From assembly GCF_000383675.1 (NCBI RefSeq), contig NZ_KB911826.1, positions 62,001 through 126,000 on the forward strand: DNA of 64,000 nt, written 5' to 3'. Positions within the stretch are counted from its first letter, which is position 1. Each line of letters starts with the position of its first letter. Positions 1 through 64,000 of this stretch are shown here, piece after piece. The DNA is from Terracoccus sp. 273MFTsu3.1 (GTDB taxonomy: Bacteria > Actinomycetota > Actinomycetes > Actinomycetales > Dermatophilaceae). A program made the translations under genes and the position numbers. The notes below the pieces were generated by a model, which saw only the letters and a list, made by a program, of their open reading frames with translations, searched no databases and was not told the origin of the DNA.

Positions 1-210
1 GGTCGTGTCCTCGCCGAGGTAGTCGATCGTCGAGAGGCGGCCGGACGCCGCGATCTCGGAGGCGGCCCCGACGACGTCGGCACGCTCGGCACCGGGCACG
101 AAGCGCTTGACGACCGAGCGCGACACGGGCGCCTTCTCGATGACGTCTCGGATCTTCTCCTGCTTGGACAGCTGCAGGAGCGAGTTGCGCAGCAGGTCGC
201 TGGCGTCCAC
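1..210 (-). CDS. Proline dehydrogenase, N-terminal part (continues past the left window edge)
   Basis: Seventy codons are visible. The gene starts at a GTG (208-210) preceded by a GGAGG five bases upstream and runs off the window. The peptide opens with VDASDLLRNSLLQLS, followed by KAPVSRSVVKRFVPG and ends at YLGEDTT. This is the usual beginning of the monofunctional actinobacterial proline dehydrogenase, an FAD enzyme of the PutA/ProDH TIM-barrel family that oxidises proline to pyrroline-5-carboxylate. The GEDT motif at the end of strand one is typical. A pyrroline-5-carboxylate dehydrogenase often lies nearby but cannot be seen. The family call is from recognition of the N-terminus only, so the catalytic part is not checked. 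Confidence 0.75.
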   Translation of the reverse strand, partial: MDASDLLRNSLLQLSKQEKIRDVIEKAPVSRSVVKRFVPGAERADVVGAASEIAASGRLSTIDYLGEDTT

Positions 211-397
211 GGGGGCCTCCGGGTGGTGCTCGGGATGTCGCTCGGGTCACGGCGGCGGACGGTGGTGACCGTCCCGCCGGGCAAATCTACCGCCGCCGGC
301 AGCCGGCGCCCGCCGGTCCCCTCCGCTCCTCCGGCACGCATGCGGCCCGCCCGGTCCCTCGGGCTCGTCCTCGGGCCCATGGGGCAGACTCGCTGCC

Positions 398-1138
398 ATG
401 GCTCGCCCGACCGCCACCCGACGACCCGTGCCCGCCGCCCTCGCCGCCGTGGCACTGCCTCTCGTGCTCGCCGCCTGCGGCCAGCCGACCGCGACGCCGT
501 CTGCCGCCACCAGCCCGGTCGGCTCGGCCGGAACGGCAGGCGCCACCGGTGCCTCGACGAGCCCCGCCGCCGACGACCCGCCGCTCACCCCGCCGTCGAG
601 CGTCGTGCCAGCCCGCGTGCACGCCACCGCAGCCGTCGCCGCCTACTTCCGTGGTCACGACCTCCGGGGGCTGACCCGCACGGACGACGAGTCGGTGACC
701 GAGGCCGTCCTCACGTCGTGCCCCGCCGGGCCCACCGTGGCCCGGGACGCCGGCCCGACGGCATACGCCCGCTCCTGGGAAGGACCGGGAGGCGTCCGCG
801 CCGACGTCGCCGCGATCACCTACCCCGACCTCGCGTCCGCGGCGCAGGCGGCCGAGCCGCTGCTCGCCGCGGCGCAGGCCTGTCGGGCACCCCGGCCGGC
901 CAAGGGCATCACGACGACCGTCGCCAACCAACGCCGCGACGTGGCGGAGGGTATGCCGCTCGGCCGGGTCGACGTGACCCGGACCTCCCCGGACGAGACC
1001 CGCCACGACTACGTCGGCGTCGTGCAGGTGGGCAACGTGCTCGTGCGCCTCACCTACTCGTCCGTCGACGCGAAGGTCGCCACAGAGAAGGGGTCGACGG
1101 CGCTCGCGCTGCTGGCCCGGGACGTGCAGAGGCTCTGA
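398..1138 (+). CDS. Secreted lipoprotein with PknH-like sensor-type domain
   Basis: 246 aa. Residues 1-27 form a lipoprotein signal peptide with lipobox LAAC (Cys near residue 27), so the mature protein should be anchored outside the membrane. A Pro/Ala/Thr-rich linker follows to about residue 70, then a compact domain with two cysteines (near SCPAGP and QACRAP). The length and layout resemble the PknH/LppA-type extracellular sensor domains of actinobacteria; that match is inferred, not shown. No Shine-Dalgarno is present, but CAGACT ends seven bases before the ATG. The stop overlaps the next start (TGATG), so it is probably translated together with the MDMPI-family gene. Confidence 0.6.
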   Translation: MARPTATRRPVPAALAAVALPLVLAACGQPTATPSAATSPVGSAGTAGATGASTSPAADDPPLTPPSSVVPARVHATAAVAAYFRGHDLRGLTRTDDESVTEAVLTSCPAGPTVARDAGPTAYARSWEGPGGVRADVAAITYPDLASAAQAAEPLLAAAQACRAPRPAKGITTTVANQRRDVAEGMPLGRVDVTRTSPDETRHDYVGVVQVGNVLVRLTYSSVDAKVATEKGSTALALLARDVQRL

Positions 1139-1962
1139 TGCCCACGATCGACGACGCCGCCCTCGCCGCGCCCGGACCGCTCGGCGTCACCCTCGACGAC
1201 CTCGGCGAGGCCCTCGGGGGCGCCGCGACCGTGCTGCGCGCCAACGCGATGGCCGCCGGCCTCGACTCGCCCGTCCCGACGTGCCCCGACTGGACGGTGC
1301 TCGACCTCGTCGTCCACCAGGGCATGGTCCACCGCTGGGCCGCGAGCCACCTGCGCGGCGAGCCCGTCGAGCCACCGGAGCCGCTCGAGCGTGAGGGCCG
1401 CGAGTCCTCCGACCTGCTCGGCTGGTTCGACGACGGGGCGACGGCGCTGCTCCAGGCCATCGTCGATGCGCCGGACGACCTCGACGCGGTCGTGTTCCTC
1501 AAGGACGCGCCTGCCCCACGGCTCTTCTGGACGCGCCGGCAGTGCCACGAGACGACGGTCCACGCCGTCGACGCGCTCGGGGCCCGGCTCGGACGGCCCG
1601 CGCGCGCCGACGAGACGTGGATCCGGCCCGCCGTCGCGCTCGACGGCATCGACGAGCTGCTCGTCGGCTTCGTCACCCGCCGCAAGGAGGGAGCCTCACC
1701 CGGCGCTCCGACCCGGCTGCTCGTGCGCCCCGACGGCGCCGACGTCGCGTGGCTCGTCGACCTCGACACCGGCCGGCCGATCCGGACCAGCCGGGTCCGG
1801 TCGGGGTCCGGTGGTTCCGGCGGTGCCGACGCCGACCACGTCCTGACCGGCGACCCCGTCGACCTCTACCTGCGACTGTGGAGCCGCGGCGCTACCGAGC
1901 CGGCGGAGCCCGTCACGGAGCTCGAGCGCTGGTGGCGCGAGAACATCTCGATCTCGTGGTGA
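1138..1962 (+). CDS. Maleylpyruvate isomerase N-terminal domain (MDMPI/DinB-like) protein
   Basis: 274 aa. The N-terminal ~170 residues show the MDMPI pattern (TCPDWTVLDLVVHQG and later RRQCHETTVHAVDA), in which conserved histidines bind a divalent metal in the four-helix DinB-like fold. Members of this actinobacterial family are thought to use mycothiol, or to act as metal-dependent transferases of unknown substrate. The C-terminal ~70 residues form the small SCP-like second domain found in TIGR03083-type proteins. The ATG overlaps the stop of the upstream lipoprotein by one base, which suggests translational coupling. No substrate can be assigned from the sequence. Confidence 0.7.
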   Translation: MPTIDDAALAAPGPLGVTLDDLGEALGGAATVLRANAMAAGLDSPVPTCPDWTVLDLVVHQGMVHRWAASHLRGEPVEPPEPLEREGRESSDLLGWFDDGATALLQAIVDAPDDLDAVVFLKDAPAPRLFWTRRQCHETTVHAVDALGARLGRPARADETWIRPAVALDGIDELLVGFVTRRKEGASPGAPTRLLVRPDGADVAWLVDLDTGRPIRTSRVRSGSGGSGGADADHVLTGDPVDLYLRLWSRGATEPAEPVTELERWWRENISISW

Positions 1963-2047
1963 CCCCCGGGTCGGCCGCGTAGCAGGATGGGCGCAGCACC
2001 CAGACCGCACCGTCGCGGACCGGGCTCCGGCGACCAGAGGAGCTCGT

Positions 2048-3334
2048 ATGCCGCAGGAGGGCATCGGACGGACCGTCCAGTCGGCCATCTACCGGGCCGG
2101 CGCCTTCGGCCGCCGACCGGCGGTCCCGACCGACGGCACGCAGCTCGAGGCGGCGGCCCGCAAGGTTATGTCGAAACGCGGGTTCGCCTACGTCGCAGGC
2201 TCGGCCGGCTCCGAAGCGAGCGCCGACGCGAACGTCGCCGCCTTCTCCCGGTGGCGCGTCGTGCCCCGGATGCTCGTCGACACGACCGCACGCGACACGT
2301 CCGTCGAGCTGTTCGGCCGTCGACACGAGAGCCCCTTCCTCGTCGCCCCGGTCGGGGTCCTGTCGATGGCCGACGACGAGGCCGACCTCGCCGTCGCCCG
2401 CGGTGCCCGTGAGCAGCGCATCACCCAGATCCTCAGCACCCAGGCCTCGGTGCCGATGGAGGACGTCGCCCGCGCCCTCGCCGGCTCGGGGCACTGGTAC
2501 CAGCTCTACTGGAGCAGCGACGACGACCTCGTCGAGAGCCTCGTCTCGCGCGCCGAGGCGTGCGGCAGCGACGCCCTCGTCGTCACGCTCGACACGGCAT
2601 ACCTCGGCTGGCGTCCACGCGACCTCGACCTCGGGCACCTGCCCTTCGCCCGCGGCGAGGGCATCGCGCAGTACACGTCGGACCCCGTCTTCCAGCGGCT
2701 CGTCCGCGAGCGGGTGGCGGCCGCCGCGCCGGTCGCCCGGCCGCGGCCCACACCGGCTGCGGTCGCGACGCTCGTCTCGATGAGCCGCAACCACCCGGGC
2801 GACACCCGGCACAACCTCACGGCACCCGAGCCGCGCGCCGCGGTCGAGACGTTCCTCGACGTCTTCAGCCGTCCGTCGCTGACGTGGGACGACCTGCCGC
2901 GGCTGCGGGCGATGACGAGCCTGCCGATCGTGCTCAAGGGGATCCTGCACCCCGACGACGCCCGACGCGCCGTGGACGCCGGGGTCGACGGCGTCTACGT
3001 CTCCAACCACGGGGGCCGGCAGGTCGACCGGTCGGTCGCCGCGCTCGACGCACTTCCCGGAGTCGTCGGGGCCGTGCGCGGTGCGGGGTCGGTTGCGCCG
3101 GTGATCTTCGACAGCGGGATCCGTTGCGGCGCGGACGCGTTCGTCGCGCTGGCCCTCGGCGCGTCGGCCGTCGGCATCGGGCGACCACACGTCTACGGGC
3201 TGGCTCTCGCCGGTGCCGACGGGGTGTCGGAGGTGCTGCGCAACCTGCGCGCCGAGCTCGACCTCCAGCTGGCGCTGACCGGGTGCACGTCCCTCGACGA
3301 CCTCACCCCGGAGCGCCTCGTCCGGGTCGGGTGA
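2048..3334 (+). CDS. FMN-dependent alpha-hydroxy-acid oxidase, lactate 2-monooxygenase type
   Basis: 428 aa, full length for this FMN TIM-barrel family. Recognisable elements are the FMN-binding PFLVAPVGVLSM segment (about residues 96-107), YQLYW (about 154), VLKGI (about 296) and the C-terminal SNHGGRQVD motif, whose His is the catalytic base and whose Arg binds the substrate carboxylate. The long form with SADANVAAFSRW near the N-terminus resembles lactate 2-monooxygenase (lactate to acetate, CO2 and water) more than the shorter LldD dehydrogenases. The exact substrate is inferred. The start ATG has an upstream GAGGAG and lies inside a GTATGCC heptamer. Adjacent genes give no pathway context. 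Confidence 0.82.
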   Translation: MPQEGIGRTVQSAIYRAGAFGRRPAVPTDGTQLEAAARKVMSKRGFAYVAGSAGSEASADANVAAFSRWRVVPRMLVDTTARDTSVELFGRRHESPFLVAPVGVLSMADDEADLAVARGAREQRITQILSTQASVPMEDVARALAGSGHWYQLYWSSDDDLVESLVSRAEACGSDALVVTLDTAYLGWRPRDLDLGHLPFARGEGIAQYTSDPVFQRLVRERVAAAAPVARPRPTPAAVATLVSMSRNHPGDTRHNLTAPEPRAAVETFLDVFSRPSLTWDDLPRLRAMTSLPIVLKGILHPDDARRAVDAGVDGVYVSNHGGRQVDRSVAALDALPGVVGAVRGAGSVAPVIFDSGIRCGADAFVALALGASAVGIGRPHVYGLALAGADGVSEVLRNLRAELDLQLALTGCTSLDDLTPERLVRVG

Positions 3335-3350
3335 CCCGCCCGGACCGGCC

Positions 3351-4415
3351 CTAGAGCCGCACGCCGGAGTACGACGTCGCCGTGCGCACGTCGATGGTCG
3401 GCGCGGGGTCTCCCCCAACCTCCCACCACGTGTCCGTGGTCCCGCCGCCGGCCGTGCTCCAGCACGTGCCCACCTGGTTGCGCGGCGGGTTCGCGGCGAA
3501 CGTGCAGACGGTGTAGACGCCCGGCGGCACGTGGATCGTGAAGGCGCCACCGTCGACCGCGGGGTCGGCCGCGGCACCGGCGATCAGCGCGTCCTCGGCG
3601 TCGAAGAGGTTCTGGCAGCACAGGGCGACGACCGTGGCGTTGCCACCCGACACGGTGCCGGTGATCGTGCGGCTGCCCACGACGACGTCGGCGCGGACGT
3701 AGCGGTCGGCGAAGCCGCCGACCGTCGACTCCGGGATGACCCAGTAGTGGACGGCTTCGGTGCTGCACCCCGTGCCGCCTCGCGAGCCGCACACCTGCGC
3801 GGGCAGTGCGGTGTCGACGAACGAGGTGGCGGAGCCGCTCAGCGTGACCACCGTGCCCCCGGTCGTCGTCGGCGCCACGTTGCGGATGAGGCGGACGGCC
3901 TTGAGGGGGCCGGTGGGGTTGCGCCACGAGAGACGGACCTGCGCCGCGCCGAGGTCGTAGGACGGCGGGGTCACCGAGGCGACGGCGCGGAGGTCCGCCA
4001 CGACGTCGGGGCGCGTGACGACGGTGACGGTGCGTCGGGCCGAGTAGAGACCGTTCGCCCTGACCCAGACGGCGAACGTGTAGGCCACGTTCGGGGTGAG
4101 AGCCGGGGTGAGCGTCGTGCGTGCGGTGCGCCCGGTGACCGGGACGGCATACCCCGCCGTCGGGGACGCCGCCGGCGTGTAGCCACGCGTCAGGCGCACG
4201 ACCCCGCCACCACCCGGGCTGTAGTACGCCGCCGGGACGGTGTAGCTGATCGTGATCCGGTGGGCCGTGCGCTCGGTGACGGTGATGCCCGAGACCGGCG
4301 GCGGGGGCGTCGCGGCCGACGAGGGCGTCGCCGGGACGAGCAGCGCCGCGAGCCCGACGAAGGCGGTCAGCGCGACGACGAGGCGTCTGCGGATGGTCGT
4401 TCCGGTCGTCGTCAT
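3351..4415 (-). CDS. Secreted protein with fibronectin-III-like domain
   Basis: 354 aa. A Sec signal peptide covers about residues 1-36 (RRRLVVALTAFVGLAALL then PSSAAT). A Ser/Thr/Val-rich beta domain follows (about 40-140) with the WVRANGLYSARRTVTVVT pattern typical of Fn3 modules, then a second beta domain with paired cysteines (CGSRGGTGC, ALCCQN, VCTF, TCW). The C-terminal third looks like a carboxypeptidase-regulatory or pre-albumin-like beta sandwich (IHVPPGVYTVCTF). No catalytic motif is visible. It is probably exported and disulphide-bonded. ATG at 4415 is preferred over GTG at 4418 because GGGAG lies seven bases upstream. It is convergent with the upstream flavoenzyme gene. Confidence 0.6.
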   Translation of the reverse strand: MTTTGTTIRRRLVVALTAFVGLAALLVPATPSSAATPPPPVSGITVTERTAHRITISYTVPAAYYSPGGGGVVRLTRGYTPAASPTAGYAVPVTGRTARTTLTPALTPNVAYTFAVWVRANGLYSARRTVTVVTRPDVVADLRAVASVTPPSYDLGAAQVRLSWRNPTGPLKAVRLIRNVAPTTTGGTVVTLSGSATSFVDTALPAQVCGSRGGTGCSTEAVHYWVIPESTVGGFADRYVRADVVVGSRTITGTVSGGNATVVALCCQNLFDAEDALIAGAAADPAVDGGAFTIHVPPGVYTVCTFAANPPRNQVGTCWSTAGGGTTDTWWEVGGDPAPTIDVRTATSYSGVRL

Positions 4416-4541
4416 CACGGCGCTCCCTGTGTCCCCTGTGGCGTGCGAACCGTCACATCATGGACCAGCCGGGGCCCGACGACGGGGTTCGGGGAGTGGA
4501 ACTCGCTCGACGGCTCCGTCGCCGTCCCGGAGGATCGGGTC

Positions 4542-5294
4542 ATGCCAGCCCTCGACCACCTGACCCGCGACGCCTACCCGAAGTCGAACGGCTACGACGC
4601 GAAGTGGCTCGTCGACCTCGACATGGGCCCGCATCCGCTGTGGCTGCTCGAGGACCTCGCCGCCGACCTCGACCTGCGTCCGGGCATGCGCGTGCTCGAC
4701 CTCGGCTCCGGACTGGGCGCGACGTCGGTCTTCCTCGCACGGGAGTACGGCGTCAGCGTCGTGGCCGCCGACCTGTGGGTCGACCCCACCGAGGCCGCCG
4801 CGGTCTTCCGCAAGGAGGGCGTCGACGACCGCGTCCTCGCGACGCGGGTCGACGCGCACGCGCTCCCCTTCGGCCGGGGCTCGTTCGACGCCATCGTCAG
4901 CATCGACGCGTGGGAGTACTTCGGCACCGGCGACCACTACCCGCCCTACCTCGCGACCTTCCTCAAGCCGGGTGGCCAGCTCGGGGTCGCGACGCCCGCA
5001 CTGACGACCGAGGTGCGCGAGCTCGGCGAGATCCCCGAGCACATCGACCGCGTCGTGGGCGCGGAGTCCGCGGCCTGGCACACGGCGGACTGGCTGCGCA
5101 GCCAGTGGGAGTTCAGCCGCGCCTTCACGACCGTCACGGCCCGCAACCAGCCGGACGCGTGCGCGAACTGGCTGCTGTGGGAGCGTGCCGTCATGGAGCT
5201 CAAGGGACAGCCCACGTCGCCGGTGCAGGGGATGCTGGAGGCCGACGGCGGCGCGTTCGTCACGTTCGCCCTCGTCACGGGGAGGGTCGCATGA
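4542..5294 (+). CDS. Class I SAM-dependent methyltransferase
   Basis: 250 aa. The Rossmann SAM-binding motif VLDLGSGLGATSVFLA (about residues 51-66) is followed by an acidic motif (VVAADLWVD) and FDAIVSIDAWEYFG, with FLKPGGQLGVATPA as the post-IV strand. This is a cyclopropane-synthase/UbiE-like small-molecule methyltransferase fold; the substrate is unknown. The start is set by GGAGG eight bases upstream of the ATG, giving MPALDHLTRDAYPKSNGYD. The stop overlaps the next gene (ATGA), so it is co-translated with a deaminase, hinting at a shared nucleoside or small-heterocycle substrate; that link is inference. Confidence 0.8.
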   Translation: MPALDHLTRDAYPKSNGYDAKWLVDLDMGPHPLWLLEDLAADLDLRPGMRVLDLGSGLGATSVFLAREYGVSVVAADLWVDPTEAAAVFRKEGVDDRVLATRVDAHALPFGRGSFDAIVSIDAWEYFGTGDHYPPYLATFLKPGGQLGVATPALTTEVRELGEIPEHIDRVVGAESAAWHTADWLRSQWEFSRAFTTVTARNQPDACANWLLWERAVMELKGQPTSPVQGMLEADGGAFVTFALVTGRVA

Positions 5295-5776
5295 GCCTCG
5301 ACGCGACCGACCTCGAGCACCTGCGGCGAGCCGTGTCGCTCGCGCGGCTGGCGCTGGAGCGCGGCGACGAGCCGTTCGGCTCGGTCCTCGTCTCGGGCGA
5401 CGGCCAGGTGCTCTTCGAGGACCACAACCACGTCATCGAGCTCGAGGAGACCCAGCACCCCGAGTTCGCCATCGCGCGGTGGGCCGGCGCCCACCTGACC
5501 GCGCCCGAGCGCGCGTCCGCGACCGTCTACACCTCGGGCGAGCACTGCCCCATGTGCTCGGCCGCGCACGCCTGGGTCGGCCTCGGCCGGATCGCGTATG
5601 CCGTGAGCTCGGCCCAGCTGACCACGTGGCGGTCGGCGTGGGGCTCGGCCCCGTCGCCGGTCGCGCCGCTGTCGATCCGCGACGTCGTGCCCGGCGCGGT
5701 CGTCGACGGGCCGGCCCCCGAGCTCGAGGCCGAGGTCCGCGACCTCCACGACCGCTTCGCCCACCGAAAAGCCTGA
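5291..5776 (+). CDS. Nucleoside/guanine deaminase-like zinc enzyme
   Basis: 161 aa, the normal size of a single-domain cytidine-deaminase-fold enzyme. The zinc site is complete: HPEF (about residue 57, His ligand and proton-shuttling Glu) and HCPMCSAAHAW (about residue 80, two Cys ligands). The segment PFGSVLVSGDGQVLFEDHNHV before it is the usual substrate-loop strand. It is closest in appearance to guanine deaminase/dCMP-like CMP_dCMP_cyt_deam proteins rather than TadA, which would carry a tRNA-binding C-terminus. The ATG overlaps the methyltransferase stop by four bases. Confidence 0.75.
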   Translation: MSLDATDLEHLRRAVSLARLALERGDEPFGSVLVSGDGQVLFEDHNHVIELEETQHPEFAIARWAGAHLTAPERASATVYTSGEHCPMCSAAHAWVGLGRIAYAVSSAQLTTWRSAWGSAPSPVAPLSIRDVVPGAVVDGPAPELEAEVRDLHDRFAHRKA

Positions 5777-5830
5777 CCCCGGCACGAGGCGTACGCCAAC
5801 CCAGCCAAGGCGCAGCTCGCGCGCCGACCC

Positions 5831-5956
5831 CACCTTCGGGCGCCGCGGCCCTCAAACCGTCGGGGCGCGCACCTTTGCGGGCCGCGGCACCCAAACCGAC
5901 GGGATCAGGCGCCAAACCCCGCACCCTCAGGCGCCGCGGCCCCCAAACCGACGGTG
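5831..5956 (+). repeat. Intergenic repeat family II, three degenerate units
   Basis: Between the deaminase gene and the broken AbiEi-type gene, three imperfect direct copies share the pattern CCYTCNGGCGCCGCGGCC followed by CYCAAACCGNCGG. They begin near 5831, 5870 and 5922. The same unit reappears twice between hpt and tilS (57824 and 57874), so it is a dispersed family in this genome. The rest of the 5777-6005 gap holds no recognisable gene. Confidence 0.6.
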
Positions 5957-6005
5957 CTGTGGAGAGCGCGGGCAGGGGTCCTCGCCCTTGGGAGATGGTC
6001 GGGCC

Positions 6006-6925
6006 ATGACCCTGAACGAGGGACGGCCGTTTCTTCGGTCCGAGGCGAGACACCTGTCGGACGGCCAGCTGCGCCGCAGCTACCGGGCGCTCTTCCACGG
6101 GGTCTACGTCCGACATCGAACCCCGGTGGGCGACCTCGAGCTCGCCGAGGCCGCATTGCTGGTCGCCGAGCCCGGAAGCTACGTCTCGCACCACACGGCT
6201 GCCCGGCTCCTGGGGGCAGCGGCGCCCGACCACCCCGACGTCCATGTGACCTCGCGTCGGTTGCGGGTCAAGGGAGCCGGGTTGACGGGGCACCGGGCGA
6301 AGGCTTAGCAGCAGGTGGTGCTGTGGCGAGGCATCCGGATGACGTCGCCGGTGCAGACGTTCCTGGACCTGGCCCACTGCCTGACCCTCGTCGACCTGGT
6401 CGTGCTGGGTGACTCCTTGGTGCGGCGCCGACGGACGACCCCGGATGAGCTCGTGTCGGCTACTCGTGCCCGTCGAGGGCCGTACTCCCGACTGGCCCGC
6501 CGAGCAGCGGCGCTCGTCCGCGCGGGTGTCGACTCACCGATGGAGACGCGCCTGCGGCTGCTCATCGTGCTCGCCGGACTGCCCGAGCCAGGGTCGACCA
6601 CCGGGTGCACGACCACGACGGGACCCTGCTCCGGCGCTACGACCTCTCCTACCTCCCCTTCCGACTGATCATCGAGTACGACGGCAGGCAGCACGCGGAG
6701 TCGGACGAGCAGTGGCTCAGCGACATCGGTCGCGACGAGACACTCGACGACGAGCGGATCCGGCGGCTGGTCATCGTGTCCCACGACCTCTACGCGACGC
6801 CGGCGAAGACGCTCGCGCGGATCACGCGCGCCATGCGCCGGGCCGGCATGCCGTCCATTCGACTCCGCGACGAGTGGCGCCGACATTTCCCGAGCCGGCC
6901 CGGCGACCTCGCGATCCCGGCCTGA
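6006..6925 (+). pseudogene. Broken AbiEi/DUF559-type protein (nonsense and frameshift)
   Basis: Three ORF pieces together give one protein of about 305 aa. Piece one (6006-6308) carries an AbiEi-like winged-helix region (LSDGQLRRSYRALFHGVYV) and ends at an in-frame TAG at 6306-6308; reading continues in the same frame with VLWRGIRMTSPVQTFLDL. Near 6585-6600 the frame shifts, and piece three carries the DUF559/Vsr-like nuclease core FRLIIEYDGRQHAE with the basic tail. Intact relatives are the common actinobacterial AbiEi-antitoxin-plus-endonuclease-domain proteins. Two independent lesions argue for decay rather than one sequencing error. No toxin partner is adjacent. Confidence 0.75.
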
Positions 6926-7068
6926 CCGGACCGCGGCGACCCGCCCGACACGGGTGGGAAACGCGGGCGCAACAGTGCGGGCGGACACTGGACGGGTACG
7001 ACACGGCATACGCAAGGATCACGACACGCCTCACGGCATCTGTCCGCTCACGGCGAACAGCGGCTGAA

Positions 7069-7089
7069 CCTGAGCCGATCACGCTCAGG
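7069..7089. terminator. Inverted repeat CCTGAGC/GCTCAGG
   Basis: Perfect 7-bp arms (7069-7075 and 7083-7089) flank a 7-nt loop between the AbiEi-type pseudogene and clpC. It could be a weak terminator for the upstream unit or an operator for clpC. No T-tract follows. Confidence 0.3.
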
Positions 7090-7152
7090 ATGGGGAACAG
7101 GAGGGACACCACCGGCGTTGGTCGGGGTGTGCTCGTCCACAGCGGGCACGGA

Positions 7153-7158
7153 TAGCAT
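7153..7158 (+). promoter_or_regulatory. Candidate -10 element of clpC
   Basis: TAGCAT fits TANNNT and lies 32 bases upstream of the clpC ATG, leaving a short leader that carries AGGAG. No convincing -35 or ClgR operator was recognised. Confidence 0.3.
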
Positions 7159-7190
7159 CGAGATGTCTCTCGATCAGTCAGGAGAAGAAC

Positions 7191-9809
7191 ATGTTCGAAC
7201 GGTTCACCGACAGGGCCCGAAGGGTGGTTGTCCTCGCGCAGGAGGAAGCTCGCCTGCTCAACCACAACTACATCGGGACCGAGCACATCCTCCTGGGTCT
7301 GATCCACGAAGGCGAAGGCGTCGCCGCGAAGGCCCTCGAATCGCTCGACATCTCGCTCGAAGCGGTCCGGGCCCAGGTCCAGGAGATCATCGGCCAGGGG
7401 CAGCAGGCCCCGACCGGCCACATTCCCTTCACGCCCCGCGCGAAGAAGGTCCTCGAGTACTCGCTCCGCGAGGCGCTCCAGCTCGGCCACAGCTACATCG
7501 GCACCGAGCACATCCTGCTCGGCCTGATCCGCGAGGGCGAGGGCGTCGCCGCCCAGGTCCTCGTCAAGCTCGGCGCGGAGCTCAACAAGGTCCGCCAGCA
7601 GGTCATCCAGCTGCTCTCCGGCTACCAGGGTGGCCAGGGCGGCGAGAAGGCTGGCGCCGGCGTTGGCCAGAGCCAGGCCGAGGGAACGCCCGCGGGCTCC
7701 CTCGTGCTCGACCAGTTCGGTCGCAACCTCACGCAGGCTGCCCGCGAGGGCAAGCTCGACCCGGTCATCGGACGTGAGAAAGAGATCGAGCGGGTCATGC
7801 AGGTGCTGTCCCGCCGCACGAAGAACAACCCGGTCCTCATCGGCGAGCCCGGCGTCGGCAAGACCGCCGTCGTCGAGGGTCTCGCCCAGGACATCGTCAA
7901 GGGCGAGGTGCCCGAGACGCTCAAGGACAAGCAGCTCTACACCCTCGACCTCGGCTCGCTCGTGGCCGGCAGCCGCTACCGCGGTGACTTCGAGGAGCGG
8001 CTGAAGAAGGTCCTCAAGGAGATTCGCACCCGCGGCGACATCATCATCTTCATCGACGAGATCCACACGCTCGTCGGTGCGGGTGCCGCCGAGGGCGCCA
8101 TCGACGCCGCGTCGATCCTCAAGCCGATGCTCGCCCGCGGTGAGCTGCAGACGATCGGTGCGACGACGCTCGACGAGTACCGCAAGCACATCGAGAAGGA
8201 CTCGGCCCTCGAGCGGCGCTTCCAGCCGATCCAGGTGCAGGAGCCGACGCTGCCGCACGCCATCGAGATCCTCAAGGGTCTGCGTGACCGCTACGAGGCC
8301 CACCACCGCGTGACGATCACCGACGGTGCGCTCGTCGCGGCGGCCAACATGGCCGACCGCTACGTCAACGACCGCTTCCTGCCCGACAAGGCCATCGACC
8401 TCATCGACGAGGCGGGCGCGCGACTGCGCATCCGTCGGATGACGGCTCCGCCGGACCTGCGCGAGTTCGACGAGAAGATCGCCGCGCTCGTGCGCGAGAA
8501 GGAGTCGGCCATCGACGGCCAGGACTTCGAGCGCGCGGCTCGCGTCCGCGACGACGAGAAGCGCCTGCGCCAGGAGAAGGCCGCCCGTGAGGCCCAGTGG
8601 AAGTCGGGCGACATGGACGTCGTGGCCGAGGTCGACGAGGAGCTCATCGCCGAGGTCCTGGCTGCGAGCACCGGCATCCCGGTCTTCAAGCTGACCGAGG
8701 AGGAGTCGAGCCGACTGCTCCACATGGAGGACGAGCTGCACAAGCGAATCGTCGGCATGGACGACGCCGTCAAGGCGTTGTCCCAGGCGATCCGTCGCAC
8801 CCGTGCCGGCCTGAAGGACCCGCGCCGTCCGGGTGGCTCGTTCATCTTCGCCGGCCCCACCGGTGTCGGTAAGACCGAGCTCGCCAAGACGCTCGCCGAG
8901 TTCCTCTTCGGCAGCGAGGACGCGCTGATCCAGCTCGACATGTCCGAGTACTCCGAGAAGCACACGGTGAGCCGCCTGTTCGGCTCGCCTCCCGGCTACG
9001 TCGGCTACGAGGAGGGCGGCCAGCTCACCGAGAAGGTGCGCCGCAAGCCGTTCTCCGTCGTGCTCTTCGACGAGGTCGAGAAGGCCCACCCGGAGATCTT
9101 CAACTCGCTGCTGCAGGTGCTCGAGGACGGCCGCCTCACCGACTCGCAGGGTCGGATGGTCGACTTCAAGAACACGGTCATCATCATGACGACCAACCTC
9201 GGCACGAGGGACATCTCCAAGGCCAACATGGGCTTCTCGGCCGGACCCGACAGCCGCTCGGACTACGAGCGGATGAAGGCGAAGGTCACCGACGAGCTCA
9301 AGCAGCACTTCCGGCCCGAGTTCCTCAACCGTGTCGACGACACGATCGTCTTCCCGCACCTGAGCCGCGACGAGATCATCCAGATCGTCGACCTCGAGAT
9401 CGCCAAGCTCGACAAGCGGCTCAAGGACAAGGACATGGGCATGGAGCTCACGCAGGCCGCCAAGGACCTGCTCGCCAAGAAGGGCTACGACCCCGTGCTC
9501 GGTGCGCGCCCGCTGCGCCGCACCATCCAGCGCGAGATCGAGGACGCCCTGTCGGAGCGGATCCTGTTCGGGGACTTCGCGTCCGGCCAGTACGTCAAGG
9601 TCGACACCGAGGGTGAGGGCAAGGCGGAGAAGTTCACCTTCTCCGACATGGCCCACCCGGACGCGGCGCACCGTCCGGCCGACGACCTCCCGGAGCTTCC
9701 CGAGGGCGCTGCCCTCGACGAGGCGCTCGGGGTCAACATCACGGCCGGGCCGCCCGTGCCCGACGACCAGGTCTATCCCGACGCGGGGCTGACCGGCACG
9801 GAGCGCTGA
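7191..9809 (+). CDS. clpC: ATP-dependent Clp protease ATP-binding subunit ClpC
   Basis: 872 aa, full length for ClpC1. Two Clp_N repeats (about residues 4-145, each with [12 protein letters not shown]) are followed by AAA domain 1 with Walker A GEPGVGKT (about 217) and Walker B IIFIDEIH, the UVR/coiled-coil middle domain ([15 protein letters not shown], about 445) and AAA domain 2 with GPTGVGKT (about 555) and [16 protein letters not shown]. It unfolds substrates and feeds them to ClpP1P2 in the cytoplasm. The arginine fingers and sensor motifs look intact. AGGAG sits upstream of the ATG. It appears to be a single-gene unit with its own terminator. Essential and drug-targeted in mycobacteria. 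Confidence 0.97.
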
Positions 9810-9836
9810 CCGCAGCGATCCGCCAGCACGGCCGAG

Positions 9837-9863
9837 GGGCCGGGGACATCACGTCCCCGGCCC
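9837..9863 (+). terminator. clpC terminator
   Basis: GGGCCGGGGAC (9837-9847) pairs perfectly with GTCCCCGGCCC (9853-9863) around the loop ATCAC, 27 bases after the clpC stop; a short TT follows. This is a strong GC-rich intrinsic-type terminator. Confidence 0.75.
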
Positions 9864-9973
9864 TTCGTCGTACGCACCCGTCCCGGCCGTCATACCGGAG
9901 TCGTATGCCGTCCCGCCCGGGAGGCGACCACGGCCCGATGTGGGACCGTCCCCACTCCCGCGAGGGTGGGTCC

Positions 9974-10900
9974 ATGAGCTACTACGACCCAGCCCGTATG
10001 CCGTGCGGCGCGCCCGAGCGCCCCGGCTCCCCGACCGTCGCCTCCCCCACCGTCGCCTCCCCGGTCAGCCCCACCGTCGCCTCCCCGGTCAGCCCCGCCG
10101 TCGGCCTCGTCGGCGCCCCGGCCCCCTCGCGTCCGTCACCGGCGGCGCCGGCCGACCCGACCCGCGACCTCGTCGCCCGGGATCTTGTCATGACCTACGG
10201 ACGCTCCGGGGCCTCCGCCGGGCCGCCCGCTCTCGGCGGCGTCGACCTGACGATCCGCGCCGGGGAGAGCCTGGCCGTGATGGGGCCCTCCGGCTCGGGC
10301 AAGACGACGCTGCTGCACGTCCTCGCCGGAATCCTGCGACCCACCGGCGGCCAGGTGCTGTGGCGCGGCCGGGACATCGCCCGGATGTCGGACCGCGAGC
10401 GCACCGTGCTGCGCCGCGAGGACTTCGGCTTCGTCTTCCAGCAGGGCATGCTCCTGCCCGAGCTGCCGGCGATCGAGAACGTCGCCCTGCCGCTCATGCT
10501 CGGCGGGGTCAGGCGGTCCGAGGCGGCGGCGCGAGCGGCCACGCTCTTCCCCCCGCTCGGCCTCTCGGGCCTCGAGAAGCGCCGACCCGGCGAGCTCTCG
10601 GGCGGACAGGCGCAACGCGTCGCCATCGCGCGGGCGCTCGTGGCCCGGCCCGGTGTCGTCTTCGCCGACGAGCCGACCGGTGCGCTCGACCAGACGACGA
10701 GCGCCGAGGTGATGCACCACCTGACGCAGCTCGCGGCGCACACGGGCGCGTCGCTCGTCGTCGTGACCCACGACGAGAACGTCGCCCGCTGGTGCCACGG
10801 CGTCGTCCGGGTCCGCGACGGCCGCGTTGCGCCCGACGCCGTCGCCGACGACCGCGCCGCGGCCGGCCGGGTGCAGGCTGCTCCGGCGGCGACGCGATGA
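9974..10900 (+). CDS. ABC transporter ATP-binding protein of an FtsX/MacB-type exporter
   Basis: 308 aa. The ATPase core starts at about residue 73: Walker A GPSGSGKTT, Q-loop FVFQQGMLLPE, signature LSGGQAQR, Walker B VVFADEPTGALD and the H-loop VVVTHD. The ADEPTGALD signature places it in the LolD/MacB/BceA group. The first ~70 residues are an unusual Pro/Ser/Val-rich tract with repeated SPTVASPV units that does not belong to the ABC fold. ATG at 9974 follows GAGGG. The stop overlaps the permease start (ATGA), so the two are coupled. The transported substrate is unknown. Confidence 0.85.
   Translation: MSYYDPARMPCGAPERPGSPTVASPTVASPVSPTVASPVSPAVGLVGAPAPSRPSPAAPADPTRDLVARDLVMTYGRSGASAGPPALGGVDLTIRAGESLAVMGPSGSGKTTLLHVLAGILRPTGGQVLWRGRDIARMSDRERTVLRREDFGFVFQQGMLLPELPAIENVALPLMLGGVRRSEAAARAATLFPPLGLSGLEKRRPGELSGGQAQRVAIARALVARPGVVFADEPTGALDQTTSAEVMHHLTQLAAHTGASLVVVTHDENVARWCHGVVRVRDGRVAPDAVADDRAAAGRVQAAPAATR
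10024..10110 (+). repeat. In-frame short tandem repeat in the ABC ATPase N-terminus
   Basis: Units such as ACCGTCGCCTCCCC and CCGGTCAGCCCC repeat here and encode the SPTVASPV tract. Copy number is likely variable between strains; that is inference from the near-identity of the units. Confidence 0.6.
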
Positions 10901-12228
10901 GGGCCGCGACCGAGCTCTGGTGGCGCCTGCGGCACGCGGGCGCGGCCGACAACAGGGTGCCCGGCATCCTCGCGGTGGTCTCGTTCGCCGTCGCGACGGC
11001 CGCCCTGCTCGTCTGCGTCGCCGGGCTGCGCGCGTTCGAGGCGCGCAACCCCCTGCCACCGGGCGGGCTCGAGGGCCACCTCAGCGACGAGGCGGCGCTC
11101 GGCAACCTCTACGTGACCCTCGCCTGGATCGCGACGACGTGCATGGTCATCCCGATCCTCACGCTCGGCGGTGTCGCGGCGCGTCTCGCGATCGCCCGCC
11201 GCGACCAGCGGCTGGCCGCGCTCCGTCTCGCCGGTGCGACGTCGGGACAGGTCACGCTCATGACGCTGGCCGAGGCTGCGGCCCAGGCCGTCGTCGGTGC
11301 GCTGACCGGCGTCGTGCTCTACCTCGCCGTCCTCCCTGTCGTGGCCCGGCTGAGCTTCCAGGGCCGCCCGTTCGAGCTGCGCGAGCTCGTGCTGCCGCTG
11401 GGGCAGACGCTGGCCGTCGTCGCGGCCGTCGTCGTCGTGGCGGTCGTGTCCGGCGCGTCGAGCCTCGCCCGGGTGGCGATCAGCCCGCTCGGCGTGGCTG
11501 CCCGCACTCGCCCGAAGCGTCTCAGCGTCCTGCGGGTGCTCGTCGCCCTGGCCGCCGGAGCTGCGTGGGTGCTCGTCATCACGCCGATGAAGGAGCCGCA
11601 GCGGATGACGATCGTGCTCGTGCTCGGCGCGATGATCCTCGCCGTCAACGCGGTCGGGCCGTGGGTCGTCATGGTGGCCGGCCGGGGCGCGGCCCGTCTC
11701 GCCCCGACCGCTGCGACGCTGCTGGCGGCCCGGCGCATCGCCGACGACCCGAAGAGCACGTGGCGCGCGGTCGGCGCCCTCGGCCTCGCCGTCGTCGTCG
11801 TGGGCTTCACGAGCCTTGCGCAGGTCGACGACCCGACGACGCCGCTCGAGCGCTACCTCGCCGACGACCTCGGCACGGGCGCGCTCGTCACCCTCGTCAT
11901 CATCACCATCGTCGGCGCCACCTCGACGGGTGTCGTCCAGGCGGCCCGGGTGCTCGACCAGCGCGAGCAGTACCGCGCGCTGGCGCTGGCCGGCACGAGC
12001 GAGCGCTCGCTCCACCGGGCACGCGCGCTCGAGGTCGCGCTGCCGCTGTCGGTGACGATCGCGCTGTCCGCCGGCTTCGTGCTCGTGCTCATGCTGCCCT
12101 TCACGAGCGCCCTCGACAGCGGCCTCGTCGTGCGCTTCGTCGTGACCTCGGCCGTCGCCGGGGCGGTCGTCCTGGCCTCGGTCCTGGCCTCTCGGTCACT
12201 CGTACGGACGGCCTCCCGCGTCGCCTGA
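10897..12228 (+). CDS. FtsX-like ABC transporter permease
   Basis: 443 aa with about eight hydrophobic segments in two blocks: one near residues 25-45, three between about 70 and 190, and further segments at about 205-260, 320-345 and 385-435. A soluble loop (EARNPLPPGGLEGHLSDEAA) follows the first segment. FtsX-type motifs are visible (RRDQRLAALRLAGATSGQV and REQYRALALAGTSERSL, cytoplasmic coupling-helix regions before the last helices of each half). It pairs with the ATPase encoded just upstream by an ATGA overlap. No BceS/BceR two-component system is present, so drug-sensing function is not supported here. Confidence 0.82.
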   Translation: MRAATELWWRLRHAGAADNRVPGILAVVSFAVATAALLVCVAGLRAFEARNPLPPGGLEGHLSDEAALGNLYVTLAWIATTCMVIPILTLGGVAARLAIARRDQRLAALRLAGATSGQVTLMTLAEAAAQAVVGALTGVVLYLAVLPVVARLSFQGRPFELRELVLPLGQTLAVVAAVVVVAVVSGASSLARVAISPLGVAARTRPKRLSVLRVLVALAAGAAWVLVITPMKEPQRMTIVLVLGAMILAVNAVGPWVVMVAGRGAARLAPTAATLLAARRIADDPKSTWRAVGALGLAVVVVGFTSLAQVDDPTTPLERYLADDLGTGALVTLVIITIVGATSTGVVQAARVLDQREQYRALALAGTSERSLHRARALEVALPLSVTIALSAGFVLVLMLPFTSALDSGLVVRFVVTSAVAGAVVLASVLASRSLVRTASRVA

Positions 12229-12238
12229 ACCGGTCGTC

Positions 12239-12244
12239 TACGGT
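12239..12244 (+). promoter_or_regulatory. -10 hexamer for leaderless LCP gene
   Basis: TACGGT ends six bases before the GTG start at 12251 and no Shine-Dalgarno is present. The spacing predicts transcription starting at or next to the start codon. Confidence 0.45.
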
Positions 12245-12250
12245 GGGGCG

Positions 12251-13510
12251 GTGACCTCCCAGCCCCGCCCCACCGACGTCCGCCAGCCGTCTGCGTTGCC
12301 CGCCGACACCCGTCGTCCGGCCCGCTCGCGACTGCTCGTGGTGGCGCGTGCCGGGGCCGTCTCGGTCGCTGCCGCGGTGGCCCTCGCCGGCTGCTCGACA
12401 GGCGCACCGGGCGGGACCGGCTCGGCGGTCGGAGCGTCCGCCACGGCCGACGGCGCCACGTCCGGGTCGAAGCCCTCCTCCTCAGGGGTTCGCGTGAGCG
12501 GGGCGCCGGCGCCCTTGGCTGCGCTGGTCTCGAGGCTGTATGCCGGGGGCGACCTCACGCATACGTCCTCCCACTCGGCCGCGGCCGCCCTCAAGACGCG
12601 CAAGGCCGCCCCCGGCCCGGTCACGGCCCGGGCCGAGGTCGGCTCGTGGTTGGGCACGCCCGTCGCCGTCGTCACCGCCGGCGACGACGTGACGCTCGCC
12701 GTCGGGCCGACGTGGAAGGTCGTCGGCGGCTGGTGGCCGTCGCTCGGGGTCGCGAAGCCGAGCCTCGGCGGCGGACCGCGCTGGGTGCTCGCCATCGGCT
12801 CCGACGCTCGCAAGGGCCAGCCGCTCGAGCGCACCCGCGCCGACGTGCTCCAGGTCATCGGCATCGACGGCCAGGGTGGCGGCGGCGTCATGGGAATGGC
12901 CCGCGACCTGTGGGTCCCGCTGGCGACCGGAGGCAAGGGCAAGATCAACTCGGCCATGGTGTTCGGCGGCCCCCGCGCGCAGGTGAGCACCGTCAGGTCC
13001 GTGACCGGTCTCCCCGTCGAGGGCTACGTCGTCCTCGGCTTCAGCGGGTTCAAGAAGATCGTCGACGACGAGGGGGGCATCCCGATCGTCATCCCCAAGA
13101 CCGTCGTGGCCTCGCACGCCAAGAACCTCGTCATCAAGGCCGGCGCCCAGACCCTCTCCGGCGCCGAGGCCCTTGCCTACGCCCGCGAGCGCAAGACGTT
13201 GCCCGACGGGGACTTCGGCAGGTCGCGCCACCAGGGAGAGGTCATCCTGGCCGCCGCGGTCAAGGCGAAGCTCGCCGGCCCGATCGCCATCCCGTCGGCG
13301 CTGACGAGCTTCAGCGCGGTCGGTCGGAGCAACCTCTCGGCCGAGCAGATCCTCACCTTCGCCGCAGGCCTCCATCAGCTGAGCCCGCTGCGGGTCGGCC
13401 GAGGCGTCGCGCAGGGAGCCTTCGGGTGGGCGGGCCAGCAGTCGATCGTCGTGCTCGGCAGGCAGGCCCGCACCCTCTTCGCCGAGTTCCGCGACGGGAA
13501 CCTCTCGTGA
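12251..13510 (+). CDS. LytR-CpsA-Psr (LCP) family lipoprotein
   Basis: 419 aa. A twin-basic, then hydrophobic N-terminus ends in lipobox LAGC (Cys near residue 40), so this LCP protein is probably lipid-anchored instead of the usual single transmembrane helix. An Ala/Ser-rich linker and a ~100-residue variable region precede the LCP core (about 175-390): WVLAIGSDAR, TRADVLQVIGID, MARDLWVPL, GKINSAMVFGG, YVVLGFSGFKKIVD and the GRSRHQ motif, whose Arg residues bind the polyprenyl pyrophosphate. LCP enzymes attach glycopolymers to peptidoglycan. The stop overlaps the next start (GTGA). Confidence 0.85.
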   Translation: MTSQPRPTDVRQPSALPADTRRPARSRLLVVARAGAVSVAAAVALAGCSTGAPGGTGSAVGASATADGATSGSKPSSSGVRVSGAPAPLAALVSRLYAGGDLTHTSSHSAAAALKTRKAAPGPVTARAEVGSWLGTPVAVVTAGDDVTLAVGPTWKVVGGWWPSLGVAKPSLGGGPRWVLAIGSDARKGQPLERTRADVLQVIGIDGQGGGGVMGMARDLWVPLATGGKGKINSAMVFGGPRAQVSTVRSVTGLPVEGYVVLGFSGFKKIVDDEGGIPIVIPKTVVASHAKNLVIKAGAQTLSGAEALAYARERKTLPDGDFGRSRHQGEVILAAAVKAKLAGPIAIPSALTSFSAVGRSNLSAEQILTFAAGLHQLSPLRVGRGVAQGAFGWAGQQSIVVLGRQARTLFAEFRDGNLS

Positions 13511-14013
13511 GCGGCGGCACCCCCGTCATCCGTCGGGCCCGCACCTCCGACGTCCGCGCCATCCGCGCCCTCGTGGCGCCGTTGGCCGAGCGTCGGGTGC
13601 TCGTCAGCAAGGAGGCGGTGACCTACTTCGAGAGCCTCCAGGAGTTCCGCGTCGCCGACCTCGACGGCCGCGTCGTCGGCTGCGGCGCCCTCCACGTCAT
13701 GTGGGAGGACCTCGCCGAGATCCGCACGCTCGCGGTGGCCCCGGACCAGCTCGGCACCGGACTGGGCGGACGTCTGCTCGAGACGCTCGTCGAGGACGCG
13801 CGCGAGATCGGCGTCGAGCGGCTCTTCTGCCTGACCTTCGAGACCGACTTCTTCGTCCGGCACGGCTTCGAGGTCATCGAGGGCCAGGCCGTCCCGATGG
13901 ATGTCTACGCCGAGCTGCTGCGCTCCTACGACGAGGGAGTGGCCGAGTTCCTCGACCTGGAGCGCGTCAAGCCCAACACCCTCGGCAACACCCGGATGCT
14001 CCGCACCCTCTGA
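13507..14013 (+). CDS. argA: Amino-acid N-acetyltransferase (short N-acetylglutamate synthase)
   Basis: 168 aa GNAT protein. VIRRARTSDVRAIRALV opens the fold; LAEIRTLAVAPDQLGTGLG is the acetyl-CoA-binding motif A; FFVRHGFEVIEG and the C-terminal VKPNTLGNTRML are hallmarks of the stand-alone actinobacterial N-acetylglutamate synthase (Mycobacterium Rv2747-type). It acetylates glutamate as the first step of arginine biosynthesis. The start GTG at 13507 overlaps the LCP stop by four bases. Other arg genes are absent from the window, which is normal for this gene. Confidence 0.85.
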   Translation: MSGGTPVIRRARTSDVRAIRALVAPLAERRVLVSKEAVTYFESLQEFRVADLDGRVVGCGALHVMWEDLAEIRTLAVAPDQLGTGLGGRLLETLVEDAREIGVERLFCLTFETDFFVRHGFEVIEGQAVPMDVYAELLRSYDEGVAEFLDLERVKPNTLGNTRMLRTL

Positions 14014-14052
14014 CCCCGGCTCGGATCTCCCCACCGTCGAAGGGCACCCGCC

Positions 14053-14072
14053 AGGCCCCGTTCGTCGGGCCT
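14053..14072. terminator. Candidate bidirectional terminator between argA and the ABC-2 operon
   Basis: AGGCCC (14053-14058) pairs with GGGCCT (14067-14072) around an 8-nt loop, midway between two convergent genes. No T-tract. Confidence 0.35.
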
Positions 14073-14108
14073 CTCGCCGGTAGGGCCGCTCCACGTTCTG
14101 GCTGGTGG

Positions 14109-15041
14109 TCAGGTGCGGCCCGAGGCGGCGTAGATGCGCCGGACGACGTCCTCGATGTCAGGCTCCTCGATCGTCAGGTCGCGCACCTCGTGGCGCGAGG
14201 AGACGTGCGCGAGCACGGCCGCGACGGTCGTGGCCTCGGCGTCGAACGACAGCCGCTGCCGCAGGCCGTCCGACTCGCTGTCGACGAGAGTCGCTCCCGG
14301 GACGTCGTGCAGGTCCGGCGTGGGCTGGGCGAGGTCGATGACGAGGATCCGCTGCGCGCCGACCGTGCCCGCCAGCCCGGTCAGGGTGCCGTCGAAGGCG
14401 AGCCGGCCGTGGTCGACGACGAGGACCCGGTCACAGAGCCGCTCGATGTCGCCCATGTCGTGCGTCGTCAGGAGCAGGGTCGTGCCCTGCTCACGGCGCT
14501 CGGCGACGAGGAACTCGCGCAGCCGCTGCTTCGAGAGCACGTCGAGGCCGATCGTCGGCTCGTCGAGGATGAGCAGCTCCGGTGAGTGCAGCAGGGCGGC
14601 GGCGATCTCGGCCCGCATCCGCTGGCCGAGCGACAGCGAGCGCACTGCCGTCCCCAGCTGCGGGCCCATCTCGAGCTGCTCGACGAGCAGGTCGGTGCGG
14701 GCCCGCGTCGCCGCCTCGTCCATCCGGTGGATGGCCCCGAGGATCGCGAAGGAGTCGCGCAGCGGCAGGTCCCACCACAGCTGGGAGCGCTGGCCGAAGA
14801 CGACCCCGACGCGCCGAGCCACCTCGACCCGCTGCCGCATCGGGTCGAGCCCGCAGGTGCGGACGTGACCGGAGGTCGGCTTGAGGATGCCGGTCAGCAT
14901 CTTGATCGTCGTCGACTTGCCGGCGCCGTTCGCCCCGATGTAGCCGACGGCCTCGCCGGGCTCGACCGAGAAGGTCATCCGGTCGACGGCCCGCGTCTTC
15001 TTGAAGTCGCGCACGAGGTCGCGCGTCTCGATGATGCTCAT
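14109..15041 (-). CDS. ABC-2 exporter ATP-binding protein
   Basis: 310 aa. Walker A GANGAGKSTT (about residue 39), Q-loop GQRSQLWWDLP, signature LSLGQRMR, Walker B LLILDEPTIGLD and H-loop LLTTHD are intact. The GQRSQL Q-loop and long C-terminal tail (about 230-310) are typical of ATPases paired with the DUF990-type ABC-2 permeases. It sits last in a three-gene operon; its ATG overlaps the stop of the second permease (ATGA). The substrate is unknown; drug, lipid or polymer export are all possible for this class. Confidence 0.88.
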   Translation of the reverse strand: MSIIETRDLVRDFKKTRAVDRMTFSVEPGEAVGYIGANGAGKSTTIKMLTGILKPTSGHVRTCGLDPMRQRVEVARRVGVVFGQRSQLWWDLPLRDSFAILGAIHRMDEAATRARTDLLVEQLEMGPQLGTAVRSLSLGQRMRAEIAAALLHSPELLILDEPTIGLDVLSKQRLREFLVAERREQGTTLLLTTHDMGDIERLCDRVLVVDHGRLAFDGTLTGLAGTVGAQRILVIDLAQPTPDLHDVPGATLVDSESDGLRQRLSFDAEATTVAAVLAHVSSRHEVRDLTIEEPDIEDVVRRIYAASGRT

Positions 15042-15853
15042 CCGCCTGCTCCTTGGTAGTGACGAGTGCCGAGGCGCCAGCACGTGGCGGCGATCCCCCA
15101 GGCCAGCAGCCCGGCGACAGGGGTGAGCCATGCGAGCCAGGTCGGCGCCAGCGGGTCGTCGAGGCCGAGGATCGCGACGGCCGGGATGTAGGCGACGAAG
15201 GCCGTCGGCACGACGAAGGTCCAGAAGATCCGCAGCAGGTCGGGGAAGACCTGCTGGCTCTGCTGGGCGGCATACGACCCGCCGTAGGTGAAGGCGTTGG
15301 TGAACTCCGCGCCGTCGACGAGGAAGAACTGGAGCCCGCCCGCCGCCGTGAACAGGGCCGAGAAGATCGCGGTGCCGCTGACCACGGTGAGCACGATGAG
15401 CGCCACGGTGGCCGGCGACCATGCGATGTCGGCCGTGGTCAGGGCGACGCCGAGGGCCACGAGGGCGACGGACAGCCGGCCGACCCTCCGCAGGGACAGG
15501 TCGCTCGTCATGAGCTGGGCGAGCAGCGGCAGCGGGCGCACGTAGAACGCGTCGACCTGGCCGGCCCGGATGTAGCGCGGCAGCTGGTCGAGGTGACCGA
15601 CGAACATGTCGGCGAGCGAGAAGGCCAGGTTGGACAGCGCGAACACGAGCAGGGCCGCCGTGAAGTCGAGCCCACCCAGCACGTCGACGTTGTGGAAGAT
15701 CACCCACACCTCGGCGAACTCGGCGAGGCCGACGCCGACGGTGCCCAGGATGTCGGTGACGAACGAGGCGCGGTACTGCATCTGGGCTCGGGCTCGGGAC
15801 GCGAGCAGCACCCGGTAGGGGCGCAGCCGCTGGGAGAGCGTCGCGTCAGCCAC
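15038..15853 (-). CDS. ABC-2 family permease, subunit 2
   Basis: 271 aa with six hydrophobic segments. The opening LRPYRVLLASRARAQMQYR and the following FVTDILGTVG are characteristic of the second permease of the ABC2_membrane_6 (DUF990) pair; AGQVDAFYVRPLP is the conserved cytosolic loop shared by both permeases of such systems. GTG at 15853 is chosen because GGAGG lies upstream and it overlaps the stop of the first permease. Confidence 0.8.
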   Translation of the reverse strand: MADATLSQRLRPYRVLLASRARAQMQYRASFVTDILGTVGVGLAEFAEVWVIFHNVDVLGGLDFTAALLVFALSNLAFSLADMFVGHLDQLPRYIRAGQVDAFYVRPLPLLAQLMTSDLSLRRVGRLSVALVALGVALTTADIAWSPATVALIVLTVVSGTAIFSALFTAAGGLQFFLVDGAEFTNAFTYGGSYAAQQSQQVFPDLLRIFWTFVVPTAFVAYIPAVAILGLDDPLAPTWLAWLTPVAGLLAWGIAATCWRLGTRHYQGAGG

Positions 15854-16640
15854 CCTGCACCTCCAGCCGTCGACGACCCGCGCGCAGCACGACCTGACCG
15901 AGGGCGAGCAGTGCGACGGCCCAGAAGACCTGCACCCCGACGGCCGACGCGATGTCGTCGCCGACGACGCGTCCGGCGAGGATGTCGATGGGGTTCTGCA
16001 GCATCGACGGGAAGGGCGACCAGTTGGCGATGGTGCGCAGCCAGTCCGGGAACCACGGCACGGGCAGGTAGAGACCGCAGAGCAGGCCACCGGTGATCAT
16101 CCATAGCAGCGTGATGCCGCGGATCTCGACGAGCCAGAACGCGAGCAGGTTGATGACGAAGTTGCCCGAGAAGGCCACGACCACGGCGAGCAGGATCGAC
16201 ACGGCGCCCGCGACCCAGCTGACGGCGGACGGTGGCCACGCCATGTCGAACAGGAGGGCACCGAGGAGCAGCGCGGGCACTCCCCGGCCGACGAGGTTGA
16301 TGCCCGCGCGTCCGAGATCGCCTGCGAGATAAGCGATCTGCGGGTCGACAGGTCTGAGGAAGTCGACGGCGATGTCACCGGTGCGGACGCGGTCCTTGAC
16401 CTCGGCGAAGCCCCAGAGGTTGACCGTGCCGAGCAGCGCCTGACCCCACCAGACGAACGCGATCGTCGTCGGGGCGTCGTAGCCGCCGATGGCCGTGCCG
16501 GCCGACGCGAGGGCGGCGAGCAGGATCGAGGCACGGATGAAGCCGAATACCGAGTTCGTCGTCATCCCGGCCAGCAGGGCCAGCCGATACGTCGAGTGCC
16601 TCCTGAAGCCGGCCCGGACGAGCAGCCAGAAGGTCTTCAC
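15846..16640 (-). CDS. ABC-2 family permease, subunit 1
   Basis: 264 aa with about six membrane segments. [18 protein letters not shown] is followed by [18 protein letters not shown] and the cytosolic loop [15 protein letters not shown], which mirrors the loop in its partner and identifies the ABC2_membrane_6 family. It is the first gene of the operon and probably forms a heterodimer with the downstream permease. The start is uncertain: GTG at 16640 gives a family-like N-terminus, but no clear ribosome site is present and an ATG at 16700 is possible. Confidence 0.78.
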
Positions 16641-16731
16641 GACGCACGGACGGGGGCAGGCACAAGGGGCCACGCTACCGACGAGGCGCCCCGGGATCAA
16701 CGGGGTGCGCCGGTGACATGCCGGGCTCTCG

Positions 16732-16737
16732 TAGTCT
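16732..16737 (+). promoter_or_regulatory. -10 hexamer for leaderless PPOX gene
   Basis: TAGTCT ends seven bases before the GTG at 16745; no Shine-Dalgarno is present. Confidence 0.45.
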
Positions 16738-16744
16738 GTGGCCC

Positions 16745-17134
16745 GTGGCCACCCTTCCGCGCGACCTCTCCCCCGAGGCCCTCGAGTTCCTGTCGGTGCG
16801 TCACCTCGCGACGCTGACGACCGTGCGGCCGGACGGCTCGCCCCACGTCGTGCCGGTCGGCTTCACCTGGGACCCCGAGACGTCGGTCGCCCGCGTCATC
16901 ACGAGCCGCGACAGCCGCAAGGCCCGCAACGCGCTCGCCGGGTGTGCCGCCGTGCTGTGCCAGGTCGACGGGCGCCACTGGCTCTCGCTCCAGGGCACCG
17001 CCCGCATCGTCGACGACCCGGCCTCGGTCACCGACGCCGAGCAGAGGTATGCCGCCCGCTACCGCGAGCCTCGCCCCAATCCCGAGCGCGTCGTCATCGC
17101 GATCGACGTGCGCTCCGTCCTCGGCAACGTCTGA
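16745..17134 (+). CDS. PPOX-class F420/FMN-dependent split-barrel protein
   Basis: 129 aa. The split beta-barrel pattern [26 protein letters not shown] is the N-terminal signature of the pyridoxamine-phosphate-oxidase-like family. [31 protein letters not shown] provides the cofactor-phosphate contacts. This size and pattern fit the TIGR03618-type F420-dependent enzymes common in actinobacteria; FMN or haem binding cannot be excluded. The start is a GTG supported by the -10 spacing. The 3' end abuts a 22-bp repeat array. Confidence 0.72.
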
Positions 17135-17148
17135 CCGGCGCCCCGCCC

Positions 17149-17366
17149 CACTCGAGTGAGCACCCTGTCACAGTCGAGTGAGCACCTGGACTCAGTCGAG
17201 TGAGCACCTGGTCACATCGAGTGGCCGCGCCGTCCCACACGTCACATCGGTGCTGTGACGACGGGCCCACTCGACTGTGGTTGCGCGCTCACTCGAGTGT
17301 GGTTGCGCGCTCACTCGAGTGGGGTTGCGCGCTCACTCGAGTGGGGTTGCGCGCTCACTCGAGTGA
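17149..17366. repeat. Palindrome array A: 22-bp period, two opposed half arrays
   Basis: Nine copies of CACTCGAGTG or a close variant. Four units face one way (17149, 17171, 17193, 17215; consensus CACTCGAGTGAGCACCTG) and five face the other (17268, 17290, 17312, 17334, 17356; consensus GCGCTCACTCGAGTGGGG). Successive starts are exactly 22 bp apart in each half, and a ~44-bp unrelated centre separates them. The array fills the gap between the convergent PPOX and mutY genes. It could fold as a large cruciform or act as a terminator. Confidence 0.9.
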
Positions 17367-17372
17367 GGTAGG

Positions 17373-18266
17373 TCAGGCGGGGAGGCGGAACCTCTGGCGC
17401 GACAGGGGCTCCACGAGGCCGTCGGCGACGAGAGAGTCGAGGCAGCGCATGACCTGCACCCGGTCGTCGGCGGAGTCCTCGAGCTGGGCGAGCGGCAGCG
17501 ACGCGTGGGCGTCGCGCAGGCGGCGCAGCAGCTCGCCACGCACCTGGCGGTCGGTCCCGTGCCAGGACTGGCCCCGCCGGGGCGGTCCGTCGTAGGCCGG
17601 CCGCCCGGCGACGTTCCACGCGCACAGGTCGGCGACCGGGCACTCGTCGCAGCGTGGGCCCCGCGCGACGCAGACGAGGGCGCCGAGCTCCATCACGGCG
17701 ACGTTCCACGTGTTCGCGGTGCCGCGGTCGGGCGGCATCGAGTCGGCGGCGAGCCGGGCCTCGGCGCGGTTGAGCGTGAGGTTCGGGAAGGCCTTGCCCT
17801 CGAGGGTGCGGGCCAGCACGCGCCGGACGTTGGTGTCGACGACGACCTCGGGGATGCCGAACGCGAAGCAGGACACGGCCGCCGCCGTGTAGGCCCCGAC
17901 CCCGGGGAGGGCCAGCAGCGCCTCGGGGCTGTTCGGCACCTCGCCACCGTGACGCTCGACCATGACCTGTGCCGCCTCGTGCAGCCGGAGGGCGCGCCGC
18001 GGGTAGCCGAGGCGACCCCAGGCGCGCACGGCATCTCCCGGCGCAGCGGCCGCGAGGTCGGCCGGCGTCGGCCACCGCTCCATCCACGCGCGCCAGATCG
18101 GCTCGACCCGGGCGAGCGGGGTCTGCTGCGACATCACCTCGGAGAGGAAGACACCCCAGGGACTGGCGTCCGGCGCTCGCCACGGCAGCTCCTTGCGCCC
18201 GGACTCGGCGTACCAGGCGTTGACGCGCTCGTGGAGCAGCGAAAGCGGGACCTCGCGGGACGGCAT
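17373..18266 (-). CDS. mutY: A/G-specific adenine DNA glycosylase
   Basis: 297 aa. The HhH-GPD core contains WGVFLSEVMSQQTPLARV (catalytic Glu in LSEVMSQQT), the helix-hairpin-helix LPGVGAYTAAAV and the catalytic Asp in VVVDTNVRRV. The iron-sulphur loop C-x6-C-x2-C-x5-C is present (CVARGPRCDECPVADLC). It removes adenine mispaired with 8-oxoguanine. The C-terminal Nudix-like domain of longer MutY proteins is missing, as usual in actinobacteria. The start ATG lies inside a GTATGCC heptamer. The gene is followed immediately by repeat array A and preceded by disA. Confidence 0.93.
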   Translation of the reverse strand: MPSREVPLSLLHERVNAWYAESGRKELPWRAPDASPWGVFLSEVMSQQTPLARVEPIWRAWMERWPTPADLAAAAPGDAVRAWGRLGYPRRALRLHEAAQVMVERHGGEVPNSPEALLALPGVGAYTAAAVSCFAFGIPEVVVDTNVRRVLARTLEGKAFPNLTLNRAEARLAADSMPPDRGTANTWNVAVMELGALVCVARGPRCDECPVADLCAWNVAGRPAYDGPPRRGQSWHGTDRQVRGELLRRLRDAHASLPLAQLEDSADDRVQVMRCLDSLVADGLVEPLSRQRFRLPA

Positions 18267-18292
18267 ACGAATTCGGACGGCGGCGGGGCCGG

Positions 18293-19369
18293 TCAGACGT
18301 AGCGCTCGAGGATGCTCGACTCGGCGAGCCGCGAGAGGCCCTCGCGCACGGCCCGGGCGCGGCCCTCACCGACGCCCTCGACGAGCATGAGGTCCTCGAT
18401 GCCGGCGGCGAGCAGGCGCTGGAGCGACTCGAAGTGCGACACGAGCCGGTCGACGATCGCCGTGGGCAGGCGCGGCACCTTGGTCAGGAGGCGGTAGCCC
18501 TGCGGCGACACGGGGGCGTCGAGGCTGTCGCCGACGACCGAGAAGCCGACGGCGCGGGCACCTGCCGCGAGGTCGAGCAGCTCGACCGAGTTGAGGGCCT
18601 GGAGGTTGGCGAGCGCGTCGCTGAGGGTCAGGCCCGACTTGGTCGCCGGGAGATAGTCGCGGATGACGAGCTCGCGGTCGTTGCCGAGCCCGCCGACGAG
18701 CTCCTCCAGCTGGAGGCTGAGGAGGCGACCGTCGGTGCCGAGCTCGACGACGTAGTCCTGGATCTCGGCCGAGATGCGCCGCACCATCTCGAGGCGCTGG
18801 AGCACCGCGGTGACGTCGCGGATGGTGACGAGGTCCTCGATCTCGAGCGCGGACAGCGTGCCCGTGACCTCGTCGAGGCGGGCCTTGTAGCGCTCCAGGG
18901 TCTGGAGGGCCTGGTCGGCGCGCGACAGCGTCGTGGGCGAGCCCTCGATGACGTGTCGGAGGTCGCCGACGTAGAGCGCGACGACGCCCATGGACTGGCT
19001 GACGGAGATGACGGGGAAGCCCGTCTGCTTGGCCACGCGCTCGGCCGTGCGGTGACGCGTGCCGGACTCGGTGGTCTCGATGCGGGAGTCGGGCACGAGC
19101 TGGGTGGCGGCGCGCAGGATGCGGGTGCCCTCGCGGTCGAGCACGACGGCGCCGTCCATCTTGCACAGCTCGCGCACGCGGGTCGCCGAGAACTCCATGT
19201 CGAGCACGAAGCCGCCGGTGCAGATCGAGTCGACCACGCGGTCGAAGCCGAGCACGATGAGGGCTCCGGTGCGTCCACGGAGGATGCGTTCGAGGCTGTC
19301 GCGCAGCTCCGTTCCGGGTGCCACGGCGGCGAGGGCCGCACGCAGCAGCAGCTCGTCGTTCCGGTCCAT
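18293..19369 (-). CDS. disA: DNA integrity scanning diadenylate cyclase DisA
   Basis: 358 aa, full length. The DAC domain carries the DGA motif (MDGAVVLD, about residue 70) and RHRTAE (about 104), which bind the two ATP molecules condensed to c-di-AMP. The central helical spine and the C-terminal HhH domain (LMLVEGVGEGRARAVREGL) bind branched DNA. It links recombination intermediates to the c-di-AMP signal. It lies 55 bp downstream of radA in the same direction; RadA is known to inhibit DisA in Bacillus and mycobacteria, so the neighbourhood is functional. The upstream GGGAAG supports the ATG. Confidence 0.96.
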   Translation of the reverse strand: MDRNDELLLRAALAAVAPGTELRDSLERILRGRTGALIVLGFDRVVDSICTGGFVLDMEFSATRVRELCKMDGAVVLDREGTRILRAATQLVPDSRIETTESGTRHRTAERVAKQTGFPVISVSQSMGVVALYVGDLRHVIEGSPTTLSRADQALQTLERYKARLDEVTGTLSALEIEDLVTIRDVTAVLQRLEMVRRISAEIQDYVVELGTDGRLLSLQLEELVGGLGNDRELVIRDYLPATKSGLTLSDALANLQALNSVELLDLAAGARAVGFSVVGDSLDAPVSPQGYRLLTKVPRLPTAIVDRLVSHFESLQRLLAAGIEDLMLVEGVGEGRARAVREGLSRLAESSILERYV

Positions 19370-19424
19370 CACTTCCCTGTTCGCAATGGGGGCGCCGAGC
19401 GCGTCCACCCCGGTCGGTCGCAGT

Positions 19425-20840
19425 CTAGACGGTGCCGACGGCCGGTGCGCTCGTTGACCGTCCACCGGCGAGGCGCCCCATCGCCTCGATGGCCCGCGGG
19501 ACGTCGGCGACCTCGACGGCACGGATCCCGGCCGGCACGGAGGAGTCGGACAGGCTGCCTGCGGGCACGAGGGCGTGGCGGAATCCGAGGCGGGCCGCCT
19601 CGGCGAGACGGCGGTCCAGACCGGTGACGCGGCGCACCTCGCCGGCGAGGCCGACCTCACCGAAGGCGACGACGTCGCTGGCGAGGGGCTTGTCGATGAC
19701 GGACGACGCGACGGCGCAGACGATGGCGAGGTCGGCGGCGGGCTCGGTGATGCGTACCCCGCCGACGGTCGCCGCGAAGATGTCGCGCGAACCCACCGGC
19801 GCCCCGGCGCGCTTGTCGAGAACGGCGATGATCATCGCGAGCCGCGAGGCGTCCAGACCGCTCGAGGTGCGTCGCGGCGACGGCAGCGTGGACGGTGCGA
19901 CGAGCGCCTGCACCTCGGCGACGAGCGGTCGGCGGCCCTCGAGCGTGACGGTGACGCACGTGCCCGGCACCGCATGGTCACGCGTCGAGAGGAACAGCCC
20001 GCTCGGGTCGGCCAGCCCGGTGATGCCGACGTCGGACAGGTCGAAGCAGCCGACCTCGTCGGTGGGGCCGAAGCGGTTCTTCACGGCGCGCACGAGTCGC
20101 AGCCGTGAGTGCCGGTCGCCCTCGAACTGGATGACGACGTCGACGAGGTGCTCGAGGACCCGAGGACCGGCGATCGAGCCGTCCTTGGTCACGTGGCCGA
20201 CGAGGAGCACGGCGGTGCCACGCGCCTTGGCCGCCGCGATGAGTGCACCTGCGACCTCCCGGACCTGCGAGACGTTGCCGGCCTGGCCCTCGACGTCGGC
20301 ACTCGCGATGGTCTGGACGGAGTCGACGACGAGCAGGCCCGGCGAGCGGGCCTCGACGTGGCCGAGGACCGTCGCGAGGTCGGTCTCGGCTGCGAGGTAG
20401 AGCGTGTCGGCCATCGCCGAGATGCGCTCGGCCCGCGTGCGCACCTGGGCGGCCGACTCCTCGCCGCTGATGTAGAGGACCTCGGAGCCCGACCGGGCCG
20501 CTCGGGCGGCGACGTCGAGCAGCAGCGTCGACTTGCCGACGCCGGGCTCCCCCGCGACGAGGACGACCCCGCCGGGGACGAGGCCACCGCCGAGCACGCG
20601 GTCGAACTCCGCCACGCCGGTGGGCCGCGCGGCCGCCCGGGTCACGTCGACGTCGCCGATGCGCAGGGCCGGGGTGACGACGGAGGCCGCCGTGGTGCGG
20701 GCGGCTGCGGGCGCACCGGTCTCGGCCACCGTGCCCCAGGCCTGGCACTCGCCGCACCGACCGACCCACTTGGCGGTGGTCCACCCGCATTCACCGCAGC
20801 GGAAGCCGGGGGTGCGTCGGGTCGTCGTCCTCGTAGCCAT
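19425..20840 (-). CDS. radA: DNA repair protein RadA
   Basis: 471 aa. N-terminal C4 zinc finger (FRCGECGWTTAKWVGRC then GEC), RecA-type ATPase with Walker A GEPGVGKST (about residue 97) and the RadA-specific KNRFG motif, and a C-terminal Lon-like domain. RadA drives branch migration during recombination. The upstream TACGGT at 20852-20847 ends six bases before the ATG. It is probably the first gene of a radA-disA(-mutY) unit on the minus strand. Confidence 0.96.
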   Translation of the reverse strand: MATRTTTRRTPGFRCGECGWTTAKWVGRCGECQAWGTVAETGAPAAARTTAASVVTPALRIGDVDVTRAAARPTGVAEFDRVLGGGLVPGGVVLVAGEPGVGKSTLLLDVAARAARSGSEVLYISGEESAAQVRTRAERISAMADTLYLAAETDLATVLGHVEARSPGLLVVDSVQTIASADVEGQAGNVSQVREVAGALIAAAKARGTAVLLVGHVTKDGSIAGPRVLEHLVDVVIQFEGDRHSRLRLVRAVKNRFGPTDEVGCFDLSDVGITGLADPSGLFLSTRDHAVPGTCVTVTLEGRRPLVAEVQALVAPSTLPSPRRTSSGLDASRLAMIIAVLDKRAGAPVGSRDIFAATVGGVRITEPAADLAIVCAVASSVIDKPLASDVVAFGEVGLAGEVRRVTGLDRRLAEAARLGFRHALVPAGSLSDSSVPAGIRAVEVADVPRAIEAMGRLAGGRSTSAPAVGTV

Positions 20841-20846
20841 GGCACG

Positions 20847-20852
20847 ACCGTA
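20847..20852 (-). promoter_or_regulatory. -10 hexamer for leaderless radA
   Basis: TACGGT on the minus strand ends six bases before the radA ATG (20840); no ribosome site is visible. Confidence 0.45.
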
Positions 20853-20911
20853 CGGTGGGGGTGCGACAGCGCTCGTGAGGGGCGGCCGTGGCGCCGTGAG
20901 AAAATGTCGGC

Positions 20912-21130
20912 ATGGAATCGGTCATGCCCTATGTGCTCGCCATCGTCCCGACGGTCGGTGTGGGTGCGCTCTTCTACTTCGTCATCAAGAGCATCCTCGA
21001 GGGAGACCGACGCGAGCGCCTCGCCCAGGCCAGGTGGGAGGCCGAGCACGACCGTCGCGAGGCTGCCGCGAACGAGGCGTCGCACACGGCTGCGCCGGGC
21101 GCCGAGACCACCCCGACGACAGAACGCTGA
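20912..21130 (+). CDS. Small single-span membrane protein
   Basis: 72 aa. Residues 6-28 (PYVLAIVPTVGVGALFYFVI) form one membrane helix, followed by a charged, Arg/Glu/Ala-rich cytosolic helix and a Thr-rich tail. Short proteins of this shape are frequent next to radA/disA in Micrococcales but have no assigned function that I know of. GAAAAT ends six bases before the ATG, fitting the leaderless pattern. It is divergent from radA. Confidence 0.6.
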   Translation: MESVMPYVLAIVPTVGVGALFYFVIKSILEGDRRERLAQARWEAEHDRREAAANEASHTAAPGAETTPTTER

Positions 21131-21147
21131 GCGACGGAGCGTAGATC

Positions 21148-21200
21148 CCCGGAGCGCAGAGCCCCGCAGCGCAGAGCCCCCGGAGCGCAGAGCGCGCCCG
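21148..21200 (+). repeat. Short GC-rich tandem repeat
   Basis: Three and a half copies of a 15-16 bp unit, CCCCGGAGCGCAGAG, follow the small membrane-protein gene. It may act as a hairpin-forming tail. Confidence 0.6.
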
Positions 21201-21279
21201 GCGCGTGTCGTCGACCGCGCGTCCGACAAAGGACCCGCCACGGCAGGATCACGGCCTTTCCGTCATTCCTCTACGTCGG

Positions 21280-21420
21280 CGCATCTCTTTAGTCATCGAC
21301 CGCGCCATTCTTTCGATGGAAATGCATTCGCGGACTCTTCGCGCTAAATTGATCGTGCCCCGCGAGTCGCGTATTCGCGGAATCCCCTCCGAATTAGCGA
21401 ACAACTTCAGATGGAGAAAC
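21280..21420 (+). promoter_or_regulatory. AT-rich control region of lsr2
   Basis: This stretch is clearly richer in A+T than its surroundings (for example GCGCTAAATTGATCG and CCGAATTAGCGAACAAC). TAAATT at 21345-21350 is a candidate -10, giving a leader of about 65 nt. Palindromic bits TCGCG flank it. Lsr2 prefers AT-rich DNA, so autoregulation is plausible but not shown. Confidence 0.45.
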
Positions 21421-21753
21421 ATGGCTCAGCGTGTCGAAGTGGTGTTGATCGATGACATCGACGGTGGAAAGGCTGCCGAGACGGTGACCTTCGCCCTCGA
21501 TGGCGTCACCTACGAGATCGACCTGTCCGACAAGAATGCCCGCAAGCTTCGCGACGACCTCGCGACGTGGACCGGTCACGCACGTCGGGCGGGTTCGGCC
21601 AAGGCCGCCTCGCGTCGTCGCGCGGGCGCCGGCTCGGCCAAGCGCAGCGACCTCGGCGCGGTCCGTGAGTGGGCCCGCGCCAACGGCCACACCGTCTCGG
21701 ACCGGGGCCGCATCTCGGCCGACGTCCAGGCGGCCTACGACAAGGCGCACTGA
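21421..21753 (+). CDS. lsr2: Nucleoid-associated protein Lsr2
   Basis: 110 aa. The N-terminal dimerisation domain (AQRVEVVLIDDIDGGKAAET through YEIDLSDKNARKLR) and the C-terminal DNA-binding domain with the AT-hook-like RGR motif (SDRGRISADVQAAY) are complete. Lsr2 bridges DNA and silences AT-rich, often foreign, genes in actinobacteria, an H-NS analogue. GGAG lies upstream of the ATG and a strong terminator follows. Monocistronic. Confidence 0.97.
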   Translation: MAQRVEVVLIDDIDGGKAAETVTFALDGVTYEIDLSDKNARKLRDDLATWTGHARRAGSAKAASRRRAGAGSAKRSDLGAVREWARANGHTVSDRGRISADVQAAYDKAH

Positions 21754-21773
21754 CCCCGGGTCAGCGACGCAAC

Positions 21774-21809
21774 CGAGAGGGCCCGGCACTCAGGTGCCGG
21801 GCCCTCTCG
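21774..21809 (+). terminator. lsr2 terminator
   Basis: A perfect 16-bp stem, CGAGAGGGCCCGGCAC with GTGCCGGGCCCTCTCG, closes a TCAG loop 20 bases after the lsr2 stop. No T-run follows. It may also serve the opposing ligD unit. Confidence 0.75.
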
Positions 21810-21849
21810 CTGCTCCGGACCGGACGGAGTCCGCCCCGTCCTCGTGCGA

Positions 21850-21886
21850 GCGCCGCAGGGCCGCAGCGCCGCAGCGCCGCAGCGTC
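21850..21886 (+). repeat. GCCGCAGC micro-repeats
   Basis: About four copies of an 8-9 bp unit (CGCCGCAGC) lie between the lsr2 terminator and the ligD polymerase gene. No gene is seen here. Confidence 0.5.
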
Positions 21887-21931
21887 GCCGGTCCGTACGC
21901 CGCGACGTCGCCCTACTCGCCGGACCAGCAC

Positions 21932-22816
21932 TCAGCCCGTGATCTCGGCAGCCAGGTCACCGTCCCGGGCCACGCGGTCGAGCACCTCGTCGGCCGTCAG
22001 CTGCTCGAGCTCGCCACCCTCGGCACCCGCCTCGATCTCGTCCCACGACCGCGGCGCCGCCACGGTCGGACGGTCACGCCCGCGCAGCGAGTAGGGGCAG
22101 ACGGTCGTCTTGGCGGCGACGTTCTGGCTCCAGTCGAGGAAGATCTTGCCGGGCCGCAGCTCCTTGGCCATCTTCCACACGATGAGGTCGGGGTGCGCCT
22201 TGGTCAGCTCCTGGGCGAGCTGCTGCACGGTGTCGCGGATCTCGTCGCTCGTGTGCGCTCCGGGCAGGACGGCATACAGCTGGAGTCCCTTGCTGCCACT
22301 GGTCACCGGGACGGTGGCGAGCCCGATGCGGCCGAGGCGCTCGCGCACGACGAGCGCGACGCGGGCGCACTCGTGCAGGCCGGTGCCGGGCCCGGGGTCG
22401 AGGTCGATGACGAGCCGGTCGGGGTTCAGCGGCACCGCGTCGCGCCCCTCCCCCTCGTAGCGCCACTGGTGCACATGCAGCTCGAGGGAGTTGAGGTTGG
22501 CGAAGAAGGTGAGTCCCGCGAGGTCGTCGATGAGCGGGAAGACGGGGTCGCGCCCCGCACGCCGGATCCACGCCGGCGTGCCCGCCGGGATGTTCTTCTC
22601 GAAGAACTGCATGTCACCGACCCCGTGCGGGAAGCGGATCCGCGTCACGGCGCGGTCGCGCAGGTGCGGGAGGATCACCGGCGCGATGCGCGCGTAGTAG
22701 TCGATGACCTGGGCCTTGGTCGTGCCCGCCTTCGGGTACATCACCTTCTCGAGGCTCGACAGCTTCATCCGGCGGCCGTCGACCTCGACGGTCACCTTGG
22801 TCGGCACGTAGGCCAT
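21932..22816 (-). CDS. ligD: LigD-type DNA polymerase/primase domain protein (NHEJ)
   Basis: 294 aa, a stand-alone PolDom. The AEP-family catalytic acidic pair is in LVIDLDPGPG (about residue 136), with the conserved His/Ser stretch VPVTSGSKGLQLY and the FLDWSQN motif. It fills gaps with ribonucleotides during non-homologous end joining. In mycobacteria this domain is fused to ligase and nuclease domains; here it is a separate ORF whose ATG overlaps the stop of the ligase gene by one base (TGATG), so it is co-translated. Confidence 0.9.
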   Translation of the reverse strand: MAYVPTKVTVEVDGRRMKLSSLEKVMYPKAGTTKAQVIDYYARIAPVILPHLRDRAVTRIRFPHGVGDMQFFEKNIPAGTPAWIRRAGRDPVFPLIDDLAGLTFFANLNSLELHVHQWRYEGEGRDAVPLNPDRLVIDLDPGPGTGLHECARVALVVRERLGRIGLATVPVTSGSKGLQLYAVLPGAHTSDEIRDTVQQLAQELTKAHPDLIVWKMAKELRPGKIFLDWSQNVAAKTTVCPYSLRGRDRPTVAAPRSWDEIEAGAEGGELEQLTADEVLDRVARDGDLAAEITG

Positions 22817-23763
22817 CACTCACCGTCCCCGTGGTCGTCGACGTCACCGGGCGTGAGGTCGCTGCGCAGGCCCTTGTATGCCGGCTGGCGCAGTCTCCCC
22901 TGGCCGCTCAGTCCCAGCGACTGCACGTCGGCGACGAGCACCGGGTGCACCCACGTCGCGCCGTTCGAGTCCTCGGCGGGGACGTCTGTGGCGAAAGGCG
23001 ACTCGGCCGAGGTGAGGGCTTGGAGGTCGCGCATCAGGGCCTGCCCCGTCTTGCCCGCGAGACCCGACCCGACGCGCCCGAGGTAGCGCAGGCCGCCCGG
23101 GCCGGGGACCCCGACGAGGACGGCCCCGAGACGGTTCGACACGGTGCCCGTGGACTCGGGTCGCCAACCGCCGATGACGACGGAGACGGTGCCGCGGTGG
23201 GGCGACTTGAGCCAGTAGGGCGAGCGGAGCCCAGGGACGTAGACGGAGTCGACACGCTTGGACACGATGCCCTCGAGGCCCTGCTCCTTCGTCGCGGCGT
23301 GCAGCGTCGCCCCGTCGGCGAAGGTCGGCGGGGTCTGCCAGCGCGAGGCGCTGAGCTCGAGGCGCTCGAGTGTCGAGCGCCGGTCGGTCCACGTGCGCGG
23401 CATGAGGTCGACCCCGTAGAGCCGCAGCAGGTCGAAGGTCATCAGGGTGACTGGCGCGGCCTCGGCGAGCATCGCGGCGCGGCGGGCGTCGGTCACGTGG
23501 AAGCGTTCGGCCATCGCGGCGAACGACGGCACGCCGTCTCGCATCGAGACGATCTCGCCGTCCAGGAGCATGTCGGCGTACTCGTTCGCGAGTCCACGCA
23601 GCTCCGGGAACGCGACGGTGACGTCACGCTCCGTGCGGGAGAAGAGGCGCATCTCGCCGTCCACGACGTCGGCCAGCACCCGCATGCCGTCCCACTTGAC
23701 CTCGTGCTGCCAGCGGTCGCCGAGCGGAATCGTCGTCGTCGGCGTCGCGAGCATGGGGCGCAT
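22816..23763 (-). CDS. ligD: ATP-dependent DNA ligase (LigD ligase module)
   Basis: 315 aa. Motif I EVKWDGMR carries the adenylated lysine (about residue 24); further motifs are MLLDGEIVS, EGIVSKR and YWLKSP, followed by an OB-fold (about 200-315). It seals double-strand breaks together with Ku. The start is ATG at 23763, eighteen bases from the divergent ku ATG. AAGAAT ends six bases before it. The downstream polymerase gene is coupled. The nuclease module of classical LigD is absent from the window. Confidence 0.9.
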   Translation of the reverse strand: MRPMLATPTTTIPLGDRWQHEVKWDGMRVLADVVDGEMRLFSRTERDVTVAFPELRGLANEYADMLLDGEIVSMRDGVPSFAAMAERFHVTDARRAAMLAEAAPVTLMTFDLLRLYGVDLMPRTWTDRRSTLERLELSASRWQTPPTFADGATLHAATKEQGLEGIVSKRVDSVYVPGLRSPYWLKSPHRGTVSVVIGGWRPESTGTVSNRLGAVLVGVPGPGGLRYLGRVGSGLAGKTGQALMRDLQALTSAESPFATDVPAEDSNGATWVHPVLVADVQSLGLSGQGRLRQPAYKGLRSDLTPGDVDDHGDGE

Positions 23764-23768
23764 GGGTG

Positions 23769-23775
23769 CATTCTT
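23769..23775. promoter_or_regulatory. Overlapping divergent -10 elements of ku and ligD
   Basis: CATTCT (23769-23774, plus strand) ends seven bases before the ku ATG. AAGAAT (23775-23770, minus strand) ends six bases before the ligase ATG. The two hexamers share five base pairs, in the only 18 bp between the genes. Confidence 0.5.
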
Positions 23776-23781
23776 GTTCTC

Positions 23782-24744
23782 ATGCGAGCCATCTGGAAAG
23801 GCGCCGTGTCGTTCGGCCTCGTCAATGTGCCGGTCCGACTCTTTTCGGCGACCGAGAACCACGACGTGCAGTTCCGGCAGGTCCACGAGAAGGACGGCGG
23901 CCGCATCAAGTACCAACGCGTCTGCTCGATCGACGGTGAGGAGGTGCCCTACTCCGACATCGCCAAGGGCTACGAGGCCGCCGACGGCCAGATGGTTGTG
24001 CTGACCGACGAGGACCTCAAGAGCCTTCCGACGCGGTCGACGAAGGAGATCTCGATCGAGAAGTTCGTGCCGTCTGAGCAGATCGACCCGCTGCTCTTCG
24101 ACAAGAGCTACTACCTCGAGCCCGACAAGACGGGCCTCAAGCCCTACGTCCTGCTCCGTGACGCGCTGGAGAAGGCCGACCGGATGGCGCTCGTCACCGT
24201 GTCGGTGCGCACCCGGATGACGCTCGCGGTGCTCCGTGTGCGCGACGGCGTCATCGTGCTCCAGACGCTCCTCTGGGCCGACGAGGTGCGGGCGCCCGAG
24301 TTCGAGTCCCTCTCGGAGGAGACGCACGCGACGGCCAAGGAGCTCGCCATGGCCTCCTCGCTCGTCGACTCGCTGTCGGGCGACTACGAGCCCGAGGAGT
24401 TCGAGGACGACTACGCCGAAGCCGTGACGCAGCTCGTCGCGACGAAGATCGAGGGCGGCGACATCACCGAGACGCCTGAGGCCAAGGGCGAGGAGACCGA
24501 GGTCGTCGACCTGCTCGCGGCCCTGCAGCGCAGCGTCGACAAGGCCAAGGCCGCCAAGACCGGCGGCCCGAGCGCCTCCGACTCCGACTCCGACTCCGCC
24601 GACGAGAAGCCCGCGAAGAAGACGGCCGCGAAGACCACGACGCAGAAGAGCGCGGCCAAGAAGACGACGGCCAAGAAGACGACGGCGAAGAAGTCGACGG
24701 CCAAGACCACGACGAAGAAGGCAGCCACCAAGAAGGCCAGCTGA
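23782..24744 (+). CDS. ku: Ku homodimeric end-binding protein
   Basis: 320 aa. The Ku core (about 1-255) opens with RAIWKGAVSFGLVNVPVRLF and includes KYQRVCSIDGEEVPY and ALVTVSVRTRMTLAVLR. It encircles broken DNA ends and recruits LigD. The C-terminal ~60 residues are an acidic Ser/Asp stretch followed by a repetitive Lys/Ala/Thr tail (AKKTTAKKTT units), similar to the histone-like extensions of mycobacterial Ku that strengthen DNA binding. No Shine-Dalgarno is seen; a leaderless start is likely. Confidence 0.95.
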   Translation: MRAIWKGAVSFGLVNVPVRLFSATENHDVQFRQVHEKDGGRIKYQRVCSIDGEEVPYSDIAKGYEAADGQMVVLTDEDLKSLPTRSTKEISIEKFVPSEQIDPLLFDKSYYLEPDKTGLKPYVLLRDALEKADRMALVTVSVRTRMTLAVLRVRDGVIVLQTLLWADEVRAPEFESLSEETHATAKELAMASSLVDSLSGDYEPEEFEDDYAEAVTQLVATKIEGGDITETPEAKGEETEVVDLLAALQRSVDKAKAAKTGGPSASDSDSDSADEKPAKKTAAKTTTQKSAAKKTTAKKTTAKKSTAKTTTKKAATKKAS

Positions 24745-24864
24745 CCCGCCGGCTCCGCACCGTCGTCGCCCCGACCCACGCCACGTGCGAAGGGTCGGGG
24801 CGACGTTCGTCACGCCGGACGGCATACGCCCTCGCCGGGGCGTGCGCTGCGCGAGGATGAAGGG

Positions 24865-26091
24865 GTGCGGACGGCGACGATCGACGAGCTCACCCAGCGG
24901 CTTCGAACACTCCCGGACAACCCCCGTGTCGTCGTCAGCGGCAACATGGCGGTCCCCTGGGAGGCGGTCCGGGCGCTCGACGCGGCCCAGCCGAGCTACG
25001 TGCTCCACGCGCTCAACGCGCCTGCCGGGCTTCCCGACCGCGAGGGCGTCACCGTCGAGACGTGCTTCGTCGGACCGGGTATGCGTCGGCACCCCCGCCT
25101 GCGCTACGTGCCCTCGCGCCTGTCGCTCGTGCCGCTGCTCTACGGCCGGGCCCTGCCGCCGGACGCCGTGCTGCTGCACTGCGCGCCTCCGCGCAACGGC
25201 CAGGTCAGCATGGGCCTGGAGGTCAACGTCCTGCCCGCGGCGCTCGAGGCGTGCCGGGCCCGGGGCGGGCTCGTCGTCGCGGTCGTCAACCCGCAGATGC
25301 CCTACACGTTCGGCGACGCCCAGGTGCCGCTCGAGCACGTCGACCTCGTCGTCGAGGTCGACGCGCCGCTGCCCTCGCACGCGGCCACCGAGCCTGATCC
25401 CGAGAGCCGGCTCATCGGCGAGCGCGTCGCGGCCATGGTCCGGGACGGGGCGACGATGCAGCTCGGCATCGGCGCGGTGCCCGACGCGACGCTGTCCGCG
25501 CTGACCTCCCGCCGAGGCATCCGGATGTGGACGGAGATGTTCTCCGACGGCGTCCTCGCGCTCGACGAGGCCGGTGCCCTCGACCCGGACCACCCGCTCG
25601 TCACGTCGTTCAGCTTCGGCTCGACCGACCTCTACGCCTGGCTCGACGGCAACCCACGCGTCCGGATGATGCGCACCGAGAAGACGAACGACCCCGGTCT
25701 CATCGCCTCGCAGCGGCAGATGACCTCGGTCAACACCGCCCTCGAGGTCGACCTCTTCGGCCAGGCGAACGCCTCGCGGATCAACGCGCGCATCCACTCC
25801 GGCTTCGGCGGGCAGACGGACTTCATCGTCGGCGCGCTGCACTCCGCCGGCGGCCAGTCGTTCATCGCGCTCCGCTCGTGGCACCCTCGCGCCGACGTGT
25901 CGACGATCGTGCCGCTGCTCGACGAGCCCGTGACGAGCTTCCAGCAGAGCGCCATCGTCACCGAGCAGGGCGTCGCGCCGCTGTGGGGACGCAGCGAGAA
26001 GGACCAGTGCCACGACATCATCGAGAACTGCGCCCACCCGCGCGTCCGCGACGACCTCTGGGAGGAGGCGCAGGCCCTCGGCCTCGCCTGA
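24865..26091 (+). CDS. Acetyl-CoA hydrolase/4-hydroxybutyrate CoA-transferase family protein
   Basis: 408 aa with both CoA-transferase halves: an N-terminal domain with LHCAPPRNGQVSMGLEVN and a C-terminal domain with MQLGIGAVPDA and MWTEMFSDGV, where the Glu of TEMFSDG is the expected acyl-accepting residue. GFGGQTDFIVGALHSAGGQSF is the AcCoA_hyd_C signature. It likely transfers CoA between acyl groups such as acetate, propionate or butyrate. The start is GTG at 24865, with GAGGAT ending six bases before it. Confidence 0.85.
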   Translation: MRTATIDELTQRLRTLPDNPRVVVSGNMAVPWEAVRALDAAQPSYVLHALNAPAGLPDREGVTVETCFVGPGMRRHPRLRYVPSRLSLVPLLYGRALPPDAVLLHCAPPRNGQVSMGLEVNVLPAALEACRARGGLVVAVVNPQMPYTFGDAQVPLEHVDLVVEVDAPLPSHAATEPDPESRLIGERVAAMVRDGATMQLGIGAVPDATLSALTSRRGIRMWTEMFSDGVLALDEAGALDPDHPLVTSFSFGSTDLYAWLDGNPRVRMMRTEKTNDPGLIASQRQMTSVNTALEVDLFGQANASRINARIHSGFGGQTDFIVGALHSAGGQSFIALRSWHPRADVSTIVPLLDEPVTSFQQSAIVTEQGVAPLWGRSEKDQCHDIIENCAHPRVRDDLWEEAQALGLA

Positions 26092-26154
26092 CCCCGCACC
26101 CGCTCGACCGATGGCGTATGCCGCCCTCCCGCCCTTCGCGGCGCACCCTCCCTC

Positions 26155-26306
26155 CCGTCGCGTGAGCGCGCAGTCCCAGTCGAGTGAGCGCGTAGCACCA
26201 GTCGAGTGCGCCCGTAGTCACACCCGGTCTGGTGAGGGTGGGGCGGGGCGCTCACTCGAGTGGGACGGGGCGCTCACTCGAGTGGGACGGGGCGCTCACT
26301 CGAGTG
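26155..26306. repeat. Palindrome array B: 22-bp period
   Basis: Three units in one orientation (26155 degenerate, 26177, 26199) and three in the other (26253, 26275, 26297) around a ~44-bp centre. The right-hand units read GGCGCTCACTCGAGTGGGAC. The array lies between two co-directional genes and ends 16 bp before the SDR promoter hexamer. Confidence 0.9.
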
Positions 26307-26321
26307 GGACGTGGGGGCTCG

Positions 26322-26327
26322 TAGGGT
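26322..26327 (+). promoter_or_regulatory. -10 hexamer for leaderless SDR gene
   Basis: TAGGGT ends six bases before the ATG at 26334; no Shine-Dalgarno is present. Confidence 0.5.
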
Positions 26328-26333
26328 GGCGGC

Positions 26334-27095
26334 ATGAGCCCTGCGCCACCGTCCGACGCCACCACAACCGCTCCGGACGGGCGTCCGGTCGCGGTCGTCA
26401 CCGGCGGCACGCGCGGCATCGGACTCGCCATCGCCCGCGACCTCGCCGCCACGCACCACCTCGTCATCGGCGGTCGCAGCGCCGACTCGGTGGCCGACGT
26501 CGTCGCCGCGTTCCCGTCGGCCGAGGGCCTCGTCGCCGACCTCGCCGACTGCTCTCCCGGCGGGTCGCTCGAGACCGCCCTCGCGGCCCTCGCCACGCGC
26601 CTCCCGCGTGTCGACGTGCTGGTCCACTCGGCCGGCGTCCTGCGCAACGGCACCGTCGCCGACTCGCCCGTGCAGGACTGGGCCGACTCGATGACCGTCA
26701 ACGTCGTCGCGGTCGCCGCCGTGACCCGCGCGCTCCTGCCGGCGCTCCGGGCCGCGCACGGCCTCGTCGTCACCGTGAACTCGGGCTCGGGCCTGACGGC
26801 GACGCCGGCCTCGGGCGCCTACTGTGCCTCGAAGTTCGCCCTCCGAGCGCTCACCGACTCGCTGCGCCAGGAGGAGCGCGAGCACGGTGTCCGCGTCACC
26901 TCGCTCCACCCCGGCCGGGTCGACACCGACATGCAGCGCGAGCTCGTCGAGTTCGAGGGCGACGAGTACGACCCGGGCGCCTACCTCGACGTCGACTCGG
27001 TCGTCCGGGCCGCGCGCCTCGCCATCGACGCCGGCCCTGACGCGAGCATCGACATGGTCTCGGTGCGCCCTCGCGGCTGGCGCCCCGCCACCTGA
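26334..27095 (+). CDS. Short-chain dehydrogenase/reductase
   Basis: 253 aa classical SDR. TGGTRGIG (about residues 24-31) binds the nucleotide, NSGSG carries the catalytic Ser region and YCASKFALRAL provides Tyr and Lys of the YxxxK motif. HPGRVDTDMQ is the typical post-catalytic loop. It is an NAD(P)-dependent oxidoreductase of unknown substrate. The upstream repeat array and the hexamer suggest it is transcribed alone. Confidence 0.85.
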   Translation: MSPAPPSDATTTAPDGRPVAVVTGGTRGIGLAIARDLAATHHLVIGGRSADSVADVVAAFPSAEGLVADLADCSPGGSLETALAALATRLPRVDVLVHSAGVLRNGTVADSPVQDWADSMTVNVVAVAAVTRALLPALRAAHGLVVTVNSGSGLTATPASGAYCASKFALRALTDSLRQEEREHGVRVTSLHPGRVDTDMQRELVEFEGDEYDPGAYLDVDSVVRAARLAIDAGPDASIDMVSVRPRGWRPAT

Positions 27096-27142
27096 CCGAA
27101 GCCCCGCACACCCGCACCGCACCGCGCGCTCCTGGGCAACAG

Positions 27143-27180
27143 ACCGAGAAGATCGCAACCGACCGGGATCGGATCTCGGT
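27143..27180. terminator. Candidate terminator between SDR and isomerase genes
   Basis: ACCGAGA (27143-27149) pairs with TCTCGGT (27174-27180); an inner GATC pair extends the stem. It lies between convergent genes. Confidence 0.35.
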
Positions 27181-27219
27181 GGGTTGTGACCTGCACGGTG
27201 TGTTGCGGAATGGAGGCGG

Positions 27220-28017
27220 TCAGATGCGGCTGGCGCCTCGGGTCGGGACGAGGGCGAGCCGGGCGAAGGCGAGTGCCTCGGCGAGGTCGACCTCACGCTG
27301 GTCCCGACCCACCTTGCGCGTCGACACCTCGACGACGACGTCGCCGGCCCAGCCGCTGTCGGCGAGGTGCTCGAGCACGGCACCGCACGGCTCGCCGCCG
27401 CGCCCGGGGACGAGGTGCTCGTCGAGGAACGAGCCGAGCCCGTCGGCGAGGTGCAGGTGCGCGAGCCGCGACCCGAGCGACTGCGCCATGAGGAGCGCGT
27501 CGGACCCGGCGGTCGCCGTGTGCGAGAGGTCGAGGGTCACGTTGTCGTAGGGCTGGCCCACCGGGTCCCAGTGCGGGAGGTAGGCCATGACCTCACGCCG
27601 CGCGGTGCGCCAGGGATACATGTTCTCCACCGCGAGCCGGATCCCCGACTCGTGCTCACGCAACGCCACCCCGTCGACGAACCCAGCGGCATACTCCCGC
27701 TGCCAGCGGAAGGGAGGGTGCAGCACGACCGTGCCGGCACCGACCTCGAGCGCGAGGTCGATGGAGCGGTCGACCTTGCCCCACGGGTCGGTGCCCCACA
27801 CGCGCTGGGTCAGCAGCAGCGTCGGCGCGTGCACGGAGACGATCGGCAGGGCGTGCAGCTCCGACAGCGCCCGCAGGGCACCGGCCTCCTGCGTCACCGG
27901 GTCGGTCCAGACCATGACCTCGATCGCGTCGTAGCCGAGCCGCGCCGCGGTCGCGAAGGCGGTCGCCGCGTTGTCGGGGTAGAGCGAGGCGGTCGACAGG
28001 CCGACCCGGATGGTCAT
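27220..28017 (-). CDS. Sugar phosphate isomerase/epimerase (xylose-isomerase-like TIM barrel)
   Basis: 265 aa. RVGLSTASLYPDNAATAFATA, VSVHAPTLL, VLHPP and the acidic ligands in AVENMYPW, LDLSHT and HLHLADG fit the AP-endonuclease-2/TIM superfamily metal site. Such proteins isomerise or epimerise sugars or inositol derivatives; the substrate is not assigned. CAGAAT ends six bases before ATG 28017, which is preferred over GTG/ATG starts further upstream. It is convergent with the SDR gene. Confidence 0.7.
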   Translation of the reverse strand: MTIRVGLSTASLYPDNAATAFATAARLGYDAIEVMVWTDPVTQEAGALRALSELHALPIVSVHAPTLLLTQRVWGTDPWGKVDRSIDLALEVGAGTVVLHPPFRWQREYAAGFVDGVALREHESGIRLAVENMYPWRTARREVMAYLPHWDPVGQPYDNVTLDLSHTATAGSDALLMAQSLGSRLAHLHLADGLGSFLDEHLVPGRGGEPCGAVLEHLADSGWAGDVVVEVSTRKVGRDQREVDLAEALAFARLALVPTRGASRI

Positions 28018-28087
28018 GCGGCCATTCTGCGCCACGCCCCCGGGGCGGCTTCGGGGCGGTCCGTCCGTCTGCCGCGCATCCGCTGCG

Positions 28088-29017
28088 TCACGACGTCAGG
28101 TGGTCGAGGCGACGGAGGATGAGGCCCTCGCGCAGGGCCCAGGGGCAGATGTCGAGCTGCTCGACCTGGAGCAGGTCGAGCGCAGCCTCGGCGACGAGCG
28201 CCCCGGCGTAGAGCTGGCGGGCGCGGCCTTCGGACACCCCGGGCAGCTGCGAGCGTGCGGCGGTGTCGAGGCGTCCGACGCGGACGACGATCTCGTGGAG
28301 GTCGTCGCGCGAGAGGGTGCGCCGCACGAAGGGGCCGTCGGCGCGCGGCGCGGCACCTGCGATGCGGGCCAGCGAGCGCATCGTCTTGGAGGTCCCGACA
28401 GCCCGGTCGGGGCTCCCGGACGTCAGCAGCGGTCGCACCTGCTCGGCGAGGCTCGACCGGACGTGAGCGCGCAGCTCGCGGGCGGCCAGCTCCGAGGGCG
28501 GGTCACCGGGGAGCCGCTCGCGGGTCAGGCGGCCGGCACCCAACGGCAGGCTGAGGGCCACGTCGGGCTCCTCGTCGAGACCGCACGCCAGCTCGAGCGA
28601 GCCGCCGCCGATGTCGACGACGAGCAGGCGCCCGCTCGACCAGCCGAACCAGCGCCGGACGGCCAGGAACGTCATCCGCGCCTCGTCGGCACCGCTCAGG
28701 GCCTCGAGCTCGACGCCGGTCTCGGTGCGCACCCGCTCGATGATCGCCTCGCCGTTCGGCGACTCACGCAGGGCCGACGTCGCGAAGGCGAAGAGGTCGC
28801 TGACGCCCTGGTCCTCCGCGACGTCGAGGCACTCGCGGATGAAGGCGACGAGCCGGTCGGCCGTCGCCTCGCTGACGCTGCCGTCGGCCTCGAGGCTCTC
28901 CGAGAGGCGGAGCTCGGTCTTGTGCGAGAAGGCAGGCAGCGGCTGCGCGCCGGGGTGTGCGTCGACGACGAGAAGGTGGACCGTGTTGGACCCGATGTCG
29001 ATGACGCCCAGGCGCAT
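28088..29017 (-). CDS. ppx: Ppx/GppA family exopolyphosphatase
   Basis: 309 aa, the short actinobacterial Ppx1 form. [14 protein letters not shown] is the phosphate-1 loop, followed by [16 protein letters not shown] and [12 protein letters not shown] (second phosphate loop). The acidic residues needed for catalysis are present. It hydrolyses polyphosphate and/or pppGpp. Its length resembles mycobacterial Ppx1 (Rv0496-type). TAGGGT ends six bases before the ATG. Confidence 0.88.
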
Positions 29018-29023
29018 GCCCCA

Positions 29024-29029
29024 ACCCTA
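29024..29029 (-). promoter_or_regulatory. -10 hexamer for leaderless ppx
   Basis: TAGGGT on the minus strand ends six bases before the ppx ATG (29017). Confidence 0.5.
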
Positions 29030-29071
29030 GTGCCGGGGCCGGCAGCGCCCCGCCCCGGCGCCGACTCCCCA

Positions 29072-29140
29072 TCGAACGCGGCGTTCGACGGCGAACGCGC
29101 TGGCAGAACACCGAGTTCGCGACCGAACGCCGCGTTCGGT
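29072..29140. repeat. Two GAACGC-N-GCGTTC palindromes upstream of ppx
   Basis: TCGAACGC-G-GCGTTCGA (29072-29088) and ACCGAACGC-C-GCGTTCGGT (29122-29140) share the same core and are 50 bp apart centre to centre, with half-sites GCGAACGCG between. They lie in the ppx upstream region and after the ABC permease gene. They could be a dimeric-regulator operator pair or the terminator of the tetR-ABC operon. Confidence 0.6.
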
Positions 29141-29169
29141 GGGGGGTGAGGGTGAGCGGCCGTATGCCG

Positions 29170-29904
29170 TCAGGCGGACCGGCGGCTCAGCGTGAGCGAG
29201 GCGAGGGCGAGGGCGCCGGCGATGAAGGCTGCGACGATGCCGAGGTCGCCGAGCACCGCGGTCACGGGCTCGGGGTTGCGCGCGATCTCCTTCATCGCGT
29301 CGACGGCGTAGGACAGCGGCAGGACGTTGCTGACCCACTCGAGGACGGTCGGCAGCTGGTCGCGCGGGATGAGCAGGCCGCAGAGGAGGAACTGCGGCAG
29401 GAGGAAGGCCGGCATGAACTGCACGGCCTGGAACTCGGTGCGCGCGAAGCCGCTCGCGAGCAGCCCGAGTGCGGTGCCGAGGACCGCGTCGAAGACGGCG
29501 ACGACGACGAGCAGCCACAGCGGCCCAGCGACGCTGAGGCCGCAGACCCAGACGGCGAATCCCGTTGCGATCACGGCCTGCAGGACGGCGAGCGCTCCGA
29601 ACGCGACGGCATACCCGAGCATGAAGTCACCCTTGCCCATGGGGGTGGTGAGCAGGCGCTCGAGGGTGCCGGACTGGCGCTCACGCAGGGTGGCGACCGA
29701 CGTGACGATGAACATGACGACCATCGGGAAGACGCCGAGCAGGGCCGGGCCGATGGCGTCGAAGACCGGCGTGCCGTTGTAGATCCACGCGAGCAGCCCG
29801 AGTAGGACGCAGGGCACGACGATGATGAGGCCGATGGTGCGGTGGTCCGTGCGCACCTGGCGCAGGACGCGGCCGGAGGTGGCAGCGGTGAGTCCGGCGT
29901 TCAC
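29170..29904 (-). CDS. ABC-2 type transporter permease
   Basis: 244 aa with six membrane helices. The region TLRERQSGTLERLLTTPMGKGDFMLGY is the signature cytosolic loop of drug-efflux ABC-2 permeases (YadH/DrrB-like), and LPLSYAVDAMKEI is the conserved C-terminal motif. GTG at 29904 overlaps the ATPase stop (GTGA). Its partner is the ATPase upstream and the operon carries a TetR regulator, which suggests inducible export of an unknown, perhaps toxic, compound. Confidence 0.85.
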   Translation of the reverse strand: MNAGLTAATSGRVLRQVRTDHRTIGLIIVVPCVLLGLLAWIYNGTPVFDAIGPALLGVFPMVVMFIVTSVATLRERQSGTLERLLTTPMGKGDFMLGYAVAFGALAVLQAVIATGFAVWVCGLSVAGPLWLLVVVAVFDAVLGTALGLLASGFARTEFQAVQFMPAFLLPQFLLCGLLIPRDQLPTVLEWVSNVLPLSYAVDAMKEIARNPEPVTAVLGDLGIVAAFIAGALALASLTLSRRSA

Positions 29905-30662
29905 GACGAGCTCCTCTCTCCGGACCGGGCGGTCTCGGCGTCGATGAGGGCGAGGAAGGCGGCATCGGCGTCGACGGCACCCGTCTGCTGGAGCAGCTCG
30001 GCGGGCGTGACGTCGGCGAGGACGCGACCCTCGCGGAGCAGCACGAGCCGGTCGCAGCGCGTCGCCTCGTCCATGACGTGGCTCGACACCACGAGCGAGT
30101 GTCCGCGGTCGGCGAGGTGGCGGAAGAGGTCCCACAGGTCACGGCGCAGGACCGGGTCGAGGCCGACCGTGGGCTCGTCGAGCACGAGCAGGCTCGGCCG
30201 CCCGACGAGCGCCGCGGCGAGGGAGACGCGGGACTCCTGACCTCCCGAGAGGTCCTGGACGAGCTGGTCGGCGTAGGGCACGAGGTCGACCTCGGTGAGG
30301 GTGCGGTCGACGGCCTCGCGCAGCTCGGTCCCGCGCAGGCCGACGGCACGGCCGAAGTAGGTGACGTTGTCGCGGACGCTCAGGTCGGCGTAGACGCTGG
30401 GACTCTGCGTGACGTAGCCGACGCGGTCGCGGAGCGCCGGTGAGCCGGCCGGATGACCGAGCACCGTGACGGTGCCCGACTCGACGATCTGCACGCCGAC
30501 GATGCAGCGCATGAGCGTCGACTTGCCCGAGCCGGACGGCCCGAGCAGGCCGACCACCTGGCCGGCGGGGATCTCGAGGTCGAGGCCCGGGATGACCCGC
30601 CGCTTCCCGCGCACGACCTGCAGGCCGCTCACGGCGACCGCCGGACCACTGTTATTCATCAT
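29901..30662 (-). CDS. ABC transporter ATP-binding protein (drug-efflux type)
   Basis: 253 aa. Walker A GPSGSGKST (about residue 40), Q-loop YVTQSPSVY, signature LSGGQESR, Walker B LLVLDEPTVGLD and H-loop SSHVMDEATRCD are intact. The C-terminal tail is short. The start lies 10 bp after the tetR stop, and its two ATG codons (30662 and 30659) fall inside an AT-rich palindrome (30655-30670) that may be the TetR operator. The permease gene follows with overlap. Confidence 0.88.
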   Translation of the reverse strand: MMNNSGPAVAVSGLQVVRGKRRVIPGLDLEIPAGQVVGLLGPSGSGKSTLMRCIVGVQIVESGTVTVLGHPAGSPALRDRVGYVTQSPSVYADLSVRDNVTYFGRAVGLRGTELREAVDRTLTEVDLVPYADQLVQDLSGGQESRVSLAAALVGRPSLLVLDEPTVGLDPVLRRDLWDLFRHLADRGHSLVVSSHVMDEATRCDRLVLLREGRVLADVTPAELLQQTGAVDADAAFLALIDAETARSGERSSS

Positions 30663-30670
30663 GTGATGAA
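30655..30670. promoter_or_regulatory. AT-rich palindrome at the ABC ATPase start: candidate TetR operator
   Basis: TTCATCA-TG-TGATGAA has perfect 7-bp arms and is strikingly AT-rich for this genome. It overlaps the ATPase start codons and lies between tetR and the ATPase gene. A dimeric TetR-type repressor would fit such a site. Whether it controls an internal promoter is inference. Confidence 0.5.
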
Positions 30671-30672
30671 AT

Positions 30673-31299
30673 CTACTCCTGCTCGGGCAGCCTGTCCACG
30701 AGATGGTGCTGGAGGACGGGCCCGATGCGCTCGACGAGCTCCTCGCGTGTCGCGTCGGCCAGCGCCGGGACGCGGATGACGTAGCGCGCCACGACGAGCC
30801 CGATCATCTGGGAGGCAGCCAGCGCACCGCGCAGCTGCGGGTCGGCGGCCCCGGTGCTCGCGGCGATCCGCCCGAAGACCTCGCGCCCGAGGAACTCCCG
30901 CAGCATGCGCGCGGCCTCCTCGCTCGTCATGCTCGACCGGACGAGCGCGACGAGGGCGTCGCGGCGCTCCGGCGGCTCCCAGACCGTCAGGAAGGTCTCG
31001 ACGATCCGCCAGCCGAGCCGTTCGACGTCACCCGACGTGATGCGCGCGATGAGCTCGGCCGGGTCGACCGGCACGTCGAGCGTCGCTGCGAAGAGACCCG
31101 CCTTGCCCTCGAAGTAGTGGTGCACGAGCGCAGGGTCGACGCCGGCTTCGCGGGCGATCCCTCGCATGCTCGCCTTGTCGTATCCCTTGGCCGCGAAGGA
31201 CTTTCGCGCAGCGTCGACGATCACCGCTCGCGTGTCGGTGCCGCCCGGACGGCGTCCGCGCCCCTTCGGCGTCGCCTCGCTGCTGGCCCTCGGCGTCAT
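30673..31299 (-). CDS. TetR/AcrR family transcriptional regulator
   Basis: 208 aa. The N-terminal HTH (about residues 24-70) reads TRAVIVDAARKSFAAKGYD then MRGIAREAGVDPALVHHYF, the standard TetR pattern. The C-terminal ligand domain resembles the TetR_C_17-type group. It is the first gene of a tetR-ATPase-permease unit and probably represses it, being released by the exported compound. TAGCGT ends six bases before the ATG. Confidence 0.88.
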   Translation of the reverse strand: MTPRASSEATPKGRGRRPGGTDTRAVIVDAARKSFAAKGYDKASMRGIAREAGVDPALVHHYFEGKAGLFAATLDVPVDPAELIARITSGDVERLGWRIVETFLTVWEPPERRDALVALVRSSMTSEEAARMLREFLGREVFGRIAASTGAADPQLRGALAASQMIGLVVARYVIRVPALADATREELVERIGPVLQHHLVDRLPEQE

Positions 31300-31305
31300 G
31301 TGCTC

Positions 31306-31311
31306 ACGCTA
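31306..31311 (-). promoter_or_regulatory. -10 hexamer for leaderless tetR
   Basis: TAGCGT on the minus strand ends six bases before the tetR ATG (31299). Confidence 0.45.
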
Positions 31312-32676
31312 GCGCTCGTCGTCCAGGGCCCTCGAGGTATGCCGTCCGGTGGCGCCGCGCAGCACGGCCGCGGCGCGCTCGCCTCTCGCCCACAGCGCCC
31401 AGCGGTAGGGCGTCGTACCGTGCATCGCGTCGACGACGGTCGGGTCGGCGCCGACCTCGAGCAGCGCGGTGACGAGCTCGACGTCGTCCATGAACGCCGC
31501 CTGGTGCAGGGCGGTGCGCCCGTCGCGGAGGCTGTCGACCCTGGCGCCGGCGGCCACGGCCGCACGGACGGCCTCGGGCGTGGCCGCTCGGTGGATGTCG
31601 GGGACCGTCGGGTCGCCCGGCCACGGGCCGGTGACGGGGACGTCGTCACCCAGCACGTCGTCCGGAGTCAGGTCCGCCGCACCGTCGGGCACGAGACCGT
31701 GGGCGGCGAGCAGCTCGAGGCGGTCGACGAAGCCGTGGGAGCGCGCCCAGTCGACCTGACGGGTGATCATCTCCTCGATCGTCTCGGCAGGCTCACCGGT
31801 GCGTCGGGTCCAGACCTCGGAGGAGGGACGGCCCAGGCCGTGCGCGAGGAGCAGCTCGAGGTGGCTGTCGTCGCGGTTGAACATCCGGTTGTAGAGCGTC
31901 TGCCGGTCGTTGGGGTCGGCGCCGCGCTCGAGGAGCAGCTCGGCGAGCGGCTGCCACTGGGGGTGCCGGGGCTGGCGGCCCGGCCCCTGCTCGCCCTCGC
32001 CGAACACGCCGGTCAGGGCGGTGAAGGCGGTGGGCAGCCCCTGCCAGAGGTAGCCGCTGTCGGGGTCGGCACCAGCGTCGAGCAGGACCCGAGCCGACCC
32101 GACGGCGTCGACCTGCGGGACGCGCGAGTAGACGAGGTGGAGCAGCGGCGGCCACCGGAACGGTCCGCCCTCGCGGGTCGGCGCTCCGCGGTCTGCCGCG
32201 AGATGCGACCGCAGGGCCTCGGCGTCGCCGGCGGCCGCGGCGACGAAGACGTCGCGATGGACGAGATCGGGGTCGTCCGCGAGCAGCTGCGCGGCACGGG
32301 ACCAGCGCTCGGGCTCGTCGCGTTCGGTGTACGTCAGGCACGCGAGCGCCACTGTGACAGAAGCAGACTCGGCGGCATCCACTCCGGCCGATGCCTCCAG
32401 GACCGGGTCGAGGGCGGCAGGGTCCCGACTCAGACCTGCAGCGGCCGCGAGGTAGGTGCGCAGCCGCGGCCAGCTCGCGAAGCCGAGACTGCGGGCGACG
32501 ACGAGCTGGGCGTCGGAGAGCGCGAAGGTGGTGGGGTCTCCAGGTGCACCCTCGGGATGGAGGCGGGACACGAGGACGATGGCCCGGGGCTCCCCGGACC
32601 GGACGGCGCGCTGGAGCCGACGCGCCTCGCGGCGCAGGTGCTCGAGATCAGGGTTGGCGGGCAGTGACAGGGCCAT
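31309..32676 (-). CDS. Ankyrin-repeat protein
   Basis: 455 aa. The N-terminus (about 1-75: DLEHLRREARRLQRAVRSG, then LSDAQLVVARSLGFASWPRL) is the helical module common in bacterial ankyrin proteins. Ankyrin-type repeats appear at about 165-235 (LLHLVYSRVP, LLDAGADPDSG), 265-300 (LAELLLERGADPN) and 390-440 (GRTALHQAAFMDDVELVTALLEVGADP). It is a soluble protein-interaction scaffold with no enzymatic motif. GAGGAGG precedes the ATG. Its 3' end runs into the tetR promoter hexamer, so the two genes are tightly packed. Role unknown. Confidence 0.82.
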   Translation of the reverse strand: MALSLPANPDLEHLRREARRLQRAVRSGEPRAIVLVSRLHPEGAPGDPTTFALSDAQLVVARSLGFASWPRLRTYLAAAAGLSRDPAALDPVLEASAGVDAAESASVTVALACLTYTERDEPERWSRAAQLLADDPDLVHRDVFVAAAAGDAEALRSHLAADRGAPTREGGPFRWPPLLHLVYSRVPQVDAVGSARVLLDAGADPDSGYLWQGLPTAFTALTGVFGEGEQGPGRQPRHPQWQPLAELLLERGADPNDRQTLYNRMFNRDDSHLELLLAHGLGRPSSEVWTRRTGEPAETIEEMITRQVDWARSHGFVDRLELLAAHGLVPDGAADLTPDDVLGDDVPVTGPWPGDPTVPDIHRAATPEAVRAAVAAGARVDSLRDGRTALHQAAFMDDVELVTALLEVGADPTVVDAMHGTTPYRWALWARGERAAAVLRGATGRHTSRALDDER

Positions 32677-32916
32677 GACGGCCTCCTCTCGTCGTGCCCG
32701 CGTGCGCTGCTCGGGCCGAAAGGAGGTCGGACCGCATGCTGTTCGGCTCCAGGGAGGCTGAGCCCCTTCCCGCGCACCGGAGGCGCCCTGGACGCCTGCC
32801 GCCAGCGTACGCGGGCGCCCGCGCACGCGGAAGCACACGGCATACGCACGCAGGGCCCGTCCGGACGCACCATCCACGGGGTGGGCGTCGTCGGCGCGCT
32901 GGAAACGTCGGCGGCA

Positions 32917-32922
32917 TAGGGT
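32917..32922 (+). promoter_or_regulatory. -10 hexamer for leaderless Cys-rich protein gene
   Basis: TAGGGT ends six bases before the GTG at 32929; the upstream 32677-32916 gap contains one GGCATAC heptamer and no gene. Confidence 0.5.
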
Positions 32923-32928
32923 GAGCCG

Positions 32929-33729
32929 GTGGCTGAAGCACCTCTGGACCTCCCCCGCGTCTGGGTCGAGTTCACCGACCCCGCCGACACGAACCAGCGC
33001 TACCGCTGTGACCTGACGTGGCTCACGAGCAGCTGGACGTGCATCTTCGGCAGCGGCTGCCAGGGCATCTACGCCGGCCGGCCCGACGACGGGTGCTGCA
33101 CCCTCGGCGCCCACTTCACCGAGAAGGACGACTGGAAGCGTGTCGCCAAGGCGGTCGAGGACCTCGGCGAGGACGAGTGGGAGTACCACTCGGTCGGCCG
33201 CGCCACCGGGAGCAAGGACGACTGGACCGAGAAGGAGGACGGCGCGCGCAAGACGAAGGTCGTCGACGGTGCCTGCATCTTCCTCAACCGTCCCGGCTTC
33301 CCCGCGGGCGCCGGGTGCGCGCTGCACCAGCACGCGGTCCTCACCGGCGTCGAGCCGCACACCCTCAAGCCCGACGTGTGCTGGCAGCTGCCGATCCGCC
33401 GCACCTTCCGCACCGTCGAGCTGCCCGACGACTCGAGCTACCTCGAGGTGACGATCACCGAGTACGACCGCCGCGGCTGGGGCCCCGGTGGCCACGACCT
33501 CGACTGGTACTGCTCCGGCAACTCCGAGGCGCACGTCGGCCGCGAGCCGGTCTACCGCTCCAACGCACCTGAGCTCACCGAGCTCATGGGGCCGCTCGCC
33601 TACGCCGAGCTGGCGATCCGCGCTGAGGCGCACCTCGCCCAGGTCAAGGCCGTCCGCGCGCGTGGCGTGCGCAAGCTGCTGCCGCTGCTCGTGCACCCCG
33701 CCACGATCGAGGCGCAGCGGAACCCATGA
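32929..33729 (+). CDS. Conserved Cys-rich protein of unknown function (possible metal/Fe-S cluster)
   Basis: 266 aa. Nine or more cysteines are grouped: [50 protein letters not shown] and DVCWQLPI, with histidines nearby. The spacing recalls the YkgJ/DUF3109 putative zinc- or iron-binding families, but the order is not the textbook one. There is no signal peptide or membrane segment, so it is cytoplasmic. The stop overlaps the methyltransferase start (ATGA), making a two-gene unit. I do not recognise a specific function. Confidence 0.6.
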
Positions 33730-34424
33730 GCGACGAGTCCGGGATCATCCCCTCCCCCAACATCTGGGAGACGCCCGACGTCTACGAGGTCGAGAACCGC
33801 GGCGTCGACCGTGCCCATGTCATCGAGGACGCGATGCGCTCGGTCCTCGACTGGTCGGGTCTCGACGTCGTCGACATCGGGTGCGGCACGGGCTACCACC
33901 TGCCGTTCTTCGCCCGCGACGCACGCTCGGTCGTCGGCCTCGAGCCGCACCCGCCCCTCGCTTCGCTTGCGGCACAACGCATCTCGGGTATGCCGTCCGT
34001 CTCGGTCCGGGAGGAGGGTGCCGCCGCCATCGGGGTGGCCGACGGGTCGTTCGACGTCGCGCACGCGCGATGGGCGTACTTCTTCGGACCCGGGTGCGAG
34101 CCGGGGCTCGCCGAGCTCGACCGCGTCATGCGTCCGGGCGGGGCGGCCTTCGTCGTCGACAACGACGCGACCCGCTCGACGTTCGGTCAGTGGTTCCGAC
34201 GGGCGCTGCCAGGCTACGACCCGCGCGCGGTCGAGCGGTTCTGGGAGCGTCAGGGCTGGCAGCGCGAACGGCTCGACATCCGGTGGGACTTCGACTCACG
34301 CGCGGACTTCGAAGCCGTCGTCGGCATCGAGTTCGCACCCGAGCACGCCGACCTCATCCTCGCCGAGCACCCCGACGCCACCGGCGTCGACTACGCCATC
34401 AACCTCTGGTACCGGCGCTACTGA
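33726..34424 (+). CDS. Class I SAM-dependent methyltransferase
   Basis: 232 aa. [16 protein letters not shown] (about residue 47) is motif I, VVGLEPHP motif II and [15 protein letters not shown] motif [19 protein letters not shown] is the post-motif strand. The N-terminus [19 protein letters not shown] resembles a group of small actinobacterial methyltransferases. Coupled by ATGA to the Cys-rich protein upstream, it may methylate a substrate related to that protein; this is inference. Confidence 0.8.
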
Positions 34425-34630
34425 CCCTCCGCGACGGCATACGCCCGCGGCGGCAAGGGCCCGACGCGTCCCCTCCCGTCCGGGTCATCCGCCACGCGGA
34501 TCGCCCGCCCGTCTGCGACGAGGCCTGGTCATTTCTGCCCACGCCGCCTCGTGCGGGATGGGCACCACGGCCGACGCGGCGACCGGCCCGTCCTTCCTAC
34601 CGTCGAGACATCGACCACCGGGAGGACACC

Positions 34631-35746
34631 ATGGAGACCATCGAGACCGTCATCGTCGGCGCGGGCCAGGCAGGGCTGGCCACGGCGCGCGAGCTCGTCG
34701 AGCGCGGGCACGAGTGCGTGCTCCTCGAGCGCAACGAGGCCGTCGGGGACGGCTGGCGCCAGCAGTACGACTCCCTGCGGCTCTACTCCTCCGTCCGGCA
34801 CGACTCCCTGCCCGGGATGCCGTTCCCCGGCGACCCCCGGGCGTTCCCCGGCAAGGACGAGGTCGCGGCCTACCTCCAGTCGTATGCGGCCCGCTTCCGT
34901 CTGCCCGTTCGCCTCGGCGTGCGGGTGGAGCGGCTCGCAGCCGCGCCCGAGGGTGACGGCTTCGTCGTCACGACCGACCGCGGCAGCATCGCCTGTCGCA
35001 ACGTCGTCGTCGCGACAGGGACCTTCGGGCGTGCGCCTCACGTCCCGGCCTTCGCCGCCGACCTCGACCCCTCGATCCTCCAGCTGCACTCGAGCCAGTA
35101 CCGCCGCCCGAGCCAGCTGCGCGACGGGCCGGTGCTCGTCGTCGGCGCCTCGCACTCGGGCTGCGACATCGCCTACGAGCTCGCCGAGGGCCGACGCACC
35201 GTGCTGGCCGGGCGGGACTGCGGTCAGATCCCCGTGCGCTGGGACACCCCTGCCGTGCACGTGGCGTTCCCCTTCCTGCTCTTCGCGTGGCGTCACGTGC
35301 TGACGCGCAGGACCCCGGTCGGTCGGAAGATGATGGCCGAGATCCGCCACCACGGCGGACCGATGCTCCGGGTCAAGCGGGAGGACCTCGCCGCGCGTGG
35401 TGTCGATCGTCGGGTGCAACGCGTCACCGGCGTGACCGACGGGCGCCCGACGCTCGACGACGGGACGGTCCTCGACGTCACCAACGTCGTCTGGGCCACG
35501 GGGTTCGACCAGCGCTTCGACTGGATCGACCTCCCCGTCCTCGGCGAGGACGGCTGGCCGCGGGAGTACCGCGGCGTCTCGACCGACGTGCCCGGCCTCT
35601 TCTTCTGCGGGCTCGCCTTCCAGTACGCGTTCGCCTCGATGGTGCTGCCCGGCGTGGGTCGCGACGCGGCCCACGTGGCGACCCACATCGCCAGGCGGTC
35701 GGCCGCGCGCACCACGCCGCTCGGGGTGGGCGCCGCTGCCGGGTGA
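34631..35746 (+). CDS. Flavin-dependent monooxygenase/oxidoreductase (YUCCA/CzcO-like)
   Basis: 371 aa with two Rossmann folds: FAD motif IVGAGQAGLA (about residue 9) and NADPH motif VVVGASHSGCD (about 171), plus ATGFDQRFDW near the C-terminus and the FCGLAFQYAFASM end common to this family. It resembles the small flavoprotein monooxygenases that act on amino-acid, indole or sulphur substrates; the substrate is unknown. GGAGG five bases upstream fixes the ATG. Convergent with a LuxR-type regulator gene. Confidence 0.85.
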   Translation: METIETVIVGAGQAGLATARELVERGHECVLLERNEAVGDGWRQQYDSLRLYSSVRHDSLPGMPFPGDPRAFPGKDEVAAYLQSYAARFRLPVRLGVRVERLAAAPEGDGFVVTTDRGSIACRNVVVATGTFGRAPHVPAFAADLDPSILQLHSSQYRRPSQLRDGPVLVVGASHSGCDIAYELAEGRRTVLAGRDCGQIPVRWDTPAVHVAFPFLLFAWRHVLTRRTPVGRKMMAEIRHHGGPMLRVKREDLAARGVDRRVQRVTGVTDGRPTLDDGTVLDVTNVVWATGFDQRFDWIDLPVLGEDGWPREYRGVSTDVPGLFFCGLAFQYAFASMVLPGVGRDAAHVATHIARRSAARTTPLGVGAAAG

Positions 35747-35768
35747 GGCCACCCGGGAGACGGGCCGG

Positions 35769-37409
35769 TCAGCGCGGTCGGGGCACGAGGTCGTGCTCGA
35801 AGGCGAAAGCCGCCGCGGCCGTGCGGCTCCCGACGCCGAGCTTGGTGAAGATGTTGCTCAGGTGGCGGGCCACGGTCCGGTCGCTCAGCACGAGCGCAGA
35901 CGCGATCTGGGCGTTGCTTCGCCCCTCCGCGACGAGGCCGAGCACCTCGACCTCGCGCTCGGTGAGGCCCGCTGGGCGCGCGCCGGGTGAGCCCAGCCGG
36001 TCGAGCGCGTCGACGTCGGGGCCGGCCCCGAGAGCCACGAGCACCTCCCGCGCCGACGCCAGCGACCTTCGGGCCGACTCGTCGTCGCCGAGCGCGAGGA
36101 GCGCTCGCCCGCCGGCAGCCTGGGCGAGCGCGGCCTCGTGGGGCACGTCGAGGCGCACCCAGGCCTGCTGTGCCTTGCGCAGGTAGGGCAGCGCACCTGC
36201 CGCGTCACCGGCAGCCAGCTCGACGTGGCCCCAGGCCGTGGCCGCCGTCGCGGCGAGCACCTCCGACCCGAAGGACTCCGCGAGCGCGTCGAGCTCGCGA
36301 GCACCGTCACGGGCCGCGTCGACGTCGTCCGCGGCCAGCAGGACCTCCACGGCGGCCGGCAGGATCCGGCTGCGTCGCACCGCCGGCCCCGGCTCCGCGA
36401 GCAGCCGGCGCACCGCGGCGAGCGCGGCCGTCGTCCTCCCCCGGGCCAGCCAGAGCAAAGCCGATCCCGGCTGCGGGTCGTAGCCGTGCTCCGCACTCAG
36501 CTGGTAGGCCGCGTCGGCTGCCTCGAGGTCGCCGCGCAGGCGCAACAGGTCGCCGCGTTCGCAGGCGGCCTGGCCGACGGCGTCGACGGCACCCGCCAGC
36601 CGGTAGCGCTCGATGGCCGCCGTGAGCTCGTCGAGGGCGTCGTCCCAGGCGCCGTGGGCGCGCATCACCTGGGCGCGGTGGAGGCTGCACTGCCCGGTGA
36701 ACGTCACGAGGCCCGGTTGGTCGGTGCACCAGCGGTGCAGCAGCTGCGTCCACTCGACGACGCGGCGCAGGTCGGAGACCTCCTGACAGCCCTCGATGGC
36801 GGTGCAGTAGACGTGCCCGAGCATGACCGGGGGCAAGGTCCGGGTCGTCGCCTCGAGCATCGACTCGTCGAGGAGGGAGAGACCGTCGGTCACGCGGTCG
36901 CCGTAGATGGCCATCCGACCCTGGGCGCACAGCCCGGTCGAGAGCAGGCCCGCGTCGTCATGGCGACGTCCGGCCTCGGTCGCCTCGAGCGCGCACGCGT
37001 GGGCCTCCGCGAAGCGACCCGCACCGAGGTGCGTGAACATCCGCGCGAACGCGACGTAGCCGGACTCCAGGCTCCCGTCGGGCAGTGCCGCGACGAGGCG
37101 CTCACCGCGACCGAGCCACGCGGCGGCGGAGGAGGGGTCACCGCTCGTGCGGCCGATCATCGACAGGTGGAAGGCGCACCGGGCCGCCCCCGCGGTGTCG
37201 TGCTCGGAGAACCTGACCTCGAAGGCTCGCCGATAGCGCTCGACGGCGTCCCTCATGCGCCCGAGCAGGTGCGCCGCTGCGGCGGACGACTCGAGATCGT
37301 CGGCCGTGAGCCCCTCGGGCTCGACCGCGGACCACCGGTCGAGGGCGGCCGACCACTCACCACGCTCGAACTCGGCTCTGGCGCGGACCAGCTCGTCGAC
37401 GACACCCAC
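35769..37409 (-). CDS. TPR-containing LuxR-type transcriptional regulator
   Basis: 546 aa. Residues 1-475 are tandem alpha-helical TPR-like repeats ([36 protein letters not shown] and similar). The C-terminal LuxR HTH (about 478-540) is [20 protein letters not shown] then [21 protein letters not shown]. Unlike MalT/LAL regulators there is no N-terminal P-loop ATPase. AGGAGGG precedes the GTG start. It ends 22 bp from the end of the flavin monooxygenase gene; its target is not evident. Confidence 0.85.
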
Positions 37410-37460
37410 GGCACCCTCCTGCCCGCAGGCTACGCCCGCGCCACCGTCGAGGGGCCGGAG

Positions 37461-38345
37461 TCAGTCGGTGAGGTCGAGGGCGATGTCGACGATGGGTGAG
37501 CTGTGCGTCAGGCCACCGACGGACACGAAGTCGACTCCGGTCCCGGCGTACTCGCGCACGACCTCGAGCGTCAGGCCACCCGTCGCCTCGATCTCGACGG
37601 GCTCGCCGGCGCCGCGGAGCAGCGCGACGGTCTCGCCGAGCACGTCGACGCTCATGTTGTCGCACATGATGAAGCGGGCCCCGGCGTCGTAGGCCTCCTG
37701 CGCCTCGGCCGGCGTCGTCACCTCGACCTGCACGTCGACGTCGGGGAATCGCCCGCGGACGAGCGCGTACGCCGACGCCACCGAGCCGGCCGCGAGTTTG
37801 TGGTTGTCCTTGATCATCGCGACGTCGTAGAGACCCATGCGCTTGTTCGTGCCGCCGCCGCAGCGCACGGCGTACTTCTCGAGCCAGCGCATGCCCGGCG
37901 TCGTCTTGCGCGTGTCGAGGACCATCGTCGACGTGCCCTCGAGCGCGTCGGCCCAGCGACGGGTGTGGGTGGCCACGCCCGACAGCCGGCTCAGGATGTT
38001 GAGGATGGTCCGCTCGGCCACGAGGATCACCTGGGTGGGCCCGGTCAGCCGCGCGATGACGTCGCCGCGCTCCAGCCGCGAGCCGTCGTCGCCCACGACC
38101 TCGACCGTCGGCACCTCGCGGCCGAGCTGCTCCGCGACCGCCGCCAGCACGAGCCCGATGACGGGCACGCCCGCGACGACACCGGGGGCCCGCGCGACGA
38201 TCTCGGCGGTGCGCGTCTGGTCGGCGGGGATCGTCGCGAGCGTCGTCACGTCGACGCCCTCGGGACCGAGGTCCTCACGGAGCGCGACCGTGACGAGCTC
38301 GTGCGCCCACTCCCGCGGGAACCCGCTCAGCCCGTCGCCGCTCAC
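37461..38345 (-). CDS. nadC: Quinolinate phosphoribosyltransferase (decarboxylating)
   Basis: 294 aa. LDTRKTTPGMRWLEKYAVRCGGG is intact (shown in parts: LDTRKTTPG, then GGGTNKRMGLYD), with IKDNH, VEVTTPAEA and IEATGGL supplying the phosphate-binding loop. It converts quinolinate and PRPP to nicotinate mononucleotide. GTGA overlap with nadB upstream. Final step of the de novo NAD block here. Confidence 0.95.
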   Translation of the reverse strand: MSGDGLSGFPREWAHELVTVALREDLGPEGVDVTTLATIPADQTRTAEIVARAPGVVAGVPVIGLVLAAVAEQLGREVPTVEVVGDDGSRLERGDVIARLTGPTQVILVAERTILNILSRLSGVATHTRRWADALEGTSTMVLDTRKTTPGMRWLEKYAVRCGGGTNKRMGLYDVAMIKDNHKLAAGSVASAYALVRGRFPDVDVQVEVTTPAEAQEAYDAGARFIMCDNMSVDVLGETVALLRGAGEPVEIEATGGLTLEVVREYAGTGVDFVSVGGLTHSSPIVDIALDLTD

Positions 38346-40168
38346 TGCGTTTCCTCCGTCGATCCCACCGGTTGCGTATGCCGTCCAGCCCCGTTCGCGG
38401 GTCGCACCCCGTTCGCGCGGTCCTCGTCGAGCACGTCGAGCGGCACCGAGCCGTCGAGGTCGAGGCCGTCGAGGTTCGCGCGGGGCACGGGCACGACCGT
38501 CGCCTCGAGCACGCCGGAGCCGGAGCGTTCCAGGTGCACGTGGTGCAGGAAGTGCGCGTCGTCGCGGGCCGGGAAGTCCTCGCGCACGTGACCGCCACGG
38601 GTCTCGTCACGCAGCGCGGCGGCATACGTCAGCGCTCGTCCGAGGTGGAGCAGGTTGGTCGTCTCCCAGCTCTTCGGACCGCCCTGCTTGTCGGCGTCGT
38701 CCGCGACGGCGCGCGCCGCGAGGGCCGCGAGGGTCTCCTGCGTCTCCGCGAGCGACGCGGCCGAGCGCACCGTTCCCGACCCCGACGTCATGGCGCGCTG
38801 CACGTCGAGGCGGCGCTTGCCGCGGATCAGCTCGGGCTCACCGACAGGTGCGACCGGCGTCGTCTCGGTGAGCTCCCCGGCGCCGAGCCGGGCCGTGAGG
38901 TCGTCGGCGATGCGGCGCGCGAAGACGAGCCCCTCGAGGAGCGAGTTGCTCGCGAGGCGGTTGGCACCGTGGACGCCGGTGCACGAGGTCTCCCCGCACG
39001 CGTAGAGGCCCTCGAGCGAGGAGCGGCCGCGCAGGTCGGTGCGCACGCCACCGCTCGCGTAGTGCTGCGCCGGCGCGACGGGGAGCAGCTGCGTCGCAGG
39101 GTCGAAGCCGAGCTCACGGCAGCGCTGGACGATCGAGGGGAAGCGCTGCTCGAGGAACTCGGCGCCGAGGTGGCGGCAGTCGAGGTAGACGTGGTCGGTG
39201 CCGGTCTCGCGCATCCGGGCGATGATGGCGCGGGCGACGACGTCGCGCGGGGCGAGGTCGGCGAGCGGGTGCTGGCCCTGCATGAAGCGCTCGCCCGCCT
39301 CGTCGACGAGGAAGGCACCCTCACCGCGCACCGCCTCGGAGATGAGCGGCTGCTGGCCGCGCGAGCCCTCGCCGAGCCACAGCACCGTCGGGTGGAACTG
39401 GACGAACTCGAGGTCGGCGAGCACGGCGCCGGCCCGCAGCGCGGCCGCCATGCCGTCCCCGGTGGCGACGGACGGGTTCGTCGTCGAGGCGTAGATCTGG
39501 CCGAGGCCACCGGTGGCGAGCACGACGGCACGCGCGTGGGCCGCGCCGACCCCGTCGACCTGGCCCTCGCCGATGACGTGGAGCGTCACGCCGCACACCC
39601 GAGCGTCGGCGTCCGTCAGCAGGTCGACGACGAGCGCGTGCTCGATGACCTCGATGCCGGGGTCGTCGCGCACGCGGTCGAGGGCGGCGATGAGGGCGCG
39701 GCTGATCTCGCGGCCCGTGGCGTCCCCTCCGGCGTGGAGGATGCGGTCGCGGTGGTGCCCGCCCTCGCGGGTCAGGGACAGGCCGCCGGTGTCGCCGCGG
39801 TCGAACTCGGCCCCGAGGGCGATGAGGTCCCACACGGCGTCCGTGCCCTCGCGCACCAGCGCCTCGACGGCGTCGACGTCACAGAGACCGACCCCGGCGA
39901 CGAGGGTGTCGTGGATGTGCTCGGCTGCGCTGTCCTCGGGTGACATGACGGCGGCGATGCCGCCCTGCGCCCACGCCGTCGAGCCCTCGTCGAGGACCGT
40001 CTTGGTCACGAGGAGCACGCGGTCGACCCGCCGCCTCAGCCGCAGGGCCGTCGTCAGGCCGGCGACGCCTGAGCCGACGACGATGACGTCGGCCGTGGCC
40101 GTCCAGCCGGGCGCGGGCGCACGCAGCCGCCGGGGGACGGTCACGTCGGGGAGCCCGCTCTGCGGCAT
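38342..40168 (-). CDS. nadB: L-aspartate oxidase
   Basis: 608 aa. FAD motif VIVVGSGVAGLTTALRL, followed by STAWAQGGIAAV, HDTLVAGVGLCD and the C-terminal HPTVLW and YACGETSCTGVHGANRLASN segments typical of the succinate-dehydrogenase-like flavoproteins; GEISCTG-like motif distinguishes NadB. It oxidises aspartate to iminoaspartate for quinolinate synthesis. The C-terminal helical domain is slightly longer than in E. coli NadB. The start ATG is inside a CGTATGCCG heptamer copy. No nadA lies next to it. Confidence 0.94.
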   Translation of the reverse strand: MPQSGLPDVTVPRRLRAPAPGWTATADVIVVGSGVAGLTTALRLRRRVDRVLLVTKTVLDEGSTAWAQGGIAAVMSPEDSAAEHIHDTLVAGVGLCDVDAVEALVREGTDAVWDLIALGAEFDRGDTGGLSLTREGGHHRDRILHAGGDATGREISRALIAALDRVRDDPGIEVIEHALVVDLLTDADARVCGVTLHVIGEGQVDGVGAAHARAVVLATGGLGQIYASTTNPSVATGDGMAAALRAGAVLADLEFVQFHPTVLWLGEGSRGQQPLISEAVRGEGAFLVDEAGERFMQGQHPLADLAPRDVVARAIIARMRETGTDHVYLDCRHLGAEFLEQRFPSIVQRCRELGFDPATQLLPVAPAQHYASGGVRTDLRGRSSLEGLYACGETSCTGVHGANRLASNSLLEGLVFARRIADDLTARLGAGELTETTPVAPVGEPELIRGKRRLDVQRAMTSGSGTVRSAASLAETQETLAALAARAVADDADKQGGPKSWETTNLLHLGRALTYAAALRDETRGGHVREDFPARDDAHFLHHVHLERSGSGVLEATVVPVPRANLDGLDLDGSVPLDVLDEDRANGVRPANGAGRHTQPVGSTEETQ

Positions 40169-40180
40169 ACGGCTGGCCTC

Positions 40181-40615
40181 TCAGTCCTGGTACTCGTGGT
40201 GGCGCCCGGTGACGGCGGAGGTCATGAGACCGAAGCCGTCGGGCACGTCACCTGCATCGTGCCCCACCTCGACGACGCGGTTGTCGTCGTCGACGAAGAC
40301 GACCTGCGGCTCGAAGGTGCGTGCCTCGGCATCGTCCATCGCGGCGTACGCGATGATGATGACCGTGTCACCGGGCGAGATGAGCCGGGCCGCCGCGCCG
40401 TTGATGCAGACGATGCCCGTGCCGCGCTCGCCCTCGATCGCGTAGGTCGTCAGGCGGTTGCCGTTGTCGACGTCGACGACGTCGACCTGCTGGCCCGGCC
40501 ACAGGTCGGCGGCGTCGAGCAGGTCGCGGTCGATCGTCAGGGAGCCGACGTAGTGCAGGTCGGCCTGCGTCACCGTGGCCCGGTGGATCTTGGAGTGGAG
40601 CATGAAGCGCTGCAC
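40181..40615 (-). CDS. panD: Aspartate 1-decarboxylase proenzyme
   Basis: 144 aa. [25 protein letters not shown] contains the self-processing Gly-Ser bond (about residue 24-25) that yields the pyruvoyl cofactor; [20 protein letters not shown] is the conserved core. It makes beta-alanine from L-aspartate. The GTG start matches the usual N-terminus. It lies 12 bp before nadB and 36 bp after panC on the same strand. The C-terminal tail of ~25 residues is typical of actinobacteria. Confidence 0.95.
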
Positions 40616-40651
40616 GACAGGTCCTCGAAATCGTCTGTGGTGGAAGGGAAC

Positions 40652-41665
40652 TCAGGGCTGGGAGAAGGTCTCGAGCGCGCCGCCGCCGGGGCCGACGAGC
40701 ACCGGCAGGTTGTCGATGAGACGAGTCGTACCCACTCGGCCCGCCACGGCGAGCAGCGCCTCGCCGCGATACCACTCCGGCACGTCCTCGAGCGTGTCCG
40801 GGTGGACGAGCACGAGGTAGTCGACGAGCGCGAGCGGCTCGCGCACGAGCACGGCCCGGGCGGCGCGACGCACCGCCGACGGACCCTCGGAAGCGGCGTC
40901 GGCCCCCGCACGCAGCGCGGCCGACAGGCACAGGGCCGTCTCGCGGTCGGAGTCGGTGAGATAGGTGTTGCGGCTCGACATCGCGAGGCCGTCGGGCTCG
41001 CGGACGGTCGGCACCGCCACGACGCGCACCGGGAAGTCGAGGTCGCGGCACATCCGGCGGATGAGGAGCAGCTGCTGGGCGTCCTTCTGCCCGAAGTAGG
41101 CCGCGCTGCACCGGGTCAGGTGCATGAGCTTGCCGACGACGGTGAGCATGCCGTCGAAGTGGCCGGGCCGCGACTGGCCCTCGAGGACGTCGCCGAGCGG
41201 GCCGGCCGAGACGCGGACGCCCGGGTCGCCGTCGGGGTAGATGACGTCGGGCGTCGGGGCGAAGACGACGTCGACGCCCGCGGCCGTGCAGATCTCGAGG
41301 TCGGCGTCGAAGGTGCGCGGGTAGCGCGAGAGGTCCTCCTTGGGGCCGAACTGGAGCGGGTTGAGGAAGATCGTCACGACGACGTGGCGGTGGGTCTTGC
41401 GCGCCTGGTGGATGAGGGTCGCGTGCCCCTCGTGCAGCGCGCCCATCGTCATGACGACGGCGACGTCGTCGTCGTCGAGCGCGGACCGGGCCTCGGTCAG
41501 CTCGTCCCTCGTCCTCGCCACCACCGGCGATTCCGGCCGTGTGCCGCTGACGCCGCCGGCGCCGTCGGTGGCGTCGGTGGTGTGGTCGCCGGCGCCGGTA
41601 GTCGTCCCGATGGTCGTGCCGGTGGTCGTGCCGGTGGCGGTGGTCGTGCCGGTGGTGTCAGTCAC
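40652..41665 (-). CDS. panC: Pantothenate synthetase with low-complexity N-terminal extension
   Basis: 337 aa, about 50 longer than usual. The core starts near residue 48 (VVARTRDELTEARSAL) and carries MTMGALHEGHATLI (ATP-binding HxGH), FLNPLQFGPKEDLSRYPR, GHFDGMLTVVGKL, YFGQKDAQQL and AMSSRNTYL. It joins pantoate and beta-alanine. The first ~47 residues are Thr/Gly repeats (TTGTTTATGTTTG). GGAGG eight bases upstream of the GTG and the GTGA overlap with the DUF2520 gene support the long form; GTG at 41524 would give the standard length. Confidence 0.93.
   Translation of the reverse strand: MTDTTGTTTATGTTTGTTIGTTTGAGDHTTDATDGAGGVSGTRPESPVVARTRDELTEARSALDDDDVAVVMTMGALHEGHATLIHQARKTHRHVVVTIFLNPLQFGPKEDLSRYPRTFDADLEICTAAGVDVVFAPTPDVIYPDGDPGVRVSAGPLGDVLEGQSRPGHFDGMLTVVGKLMHLTRCSAAYFGQKDAQQLLLIRRMCRDLDFPVRVVAVPTVREPDGLAMSSRNTYLTDSDRETALCLSAALRAGADAASEGPSAVRRAARAVLVREPLALVDYLVLVHPDTLEDVPEWYRGEALLAVAGRVGTTRLIDNLPVLVGPGGGALETFSQP
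41560..41660. repeat. GGTCGTGCCGGTGGT micro-repeat encoding the PanC extension
   Basis: Reading on the plus strand, GTGCCGGTGGTCGTGCCGGT-type units recur about six times and encode the Thr/Gly-rich start of PanC. A slippage-prone origin is likely. Confidence 0.6.
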
Positions 41666-42561
41666 GGTTGGTCCTCCTCGTGCGCGAGCAGCTCGAGCAG
41701 CGGGCCGGCGTCGGAGGCGCGAAGGCGTCCGCTGAGCAGCGCTCGCTGCGCCGTCGCGCGGGCCAGGGCGAGGTAGGTCGGGCGAATGTCCGGGGCGACC
41801 TTGCGCAGCATCGCGACGTGCCCGGCCACGGTACCGGCATCGCCGCGCGCGACCGGACCGGTGAGGGCTGCGTCACCCCGGCGGAGGGTGTTGGAGAGCG
41901 CGGCGCTCAGGAGCGGTTCGAGCACCCGCGCCGGGTCGTCGACGCCCGCCTCCCCGAGCAGCTGCATCGACTGGGCCACGAGCGTCACGAGGTGGTTCGA
42001 GCCGTGCGCGAGAGCCGCGTGGTAGGTGACGCGGTCCTCCTCGGCCACCCACACCGGGTCGCCGCCCATCTCGATGACGAGGGCCTCGCCGAGGGGGCGC
42101 GCGAGGTCGAGGGTCGTCACCCCGAAGCAGCAGTCGTGGAGCCGGTCTAGGTCGAGCTCGGTGCCGGTGAACGTCATCGCCGGGTGGATCGCGAGGGGCA
42201 CGATGTCGCTCTCGGCCGCCGCCTCGAAGACCGAGATGCCGTGCGCCCCGGACGTGTGCATGACGAGCTGTCCGGGCGTGAAGGTCCCGGTGGCGCTGAG
42301 CCCCGCGACGAGGTCGGCGAGGGCGTCGTCCGGGACGGCGAGGACCACGAGGTGGGCGCCGGAGACGACCTCGGGGATCGGCTTGACCGGCACGCCCGGC
42401 AGCAGCGTGGCCGCCCGCTCGAGGCTCGCCTCGCTGACGGCCGAGACGCCGCTGACGACGTGACCGGCCCGGGCCAGGGCGGCTCCGAGGACGGCGCCGA
42501 CGCGACCGGCGCCCACGACGCCGACGTCGAAGCGCGCGGGACGCTCGTGCGGAGTGCTCAC
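41662..42561 (-). CDS. Rossmann-fold DUF2520 protein, possible ketopantoate reductase
   Basis: 299 aa. VGVVGAGRVGAVLGAAL is a dinucleotide motif; the C-terminal helical DUF2520 domain follows (about 140-295). The family sits next to panC in many bacteria and resembles ketopantoate/6-phosphogluconate reductases, so it may provide pantoate where panE is missing; that is inference. The GTG at 42561 is chosen because TAGCGT (42574-42569) ends seven bases upstream; GTG at 42570 is the alternative. First gene of the panC-panD-nadB-nadC string. Confidence 0.8.
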   Translation of the reverse strand: MSTPHERPARFDVGVVGAGRVGAVLGAALARAGHVVSGVSAVSEASLERAATLLPGVPVKPIPEVVSGAHLVVLAVPDDALADLVAGLSATGTFTPGQLVMHTSGAHGISVFEAAAESDIVPLAIHPAMTFTGTELDLDRLHDCCFGVTTLDLARPLGEALVIEMGGDPVWVAEEDRVTYHAALAHGSNHLVTLVAQSMQLLGEAGVDDPARVLEPLLSAALSNTLRRGDAALTGPVARGDAGTVAGHVAMLRKVAPDIRPTYLALARATAQRALLSGRLRASDAGPLLELLAHEEDQP

Positions 42562-42568
42562 CCACGGC

Positions 42569-42574
42569 ACGCTA
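42569..42574 (-). promoter_or_regulatory. -10 hexamer for the DUF2520-pan-nad unit
   Basis: TAGCGT on the minus strand ends seven bases before the GTG at 42561. Confidence 0.4.
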
Positions 42575-42579
42575 TCGCC

Positions 42580-42585
42580 TACAGT
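42580..42585 (+). promoter_or_regulatory. -10 hexamer for the MidA-type gene
   Basis: TACAGT ends eight bases before the GTG at 42594; it lies only six bases from the divergent hexamer of the DUF2520 gene. Confidence 0.4.
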
Positions 42586-42593
42586 CGGCGGTC

Positions 42594-43586
42594 GTGGATC
42601 CCCTTCCCTGGCGCGAGGCGTGGCACGAGGCGTTGTATGCCGCCGGGCAGGGTTTCTACGTCGCGCGCGGTGGACCCGCGGCGCACTTCACGACGGCCAC
42701 CCACGGCCCGACGGGCGCGGCCCTGGCCCGGGCCCTGCTCAGGCTCCCCGAGCACCCCGTCCGAGCGGTCGTGGACGTCGGCGCCGGACGCGGCGAGCTG
42801 GCCACCCACCTCGTCGAGGCCATGGACCCGACCGAGCCCCGTGGTCGGCGCACCCCTGACACCACGCGGGTGGTGGCGGTCGACGTCGTCGACCGGCCCG
42901 AGGGGCTCGACGACCGGGTGGAGTGGGTCCGCTCCCCCGGGGGATCGGCCCTGCCGCCCGAGCTGACCGGCCTGCGCGACGCCCTCGTCATCGCCCACGA
43001 GTGGCTCGACGTGGTGCCGTGCACCGTGACCGAGGTCGACGCCGACGGAGTCCTGCGCGAGGTGCTCGTCGACCCGACGACCGGCGTGGAGTCGCCCGGT
43101 CCCCTGCTCCGCGACGCCGACCGGCGCTGGGCCGAGGCGCACTGGCCCACGAGCGCGCCGGGTGACCGCCTCGAGATCGGCCTGGCCCGCGACGAGGCGT
43201 GGGCCGACCTCGTCTCACGGGTCGAGGACGGCACGCTGGTCGCCGTGGACTACGGCCACACGGCGACGGAACGTCCGTCCGGGGGGACGCTCACGGCATA
43301 CGCGAGCGGTCGGCTGACGGCGCCCGTGCCCGACGGCTCGTGCGACGTGACGGCGCACGTCGCGATGGACACGCTCGACTCCGACGAGGTGCTGACCCAG
43401 CGCGAGGCGCTGCAGGGGCTCGGGCTGACCGGCTCCACGCCGCCGCACTCCGTCGCGACCACCGACCCGCTCGCCTACCTCGCCGCGCTCGAGCGCGCGA
43501 GCGTCGAGGCACGGCTGCTCGCCCGGGACGGCTTCGGCGGCTTCCGGTGGGCGGTGAAGCGCGTCCGCGAGCACGACGTAACCTGA
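42594..43586 (+). CDS. SAM-dependent methyltransferase of the MidA/NDUFAF7 family
   Basis: 330 aa. FYVARGGPAAHFTTATHGP is the N-terminal family signature, VVDVGAGRGELATHLVE the SAM site (about residue 58), LVIAHEWLDVVPC the conserved post-II motif (HE.LD) and LVAVDYGHT the C-terminal motif. The eukaryotic relative NDUFAF7 methylates an arginine of the 49-kDa (NuoD-type) subunit of complex I. A solitary NuoD homologue lies 3.3 kb downstream on the same strand, making a substrate link attractive. GTG start, leaderless pattern. Confidence 0.82.
   Translation: MDPLPWREAWHEALYAAGQGFYVARGGPAAHFTTATHGPTGAALARALLRLPEHPVRAVVDVGAGRGELATHLVEAMDPTEPRGRRTPDTTRVVAVDVVDRPEGLDDRVEWVRSPGGSALPPELTGLRDALVIAHEWLDVVPCTVTEVDADGVLREVLVDPTTGVESPGPLLRDADRRWAEAHWPTSAPGDRLEIGLARDEAWADLVSRVEDGTLVAVDYGHTATERPSGGTLTAYASGRLTAPVPDGSCDVTAHVAMDTLDSDEVLTQREALQGLGLTGSTPPHSVATTDPLAYLAALERASVEARLLARDGFGGFRWAVKRVREHDVT
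43579..43584 (+). promoter_or_regulatory. -10 hexamer for copC-like gene
   Basis: TAACCT, overlapping the end of the MidA-type gene, ends seven bases before the ATG at 43592. Confidence 0.4.
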
Positions 43587-43591
43587 ACGGC

Positions 43592-44125
43592 ATGCGTCGT
43601 CTCGCCTCTGCGCTGCTCGCCCTCGGACTCCTCGTCGCCCTGCCGGCGACCGCCTTCGCGCACGACGTGCTCGAGCGCACGAACCCCGCCGACGGCACGA
43701 GCGTCACGCGGCTGCCGGGCACCGTGGTGCTCACCTTCTCGGAGGCCCCGCTCGAGATCGGCACCCAGGTCGTCGTCACCGGGCCGACGGGGCCCGTGTC
43801 GTCCGGCAGCCCGACGGTCGAGGGCCGCGACGTGACGCAGGCCCTCGCGCCGAACGCACCCGGCGGTGACTACACGGTGTCCTACCGGGTCACCTCCGAC
43901 GACGGCCACCCCGTCACCGGCACGTTCTCCTTCCACGCGGCGATCGGCCTCGACGGGTCGACCGCCACAGCGGGCGCGAGCGTGCACGTCAAGCCCACCG
44001 CCGGGGCCGACGACGCCCAGGGTTCGCTCCTCGTGCCCATCCTGCTCACCATCGTGGGCACCGTCGTGCTGCTCGGGGTGGGTGGCTTCCTCGTGCTGCG
44101 TGGCCGCGAGGCCGAGCGCACCTGA
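43592..44125 (+). CDS. CopC-domain copper-binding exported protein
   Basis: 177 aa. A signal peptide ends at FAHDVLERTNPADG, leaving His as the first or second mature residue, the known Cu(II)-binding position of CopC. The DDGHPVTGTFSFHA segment supplies the second histidine and acidic ligand. A transmembrane helix near the C-terminus (LLVPILLTIVGTVVLLGVGG) anchors it to the membrane. It handles copper outside the cell. The CopD membrane partner is not fused or adjacent. Confidence 0.85.
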   Translation: MRRLASALLALGLLVALPATAFAHDVLERTNPADGTSVTRLPGTVVLTFSEAPLEIGTQVVVTGPTGPVSSGSPTVEGRDVTQALAPNAPGGDYTVSYRVTSDDGHPVTGTFSFHAAIGLDGSTATAGASVHVKPTAGADDAQGSLLVPILLTIVGTVVLLGVGGFLVLRGREAERT

Positions 44126-44146
44126 CCGTCCCGCGAGCGGCTCAGT

Positions 44147-44215
44147 CCGGCTCAGTCCGGCTCCGGCACGGACTCCGGCACGGACTCCGGGCCGGCCTCC
44201 GGCACGGGCTCGGGA
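44147..44215 (-). repeat. Short tandem repeat at the 3' end of the VOC gene
   Basis: GGCTCAGTCC and CGGCACGGACTC units repeat two to three times and encode the Pro/Glu-rich C-terminal tail of the VOC protein. Confidence 0.55.
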
Positions 44216-44595
44216 AGGGGCTGGTTGAGGAACCAGCGGTGCCCGAACGGGTCGTGGAAGACGGCGAGCCGGCCGATCGGCGGGTTGTCCTCGGGTGCAC
44301 GGTCGATGGTGGCCCCCGCGTCCTGGACTCGGCGGCAGAGGGCGTCGACGTCGGTCACCGTGAGGTGCAGCGTGACGGCGTTGCCGCGGCCGGGGTCCGG
44401 CGGGGCGACTCCTGCGGACTCGAACGCGTCGGACATCATCCACCGGGCGCCGTCGACGGCCAGCTCGCAGTGCCCGATGTGGCCGTCGTCCATGACGATC
44501 GGCTCGACGGTCACGGCGGCACCGAGGTGCTCGCGGTACCACTCGATCGCAGCCCTCGAGTCGGCCACGCAGATGTACGGCGTCAGCTCAGCCAT
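44152..44595 (-). CDS. VOC-family (glyoxalase/dioxygenase fold) protein
   Basis: 147 aa. One vicinal-oxygen-chelate domain: LTPYICVADSRAAIEWYREH opens, WMMSDAF and VTLHLTVTDVDALCRRV follow, and IGRLAVFHDPFGHRWFLNQ closes it. PhnB-like; function unknown. The last ~20 residues are a repetitive Pro/Glu tail (PESVPESVPE) unlike the family. GGAG precedes the ATG. It lies 26 bp from the end of the convergent CopC gene and just downstream of the P450 gene. Confidence 0.75.
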   Translation of the reverse strand: MAELTPYICVADSRAAIEWYREHLGAAVTVEPIVMDDGHIGHCELAVDGARWMMSDAFESAGVAPPDPGRGNAVTLHLTVTDVDALCRRVQDAGATIDRAPEDNPPIGRLAVFHDPFGHRWFLNQPLPEPVPEAGPESVPESVPEPD

Positions 44596-44608
44596 GTCGT
44601 GCTCTCCT

Positions 44609-45835
44609 TCACTCGCTGCTCCGGTCGGGTCCTGCGCTCGGCGAGACGACGAGCCGCTCGTAGCCCCGCAGCACGAAGGTCGGTCGCCGCACCGCCTCGA
44701 CGACCTCGATCGCTCCCAGCCGCTCGAGGAGGGCGCGCGTCGAGATCTGCAGCTCCATCCGGGCCAGGGGCGCCCCGAGGCAGAAATGGATGCCGGCGCC
44801 GAAGGCGAGGTGCGGGTTGGGCTCGCGCGACGCGTCGAAGCGGTCGGGGTCGGCGAAGACGGCCGGGTCGCGGTTGGCGGCCCCGAGCAGCGCCGCCACC
44901 TTCTGGCCCGCCCGGACCGTCACACCGTGGAGCTCGACGTCGGCCGTGGCGGTGCGCTCGAAGAGGTGCAGCGGTGAGTCGTGCCGGAGCATCTCCTCGA
45001 CGAGTCGCTCGACGACACCCGCGTCATCGAGCCGGTCGAGCACCGCGTCGCGCTCCCCCGGGTCGGCGAGCAACGACGCCAGCCCGTTGCCGAAGCCGTT
45101 GACGCTCGCCTCGTGTCCGGCGTTGAGCAGGAGCACGACAGTCGCGACGAGCTCTCGCGGCGAGAGGCGGTCGCCGCCATCGCGCTCCTGGACGAGGGAG
45201 GTCAGCAGGTCGTCGCCGGGTGCGGACGCCCGCTCCGCCGCGAGCGCCTCGACGTACGAAGCGAACTCGTCGCACGCGCGCTGGGCGTCCCGCTGCGACG
45301 CGGCGTCGGGGTCGACCTCGTACATCCGGACGATGGCCTGGGACCAGTCCCGCAGCACCTTCCAGTCCGCGGTCGGCGCACCGAGCAGCTCACAGATGAC
45401 GAGGACGGGCAGCGGCTCGGCGTAGGCGGCGATGACGTCGACCCGGCTGTCCCGGTCGAGGACCCGCTCGACGTCGTCGAGCAGCCCCGAGGCGATCTCC
45501 TCCACCCGCGGCCGCAGCCTCGCGACGTGACCCCGGGCGAACGCGCCGGCCACGAGGCGGCGCAGCCGCGTGTGCTTCGGCGGCTCCGAGTCGAGGATCG
45601 AGTCGGCGTGCAACCAGTCGAACGTCGTCCACGCGTCGTCACCCTCGGAGCGCGGCCGCAGGATCCGCCCGAGCCGCCGATCACGCAGGACGTCGTTGGC
45701 CGCGGTGTGCGTCGTCGTCACCCAGAGGCCCAGACCCTCGTGCCACAGCACGGGCGCCTGCTCACGGGCGGCGGCCAGGGCCCCGTAGGGCTCGGTCACG
45801 AAGGCGGGGTCGCGCAGGTCGAACAGGTCGGTCAC
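44609..45835 (-). CDS. Cytochrome P450
   Basis: 408 aa, standard soluble bacterial CYP. Haem motif [15 protein letters not shown] (Cys about residue 352), ExxR in EEMLRHD and I-helix [10 protein letters not shown], where the usual AGxET reads AGHEA-S. Catalytic role is oxygenation of an unknown hydrophobic substrate with electrons from a ferredoxin system not encoded here. The GTG at 45835 has CAGAGT ending six bases before it. The VOC gene follows 13 bp downstream; a shared transcript is likely. Confidence 0.92.
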
Positions 45836-45904
45836 CCCCACACTCTGCCCGACCGGGCGTGCCCCGGGGAGGGGCCACACGGCATACGCCCTCCGCAGGG
45901 GCCG

Positions 45905-45910
45905 TAGGCT
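45905..45910 (+). promoter_or_regulatory. -10 hexamer for solitary nuoD
   Basis: TAGGCT ends seven bases before the ATG at 45918, with no ribosome site. The divergent P450 hexamer CAGAGT (45847-45842) is nearby. Confidence 0.5.
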
Positions 45911-45917
45911 CGGGCCC

Positions 45918-47105
45918 ATGACGGAGACCACCGCCTCGTCGCCGAGCCGGCGTCAGGCCCTGACCGTCGGCATCGGCGCGGGCGGGCTCGCGACCGCCGA
46001 CATGGTGCTCAACATCGGGCCGCAGCACCCCGCGACGCACGGCGTCCTCCGCCTGCGCATCGTCGTCGACGGCGAGCGGATCATCAGCGCAGAGCCGATC
46101 GTCGGCTACATGCACCGGGGCGCCGAGAAGCTCTTCGAGGTCCGCGACTACCGGCAGATCATCGTGCTCGCCAACCGTCATGACTGGCTCAGTGCCTTCT
46201 CCAACGAGCTCGGCGTCGTGCTCGGCGTCGAGCAGATGCTCGGCATGGAGGTGCCGGAGCGGGCCGTCTGGGCGCGCACCGCCCTCGCCGAGCTCAACCG
46301 CGTGCTCAACCACCTGATGTTCCTCGGCTCCTACCCTCTCGAGCTCGGCGCCATCACGCCGGTCTTCCACGCGTTCCGCGAGCGCGAGGAGCTCCAGGCC
46401 GTGATGGAGGAGGTCTCGGGCGGACGCATGCACTACATGTTCAATCGCGTCGGCGGCCTCAAGGAGGACCTGCCGGCCGGCTGGATGGGCCGCGTCGACA
46501 AGGCGATCGCCAACGTGCGCAAGCGACTTCCCGACCTCGAGCGGCTCATCGTCGGCAACGAGATCCTCGAGGCGCGCACCCGCGGGGTCGGCGTGCTGCC
46601 GCTGTCGACCGTCCAGGCCTACGGCGTCTCGGGGCCCATCGCGCGCGCCAGCGGCCTCGACGTCGACCTGCGCCGCGACGCGCCCTACCTCGCCTACGGC
46701 GAGCTCTTCGGCGACAAGGGCCCGGGCCGCGTCGTGACCCGCTCGGCCGGTGACTGCCTGTCGCGCCTCGAGGTGCTGCTCGAGCAGGTGCACGTCTCGC
46801 TCGACCTCGCGCAGGCCTGTCTCGACCGGCTCGTCCAGCTGCCGCAGGGACCGATCAACGTCAAGCTCCCCAAGGTGCTCAAGGTGCCCGAGGGCGAGAT
46901 CTACTGCGCGACCGAGAACCCCCTCGGCTTCAACGGCTACTACCTCGTCTCCCGCGGCGAGAAGACTCCGTGGCGCCTCAAGCTGCGGTCGGCGTCGTTC
47001 AACAACGTGTCGGTGCTCAGCGAGATGTTGCCCGGCCAGCTCATCGCCGACATGGTCGCGATCCTCGGCTCGATGTTCTTCGTCGTCGGGGACGTCGACA
47101 AGTGA
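45918..47105 (+). CDS. NADH-quinone oxidoreductase subunit D-like protein, solitary
   Basis: 395 aa. [45 protein letters not shown] and the C-terminal [14 protein letters not shown] show a complete 49-kDa/NuoD fold, which forms part of the quinone-binding site in complex I. It lies alone, without nuoA-C or nuoE-N. Some actinobacteria carry such an extra copy. An Ala/Gly-rich stretch at residues 8-30 differs from the usual NuoD start. It may replace the main NuoD or act in a hydrogenase-like complex. A MidA-type methyltransferase gene lies upstream. Confidence 0.88.
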
Positions 47106-47113
47106 GGGGTCGT

Positions 47114-47344
47114 ATGCCGTCCGCCCGGGTCTCGCGCGCGACCGTCCTCCGCGCCGCCGCCGTCACCGTCATCACCGCGACGGTGACGCTCGCGGCGGCC
47201 TGCTCCGACGAGGACACCGTCGACACGATCCCGCCGCCGTGGCCCGTCCGGACGACGACACCGGACGGGCCGCCCCGGCCGCCGTCGGTGTCGACGACGA
47301 CGCCGGCACCCACCTCGACGATCACCGTCGCCGGCACCACCTGA
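47114..47344 (+). CDS. Small putative lipoprotein
   Basis: 76 aa. A basic N-terminus, hydrophobic segment and lipobox LAAAC (Cys near residue 30) are followed by an acidic SDEDTVDTIPPPW and a Thr/Pro-rich tail. The ATG lies within a GTATGCCG heptamer copy and follows GAGGGG. It starts 9 bp after the NuoD stop. No homologue is recognised; expression is not shown by the sequence. Confidence 0.5.
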   Translation: MPSARVSRATVLRAAAVTVITATVTLAAACSDEDTVDTIPPPWPVRTTTPDGPPRPPSVSTTTPAPTSTITVAGTT

Positions 47345-47367
47345 CGCGAGGCCCTGACCCGTTGCCG

Positions 47368-47415
47368 ATGGTGCTGCATCCGGTTGGGTGGACACCCCAC
47401 CCGTCGCAGCACCAT
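47368..47415. terminator. Terminator between the small lipoprotein gene and the following minus-strand gene
   Basis: ATGGTGCTGC (47368-47377) pairs with GCAGCACCAT (47406-47415); an inner stem GGGTGG/CCACCC extends the hairpin. It separates two convergent genes. Confidence 0.6.
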
Positions 47416-47435
47416 GGCGCGCACCATCGGCTGCC

Positions 47436-48455
47436 TCAGGCGAAGTGCTCGCCGAGGACCTGCCCGAGACCCACGTCGACGATCGGCCGCGTGGCCAGGG
47501 GTGCAGCGAGAGGGATGCGGCTCGGCGTCACGACTCCCGCGGCGTTGCAGGCACCGGTGAAGCCTGCCGTGTCGCCACCGACGACGACCAGGTCCGGCGT
47601 CTCGAGGACGTAGGACACGAGGTCGGTGTCGCACGTGCCGTGCATGATCCCTGCGACGACGGCGCGGTCACCGTCCCGGCGCGCGTAGCCGGCGCTGAGC
47701 ACGTCCGCCGGGTAGGCGTCGAAGAGCGGCTTCATCGGCAGGTCGGGAAGCGAGGCCTCCGTCGCGGCGACCACCTGGTACGGCGTCGAGAGCCCGTCGG
47801 CCCAGAACTGCCACACGGGCACCAGGGCCCGGCCTCGGCTCGTGCTCAGGGTGAGCGTGCCGAGCGTGGCTCGGGTGATGACCGGACACGCGCCTCCGCT
47901 GGTGCCGGCACAGCCGATCCCGAGGCGGACGACGCCGGCCAGGGTGTCTCGGGCGCTCATGAGCTCGACGGGGTGCCTCACGCCGTCCACCGTCGTCACC
48001 ACCCCGGCGCGAGCCGCACCGGTGAGGGTCGGGCCCGCCCGGAAGGCGTAGGAGGAGAAGGCGGTCTTGAGGTCGTCGGTCGGGTAGCCGGTCTCGACGA
48101 CGCGTGACGACAGCAGGACGAGGGACGTGGCGTAGGCCGCAGCCGCGCCACTGCTGCGCATGCGGTCGACGGCCTGTTTCGCCCGTGCCTCGAAGGCCGA
48201 GGACGAGGTGGCTTCGAACGGGATCGACGTCGGCCCGTCGGCGGCGTCGACGCCGCGCGCACGAGCCGGGGCCGTCGCTGGTGAGTCACCGGCGGCCGAG
48301 GTGCCCACGCCTCCCGGCGTCACGGGCGTGGCGCCGCAGGCCGCGAGCGCCAGGACCACTGCCACGACGGCCACCGAACGGGCGCGCGGTCCCACCGCGC
48401 GCCTTCCTGCGGACCGACCCTTCCGATCCGGGCACGAGCTCCCCTGCGAGTCCAT
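47436..48455 (-). CDS. Lipoprotein of unknown function
   Basis: 339 aa. Residues 1-38 contain an Arg-rich start and a lipobox LAAC (VAVVAVVLALAAC), followed by a Ala/Pro linker and a globular part with paired cysteines (GIGCAGTSGGACPVI, HGTCDTDLV, TGACNAAG). The last region is rich in beta-forming residues. I recognise no family. ATG 48455 is chosen because it precedes the twin-Arg region; a start at 48494 is possible. Confidence 0.6.
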   Translation of the reverse strand: MDSQGSSCPDRKGRSAGRRAVGPRARSVAVVAVVLALAACGATPVTPGGVGTSAAGDSPATAPARARGVDAADGPTSIPFEATSSSAFEARAKQAVDRMRSSGAAAAYATSLVLLSSRVVETGYPTDDLKTAFSSYAFRAGPTLTGAARAGVVTTVDGVRHPVELMSARDTLAGVVRLGIGCAGTSGGACPVITRATLGTLTLSTSRGRALVPVWQFWADGLSTPYQVVAATEASLPDLPMKPLFDAYPADVLSAGYARRDGDRAVVAGIMHGTCDTDLVSYVLETPDLVVVGGDTAGFTGACNAAGVVTPSRIPLAAPLATRPIVDVGLGQVLGEHFA

Positions 48456-48529
48456 GACTGGATGACACCACAGCGGCGACATCCGTTGCGTCACGTCGAG
48501 GTGGCGCTGCGGTCACGATCCTCCGGAGA

Positions 48530-49009
48530 TCAGGCCGGGGGCTGGTCCTCGTCCTCGTCGTCACGGGGCCGGAGGCGACACCAGTTCTGCACGACCATGC
48601 CGGCGACGGCGAGCAGCAGCGCGACCACGGCGTGGAGCACGAACGGCAGGATGCGCCCGCGCTGGGAGTCGACGTCGGCGTCGGGCAGCAGGACGAGGGC
48701 GTTGGCGAGGTACCAGCCGACGAGCACCGAGCCCGTGAGCGCCCCGGCCTGTCCGAGCACGAGCGTGCGGGCGGCGCGCAGCGGCGTGACGGCGGGGTTG
48801 GGTGCGCCGTCACGGACCTTGCGCACCTGCCAGCCGGCGAGGACCAGCCCGCCGGTGAGGAAGAGCATCGCGGCGGCGCCGACCCAGCCGGGCTCGGGCA
48901 CGGCGTTGCCGCCGGACGTCGTCCAGCGCAGCGCGAGCCACGCGACCACGGTCATGGCGAGTCCCGCGAGCACGAGCGTCGTGACGCGGATGCCGGAGTG
49001 TGGTCTCAC
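48530..49009 (-). CDS. DUF3180 membrane protein
   Basis: 159 aa with four predicted helices (about 10-30, 45-65, 85-105 and 115-140) separated by short loops and an acidic C-terminal tail (RPRDDEDED). It matches the DUF3180 family that follows folK in many actinobacteria; function unknown. GTG at 49009 overlaps the folB-folK stop (GTGA); an ATG at 49021 would overlap more. Confidence 0.75.
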   Translation of the reverse strand: MRPHSGIRVTTLVLAGLAMTVVAWLALRWTTSGGNAVPEPGWVGAAAMLFLTGGLVLAGWQVRKVRDGAPNPAVTPLRAARTLVLGQAGALTGSVLVGWYLANALVLLPDADVDSQRGRILPFVLHAVVALLLAVAGMVVQNWCRLRPRDDEDEDQPPA

Positions 49010-49893
49010 TGCTGCTCCCATCGGGGACCGGGACGCACGCCCGATCGGTCGAGGTCGGCCACGAGGTCGGCCACCGGTCGTATGCCGTCACGGCCCTCGG
49101 AGACGCGCAGCGTGGCTCGCGGGTCGGCGTCCAGCCACGGCACGAGGACGAACGCGCGCTCGTGGGCGCGCGGATGGGGCAGGATCAGCTCCGGGTCGTC
49201 GCTGACGACCTCGCGGTGTCCACCGGGAAGGCCGTACTGGACGAGGTCGAGATCGAGCGTCCTTGCCCCCCAGCGGATCTCACGCGTGCGCCCGTGCAGG
49301 GACTCGATGCGGTGGAGCTCGACGAGCAGGTCGCGCGGATGCAGCAGCGACCGGGCGGTGACGACGGCGTTGAGGTACTCGGGCTGCTCAGGACCACCGA
49401 CGGGGTCGGTGGCGACGATGTCGGAGACCGAGGTCACGGTGACCCCCGGCAACGCCGTGAGAGCGGCGACCGCGTCGGTCAGCGTCTGTCCGCGGTCGCC
49501 GAGGTTGGTGCCCAGGGCTATGACGACGTGGGCGGCGTTCCTCCGCTCGACGCAGACCTGAACGTCGGTGAACGGGTGACCGACCGGCGCCTCGGGCTTG
49601 TGCACGACGACCTCGACGGACTCCACGAGGTCGTGGCGCAGCACGTCGTCGGCGATGACCTCGGCGAGCCGCTCGATGAGGTCGTAGGACGGACCGGTGA
49701 TCCGGGCCACGACGTCGTCCGCGACCTCGGCGTAGTTGACGGTGGCGCCGAGGGCGTCGGTGCGTCCGGCCGGCGCGAGGTCGCAGACCATCGTCACGTC
49801 GACGAGGAAGGTCTGGCCGTCGCGCTTCTCGGCGGCGAGCACTCCGTGGTTGCCGCGGGCCGAGACGCCCTGCAGCACGATGCGGTCGGTCAT
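49006..49893 (-). CDS. FolB-FolK fusion: dihydroneopterin aldolase/HPPK
   Basis: 295 aa bifunctional enzyme. FolB part (about 1-120): DRIVLQGVSARGNHGVLAAE and VVVHKPEAPVGHPF. FolK part (about 122-295): VIALGTNLGDRGQTL, ARTLDLDLVQYG and PHPRAHERAFVLVPW, the ATP and pterin contacts. It makes 6-hydroxymethyl-dihydropterin and its pyrophosphate, successive steps before FolP. ATG overlaps the folP stop (ATGA). In mycobacteria FolB and FolK are separate genes, so the fusion is notable. Confidence 0.93.
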   Translation of the reverse strand: MTDRIVLQGVSARGNHGVLAAEKRDGQTFLVDVTMVCDLAPAGRTDALGATVNYAEVADDVVARITGPSYDLIERLAEVIADDVLRHDLVESVEVVVHKPEAPVGHPFTDVQVCVERRNAAHVVIALGTNLGDRGQTLTDAVAALTALPGVTVTSVSDIVATDPVGGPEQPEYLNAVVTARSLLHPRDLLVELHRIESLHGRTREIRWGARTLDLDLVQYGLPGGHREVVSDDPELILPHPRAHERAFVLVPWLDADPRATLRVSEGRDGIRPVADLVADLDRSGVRPGPRWEQQ

Positions 49894-50783
49894 CCGTCGA
49901 GGCCTTCGCTCAGGTCGTCGGGGGCGTGCTCGAGCGCGGCCTGGACGACGGTCAGGGCGCGCACCGTCGAGGCGACGTCGTGGACGCGGACGCACCAGAG
50001 CCCGGCCATCGCGGCCATGACCGACGTGGCCGTCGTCTCGAGGTCACGCTCGGCCGCGGGCCGCGGGGCCTCACCCTCGTCGCGGCCCAGCCGTCCGAGG
50101 AAGGTCTTGCGCGAGGCGCCGAGCAGGATGGGATGGCCGAGGTCGTGCAGCGCGGGGAGCTCGGCCATCAGGGTCCAGTTGTGGTCGGAGTTCTTGGCGA
50201 AGCCGAGGCCCGGGTCGAGGACGAGGTGCTCCTCGTCGATGCCACCCTCGAGGAGGGCGTCGCGTCGCTCCCCCAGCTCGCGCAGGACGTCCTCGACGAC
50301 GTCGTCGTAGACGGCGCGCGACTGCATCTCGGTGCTGTGCCCGCGCCAGTGCATCGCGATGTAGGGCAGGCGGTTGGCGGCCACCCACGGCACCATGTCG
50401 GGGTCGGCGAGGCCACCCGAGACGTCGTTGACGATGGAGGCACCGGCGTCGACGGCCGCTCGGGCGACCGAGGCGCGCATCGTGTCGACGGAGACCACGG
50501 CACCGTCGGCGGCGAGGGCGGTCACGACGGGCAGGACGCGGCGCAGCTCCTCCTCGACGGACGGGCGTTCGGCGCCGGGGCGGGTCGACTCGCCACCCAC
50601 GTCGACGATGTCGGCGCCGGCCAGCAGGACGTCGCGCCCGTGCGCGATGGCGGCGTCCTGCTCGAACCACTCCCCACCGTCGGAGAAGGAGTCGGGCGTG
50701 ACGTTGACGACCCCCATGACGATCGTGCGGTCGCGCACGCCGAGCAGGGACGTCGCGTCGAGCGGGGGGCGGCGCACGGTCAT
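49890..50783 (-). CDS. folP: Dihydropteroate synthase
   Basis: 297 aa TIM barrel. VMGVVNVTPDSFSDGG, GADIVDVGGESTRPG, VVSVDTMRAS, DVSGGLAD and LDPGLGFAKN are all intact, including the Asp/Asn/Lys residues that hold pterin pyrophosphate and the SxRP phosphate site. It joins pABA to the pterin and is the sulfonamide target. ATG at 50783 is chosen because CACAAT ends seven bases upstream; ATG at 50792 is possible. Next to folE and folBK in an operon. Confidence 0.95.
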   Translation of the reverse strand: MTVRRPPLDATSLLGVRDRTIVMGVVNVTPDSFSDGGEWFEQDAAIAHGRDVLLAGADIVDVGGESTRPGAERPSVEEELRRVLPVVTALAADGAVVSVDTMRASVARAAVDAGASIVNDVSGGLADPDMVPWVAANRLPYIAMHWRGHSTEMQSRAVYDDVVEDVLRELGERRDALLEGGIDEEHLVLDPGLGFAKNSDHNWTLMAELPALHDLGHPILLGASRKTFLGRLGRDEGEAPRPAAERDLETTATSVMAAMAGLWCVRVHDVASTVRALTVVQAALEHAPDDLSEGLDG

Positions 50784-50829
50784 GCGCGCCATTGTGTCGC
50801 GGCTGGTGGCGCGGGTGTCAGGCCGTCGG

Positions 50830-51402
50830 TCACTTGTTGCCCTCGAGCATGAGCGCCATGGCCTCTGCTCGAGTGGCCGGGTCGCGCAGCTGGCCGCGCA
50901 CCGCCGAGGTGATGGTGCTCGCGCCGGGCTTGCGGATCCCGCGCATCGACATGCAGAGGTGCTCGGCCTGCACGACGACGATGACGCCCTGTACGTCGAG
51001 GTGCTCGACGAGTGCGTCGGCGATCTGCGTCGTGAGCCGCTCCTGCACCTGGGGTCGCCGCGCGAAGACCTCGACGAGCCGCGCGAGCTTCGACAGGCCG
51101 GTGACCCGCCCGTCCTTGCTCGGGATGTAGCCGACGTGCGCCACCCCGTGGAAGGGCACGAGGTGGTGCTCGCACGTGCTGTAGAGCTCGATGTCCCGCA
51201 CGATGACGAGCTCCTGGTGGTCGATCTCGAACGTCGTGCCGAGCACGTCGGCCGCGGTCATGTCGAGACCGGCGTAGATCTCGGCGAACGACCGGGCCAC
51301 CCGGCCCGGGGTGTCGAGCAGGCCCTCACGTTCAGGGTCCTCACCGATGGCGAGCAGCAGCTCCCGGACGGCCGCCTCGGCGCGCGGCTGGTCGATCGAC
51401 AC
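50830..51402 (-). CDS. folE: GTP cyclohydrolase I
   Basis: 190 aa. [40 protein letters not shown] (zinc Cys and His) and [16 protein letters not shown] (second Cys) are complete. It converts GTP to dihydroneopterin triphosphate, the first folate step. GTG start at 51402 lies four bases after the ftsH stop. The folP gene follows 46 bp downstream. Confidence 0.96.
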
Positions 51403-51405
51403 CCG

Positions 51406-53508
51406 TCAGCTCTTCTCGTTGGGGTTGACGGGGCGGTCGTCCGGCACCTCGATGACCTGCTCGGCCGGGTGCTCCTCGGCGAGGGGGTGCGCGCCGACTG
51501 CGGCGGCCTCGTCGATCTTGTCCTCGATGACCCGGTCGGCCAGCACCGGCGGGGGCAGGTGGCCGTTCTGGCCGGAGCCGTTCTGCGCCGCGATCTCGGC
51601 CGGCGTCAGCACCGGCGGACGGTCGCTGAGCTGGCGCGTCTGGGACGAGAGCCACGTCGGCCGGGCCGGCTGCTTCACGACCGGCTTGAAGAGCTCGGCG
51701 AGCTCGTGGACATTGAGCGTCTCCTTCTCGAGCAGCTCGAGGACGAGGTGGTCGAGCAGGTCGCGGTTGGCGTTGATCGCCGCGTACGCCTCGTCGTGGG
51801 CGGCGTCGATGAGCGACCGGACCTCCTCGTCGACGATGCGGGCGACCTCCTCGGAGTAGTCGCGCTGGTGCCCCATGTCACGACCGAGGAAGACCTCGCC
51901 GGTGCTCTGGCCGAGCTTGATGGCGCCGACACGCTCAGACATGCCGAACTCGGTGACCATCTTGCGGGCCATGCCCGTCGCCTTCTCGATGTCGTTGCTG
52001 GCACCGGTGGTCGGCTCGCGGAAGACGATCTCCTCGGCGACGCGGCCACCGAGGGCGTACGCGAGCTGGTCGAGGATCTCGTTGCGCGTCGTGGAGTACT
52101 TGTCGTCGATCGGCATGACCATCGTGTAGCCGAGCGCGCGTCCACGCGGGAGGATCGTCACCTTCGTCACCGGGTCGGTGTGGTTGAGCGACGCGGCGAC
52201 GAGGGCGTGGCCACCCTCGTGGTAGGCCGTGATCTTGCGCTCCTTGGCCGACATGATGCGGGTGCGCTTCTGCGGGCCGGCGATGACGCGGTCGATGGCC
52301 TCGTCGAGTGCCTCGTTGTCGATGACCTTCCTGTCACCGCGGGCGGTGAGCAGGGCGGCCTCGTTGAGGACGTTGGCGAGGTCGGCACCGGTGAAGCCGG
52401 GCGTGCGCCGGGCGACGGCCAGCAGGTCGACGTCGGCCGTGACGGGCTTGCCCTGGGCGTGCACCTCGAGGATGCGGTGGCGGCCGATCATGTCCGGGGC
52501 GTCGACGGCGATCTGGCGGTCGAAGCGGCCCGGGCGCAGCAGTGCCGGGTCGAGGATGTCGGGACGGTTGGTCGCCGCGATGAGGATGACGTTGGTCTTG
52601 ACGTCGAAGCCGTCCATCTCGACGAGCAGCTGGTTGAGCGTCTGCTCGCGCTCGTCGTGGCCGCCGCCCATGCCGGCGCCGCGGTGGCGTCCGACGGCGT
52701 CGATCTCGTCGACGAAGACGATGGCGGGCGCGTTGGCCTTGGCCTGCTCGAAGAGGTCGCGGACGCGGCTCGCGCCGACACCGACGAACATCTCGACGAA
52801 GTCGGAGCCGGAGATCGAGTAGAACGGCACGCCGGCCTCACCCGCGACGGCGCGGGCCAGGAGGGTCTTGCCGGTGCCGGGCTGGCCGTAGAGCAGCACG
52901 CCCTTGGGGATCTTGGCGCCGACCGCGAGGAACTTCGCAGGCTCCTGGAGGAACTCCTTGATCTCCTGGAGCTCCTCGATGGCCTCGTCGCAGCCGGCGA
53001 CGTCGGCGAACGTGACCTTCGGGGTGTCCTTGGTGGCGAGCTTGGCGCGCGACTTGCCGAACTGCATGACGCGGTTGCCGCCGCCCTGCATCTGGCCCAT
53101 GAGGAACCAGAAGAGGCCGAGGATGATGATGATCGGCAGGATCGAGAAGAGCAGCGAGCCGAACCAGCTGGGCTCGTCGATCTGGTCGTCGACACCCTGA
53201 GCCGGCGGCTTGGCGTTGAGGGCCTCGACGACGTCGGTGCCGCGGGCGTCGACGTAGTAGGCGTAGACCGACTTCGCGTCCTTCACCGTGCCGTCGGGCG
53301 AGGTGTAGGGGGTCTTGAGGGTCAGCTCCATGCGCTCGTTGTTGAGCAGCTTGGCCGACTCGACGTTGCCGTCGGTGATCTGCTTCATGGCAGCCGAGGT
53401 GTCGATCCGGGGCGGGCCGGACTCGGAGAACATCATGCCGAAGACGAGCGCGCTGATGAGGACCAAGATCCACAACAGTGGTGTGCGCAGAATCCGCTTA
53501 GCGTCCAT
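51406..53508 (-). CDS. ftsH: ATP-dependent zinc metalloprotease FtsH
   Basis: 700 aa. Two N-terminal helices (about 7-27 and 115-135) flank a periplasmic domain. AAA module: GQPGTGKT (about residue 206), [10 protein letters not shown], second region of homology [19 protein letters not shown]. Peptidase: HEGGH (about 430), with the third zinc ligand Asp downstream. The C-terminal ~75 residues are a disordered actinobacterial tail. It degrades misfolded membrane proteins. No ribosome site is near the ATG, and a GGGGCC/GGCCCC hairpin lies in the leader (53517-53533). folE follows. Confidence 0.96.
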
Positions 53509-53789
53509 GTACGTGCGGGGCCTGTGGGGCCCCGGTCCTCCTGCTCGTCCGGTGAGTTTGTCCACCGGCACAACGTCCGGCGGACTACCAGTGTTCCGCA
53601 TGCGGCGCGCCGGTGACCAACCAGCCCACGCACGGATCGGCGTTCCGGCCGGGCAGACATGCCGATGACGTATGCCGTGTGCCCGGCTCCCGGCCCAAAA
53701 CCGGTTGCCGCACGCTCCCCCGCCTTGCTGCACTGGAGCGGTCGACGGTCCCGTCGACGTCAGGCACGGCCGAGGAGAGAGGCACCGGG
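53509..53789. other. Divergent intergenic region between ftsH and the Tet(M)-like gene
   Basis: Contains the ftsH leader hairpin (GGGGCC 53517-53522 with GGCCCC 53528-53533), one GTATGCC heptamer at 53669 and an AGGAG-type site just before the leader ORF at 53790. No gene is recognised. Promoters of both directions should lie here. Confidence 0.4.
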
Positions 53790-53924
53790 ATGCGCCGCAG
53801 CTTCATGTCACCCGAGCAGGTCACCCACACCTACGCACAGGACATGGAGCACCTTGGACACCCCACCCACCCCACCCGTGCGTCCCGGACGCACTCTCGG
53901 CCTCGGGATCCTCGCCCACGTTGA
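53790..53924 (+). CDS. Possible leader peptide ahead of the Tet(M)-like gene
   Basis: 44 aa [22 protein letters not shown] at the start, preceded by GGAGAGAGG nine bases upstream of the ATG. It overlaps the first ~70 bases of the Tet(M)-like gene in another frame. Translational leader ORFs are known to control tet(M)-type genes. It is equally possible that it is chance; the peptide has no recognised homologue. Confidence 0.35.
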
Positions 53925-56082
53925 CGCGGGCAAGACGAGCCTGACCGAACGTCTGCTGCTGCACGCCGGGGTCATCGCCGAGCTCGGCAGCGTCGACGAC
54001 GGCAGCACGCAGACCGACACGCTCGCGCTCGAGCGCGACCGCGGGATCACGATCAAGGCCGCCGTCGTCTCCTTCGAGCTCGGCCGCCCCGGCGACCCCG
54101 ACCCCCTCACCGTCAACCTCGTCGACACCCCGGGCCACTCGGACTTCATCGCGGAGGTCGAGCGCTCGCTGGCGGTGCTCGACGGTGCCGTGCTCGTCGT
54201 CTCCGCGGTGGAGGGCGTGCAGGCCCAGACCCGCGTGCTCATGCGGGCCCTGCGGCGGCTGCGCATCCCGACCGTGCTCTTCGTCAACAAGGTCGACCGC
54301 TCCGGCGCCCGCACCGAGGTGGTCCTGCGGGAGGTCGTCGACCGGCTCGGCGTCACACCGGTGCCACTCGGCCGGGTCGTCGACGAGGGCACGCGCGCCG
54401 CCGCCGTCGTCCCGGACGGCCTCGCGGACCTGGGCCTGCCGGCCCGGGGCCCGGCCGAGCGCGAGGACGCCGAGCCCGAGGGCGGCGACCGGGACGCCGC
54501 GGCAGCCCGCGAGCGAGTCGTCGAGGCGCTGAGCCGGGCCGACGACCGCCTGCTCGCGGACTGGCTCGACGCCCCGCACCGCGTGGACGCGTCGCGGCTG
54601 CGAGCAGCCCTCGGTGAGCAGACGCGTCGAGGACTCGTGTGCCCCGTCCTTCTCGGCTCGGCGATGACGGGGGCCGGGGTCGAGGACCTCGCCCAAGCCC
54701 TGCCGGACCTGTTGCCGGCGCGGACACCGGACCCCGATGCGCCCCTCGCGGCCACCGTCTTCGCGGTACAGCGCGGCGCCTCCGGGGAGAAGGTGGCCCT
54801 CGTCAGCGTCACGTCGGGCTCCCTGGCGGTGCGCGACCGGGTGCTCGTCCACGACGGTCGCACCGAGTGGAGCCCGGCACCGGACCCGGACCCACGGCAT
54901 ACGACCTCGGCCTCCGGCGACGACGGCGCGCGGTGCCGAGAGGAGCGGGTCACCGGGCTCTCGGTGCACGCGCGCGGCGAGGTGCGCCGGGTCGCACGGG
55001 TGCCCGCCGGGCGCATCGCGCGGGTCGTCGGGCTCGAGCGGGCCCGGATCGGCGACCTCGTCGGCGACGCCGCCCTCGCGCGGCCGCTCGTGCACGAGTT
55101 CTCGCCGCCGACCCTCGAGACGGTCGTCGAGGCGTGCGACCCCGCGGAGCGCGCGCTGCTGCACACGGCGCTGACCCGGCTGGCGGAGCAGGATCCGCTC
55201 ATCGACCTGCGGCACGACGAGGTGCGCGGGGAGACCCACGTGTCGCTCTACGGCGAGGTGCAGAAGGAGGTCATCGGCGCGACGCTCGAGGCGGAGTACG
55301 CCGTGGCCGCGAGGTTCAGCACGACGTCGGTCATCTGTCGCGAGCGCGTCACCGGTTCGGGGGCCGCGTTCGAGCTCATCGACGTGGCGCCGAACCCGTT
55401 CCTCGCGACGGTCGGCCTGCGCGTCGACCCCGGACCTCCGGGCAGCGGCGTGCGCTTCTCGCTCGAGGTCGAGCTCGGCTCGATGCCGGCGTCGTTCTTC
55501 ACGGCCGTCGAGGACACCGTCCGGGCGACGCTCGGGCAGGGGCTGCACGGGTGGCCCGTGACCGACTGCGTCGTCACGATGACGCACTCGGGCTACTGGC
55601 CGCGGCAGAGCCACATGCACCAGAAGTTCGACCCGTCGATGTCGAGCACGGCCGGCGACTTCCGCGCCCTGACGCCGCTCGTGCTCATGGAGGCGGTGCG
55701 CCTCGCGGGCACGGCCGTCGAGGAACCGGTGCACAGGTTCGACCTCGAGGTGCCGAGCGACGTGCTCGGGGCGGCGCTCTCGATGCTCGGCCACGTGCGG
55801 GCGAGCCCGCGAGAGACGGCCGTGCTCGGCCCGGTGACGCGGCTGCGGGGTGAGGTGCCGGCCGAGCGGCTGCACGAGCTGCAGCAGCGCGTGCCGGGCC
55901 TGACGAGCGGGCTCGGGGACCTCGTGACGGCGTTCGACGGCTACCGGCCGGTCGTCGGCCCGGCGCCGACGCGGTCACGCACCGACCTCGACCCGCTCCA
56001 CCGCCGCGAGTACCTCCTCCGCCTAGCGGGCAAGCTGAGCGCCCAACCCCACTCGAGTGAGCGCCCAACCACACTCGAGTGA
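53854..56082 (+). CDS. Tet(M)/Otr(A)-like ribosomal protection GTPase
   Basis: 742 aa, EF-G architecture. GTPase: [19 protein letters not shown] (G1), RGITI (G2), DTPGH (G3), NKVD (G4) and GSA (G5). Domain II-V region ends with SHMHQKFDPSMSSTAGDFRALTPLV, the Tet/Otr-type domain IV stretch. Such proteins release tetracycline from ribosomes, although diverged genomic copies may serve other translation roles. TTG at 53854 is chosen with GGAG upstream; GTG at 53878 is possible. The last ~17 residues and the stop are encoded by repeat array C. It sits between ftsH and hpt, an unusual place. Confidence 0.85.
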   Translation: MDTPPTPPVRPGRTLGLGILAHVDAGKTSLTERLLLHAGVIAELGSVDDGSTQTDTLALERDRGITIKAAVVSFELGRPGDPDPLTVNLVDTPGHSDFIAEVERSLAVLDGAVLVVSAVEGVQAQTRVLMRALRRLRIPTVLFVNKVDRSGARTEVVLREVVDRLGVTPVPLGRVVDEGTRAAAVVPDGLADLGLPARGPAEREDAEPEGGDRDAAAARERVVEALSRADDRLLADWLDAPHRVDASRLRAALGEQTRRGLVCPVLLGSAMTGAGVEDLAQALPDLLPARTPDPDAPLAATVFAVQRGASGEKVALVSVTSGSLAVRDRVLVHDGRTEWSPAPDPDPRHTTSASGDDGARCREERVTGLSVHARGEVRRVARVPAGRIARVVGLERARIGDLVGDAALARPLVHEFSPPTLETVVEACDPAERALLHTALTRLAEQDPLIDLRHDEVRGETHVSLYGEVQKEVIGATLEAEYAVAARFSTTSVICRERVTGSGAAFELIDVAPNPFLATVGLRVDPGPPGSGVRFSLEVELGSMPASFFTAVEDTVRATLGQGLHGWPVTDCVVTMTHSGYWPRQSHMHQKFDPSMSSTAGDFRALTPLVLMEAVRLAGTAVEEPVHRFDLEVPSDVLGAALSMLGHVRASPRETAVLGPVTRLRGEVPAERLHELQQRVPGLTSGLGDLVTAFDGYRPVVGPAPTRSRTDLDPLHRREYLLRLAGKLSAQPHSSERPTTLE

Positions 56083-56210
56083 GCGCGCAGCCTCACGCGT
56101 ACCACCGTGTGCGTGACGGCTGCGACGGAGCGCTCACTCGAGTGGGACGACGCGCTCACTCGAGTGGGACGACGCGCTCACTCGAGTGGGACGACGCGCT
56201 CACTCGAGGT
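56050..56210. repeat. Palindrome array C: 22-bp period
   Basis: Two units one way (56050, 56072) and four the other (56135, 56157, 56179, 56201), separated by ~54 bp. Right units read GCGCTCACTCGAGTGGGACG. The stop codon of the Tet(M)-like gene (56080-56082) is the TGA of unit two; the last unit fuses with the 3' end of the DUF1028 gene. Confidence 0.9.
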
Positions 56211-57034
56211 CAGGCGGTGGCGGCGCGGAGGGCCTCGAGGACCCGGCGGTCGATGCCGTCGGGACTCAGGCGCGCCTCGTAGTTCGCGTTGCCGGCCCAG
56301 TCGGCGAGGGCCGTCGCGACGTCGGCGTCGGTGAACCCGGCCTGCGCCAGCCTGCCGCGCACCTCGTCGGCGAGCTCGCCCTCGAGCGGAGAGACGTCCT
56401 CGGGCTTGCCGAAGTACATCTCCCAGTCCGAGAGCAGGCGCCCGAGCTCGGTCACGGGGTGGGCGTGGTCGTCGACGCGCAGGTCGGCGAGCACGCCGCA
56501 CGCGTCGTAGCCGGCACCCGGCTCGACGGCATACAGGGCTGCGCTCTGGCGTCCGCGGGAGTCGCCACCGGCGTCGTCGCCGGCCACGAGCGCGGCGAGC
56601 AGTCGCCGGGCGAGCGGCTGGCCAGCCGTCTCGTGCCAGGCGCGCTCCATCGCCTCGACCACCTCGGGACCGGTGAGGATGTTGCCCTGGATGGCGTATG
56701 CCGTGTCGCCGTCGTCGCGCGCGACACCGCCGGCCCAGTCGTTGCACTCCGAGCCCGTGAAGGTCGCGGCCGAGGCGAGCCCGACGACGCCGACCTGACG
56801 GGTCTCGCGACCCTCGTCGAGCGCGGTCGCGGCCGCGAGGGCCTCGTCCGCGGACTCGCCGGCAGCAAGCCGCCCGAGGAGCTCCTCGAGGTAGGCGACC
56901 CGGGCGAAGGACTGCGTCGCGACCGCGCCCACGCCGAGACGGGCGGCCGGGACGACCGCTCCGACGGCGAGGAACTTGCTCGCGACCGCGATGCCGTGGG
57001 CGTCACCCTGGCGGGCGACGATCGAGAAGGTCAC
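56210..57034 (-). CDS. DUF1028 domain protein (putative Ntn-hydrolase)
   Basis: 274 aa. [20 protein letters not shown] opens the family, with Thr2 in the position of an N-terminal nucleophile once Met is removed; [15 protein letters not shown] and [13 protein letters not shown] are conserved. The C-terminal ~70 residues form the extra domain seen in longer members. DUF1028 proteins are annotated as probable Ntn-hydrolases of unknown substrate. GTG start, 15 bp after the hpt stop, so it may be transcribed with hpt. Confidence 0.75.
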
Positions 57035-57049
57035 CGGAGGACGCCGAGC

Positions 57050-57601
57050 TCAGGCGTAGACGTGCGGGGCGAGGGTGCCGACGCAACGCAGGTTGCGGTA
57101 CTTCTCGGCGTAGTCGAGGCCGTACCCGACGACGAACTCGTTGGGGATGTCGAAGCCGACGTACTTGACCGGGATGTCGACCTTGACGACGTCGGGCTTG
57201 CGCAGAAGCGTGCAGATCTCGACCGAGGCCGGCTTGCGCGACTCGAGGTTGGACTTGATCCACGAGAGGGTCAGGCCGGAGTCGATGATGTCCTCGACGA
57301 TGAGCACGTGGCGGCCGCTGATGTCGGTGTCGAGGTCCTTGAGGATGCGCACGACGCCCGAGGACTTCGTGCCGGAGCCGTAGGACGAGACGGCCATCCA
57401 GTCCATCGGCGCGGTGCCGGGCAGGGCGCGCATGAGGTCGGCCATGACGACGACGGCACCCTTGAGGACGCCGACGAGGAGGAACTCCTTGCCCTCGTAG
57501 TCCCGCCAGATGTCGGCGGCGAGCTCGGAGAGGCGGGTCTGGATCTGCTCCTCGGTGAGCAGGACCTTGGCCAGGTCATCTCCCATGTGCTCGTGGTCCA
57601 C
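57050..57601 (-). CDS. hpt: Hypoxanthine phosphoribosyltransferase
   Basis: 183 aa. [16 protein letters not shown] (phosphate loop), [11 protein letters not shown] (flexible loop) and the PRPP motif [14 protein letters not shown] are intact, as is [14 protein letters not shown] near the C-terminus. Salvages hypoxanthine and guanine. AGGAG before the GTG start at 57601. The tilS gene lies 348 bp upstream, separated by repeat family II; hpt and ftsH are normally adjacent but here two genes intervene. Confidence 0.96.
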
Positions 57602-57949
57602 GAAGGCTCCTCAGTGCGTTGGGGGTGGTGCAGGGTCGTGCGGGGCGGGTCCATTCAACCGCACGCGGACGGGTGCCGTCGCCGCCGGGGAAGCACGCGG
57701 GGCGGCTCAGCCGAGCTCCGCCCGAGCCACTCCTCCAGCCGGGCGTATGCCGTCCGCTCCGTCACGACGACGCCGCGGATCCGCGGTCCCGGAACCCTCG
57801 GGTCGACCGGCCCCGGCCCCGGACCCTCGTTCAGGCGCCGCGGCCCCCGAACTGTCGGGCCACCGGCATCCAGACCCTCGTTCAGGCGCCACGGCCCCCG
57901 AACCGTCGGTACGTCCGGGGCAGGGGCGACTGGTGGCTCTCGCCGCGGG
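57602..57949. other. Repeat-bearing gap between tilS and hpt
   Basis: No gene is seen. It holds a GTATGCC heptamer at 57744, then repeat family II (57824 and 57874, period 50, CCCTCGTTCAGGCGCC) with a weaker copy at 57794. Confidence 0.6.
57790..57912. repeat. Intergenic repeat family II, second locus
   Basis: Two 50-bp units starting CCCTCGTTCAGGCGCC at 57824 and 57874, each ending CCCCCGAACYGTCGG, plus a partial copy at 57794. Same family as 5831-5956. Confidence 0.65.
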
Positions 57950-58966
57950 TCAGGCGTTGGCGGTCTGGCGCAGCGGGCTGAAGACGATGGCCCCGCCCGT
58001 GCGCGCGACGGCGATGCCGCCCGGCACGTGGAGCGGGCCCTGTCCGTGCCACGACGTGAGGAGCGCGTCGAGCGACTCGACGTGCGCGGCGCTGACATCG
58101 GCGAGCGGTGCGCCCGCCTCGGCGGCGAGGATCCGCCAGACGCGTGTGCGGATCGCCCGTGGCAGGGCTCCGAGGGCGTCGAGGTCGACGCCCTGACCGC
58201 CGGGTCCGGCGGGCAGGTCGGCTCGGGCCCGGACGGCCAGGCTCTCGAGGTAGTCGGCGTCCTCGCGCAGCAGGTCGGCACTGCGGGCGAGGGCGGCACC
58301 GAAGCCGGGTCCGAGGTCGGACTCGAGGGTCGCCAGCAGTCGACGGGCGCGGACCCGCCGGAACGAGTCGTCGCTGTTGTGCGGGTCGTCCCACGGCTCG
58401 ATCCCGTAGGCCGCACAGGCGGCCAGGGTCGTGGCACGCGGCAGGCCGAGAAGGGGACGGACGAAGCGGTCGCGGCGCACCGGCATACCGCTGAGCGACC
58501 GCGCACCCGATCCGCGGGAGAGGCCGAGCAGGACCTGCTCGGCCTGGTCGTCCCGCGTGTGGCCGATGAGCACGAGGGACGCGCCGACACGGTCGGCCAC
58601 TGCCTCGATGGCGGCGTAGCGGGCCGACCGGGCGTCGGCCTCGAGGCCGGCGCCGCTCGTGCGCACGTCGGCACGGACGACCTCGACGGGGTCGAGACCG
58701 ATCTCGCGGCACAGGGCGGCCGCGGCCTCCGCCACTTGGGCCGACCGCTCTTGGAGGCCGTGGTCGACGACGACGGCACCGGCACGCACACCGGAGCGCG
58801 GCGCCTCGAAGGCGAGGGCGGCGGCGAGCGCCACGGAGTCGGGTCCGCCCGAGCACGCGACGAGGACGACTCCGCCCTCGGGCACGTCGGCGAGGTGCTC
58901 ACGCACCGCGAGCCGGGTGGCTGCGACGGCGGGGTCGGGACCGGGCATGTCTGCGGGACCTCGCAT
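57950..58966 (-). CDS. tilS: tRNA(Ile)-lysidine synthase
   Basis: 338 aa, short actinobacterial form. PP-loop [15 protein letters not shown] (about residue 38), [15 protein letters not shown] and [20 protein letters not shown] are complete. It makes lysidine at C34 of the minor tRNA-Ile so that it reads AUA. The C-terminal domain (about 240-338) is the TilS substrate-binding part. Start chosen at 58966; ATG 58948 is a possible alternative. It lies three bases before the DUF2342 protease gene stop. Confidence 0.94.
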
Positions 58967-58969
58967 CGC

Positions 58970-60076
58970 TCAGCCGTGGACCCGACGCACCCAGGCGCCC
59001 GGATCGACGATCTCGGCGGCCCGGGGCAACGTCTCCGGGGAGGACCACACGACGTTGAAGCCGTCGCGGCCCACCTGGTCGGTGACGGCCCGCACGAAGA
59101 CGGCGCCGTCGCGGTACTGGCGCATCTTGGCCTCGAGGCCGAGGAGCTTGCGCAGCAGGCGGTCGATGCCGACCGAGCTGCTGCGGCGCTCGTCGAACTT
59201 GCGTCGGATCTCGGCCACGCTCGGGATGACCTGCGGACCGACGGCGTCCATGACGACGTCGGCGTGGCCCTCGAGCAGCGACATGACGGCGGTGAGCTCG
59301 GCGATCTGGGCCTTCTGCTCCGGGGTCGCGAAGAGCTGGCCGATGCCCTCACCGGAGCTGAACACCTCGGGGAGGTTCTTCGTCAGCTGCTCGAACCGCT
59401 TGGAGAGGTCCTCGGGGGTCGGCGCGAGGTCGACGGCGAGCGCCTGGGTGCGCGCCACCATGTGGTCGCGCAGCCACGGCACGGCGGTGAACTGCACCCG
59501 GTGCGTCTCCTCGTGCATGGCGACCCAGCGGCGGAAGTCGGTCGGGTCGACCTCGAGGCGTCGCTCGGTGGCGACGATGTTGGGGGCGACGAGGAGGAGC
59601 CGGGGCGTGCCGCCGGGTGCGAGGTCGTACTGCCCGAGCACCTTGCTCGACAGGAAGGCGAGCAGGCCGCCCATCTCGGCGCCGGTGACCTTGCCGCCGA
59701 TCGCCGCGGCGGTCGCGCTCGTCGACGACTTCTTCGTCGCGTTGAGCTTGTCGACGACGGGGTCGAGCATCGACTTGAACGAGTCGACGTTGGCGCTGAT
59801 CCAGCCCGCCCGGTCGACGACGAGGGGCGCCGGCGCGTCGGCGGGCGCGGTCAGCGCGCTCGTCTCGGCGACCGGAGCCACCGCGGACGCGGCGGCCGCC
59901 CGCAGGTCGGCGACGATCGCCGCGGCCTCGTCGCTCGAGACCTGGGGGCCCGGGTTGACGATCGCTCGCCCGGTCCGCTTCGCGAACTCGTAGTCGACGG
60001 ACGCGGCCGGTGCACCACCCCTCGAGCCATCGGGACGTCCGGCGTCCACGGGAGTCGGGAGGGTCGTGTCGGTCAT
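58970..60076 (-). CDS. DUF2342 zinc-dependent metalloprotease-like protein
   Basis: 368 aa. [10 protein letters not shown] holds the HExxH zinc motif (about residue 188). [14 protein letters not shown] supplies the downstream Glu/His-type ligand region. Annotated in actinobacteria as a zinc-dependent metalloprotease associated with F420 clusters by position; activity is unproven. It lies between dacB and tilS as in most Micrococcales. The ATG follows GGCATGCC-free sequence, so the start is set by length to the family. Confidence 0.85.
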
Positions 60077-60199
60077 GCCAGCCCTTTCGGTGCCGTGACG
60101 GTGTCGACGTCGCTCGAGGTGTCTGGGAAGCCCAGCCGGCAACACGGAGAGGTCACGACCACCGTCGCGCACCAGGACCCCGAGCGGCCCACCGGCCCG

Positions 60200-61780
60200 T
60201 CAGCGGCACCCGCACGAGGCGATCGCCGCTACAAAACGGTCCAACGCCGCTCGCGCGTCGTTGGTTCCCACTCCGGCGACCATACCCACGAAGACGAGGA
60301 GCCGACCGTCGTCGTCGACGACGCTCCCGGCGAGGGCGTTGGCGCCCGTCAGGGTGCCCGTCTTGGCCCGGGCGCGGCCCGCGGCGTCGTGCTGGGCGCC
60401 GGTGAACCGGTCCGCCAGGGTGCCGGTCAGACCGCCGATCGGGAGGCCGTCGAGCGCTCGCCGCAGCACGGCGTGCTTGCCGTCGTAGCCGAGCACGAGC
60501 ACGTCGGACAGGAGCGAGGCGCGGACCCGGTTCTCCCGCGAGAGGCCGCTCGCGTCGGACAGGGTCACGCCGGCCGTGTCGAGGCCGAGCGCCGCCACCT
60601 GCGAGACGACCCACGCGCCGACCTCGGCGAAGTCGGTGCCCGCGCCGGACCGGTAGGCGGCCTGCCGGGCGAGGATCTCGGTGAGCGCGTTGTCGCTGTC
60701 GGTGAGGGCCAAAGCCAGCTGCTCGCGCACCGGTGCGGACTCGACGCTGCCGAGGACCGCTCCGGGGCCGCTCGCGGGCACGTCCGGTGTCGCGGCCGCG
60801 GTCGTCGGGGCCTGCGCGCCGTCGGACGTCGCCCCGTCGGACGGCGTGGCGGACGGCTCCCCGCCGGTGGCCGGCGTCGGCATCGGCGACCCGGGGACGC
60901 CGGGTGCCTGCCCTCGCGCGGCCAGCCTCACGTCGATCCCGCGCCCCTCGAGCTGCCGGGCGAAGGCCGAGCGGACCGAGGCGACGGGGTCGGCCGGGCC
61001 CGGCGCCCCACCGTGGGCCCGCTGGCTCGACAGCCCGAGCATCGCGACCGCGCCGGTGATGCCCGAGCTGCGGAAGGTCGACGCCCACGTCGGCGCCGTC
61101 GTCGGCCCGGCGGCATACGTCTCGTCGACGTAGAGGGTGACGCTGGTGGTGCCGCTCCGCCCGAGGGCCGTGGCCACCTGCTCGGCCAGGTCGCGCAGTC
61201 CGGCTCGGCCGGCGACCGCGTCGGGCTCGCCCTTGCCGGGGTTGAGCAGGGAGTCGCCGCCCGCGACGAGGACGATCTCGTCGGGGGTGTCGCCCTCGCG
61301 CACGACGGTGCGCAGCGTCTCGTCGGGCGCAAAGGTCTGGCCGATGGCCGCGGCCGAGAGCAGCTTGGTCGTCGAGGCCGGGATGCGCAGCTCGTCGCCG
61401 CCCTGGTCGAGCAGCACCTCGCCGGTCTGCCCGTCACGGACGACGAGGGCCGAGTCGCGCAGAGCCGGGAGCGCCCGCACCGATGCGAGCGCCTCCTCGA
61501 TGCCGGCGGGCGACGGGGCGGCGGTGTCGCCGGCAAGCGCGGGCAGCGGCGGAGCGACCGAGGTCGACAGCGTGGGCTGCGGGACCGACGGCAGCGTCCG
61601 CGTCGCCACCGTCTCGGTGGGCGGGGGCGGCGGCAGCGGCCGGACCGTCAGCGCACCGGGCGCGGCGTCGGCGACGTCGAGGACGGCATACCCGAGCAGG
61701 ATCGCGACGACCGACCACACCGCGGCCATGCCGTAGGTCAGGCGGGGACCGCGGCGACCCGGCTGCGTCTCGTGCGCCAT
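60200..61780 (-). CDS. dacB: D-alanyl-D-alanine carboxypeptidase/endopeptidase (PBP4 family)
   Basis: 526 aa. An N-terminal membrane anchor (about 15-38) is followed by a Pro/Thr-rich linker. Penicillin-binding motifs: PASTTKL (SxxK, about residue 135), TDSDNALTE (SxN) and AKTGTL (KTG, about 471). A long Thr/Ala insertion ([19 protein letters not shown]) lies between the first and second motifs. It trims peptidoglycan cross-links outside the membrane. It is divergent from ppa, as usual. Confidence 0.93.
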
Positions 61781-61936
61781 GGCGCCTCACCCCCTGTCCG
61801 TCGTCCGTCGCTGTTTCGCGCAAGGACCGCCCTTGCTGACACACTGTCGCGGACGATTCTGTCAGCCGCCGACGGGTGCCCCGACACCCGAGCCGCACCC
61901 GAGACAGCACCCGAAGACCGTGAAGAAGGGGAAGAC

Positions 61937-62455
61937 GTGGAGTTCGACGTCACCATCGAGATCCCGCGCGGACAGCGCAACAAGTACGAGGTCGACCACG
62001 AGACCGGTCGGATCCGCCTCGACCGCTACCTCTTCACCCCGATGGCCTACCCCGCCGACTACGGCTACATCGAGGACTCGCTCGGCGAGGACGGTGACCC
62101 CCTGGATGCTCTCGTGCTGCTGCCCGAGCCGGTCTTCCCCGGTGTCGTCGTCGAGGCCCGCCCGATCGGTGTCTTCCACATGACCGACGAAGCCGGCGGT
62201 GACGACAAGGTGCTCTGCGTGCCCGTCGACCCGCGCACCGCCGACGTCCAGGACATCTCCGACGTCAGCACGTTCACGCTCGACGAGATCCAGCACTTCT
62301 TCGAGCGCTACAAGGACCTCGAGCCCGGCAAGCACGTCGAGGGCTCCGACTGGGGCAACCGCGAGGCCGCCGAGAAGATCATCGGCGAGGCCTTCGACCG
62401 CGCCAAGGAGCAGGGCACCTCGACCGCCCGCTGGGCGATGCCGCAGGGGCACTGA
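61937..62455 (+). CDS. ppa: Inorganic pyrophosphatase
   Basis: 172 aa family-I enzyme. [37 protein letters not shown] (active-site Asp cluster, read as two segments) and VEGSDWG are intact. It hydrolyses pyrophosphate in the cytoplasm. GTG at 61937 follows AAGGGGAAG. It is divergent from dacB across 156 bp that carry both promoters. Confidence 0.97.
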
Positions 62456-62486
62456 GCCCGCACGACCCGTCCGGCCCTCCGTCACC

Positions 62487-63443
62487 TCACCCGAGGAGGC
62501 GGAGGGTCAGCCACGTCGCGAGCGTGAAGACCGCGACGGTGGCCGCCGCGAGACCGACGAGCGCCCCGCCGGCCCAGGTGCCCACGGGAGCCGTCTCCGC
62601 CGCACCCGTCGCGAGCCGATGGCGTATGCCGTCCAGCCGGTCCGCGAGCTCCAGCGCGGTCCGTGGGCGGCGGGCCGGGTCGTGGGCGAGGGCCGAGCGG
62701 AGCAGCTCGTCGAGGTCGCGGGGGGTGCCGGCGACGGGAGCTACGGGCGACGGGGTGAGCTTCGGGTCGCGGGTGGCGATGCTGAGGAGGCCGTCGTCGA
62801 CGGCATACGGCGACCTCCCGGTCAGGAGCGCGTACGTCACGGCCGCGGCGGCGTAGACGTCGGCGCGCTCGTCGAATCCCTTGGTGCCATGGGCCTGCTC
62901 GGGCGCCATGTAGGCCGGGGTGCCGGCGGTCACGGTGAGACCCGAGGACTCGGCGAGAGCCTTGGCCATGCCGAGGTCGGCGATGACGACGTGGTCGCGC
63001 CCACCGCGGTCGGTCAGGAGCAGGTTGCCGGGCTTGACGTCGCGGTGGACGACACCGTGCTCGTGGAGCACGTGCAGGCCACGGGCCGCGTCGGCCCCGA
63101 TGGCGAGGGCGCGCGCGGGGTCGCGGGCCTCGTCCGACGCAACGACCGCCCGGAGGACGTCGGCGACCGTGCCGCCGTCGACGTAGTCCATGACGAAGTA
63201 CGGGCGCCCGTCGTCGAGCTCACCGAGATCGTGCACACGCACCACCCGGTCGTCGGAGAGCCGGCGCAGGAGCCGCGCCTCGGCGAGGAAGCGATGACGG
63301 ATGTCGAGGTCGGAGCTCCAGTTGTCGGCGAGGACCTTGATCGCCACGGGGACGGCGAGATCGGGGTCGTGCGCGAGCCAGACGGTCGCGAAGGCCCCGG
63401 CGCCCAGTCGGTGCCGGAGCTGGTAGCGACCGATAGCCTCCAT
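62487..63443 (-). CDS. Serine/threonine protein kinase with C-terminal membrane helix
   Basis: 318 aa. P-loop LGAGAFATVWLA, VAIKVLAD (catalytic Lys), catalytic HRDVKPGN (about residue 133), magnesium motif DLG in place of DFG, and the APE motif in MAPEQAHG. A single helix near 285-310 (GALVGLAAATVAVFTLATW) anchors it; the extracellular part is very short, so it lacks a PASTA sensor. The ATG at 63443 has CATGAT ending six bases upstream. It faces away from the sigma-factor gene. Substrate unknown. Confidence 0.88.
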   Translation of the reverse strand: MEAIGRYQLRHRLGAGAFATVWLAHDPDLAVPVAIKVLADNWSSDLDIRHRFLAEARLLRRLSDDRVVRVHDLGELDDGRPYFVMDYVDGGTVADVLRAVVASDEARDPARALAIGADAARGLHVLHEHGVVHRDVKPGNLLLTDRGGRDHVVIADLGMAKALAESSGLTVTAGTPAYMAPEQAHGTKGFDERADVYAAAAVTYALLTGRSPYAVDDGLLSIATRDPKLTPSPVAPVAGTPRDLDELLRSALAHDPARRPRTALELADRLDGIRHRLATGAAETAPVGTWAGGALVGLAAATVAVFTLATWLTLRLLG

Positions 63444-63505
63444 CGCGTCATCATGGCCCATCCGCTGCGGCGGGCGGGCTCCGGGTCAGGGGAACGGAGC
63501 ACATC

Positions 63506-64000
63506 GTGCTGCACGACGACACGCCGGAGGTGGAGTCGCTCGAACGGCTGCGGCTCGCGGCGCTCGAGGGCGACGGGCGGGCCCTCGACGACCTCGTGAG
63601 GGCGCTCGAACCGCTCGTGATGCGGCGCTGCGCCCGGCTCCTGCCACACCGTCCGGACGCCGAGGAGGCCTGCCAGGACGCGCTCGTCGCCGTGGCCTCG
63701 AAGCTCGGGTCCTTCTCGGGGAGCGGGTCGTTCGTCGGCTGGGTCACGGTCATCGCCTCCAACAGCGCCCGCTCGACCTACCGCTCGCTCAAGCGTCGCG
63801 GCTCGGAGCAGGCAGTGGCCGTGATGCCCGAGGCGCTCGACCCGCGGACGACGAGCGTCATGGCCGGCTCACGCGTCGACCTCATGGAGGCGCTCGACGC
63901 GATGGAGGCCGCCAAGCCCCACCTCGTCGAGTCCTTCGTGCTCCGCGACCTCGGTCAGCTGCCCTACGACGAGGTCGCCGCCATCACCGGCGTCCCGCTC
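63506..64000 (+). CDS. ECF-type RNA polymerase sigma factor, 3' end beyond window
   Basis: 165 codons are visible. The peptide runs from a GTG (GGAG seven bases upstream) through region 2 (LVMRRCARLLPHRPDAEEAC, DALVAVASKLGSFSGSGSF) and a DNA-melting-like stretch (GWVTVIASNSARSTYRSLK), then a linker to region 4 (SFVLRDLGQLPYDEVAAITGV), which is the start of the -35-binding helix. This is the ECF layout. It is back to back with the membrane kinase, which may phosphorylate or otherwise control it. Anti-sigma genes are not visible. Confidence 0.8.
   Translation, partial: MLHDDTPEVESLERLRLAALEGDGRALDDLVRALEPLVMRRCARLLPHRPDAEEACQDALVAVASKLGSFSGSGSFVGWVTVIASNSARSTYRSLKRRGSEQAVAVMPEALDPRTTSVMAGSRVDLMEALDAMEAAKPHLVESFVLRDLGQLPYDEVAAITGVPL

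Follow-up and report, generated by a model that had tools for sequence, protein, structure and literature searches.

A family of intergenic repeat arrays in Terrabacter carries tandem units in two arms that face each other, and the outer units of opposing arms are anti-matching, with the innermost units free of this rule. The arrays very probably represent a dispersed, REP/BIME-like stem-loop family at gene ends; the fuller account, in which this intergenic stem-loop family is specific to Terrabacter, is proposed to provide 3' ends and has grown its arms by tandem duplication, stands at about even chances. The window is a stretch of 64,000 nucleotides that contains three such arrays, and its genome (G000; 4.94 Mb, 18 contigs) was compared with those of Terrabacter sp. 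Root85 (G008), Terrabacter sp. Root181 (G006), T. tumescens JCM 1365 (G005) and further relatives. The array sets of G000 and G008 are the loci among the matches listed, from which some arrays on later contigs are absent.

Three arrays in the window and their repeat unit

Junction 1 has a left arm on the forward strand (17149..17207) with three inward-pointing units, CACTCGAGTG followed by two copies of CAGTCGAGTG, a 55-bp centre (17208..17262) and a right arm on the reverse strand (17263..17365) with five units pointing inward from the opposite side. A degenerate CATCGAGTG follows the left arm within the centre, where a type-B-like inner pair, TCGAGTGGCCGC...GGGCCCACTCGA, and an inverted repeat CGTCAC/GTGACG can be made out by eye. 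The array is flanked by a pyridoxamine 5'-phosphate oxidase-like gene (16745..17134, forward strand), whose stop lies 14 bp upstream, and by a HhH-GPD DNA glycosylase-like gene (17373..18266, reverse strand) that converges on it from 7 bp away. At junction 2, a left arm of three units of which the first is degenerate (26155..26213, forward) and a right arm of three units (26248..26306, reverse), whose palindromes are separated by GGACGGGGCGCT on the forward strand, enclose a 34-bp centre (26214..26247); the gene upstream encodes an acetyl-CoA hydrolase/transferase C-terminal domain (24865..26091, forward), and a co-directional short-chain dehydrogenase gene (26334..27095, forward) lies 3' of the array. 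Junction 3 comprises two units on the left (56050..56086, forward), a 43-bp centre (56087..56129) and four units on the right, the outermost degenerate (56130..56210, reverse). Its left arm is overlapped by the end of an elongation factor G-like GTPase gene (53878..56082, forward), whose stop codon is the unit's own TGA, and a DUF1028 protein gene (56210..57034, reverse) converges on it. All gene coordinates are the output of a simple codon-bias caller rather than annotation.

For the three gaps, the original prediction gave the right coordinates, the right step of 22 bp and the right head-to-head arrangement. Its estimate of 6 to 9 copies per gap was too high: exact CACTCGAGTG occurs 5, 3 and 5 times and copies with at most one mismatch 8, 5 and 5 times, and 6 to 9 is reached only if more degenerate copies are included. 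The window as a whole holds 19 copies with at most one mismatch, 18 in the gaps and one at 23363, compared with 4.78 on average, and never more than 12, over 100 shuffled sequences. A mere XhoI-site effect was rejected, CTCGAG being found 120 times in the window outside the arrays against 123 expected. A separate tandem repeat, of the AAGAAGACGACG type with a period of 15-45, lies in coding sequence (24613-24733) at the end of gene 23782-24744.

The unit was aligned from 42 half arrays (161 units) of G000 and 31 (70 units) of G008 among the matches listed, with each half array weighted once. Its consensus is CA[C/G]TCGAGTG-AGCGC followed by seven variable bases that mostly end in [T/C]C[C/A], and it is polar rather than a plain palindrome. 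Positions 4-15 (TCGAGTGAGCGC) are near-invariant (1.2-2.0 bits in the units among the matches listed), and a TGA is present within the GTGAGC block of 207 of 224 units among the matches listed. Position 3 may be C or G although the position that mirrors it, 8, does not vary, which means that conservation is not of the palindrome as such; a kept palindrome beside varying flanks had been proposed, of which the conserved core and the variable flanks stand and selection on the palindrome itself is unsupported. Phasing of the sites to one face of the helix is likewise unsupported: the DNA helix repeats every 10.5 bp, so that 22 bp amount to 2.1 turns and each successive site is rotated by about 34 degrees. 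Nor is the 22-bp period universal in Terrabacter, since 6 of 13 same-strand neighbor steps below 150 bp between type-B cores of T. tumescens measure 41-42 bp. The T. tumescens loci (L145-L174) contain type-B elements with longer composite repeats, which in L157 follow one another at steps of 104-105 bp; L162 has a perfect palindrome.

Distribution in Terrabacter and position between genes

A search of the genome for the palindrome at 22-bp spacing had been suggested at the outset, with the view that chance counts, together with arrays conserved in neither position nor period, would point to random local duplication. In G000 there are 67 exact CACTCGAGTG-N{10,14}-CACTCGAGTG pairs per strand and none in the reversed-pattern control, and arrays are present in both genomes at 9 of 10 orthologous G000-G008 junctions among the matches listed (sets chosen for having arrays), with position and 22-bp period both conserved in the sister species G008. 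Non-random intergenic arrays with inverted halves, as first described for the window, are thus a genome-wide feature. With at most one mismatch, the oriented pair occurs in four of nine Terrabacter genomes, the source genome counted, and in no other genus among 186 genomes of the family; the exact oriented pair, sought in 84,980 named species genomes, a collection from which the source genome is possibly absent, was confined to three of them, T. tumescens JCM 1365 and the Terrabacter sp. strains Root85 and Root181 (22 stretches). Matches to TCGAGTGRSCSC numbered 225 against 25 in the control for G000, 142 against 22 for G008, 139 against 23 for G005 and 56 against 29 for G006, and were near control in the five remaining Terrabacter genomes (22/17, 26/25, 11/18, 27/23 and 33/23). 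A looser palindrome pattern gave one pair in another genus of the family (G023), where the oriented AGCGC core is found 0 times.

A phage or plasmid origin was rejected, as junction 1 had no match and viral contigs contained 0 oriented pairs. So was a RAYT-driven REPIN: the Y1 transposase (PF01797, E 0.001), the sole transposase type searched, was found in 0 of 9 Terrabacter genomes, with 5 of 14 control genomes positive. Rfam gave no match above the gathering score on either strand of the window, and the open-licence literature yielded no earlier report when searched for Terrabacter or Intrasporangiaceae repeats, 22-bp intergenic repeats and, among the papers listed, the array 12-mers.

The orthologous junction 2, compared in the relatives other than G001, carries 3+2 units in G008, one unit per side in G006, forming a single stem-loop (L136, fold z -5.2), and the related type B, TCGAGTGGCCCCGTCGTCACAC, in T. 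tumescens; the gap is 12-46 bp in G007, G004 and G002, and 154 bp without an array in G003. Junction 1 has arrays in G008, a degenerate form in G006 and, by eye, other inverted repeats in G007 and G003, with array-less gaps of 10 bp in G004, 36 bp in G005, 6 bp in G002 and 33 bp in G001. Junction 3, compared in G000, G008, G006 and G001, has the array in G000 and a different palindromic element, CCGAACGCCGCGTTCGG, in the other three. Across the 10 orthologous junctions among the matches listed, the number of filter-passing units is higher in G000 than in G008 at eight, equal at one and lower at one.

Arm pairs were accepted with at least two units per arm and a centre below 160 bp. Loci of G005 and G006 count toward the 47 groups used for layout and are left out of the G000 and G008 sets used for mismatch, fold and gene context; the degenerate array L072 failed the filter for layout grouping. 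Among the matches listed, 29 of the 47 groups are two-sided, 28 of these 29 facing inward, and 18 are one-armed by the filter; the two-sided groups span 107-393 bp with 2-11 units per arm, and the centres of 27 arm pairs measure 23-99 bp. Both neighboring genes are available for 52 groups of G000 and G008 among the matches listed, which comprise 25 convergent, 26 tandem and 1 divergent pair, with 2 more groups at contig edges. The window's 61 gene pairs, its three arrays included, divide into 10 convergent, 40 tandem and 11 divergent, and relative to these the array groups are enriched in convergent pairs (Fisher P 0.0004) and depleted in divergent ones (P 0.006); the 181 array-free gene pairs at the same loci are 18 convergent, 128 tandem and 35 divergent. 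The elements are inverted repeats of TCGAGTG plus AGCGC (GCCCC in type B) directly after stop codons: from array edge to facing stop codon the median distance is 13.5 bp (n=76), and in 7 of these 76 cases the gene runs past the array edge, giving negative distances (both among the matches listed).

Other repeats were seen alongside. The oligomer CGTATGCCGTC is highly iterated: G000 has 248+247 copies, compared with 24 for the reversed control, and the nine Terrabacter genomes have 302-495. Six further genera of the family (G012, G015, G019, G025, G029, G030) have 99-316, and none of 22 genomes from the order's other families has more than 5. Counted over both strands, the window contains GTATGCCG 42 times where 1.0 is expected (e.g., at 9903, 26116, 29162 and 47112), and 42 of the 46 TATGC are GTATGCC; in the G000 loci it is found 23 times per 18.7 kb of intergenic and 65 times per 129 kb of coding sequence. 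The GTATGCCG/CGTATGCCGTC oligomer is strand-symmetric, as HIP1, uptake or Chi-type signals likewise are. It matches part of a common sequencing adapter, but no adapter continuation follows it in the window. A second dispersed element, CGAACGCNGCGTTCG, often stands as two copies at a 51-bp step (window 29073-29138; L125, L130, L131), and its 15-mer is present in 17 copies in G000, 26 in G008, 27 in G006, 38 in G005, 12 in G007 and 9 in G001, with none in G002-G004. It occupies junction 3 in G008, G006 and G001, and it looks like a fixed-size palindrome pair, in a genus whose nine genomes yielded no Y1 transposase.

Arm growth and anti-matching of the outer units

Among the matches listed, adjacent units differ at 1.13 of the 7 variable bases, non-adjacent units of the same arm at 1.63 and units of other loci at 2.91, and the unit numbers of opposing arms are uncorrelated (rho 0.24, P 0.22, 27 pairs). 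The likeness of adjacent units, taken with the uncorrelated arm lengths, is as expected of tandem duplication within an arm, and it agrees with the recent local amplification suggested in the original prediction.

The spacers of opposing arms have 4.07 mismatches of 7, compared with 3.16 when arms are re-paired between loci (0/3000; 32 loci among the matches listed, innermost units dropped). The excess is present in G000 alone (P 0.0003) and in G008 alone (P 0.003; both among the matches listed), and the result is significant both in the main test, from which innermost units are left out, and in a second one that keeps them. Taken separately, the outermost units show 4.16 mismatches against 3.12 on re-pairing and the innermost 3.03 against 3.10 (among the matches listed), so the innermost follow no rule. 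The effect is sharpest at position 18, which is identical in both arms at 1 of 32 loci, against 11.5 expected (0/20,000 re-pairings), and at 0 of 25 loci against 8.6 expected (P ~2e-5) once the detectable orthologues and paralogue, eight G008 loci orthologous to G000 and one paralogue, are dropped (both among the matches listed). This position was chosen post hoc from all positions, and a correction factor of 22 leaves the verdict unchanged. A further C/G anti-matching at position 3 was set aside, with P 0.007 by unit averages and P 0.37 by arm majorities.

The mismatch is also visible in the predicted folds of the 32 loci among the matches listed. With RNA parameters, re-paired arms exceed native ones in mean stability by 7.0 kcal/mol on one strand and 6.5 kcal/mol on the other, in 22 and 27 loci, and are not more stable in 10 loci on one strand and 5 on the other; with DNA parameters, they are more stable by 4.7 and 4.3 kcal/mol, in 23 and 28 loci. 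The longest complementary run is 14.8 in native and 17.1 in re-paired arms, although it is longer in only 53% of re-pairings (among the matches listed). Compensatory pairing between arms was rejected, as it predicts more complementarity within a locus and the reverse was observed, and the outer arms do not form one long perfect stem. Because the outer units of opposing arms avoid matching, the array as a whole is not one long perfect stem, contrary to what had been envisaged. Assembly artefact was rejected as a cause of missing matched-arm loci: only 1 of 36 G000 contig ends lies in an array, so contig breaks cannot hide such loci, although collapse within contigs might do so. That single array-borne end, the first 260 bases of contig C12 (L206), has 10 core matches, so that an assembly may now and then break at this repeat.

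Avoidance of perfect inverted repeats is a plausible cause of the arm mismatch, to which we give slightly less than an even chance. Matched arms would constitute a long perfect inverted repeat, which might be deleted as DNA, through a hairpin or cruciform and SbcCD-like cleavage, or cut as RNA in an RNase III-like manner; tandem units would for this reason persist only where opposing outer units differ in type. Avoidance of long perfect inverted repeats would also account for the restriction of the rule to outer units, the short inner stem being left free. What speaks against avoidance is that longer arrays have no more mismatch than shorter ones (rho -0.02 and 0.11, among the matches listed), where growth with length would be predicted from instability, and that T. 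tumescens has both the perfect palindrome L162 and no avoidance between paired arms (3.13 against 3.13 in 23 pairs, several overlapping, with few 22-bp arrays). The arm pairs of G006 likewise show no avoidance (4.50 against 4.45 in 6 pairs, with few 22-bp arrays). The strong single fold of native junction 2 (z about -6) and the loci where re-pairing brings no gain in stability also weigh against it.

The same unlikeness might instead be a matter of descent, a possibility that we hold tentatively and think somewhat improbable: an ancestral mobile or copied element would have had two unlike arms, alpha with C at position 18 (CGTCC) and beta with a purine at 18 (often ..CA), which were inherited with no selection against pairing. 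We regard with equal reserve the further idea that tandem growth preserved the type of each arm. E. coli BIMEs also have unlike partners. In 29 of 32 loci, C stands at position 18 of one arm and not of the other, compared with 23.2 from equal general dissimilarity (P 0.01, among the matches listed), an excess that becomes unremarkable under slightly stronger general dissimilarity (P 0.11, among the matches listed). Centres oriented by their alpha arm are slightly more alike one way (P 0.0045, 29 centres among the matches listed), although 5 orthologous or paralogous pairs among the 29 inflate this signal and centres are by eye mostly unalike between loci. The side with C at position 18 is kept in four of five orthologous G000-G008 pairs listed (L044/L061, L046/L062, L175/L180 and L178/L066, not L036/L060), whereas the innermost units, which would be inherited too, follow no rule, and the only transposase searched for, Y1 (PF01797), is found in 0 of 9 genomes. 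Alternatively, an alpha and a beta arm facing each other around a stem-loop would be an obligate two-part device in which each arm has its own mode of recognition, whether by one protein, by two or by the two genes' transcripts, such that unlikeness is needed for function and not just tolerated; this we consider very unlikely.

Candidate roles and relation to known repeat systems

A bidirectional 3'-end role is a candidate that has an even chance of being correct. A single strong structure is predicted for the junction 2 sequence (26177-26306), with z -6.0 for one strand and -5.9 for the other, the part of junction 1 that was folded (17149-17290) is unremarkable (z -1.9), and a hairpin near the stop codon on the transcribed strand is present at junction 2 on both strands and at L136 of G006. 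None of the three window arrays contains a run of four T or A, and a scan for terminator-like sites at junctions 1 and 2 found none, so termination is inferred only from place and fold. The single stem-loop, as at junction 2 of G006, would be the basic form. Transcribed from either side, the central stem-loop may stop or stall the polymerase together with a factor and so act as a U-less bidirectional 3' end; in addition or as an alternative to termination, it may shield both mRNAs against 3' exonucleases. The outer 22-bp tandem units would then be a growth on the stem-loop, multiplied separately on each side via slippage or unequal exchange. The presence of another palindromic element at junction 3 of G008, G006 and G001 counts in favor of this account. 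It counts against a 3'-end role that about half of the loci separate genes running in the same direction, since no gene end is opposite the downstream arm there.

Rho-type termination would overlap with the proposed 3'-end role rather than exclude it. Here, each arm and the stretch preceding it would be C-rich on the strand read from its own gene and provide rut loading for transcription from either side, and the hairpins would do no more than stall the polymerase; we judge this rather unlikely. On the inward-reading strand the C-over-G skew is +0.13 in the arms (73 of 87 positive) and +0.32 in the 40 nt outside (76 of 87; both among the matches listed), compared with +0.07 after 25 other genes of the window (13 of 25 positive); the arm skew is nevertheless weak and follows from unit composition, and Rho dependence is invisible in sequence. 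The strongly conserved core beside a variable spacer, the polar unit and the regular 22-bp step could be expected of a regulator or nucleoid protein bound in a row to the TCGAGTGAGCGC core, with the palindrome-like part as a half site, e.g., as a roadblock or insulator between converging genes. Such a protein-binding array seems very unlikely, however, given the erratic copy number per arm (2-11), uncorrelated between arms (among the matches listed), the location at gene ends with 1 of 52 groups divergent (among the matches listed) and the many T. tumescens steps of 41-42 bp. It is hardly probable, too, that the arrays are neutral junk, produced when a short palindrome happened to be duplicated locally and serving no role. 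Their patchy presence, near control in five of nine Terrabacter genomes, their erratic copy number and the short array-less orthologous gaps (four of nine genomes have 6-36 bp at junction 1) would suit this explanation, whereas genome-wide dispersal with a control of 0, inward orientation, near absence from divergent gaps, a constant core and anti-matching outer units do not.

Among known systems, bidirectional intrinsic terminators share with the arrays an inverted repeat right after two converging stops and, at junction 2, a stable fold on both strands; the arrays differ in being amplified and, in the three of the window, in having no run of four T or A. MITEs are similarly short, dispersed and non-coding with inverted ends, but the length of the Terrabacter arrays (107-393 bp for two-sided ones among the matches listed) is set by tandem units, and no Y1_Tnp parent transposase was found. 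CRISPR arrays also have regularly spaced repeats, whereas the Terrabacter arrays have near-identical 7-bp spacers within an arm, two inverted arms and a 22-bp unit.

The closest relationship is with REP/BIME elements, described in the text of PMC3733652 as short palindrome-based extragenic repeats in many copies, with opposite-orientation pairs mostly 20-100 bp apart, located mainly downstream of genes between convergent or co-directional ORFs and commonly with unlike partners. The Terrabacter family is likewise a high-copy extragenic palindrome repeat, with inverted pairs in 28 of 29 two-sided groups and centres of 23-99 bp (among the matches listed). The contrast with classic REP elements drawn in the original prediction is only partly right, as REP dimers too are inverted, lie downstream of genes and combine unlike partners (PMC3733652). 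The differences lie in the unit, in which a 12-bp polar core takes the place of the 8-9 bp stem and 4-5 base loop of the CGTC families, and in the absence from the consensus of the tag of the GTAG super-family (PMC3733652). CGTC occurs inside alpha units (positions 18-21) and not as an unpaired end, and no GTAG is present in the consensus, in a comparison made with the text of that paper and not with its consensus figures. The host is actinobacterial, and the word Actinobacteria is absent from the main text of PMC3733652. For REP dimers, the same text from 2013 records a heterodimer preference with "no obvious explanation" and suggests protection from SbcCD. The Terrabacter arrays are an amplified natural case of this preference for unlike partners, with arms grown separately at many loci, outer units that almost never match at position 18 and innermost units that are free, and they allow the SbcCD-protection idea to be put to a direct test with arrays whose arms match or differ. 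Should the 3'-end role hold, they would also add a family of repeats that serve as U-less gene ends. What is new is a genus-level REP/BIME-like variant with an unusual and testable anti-matching rule.
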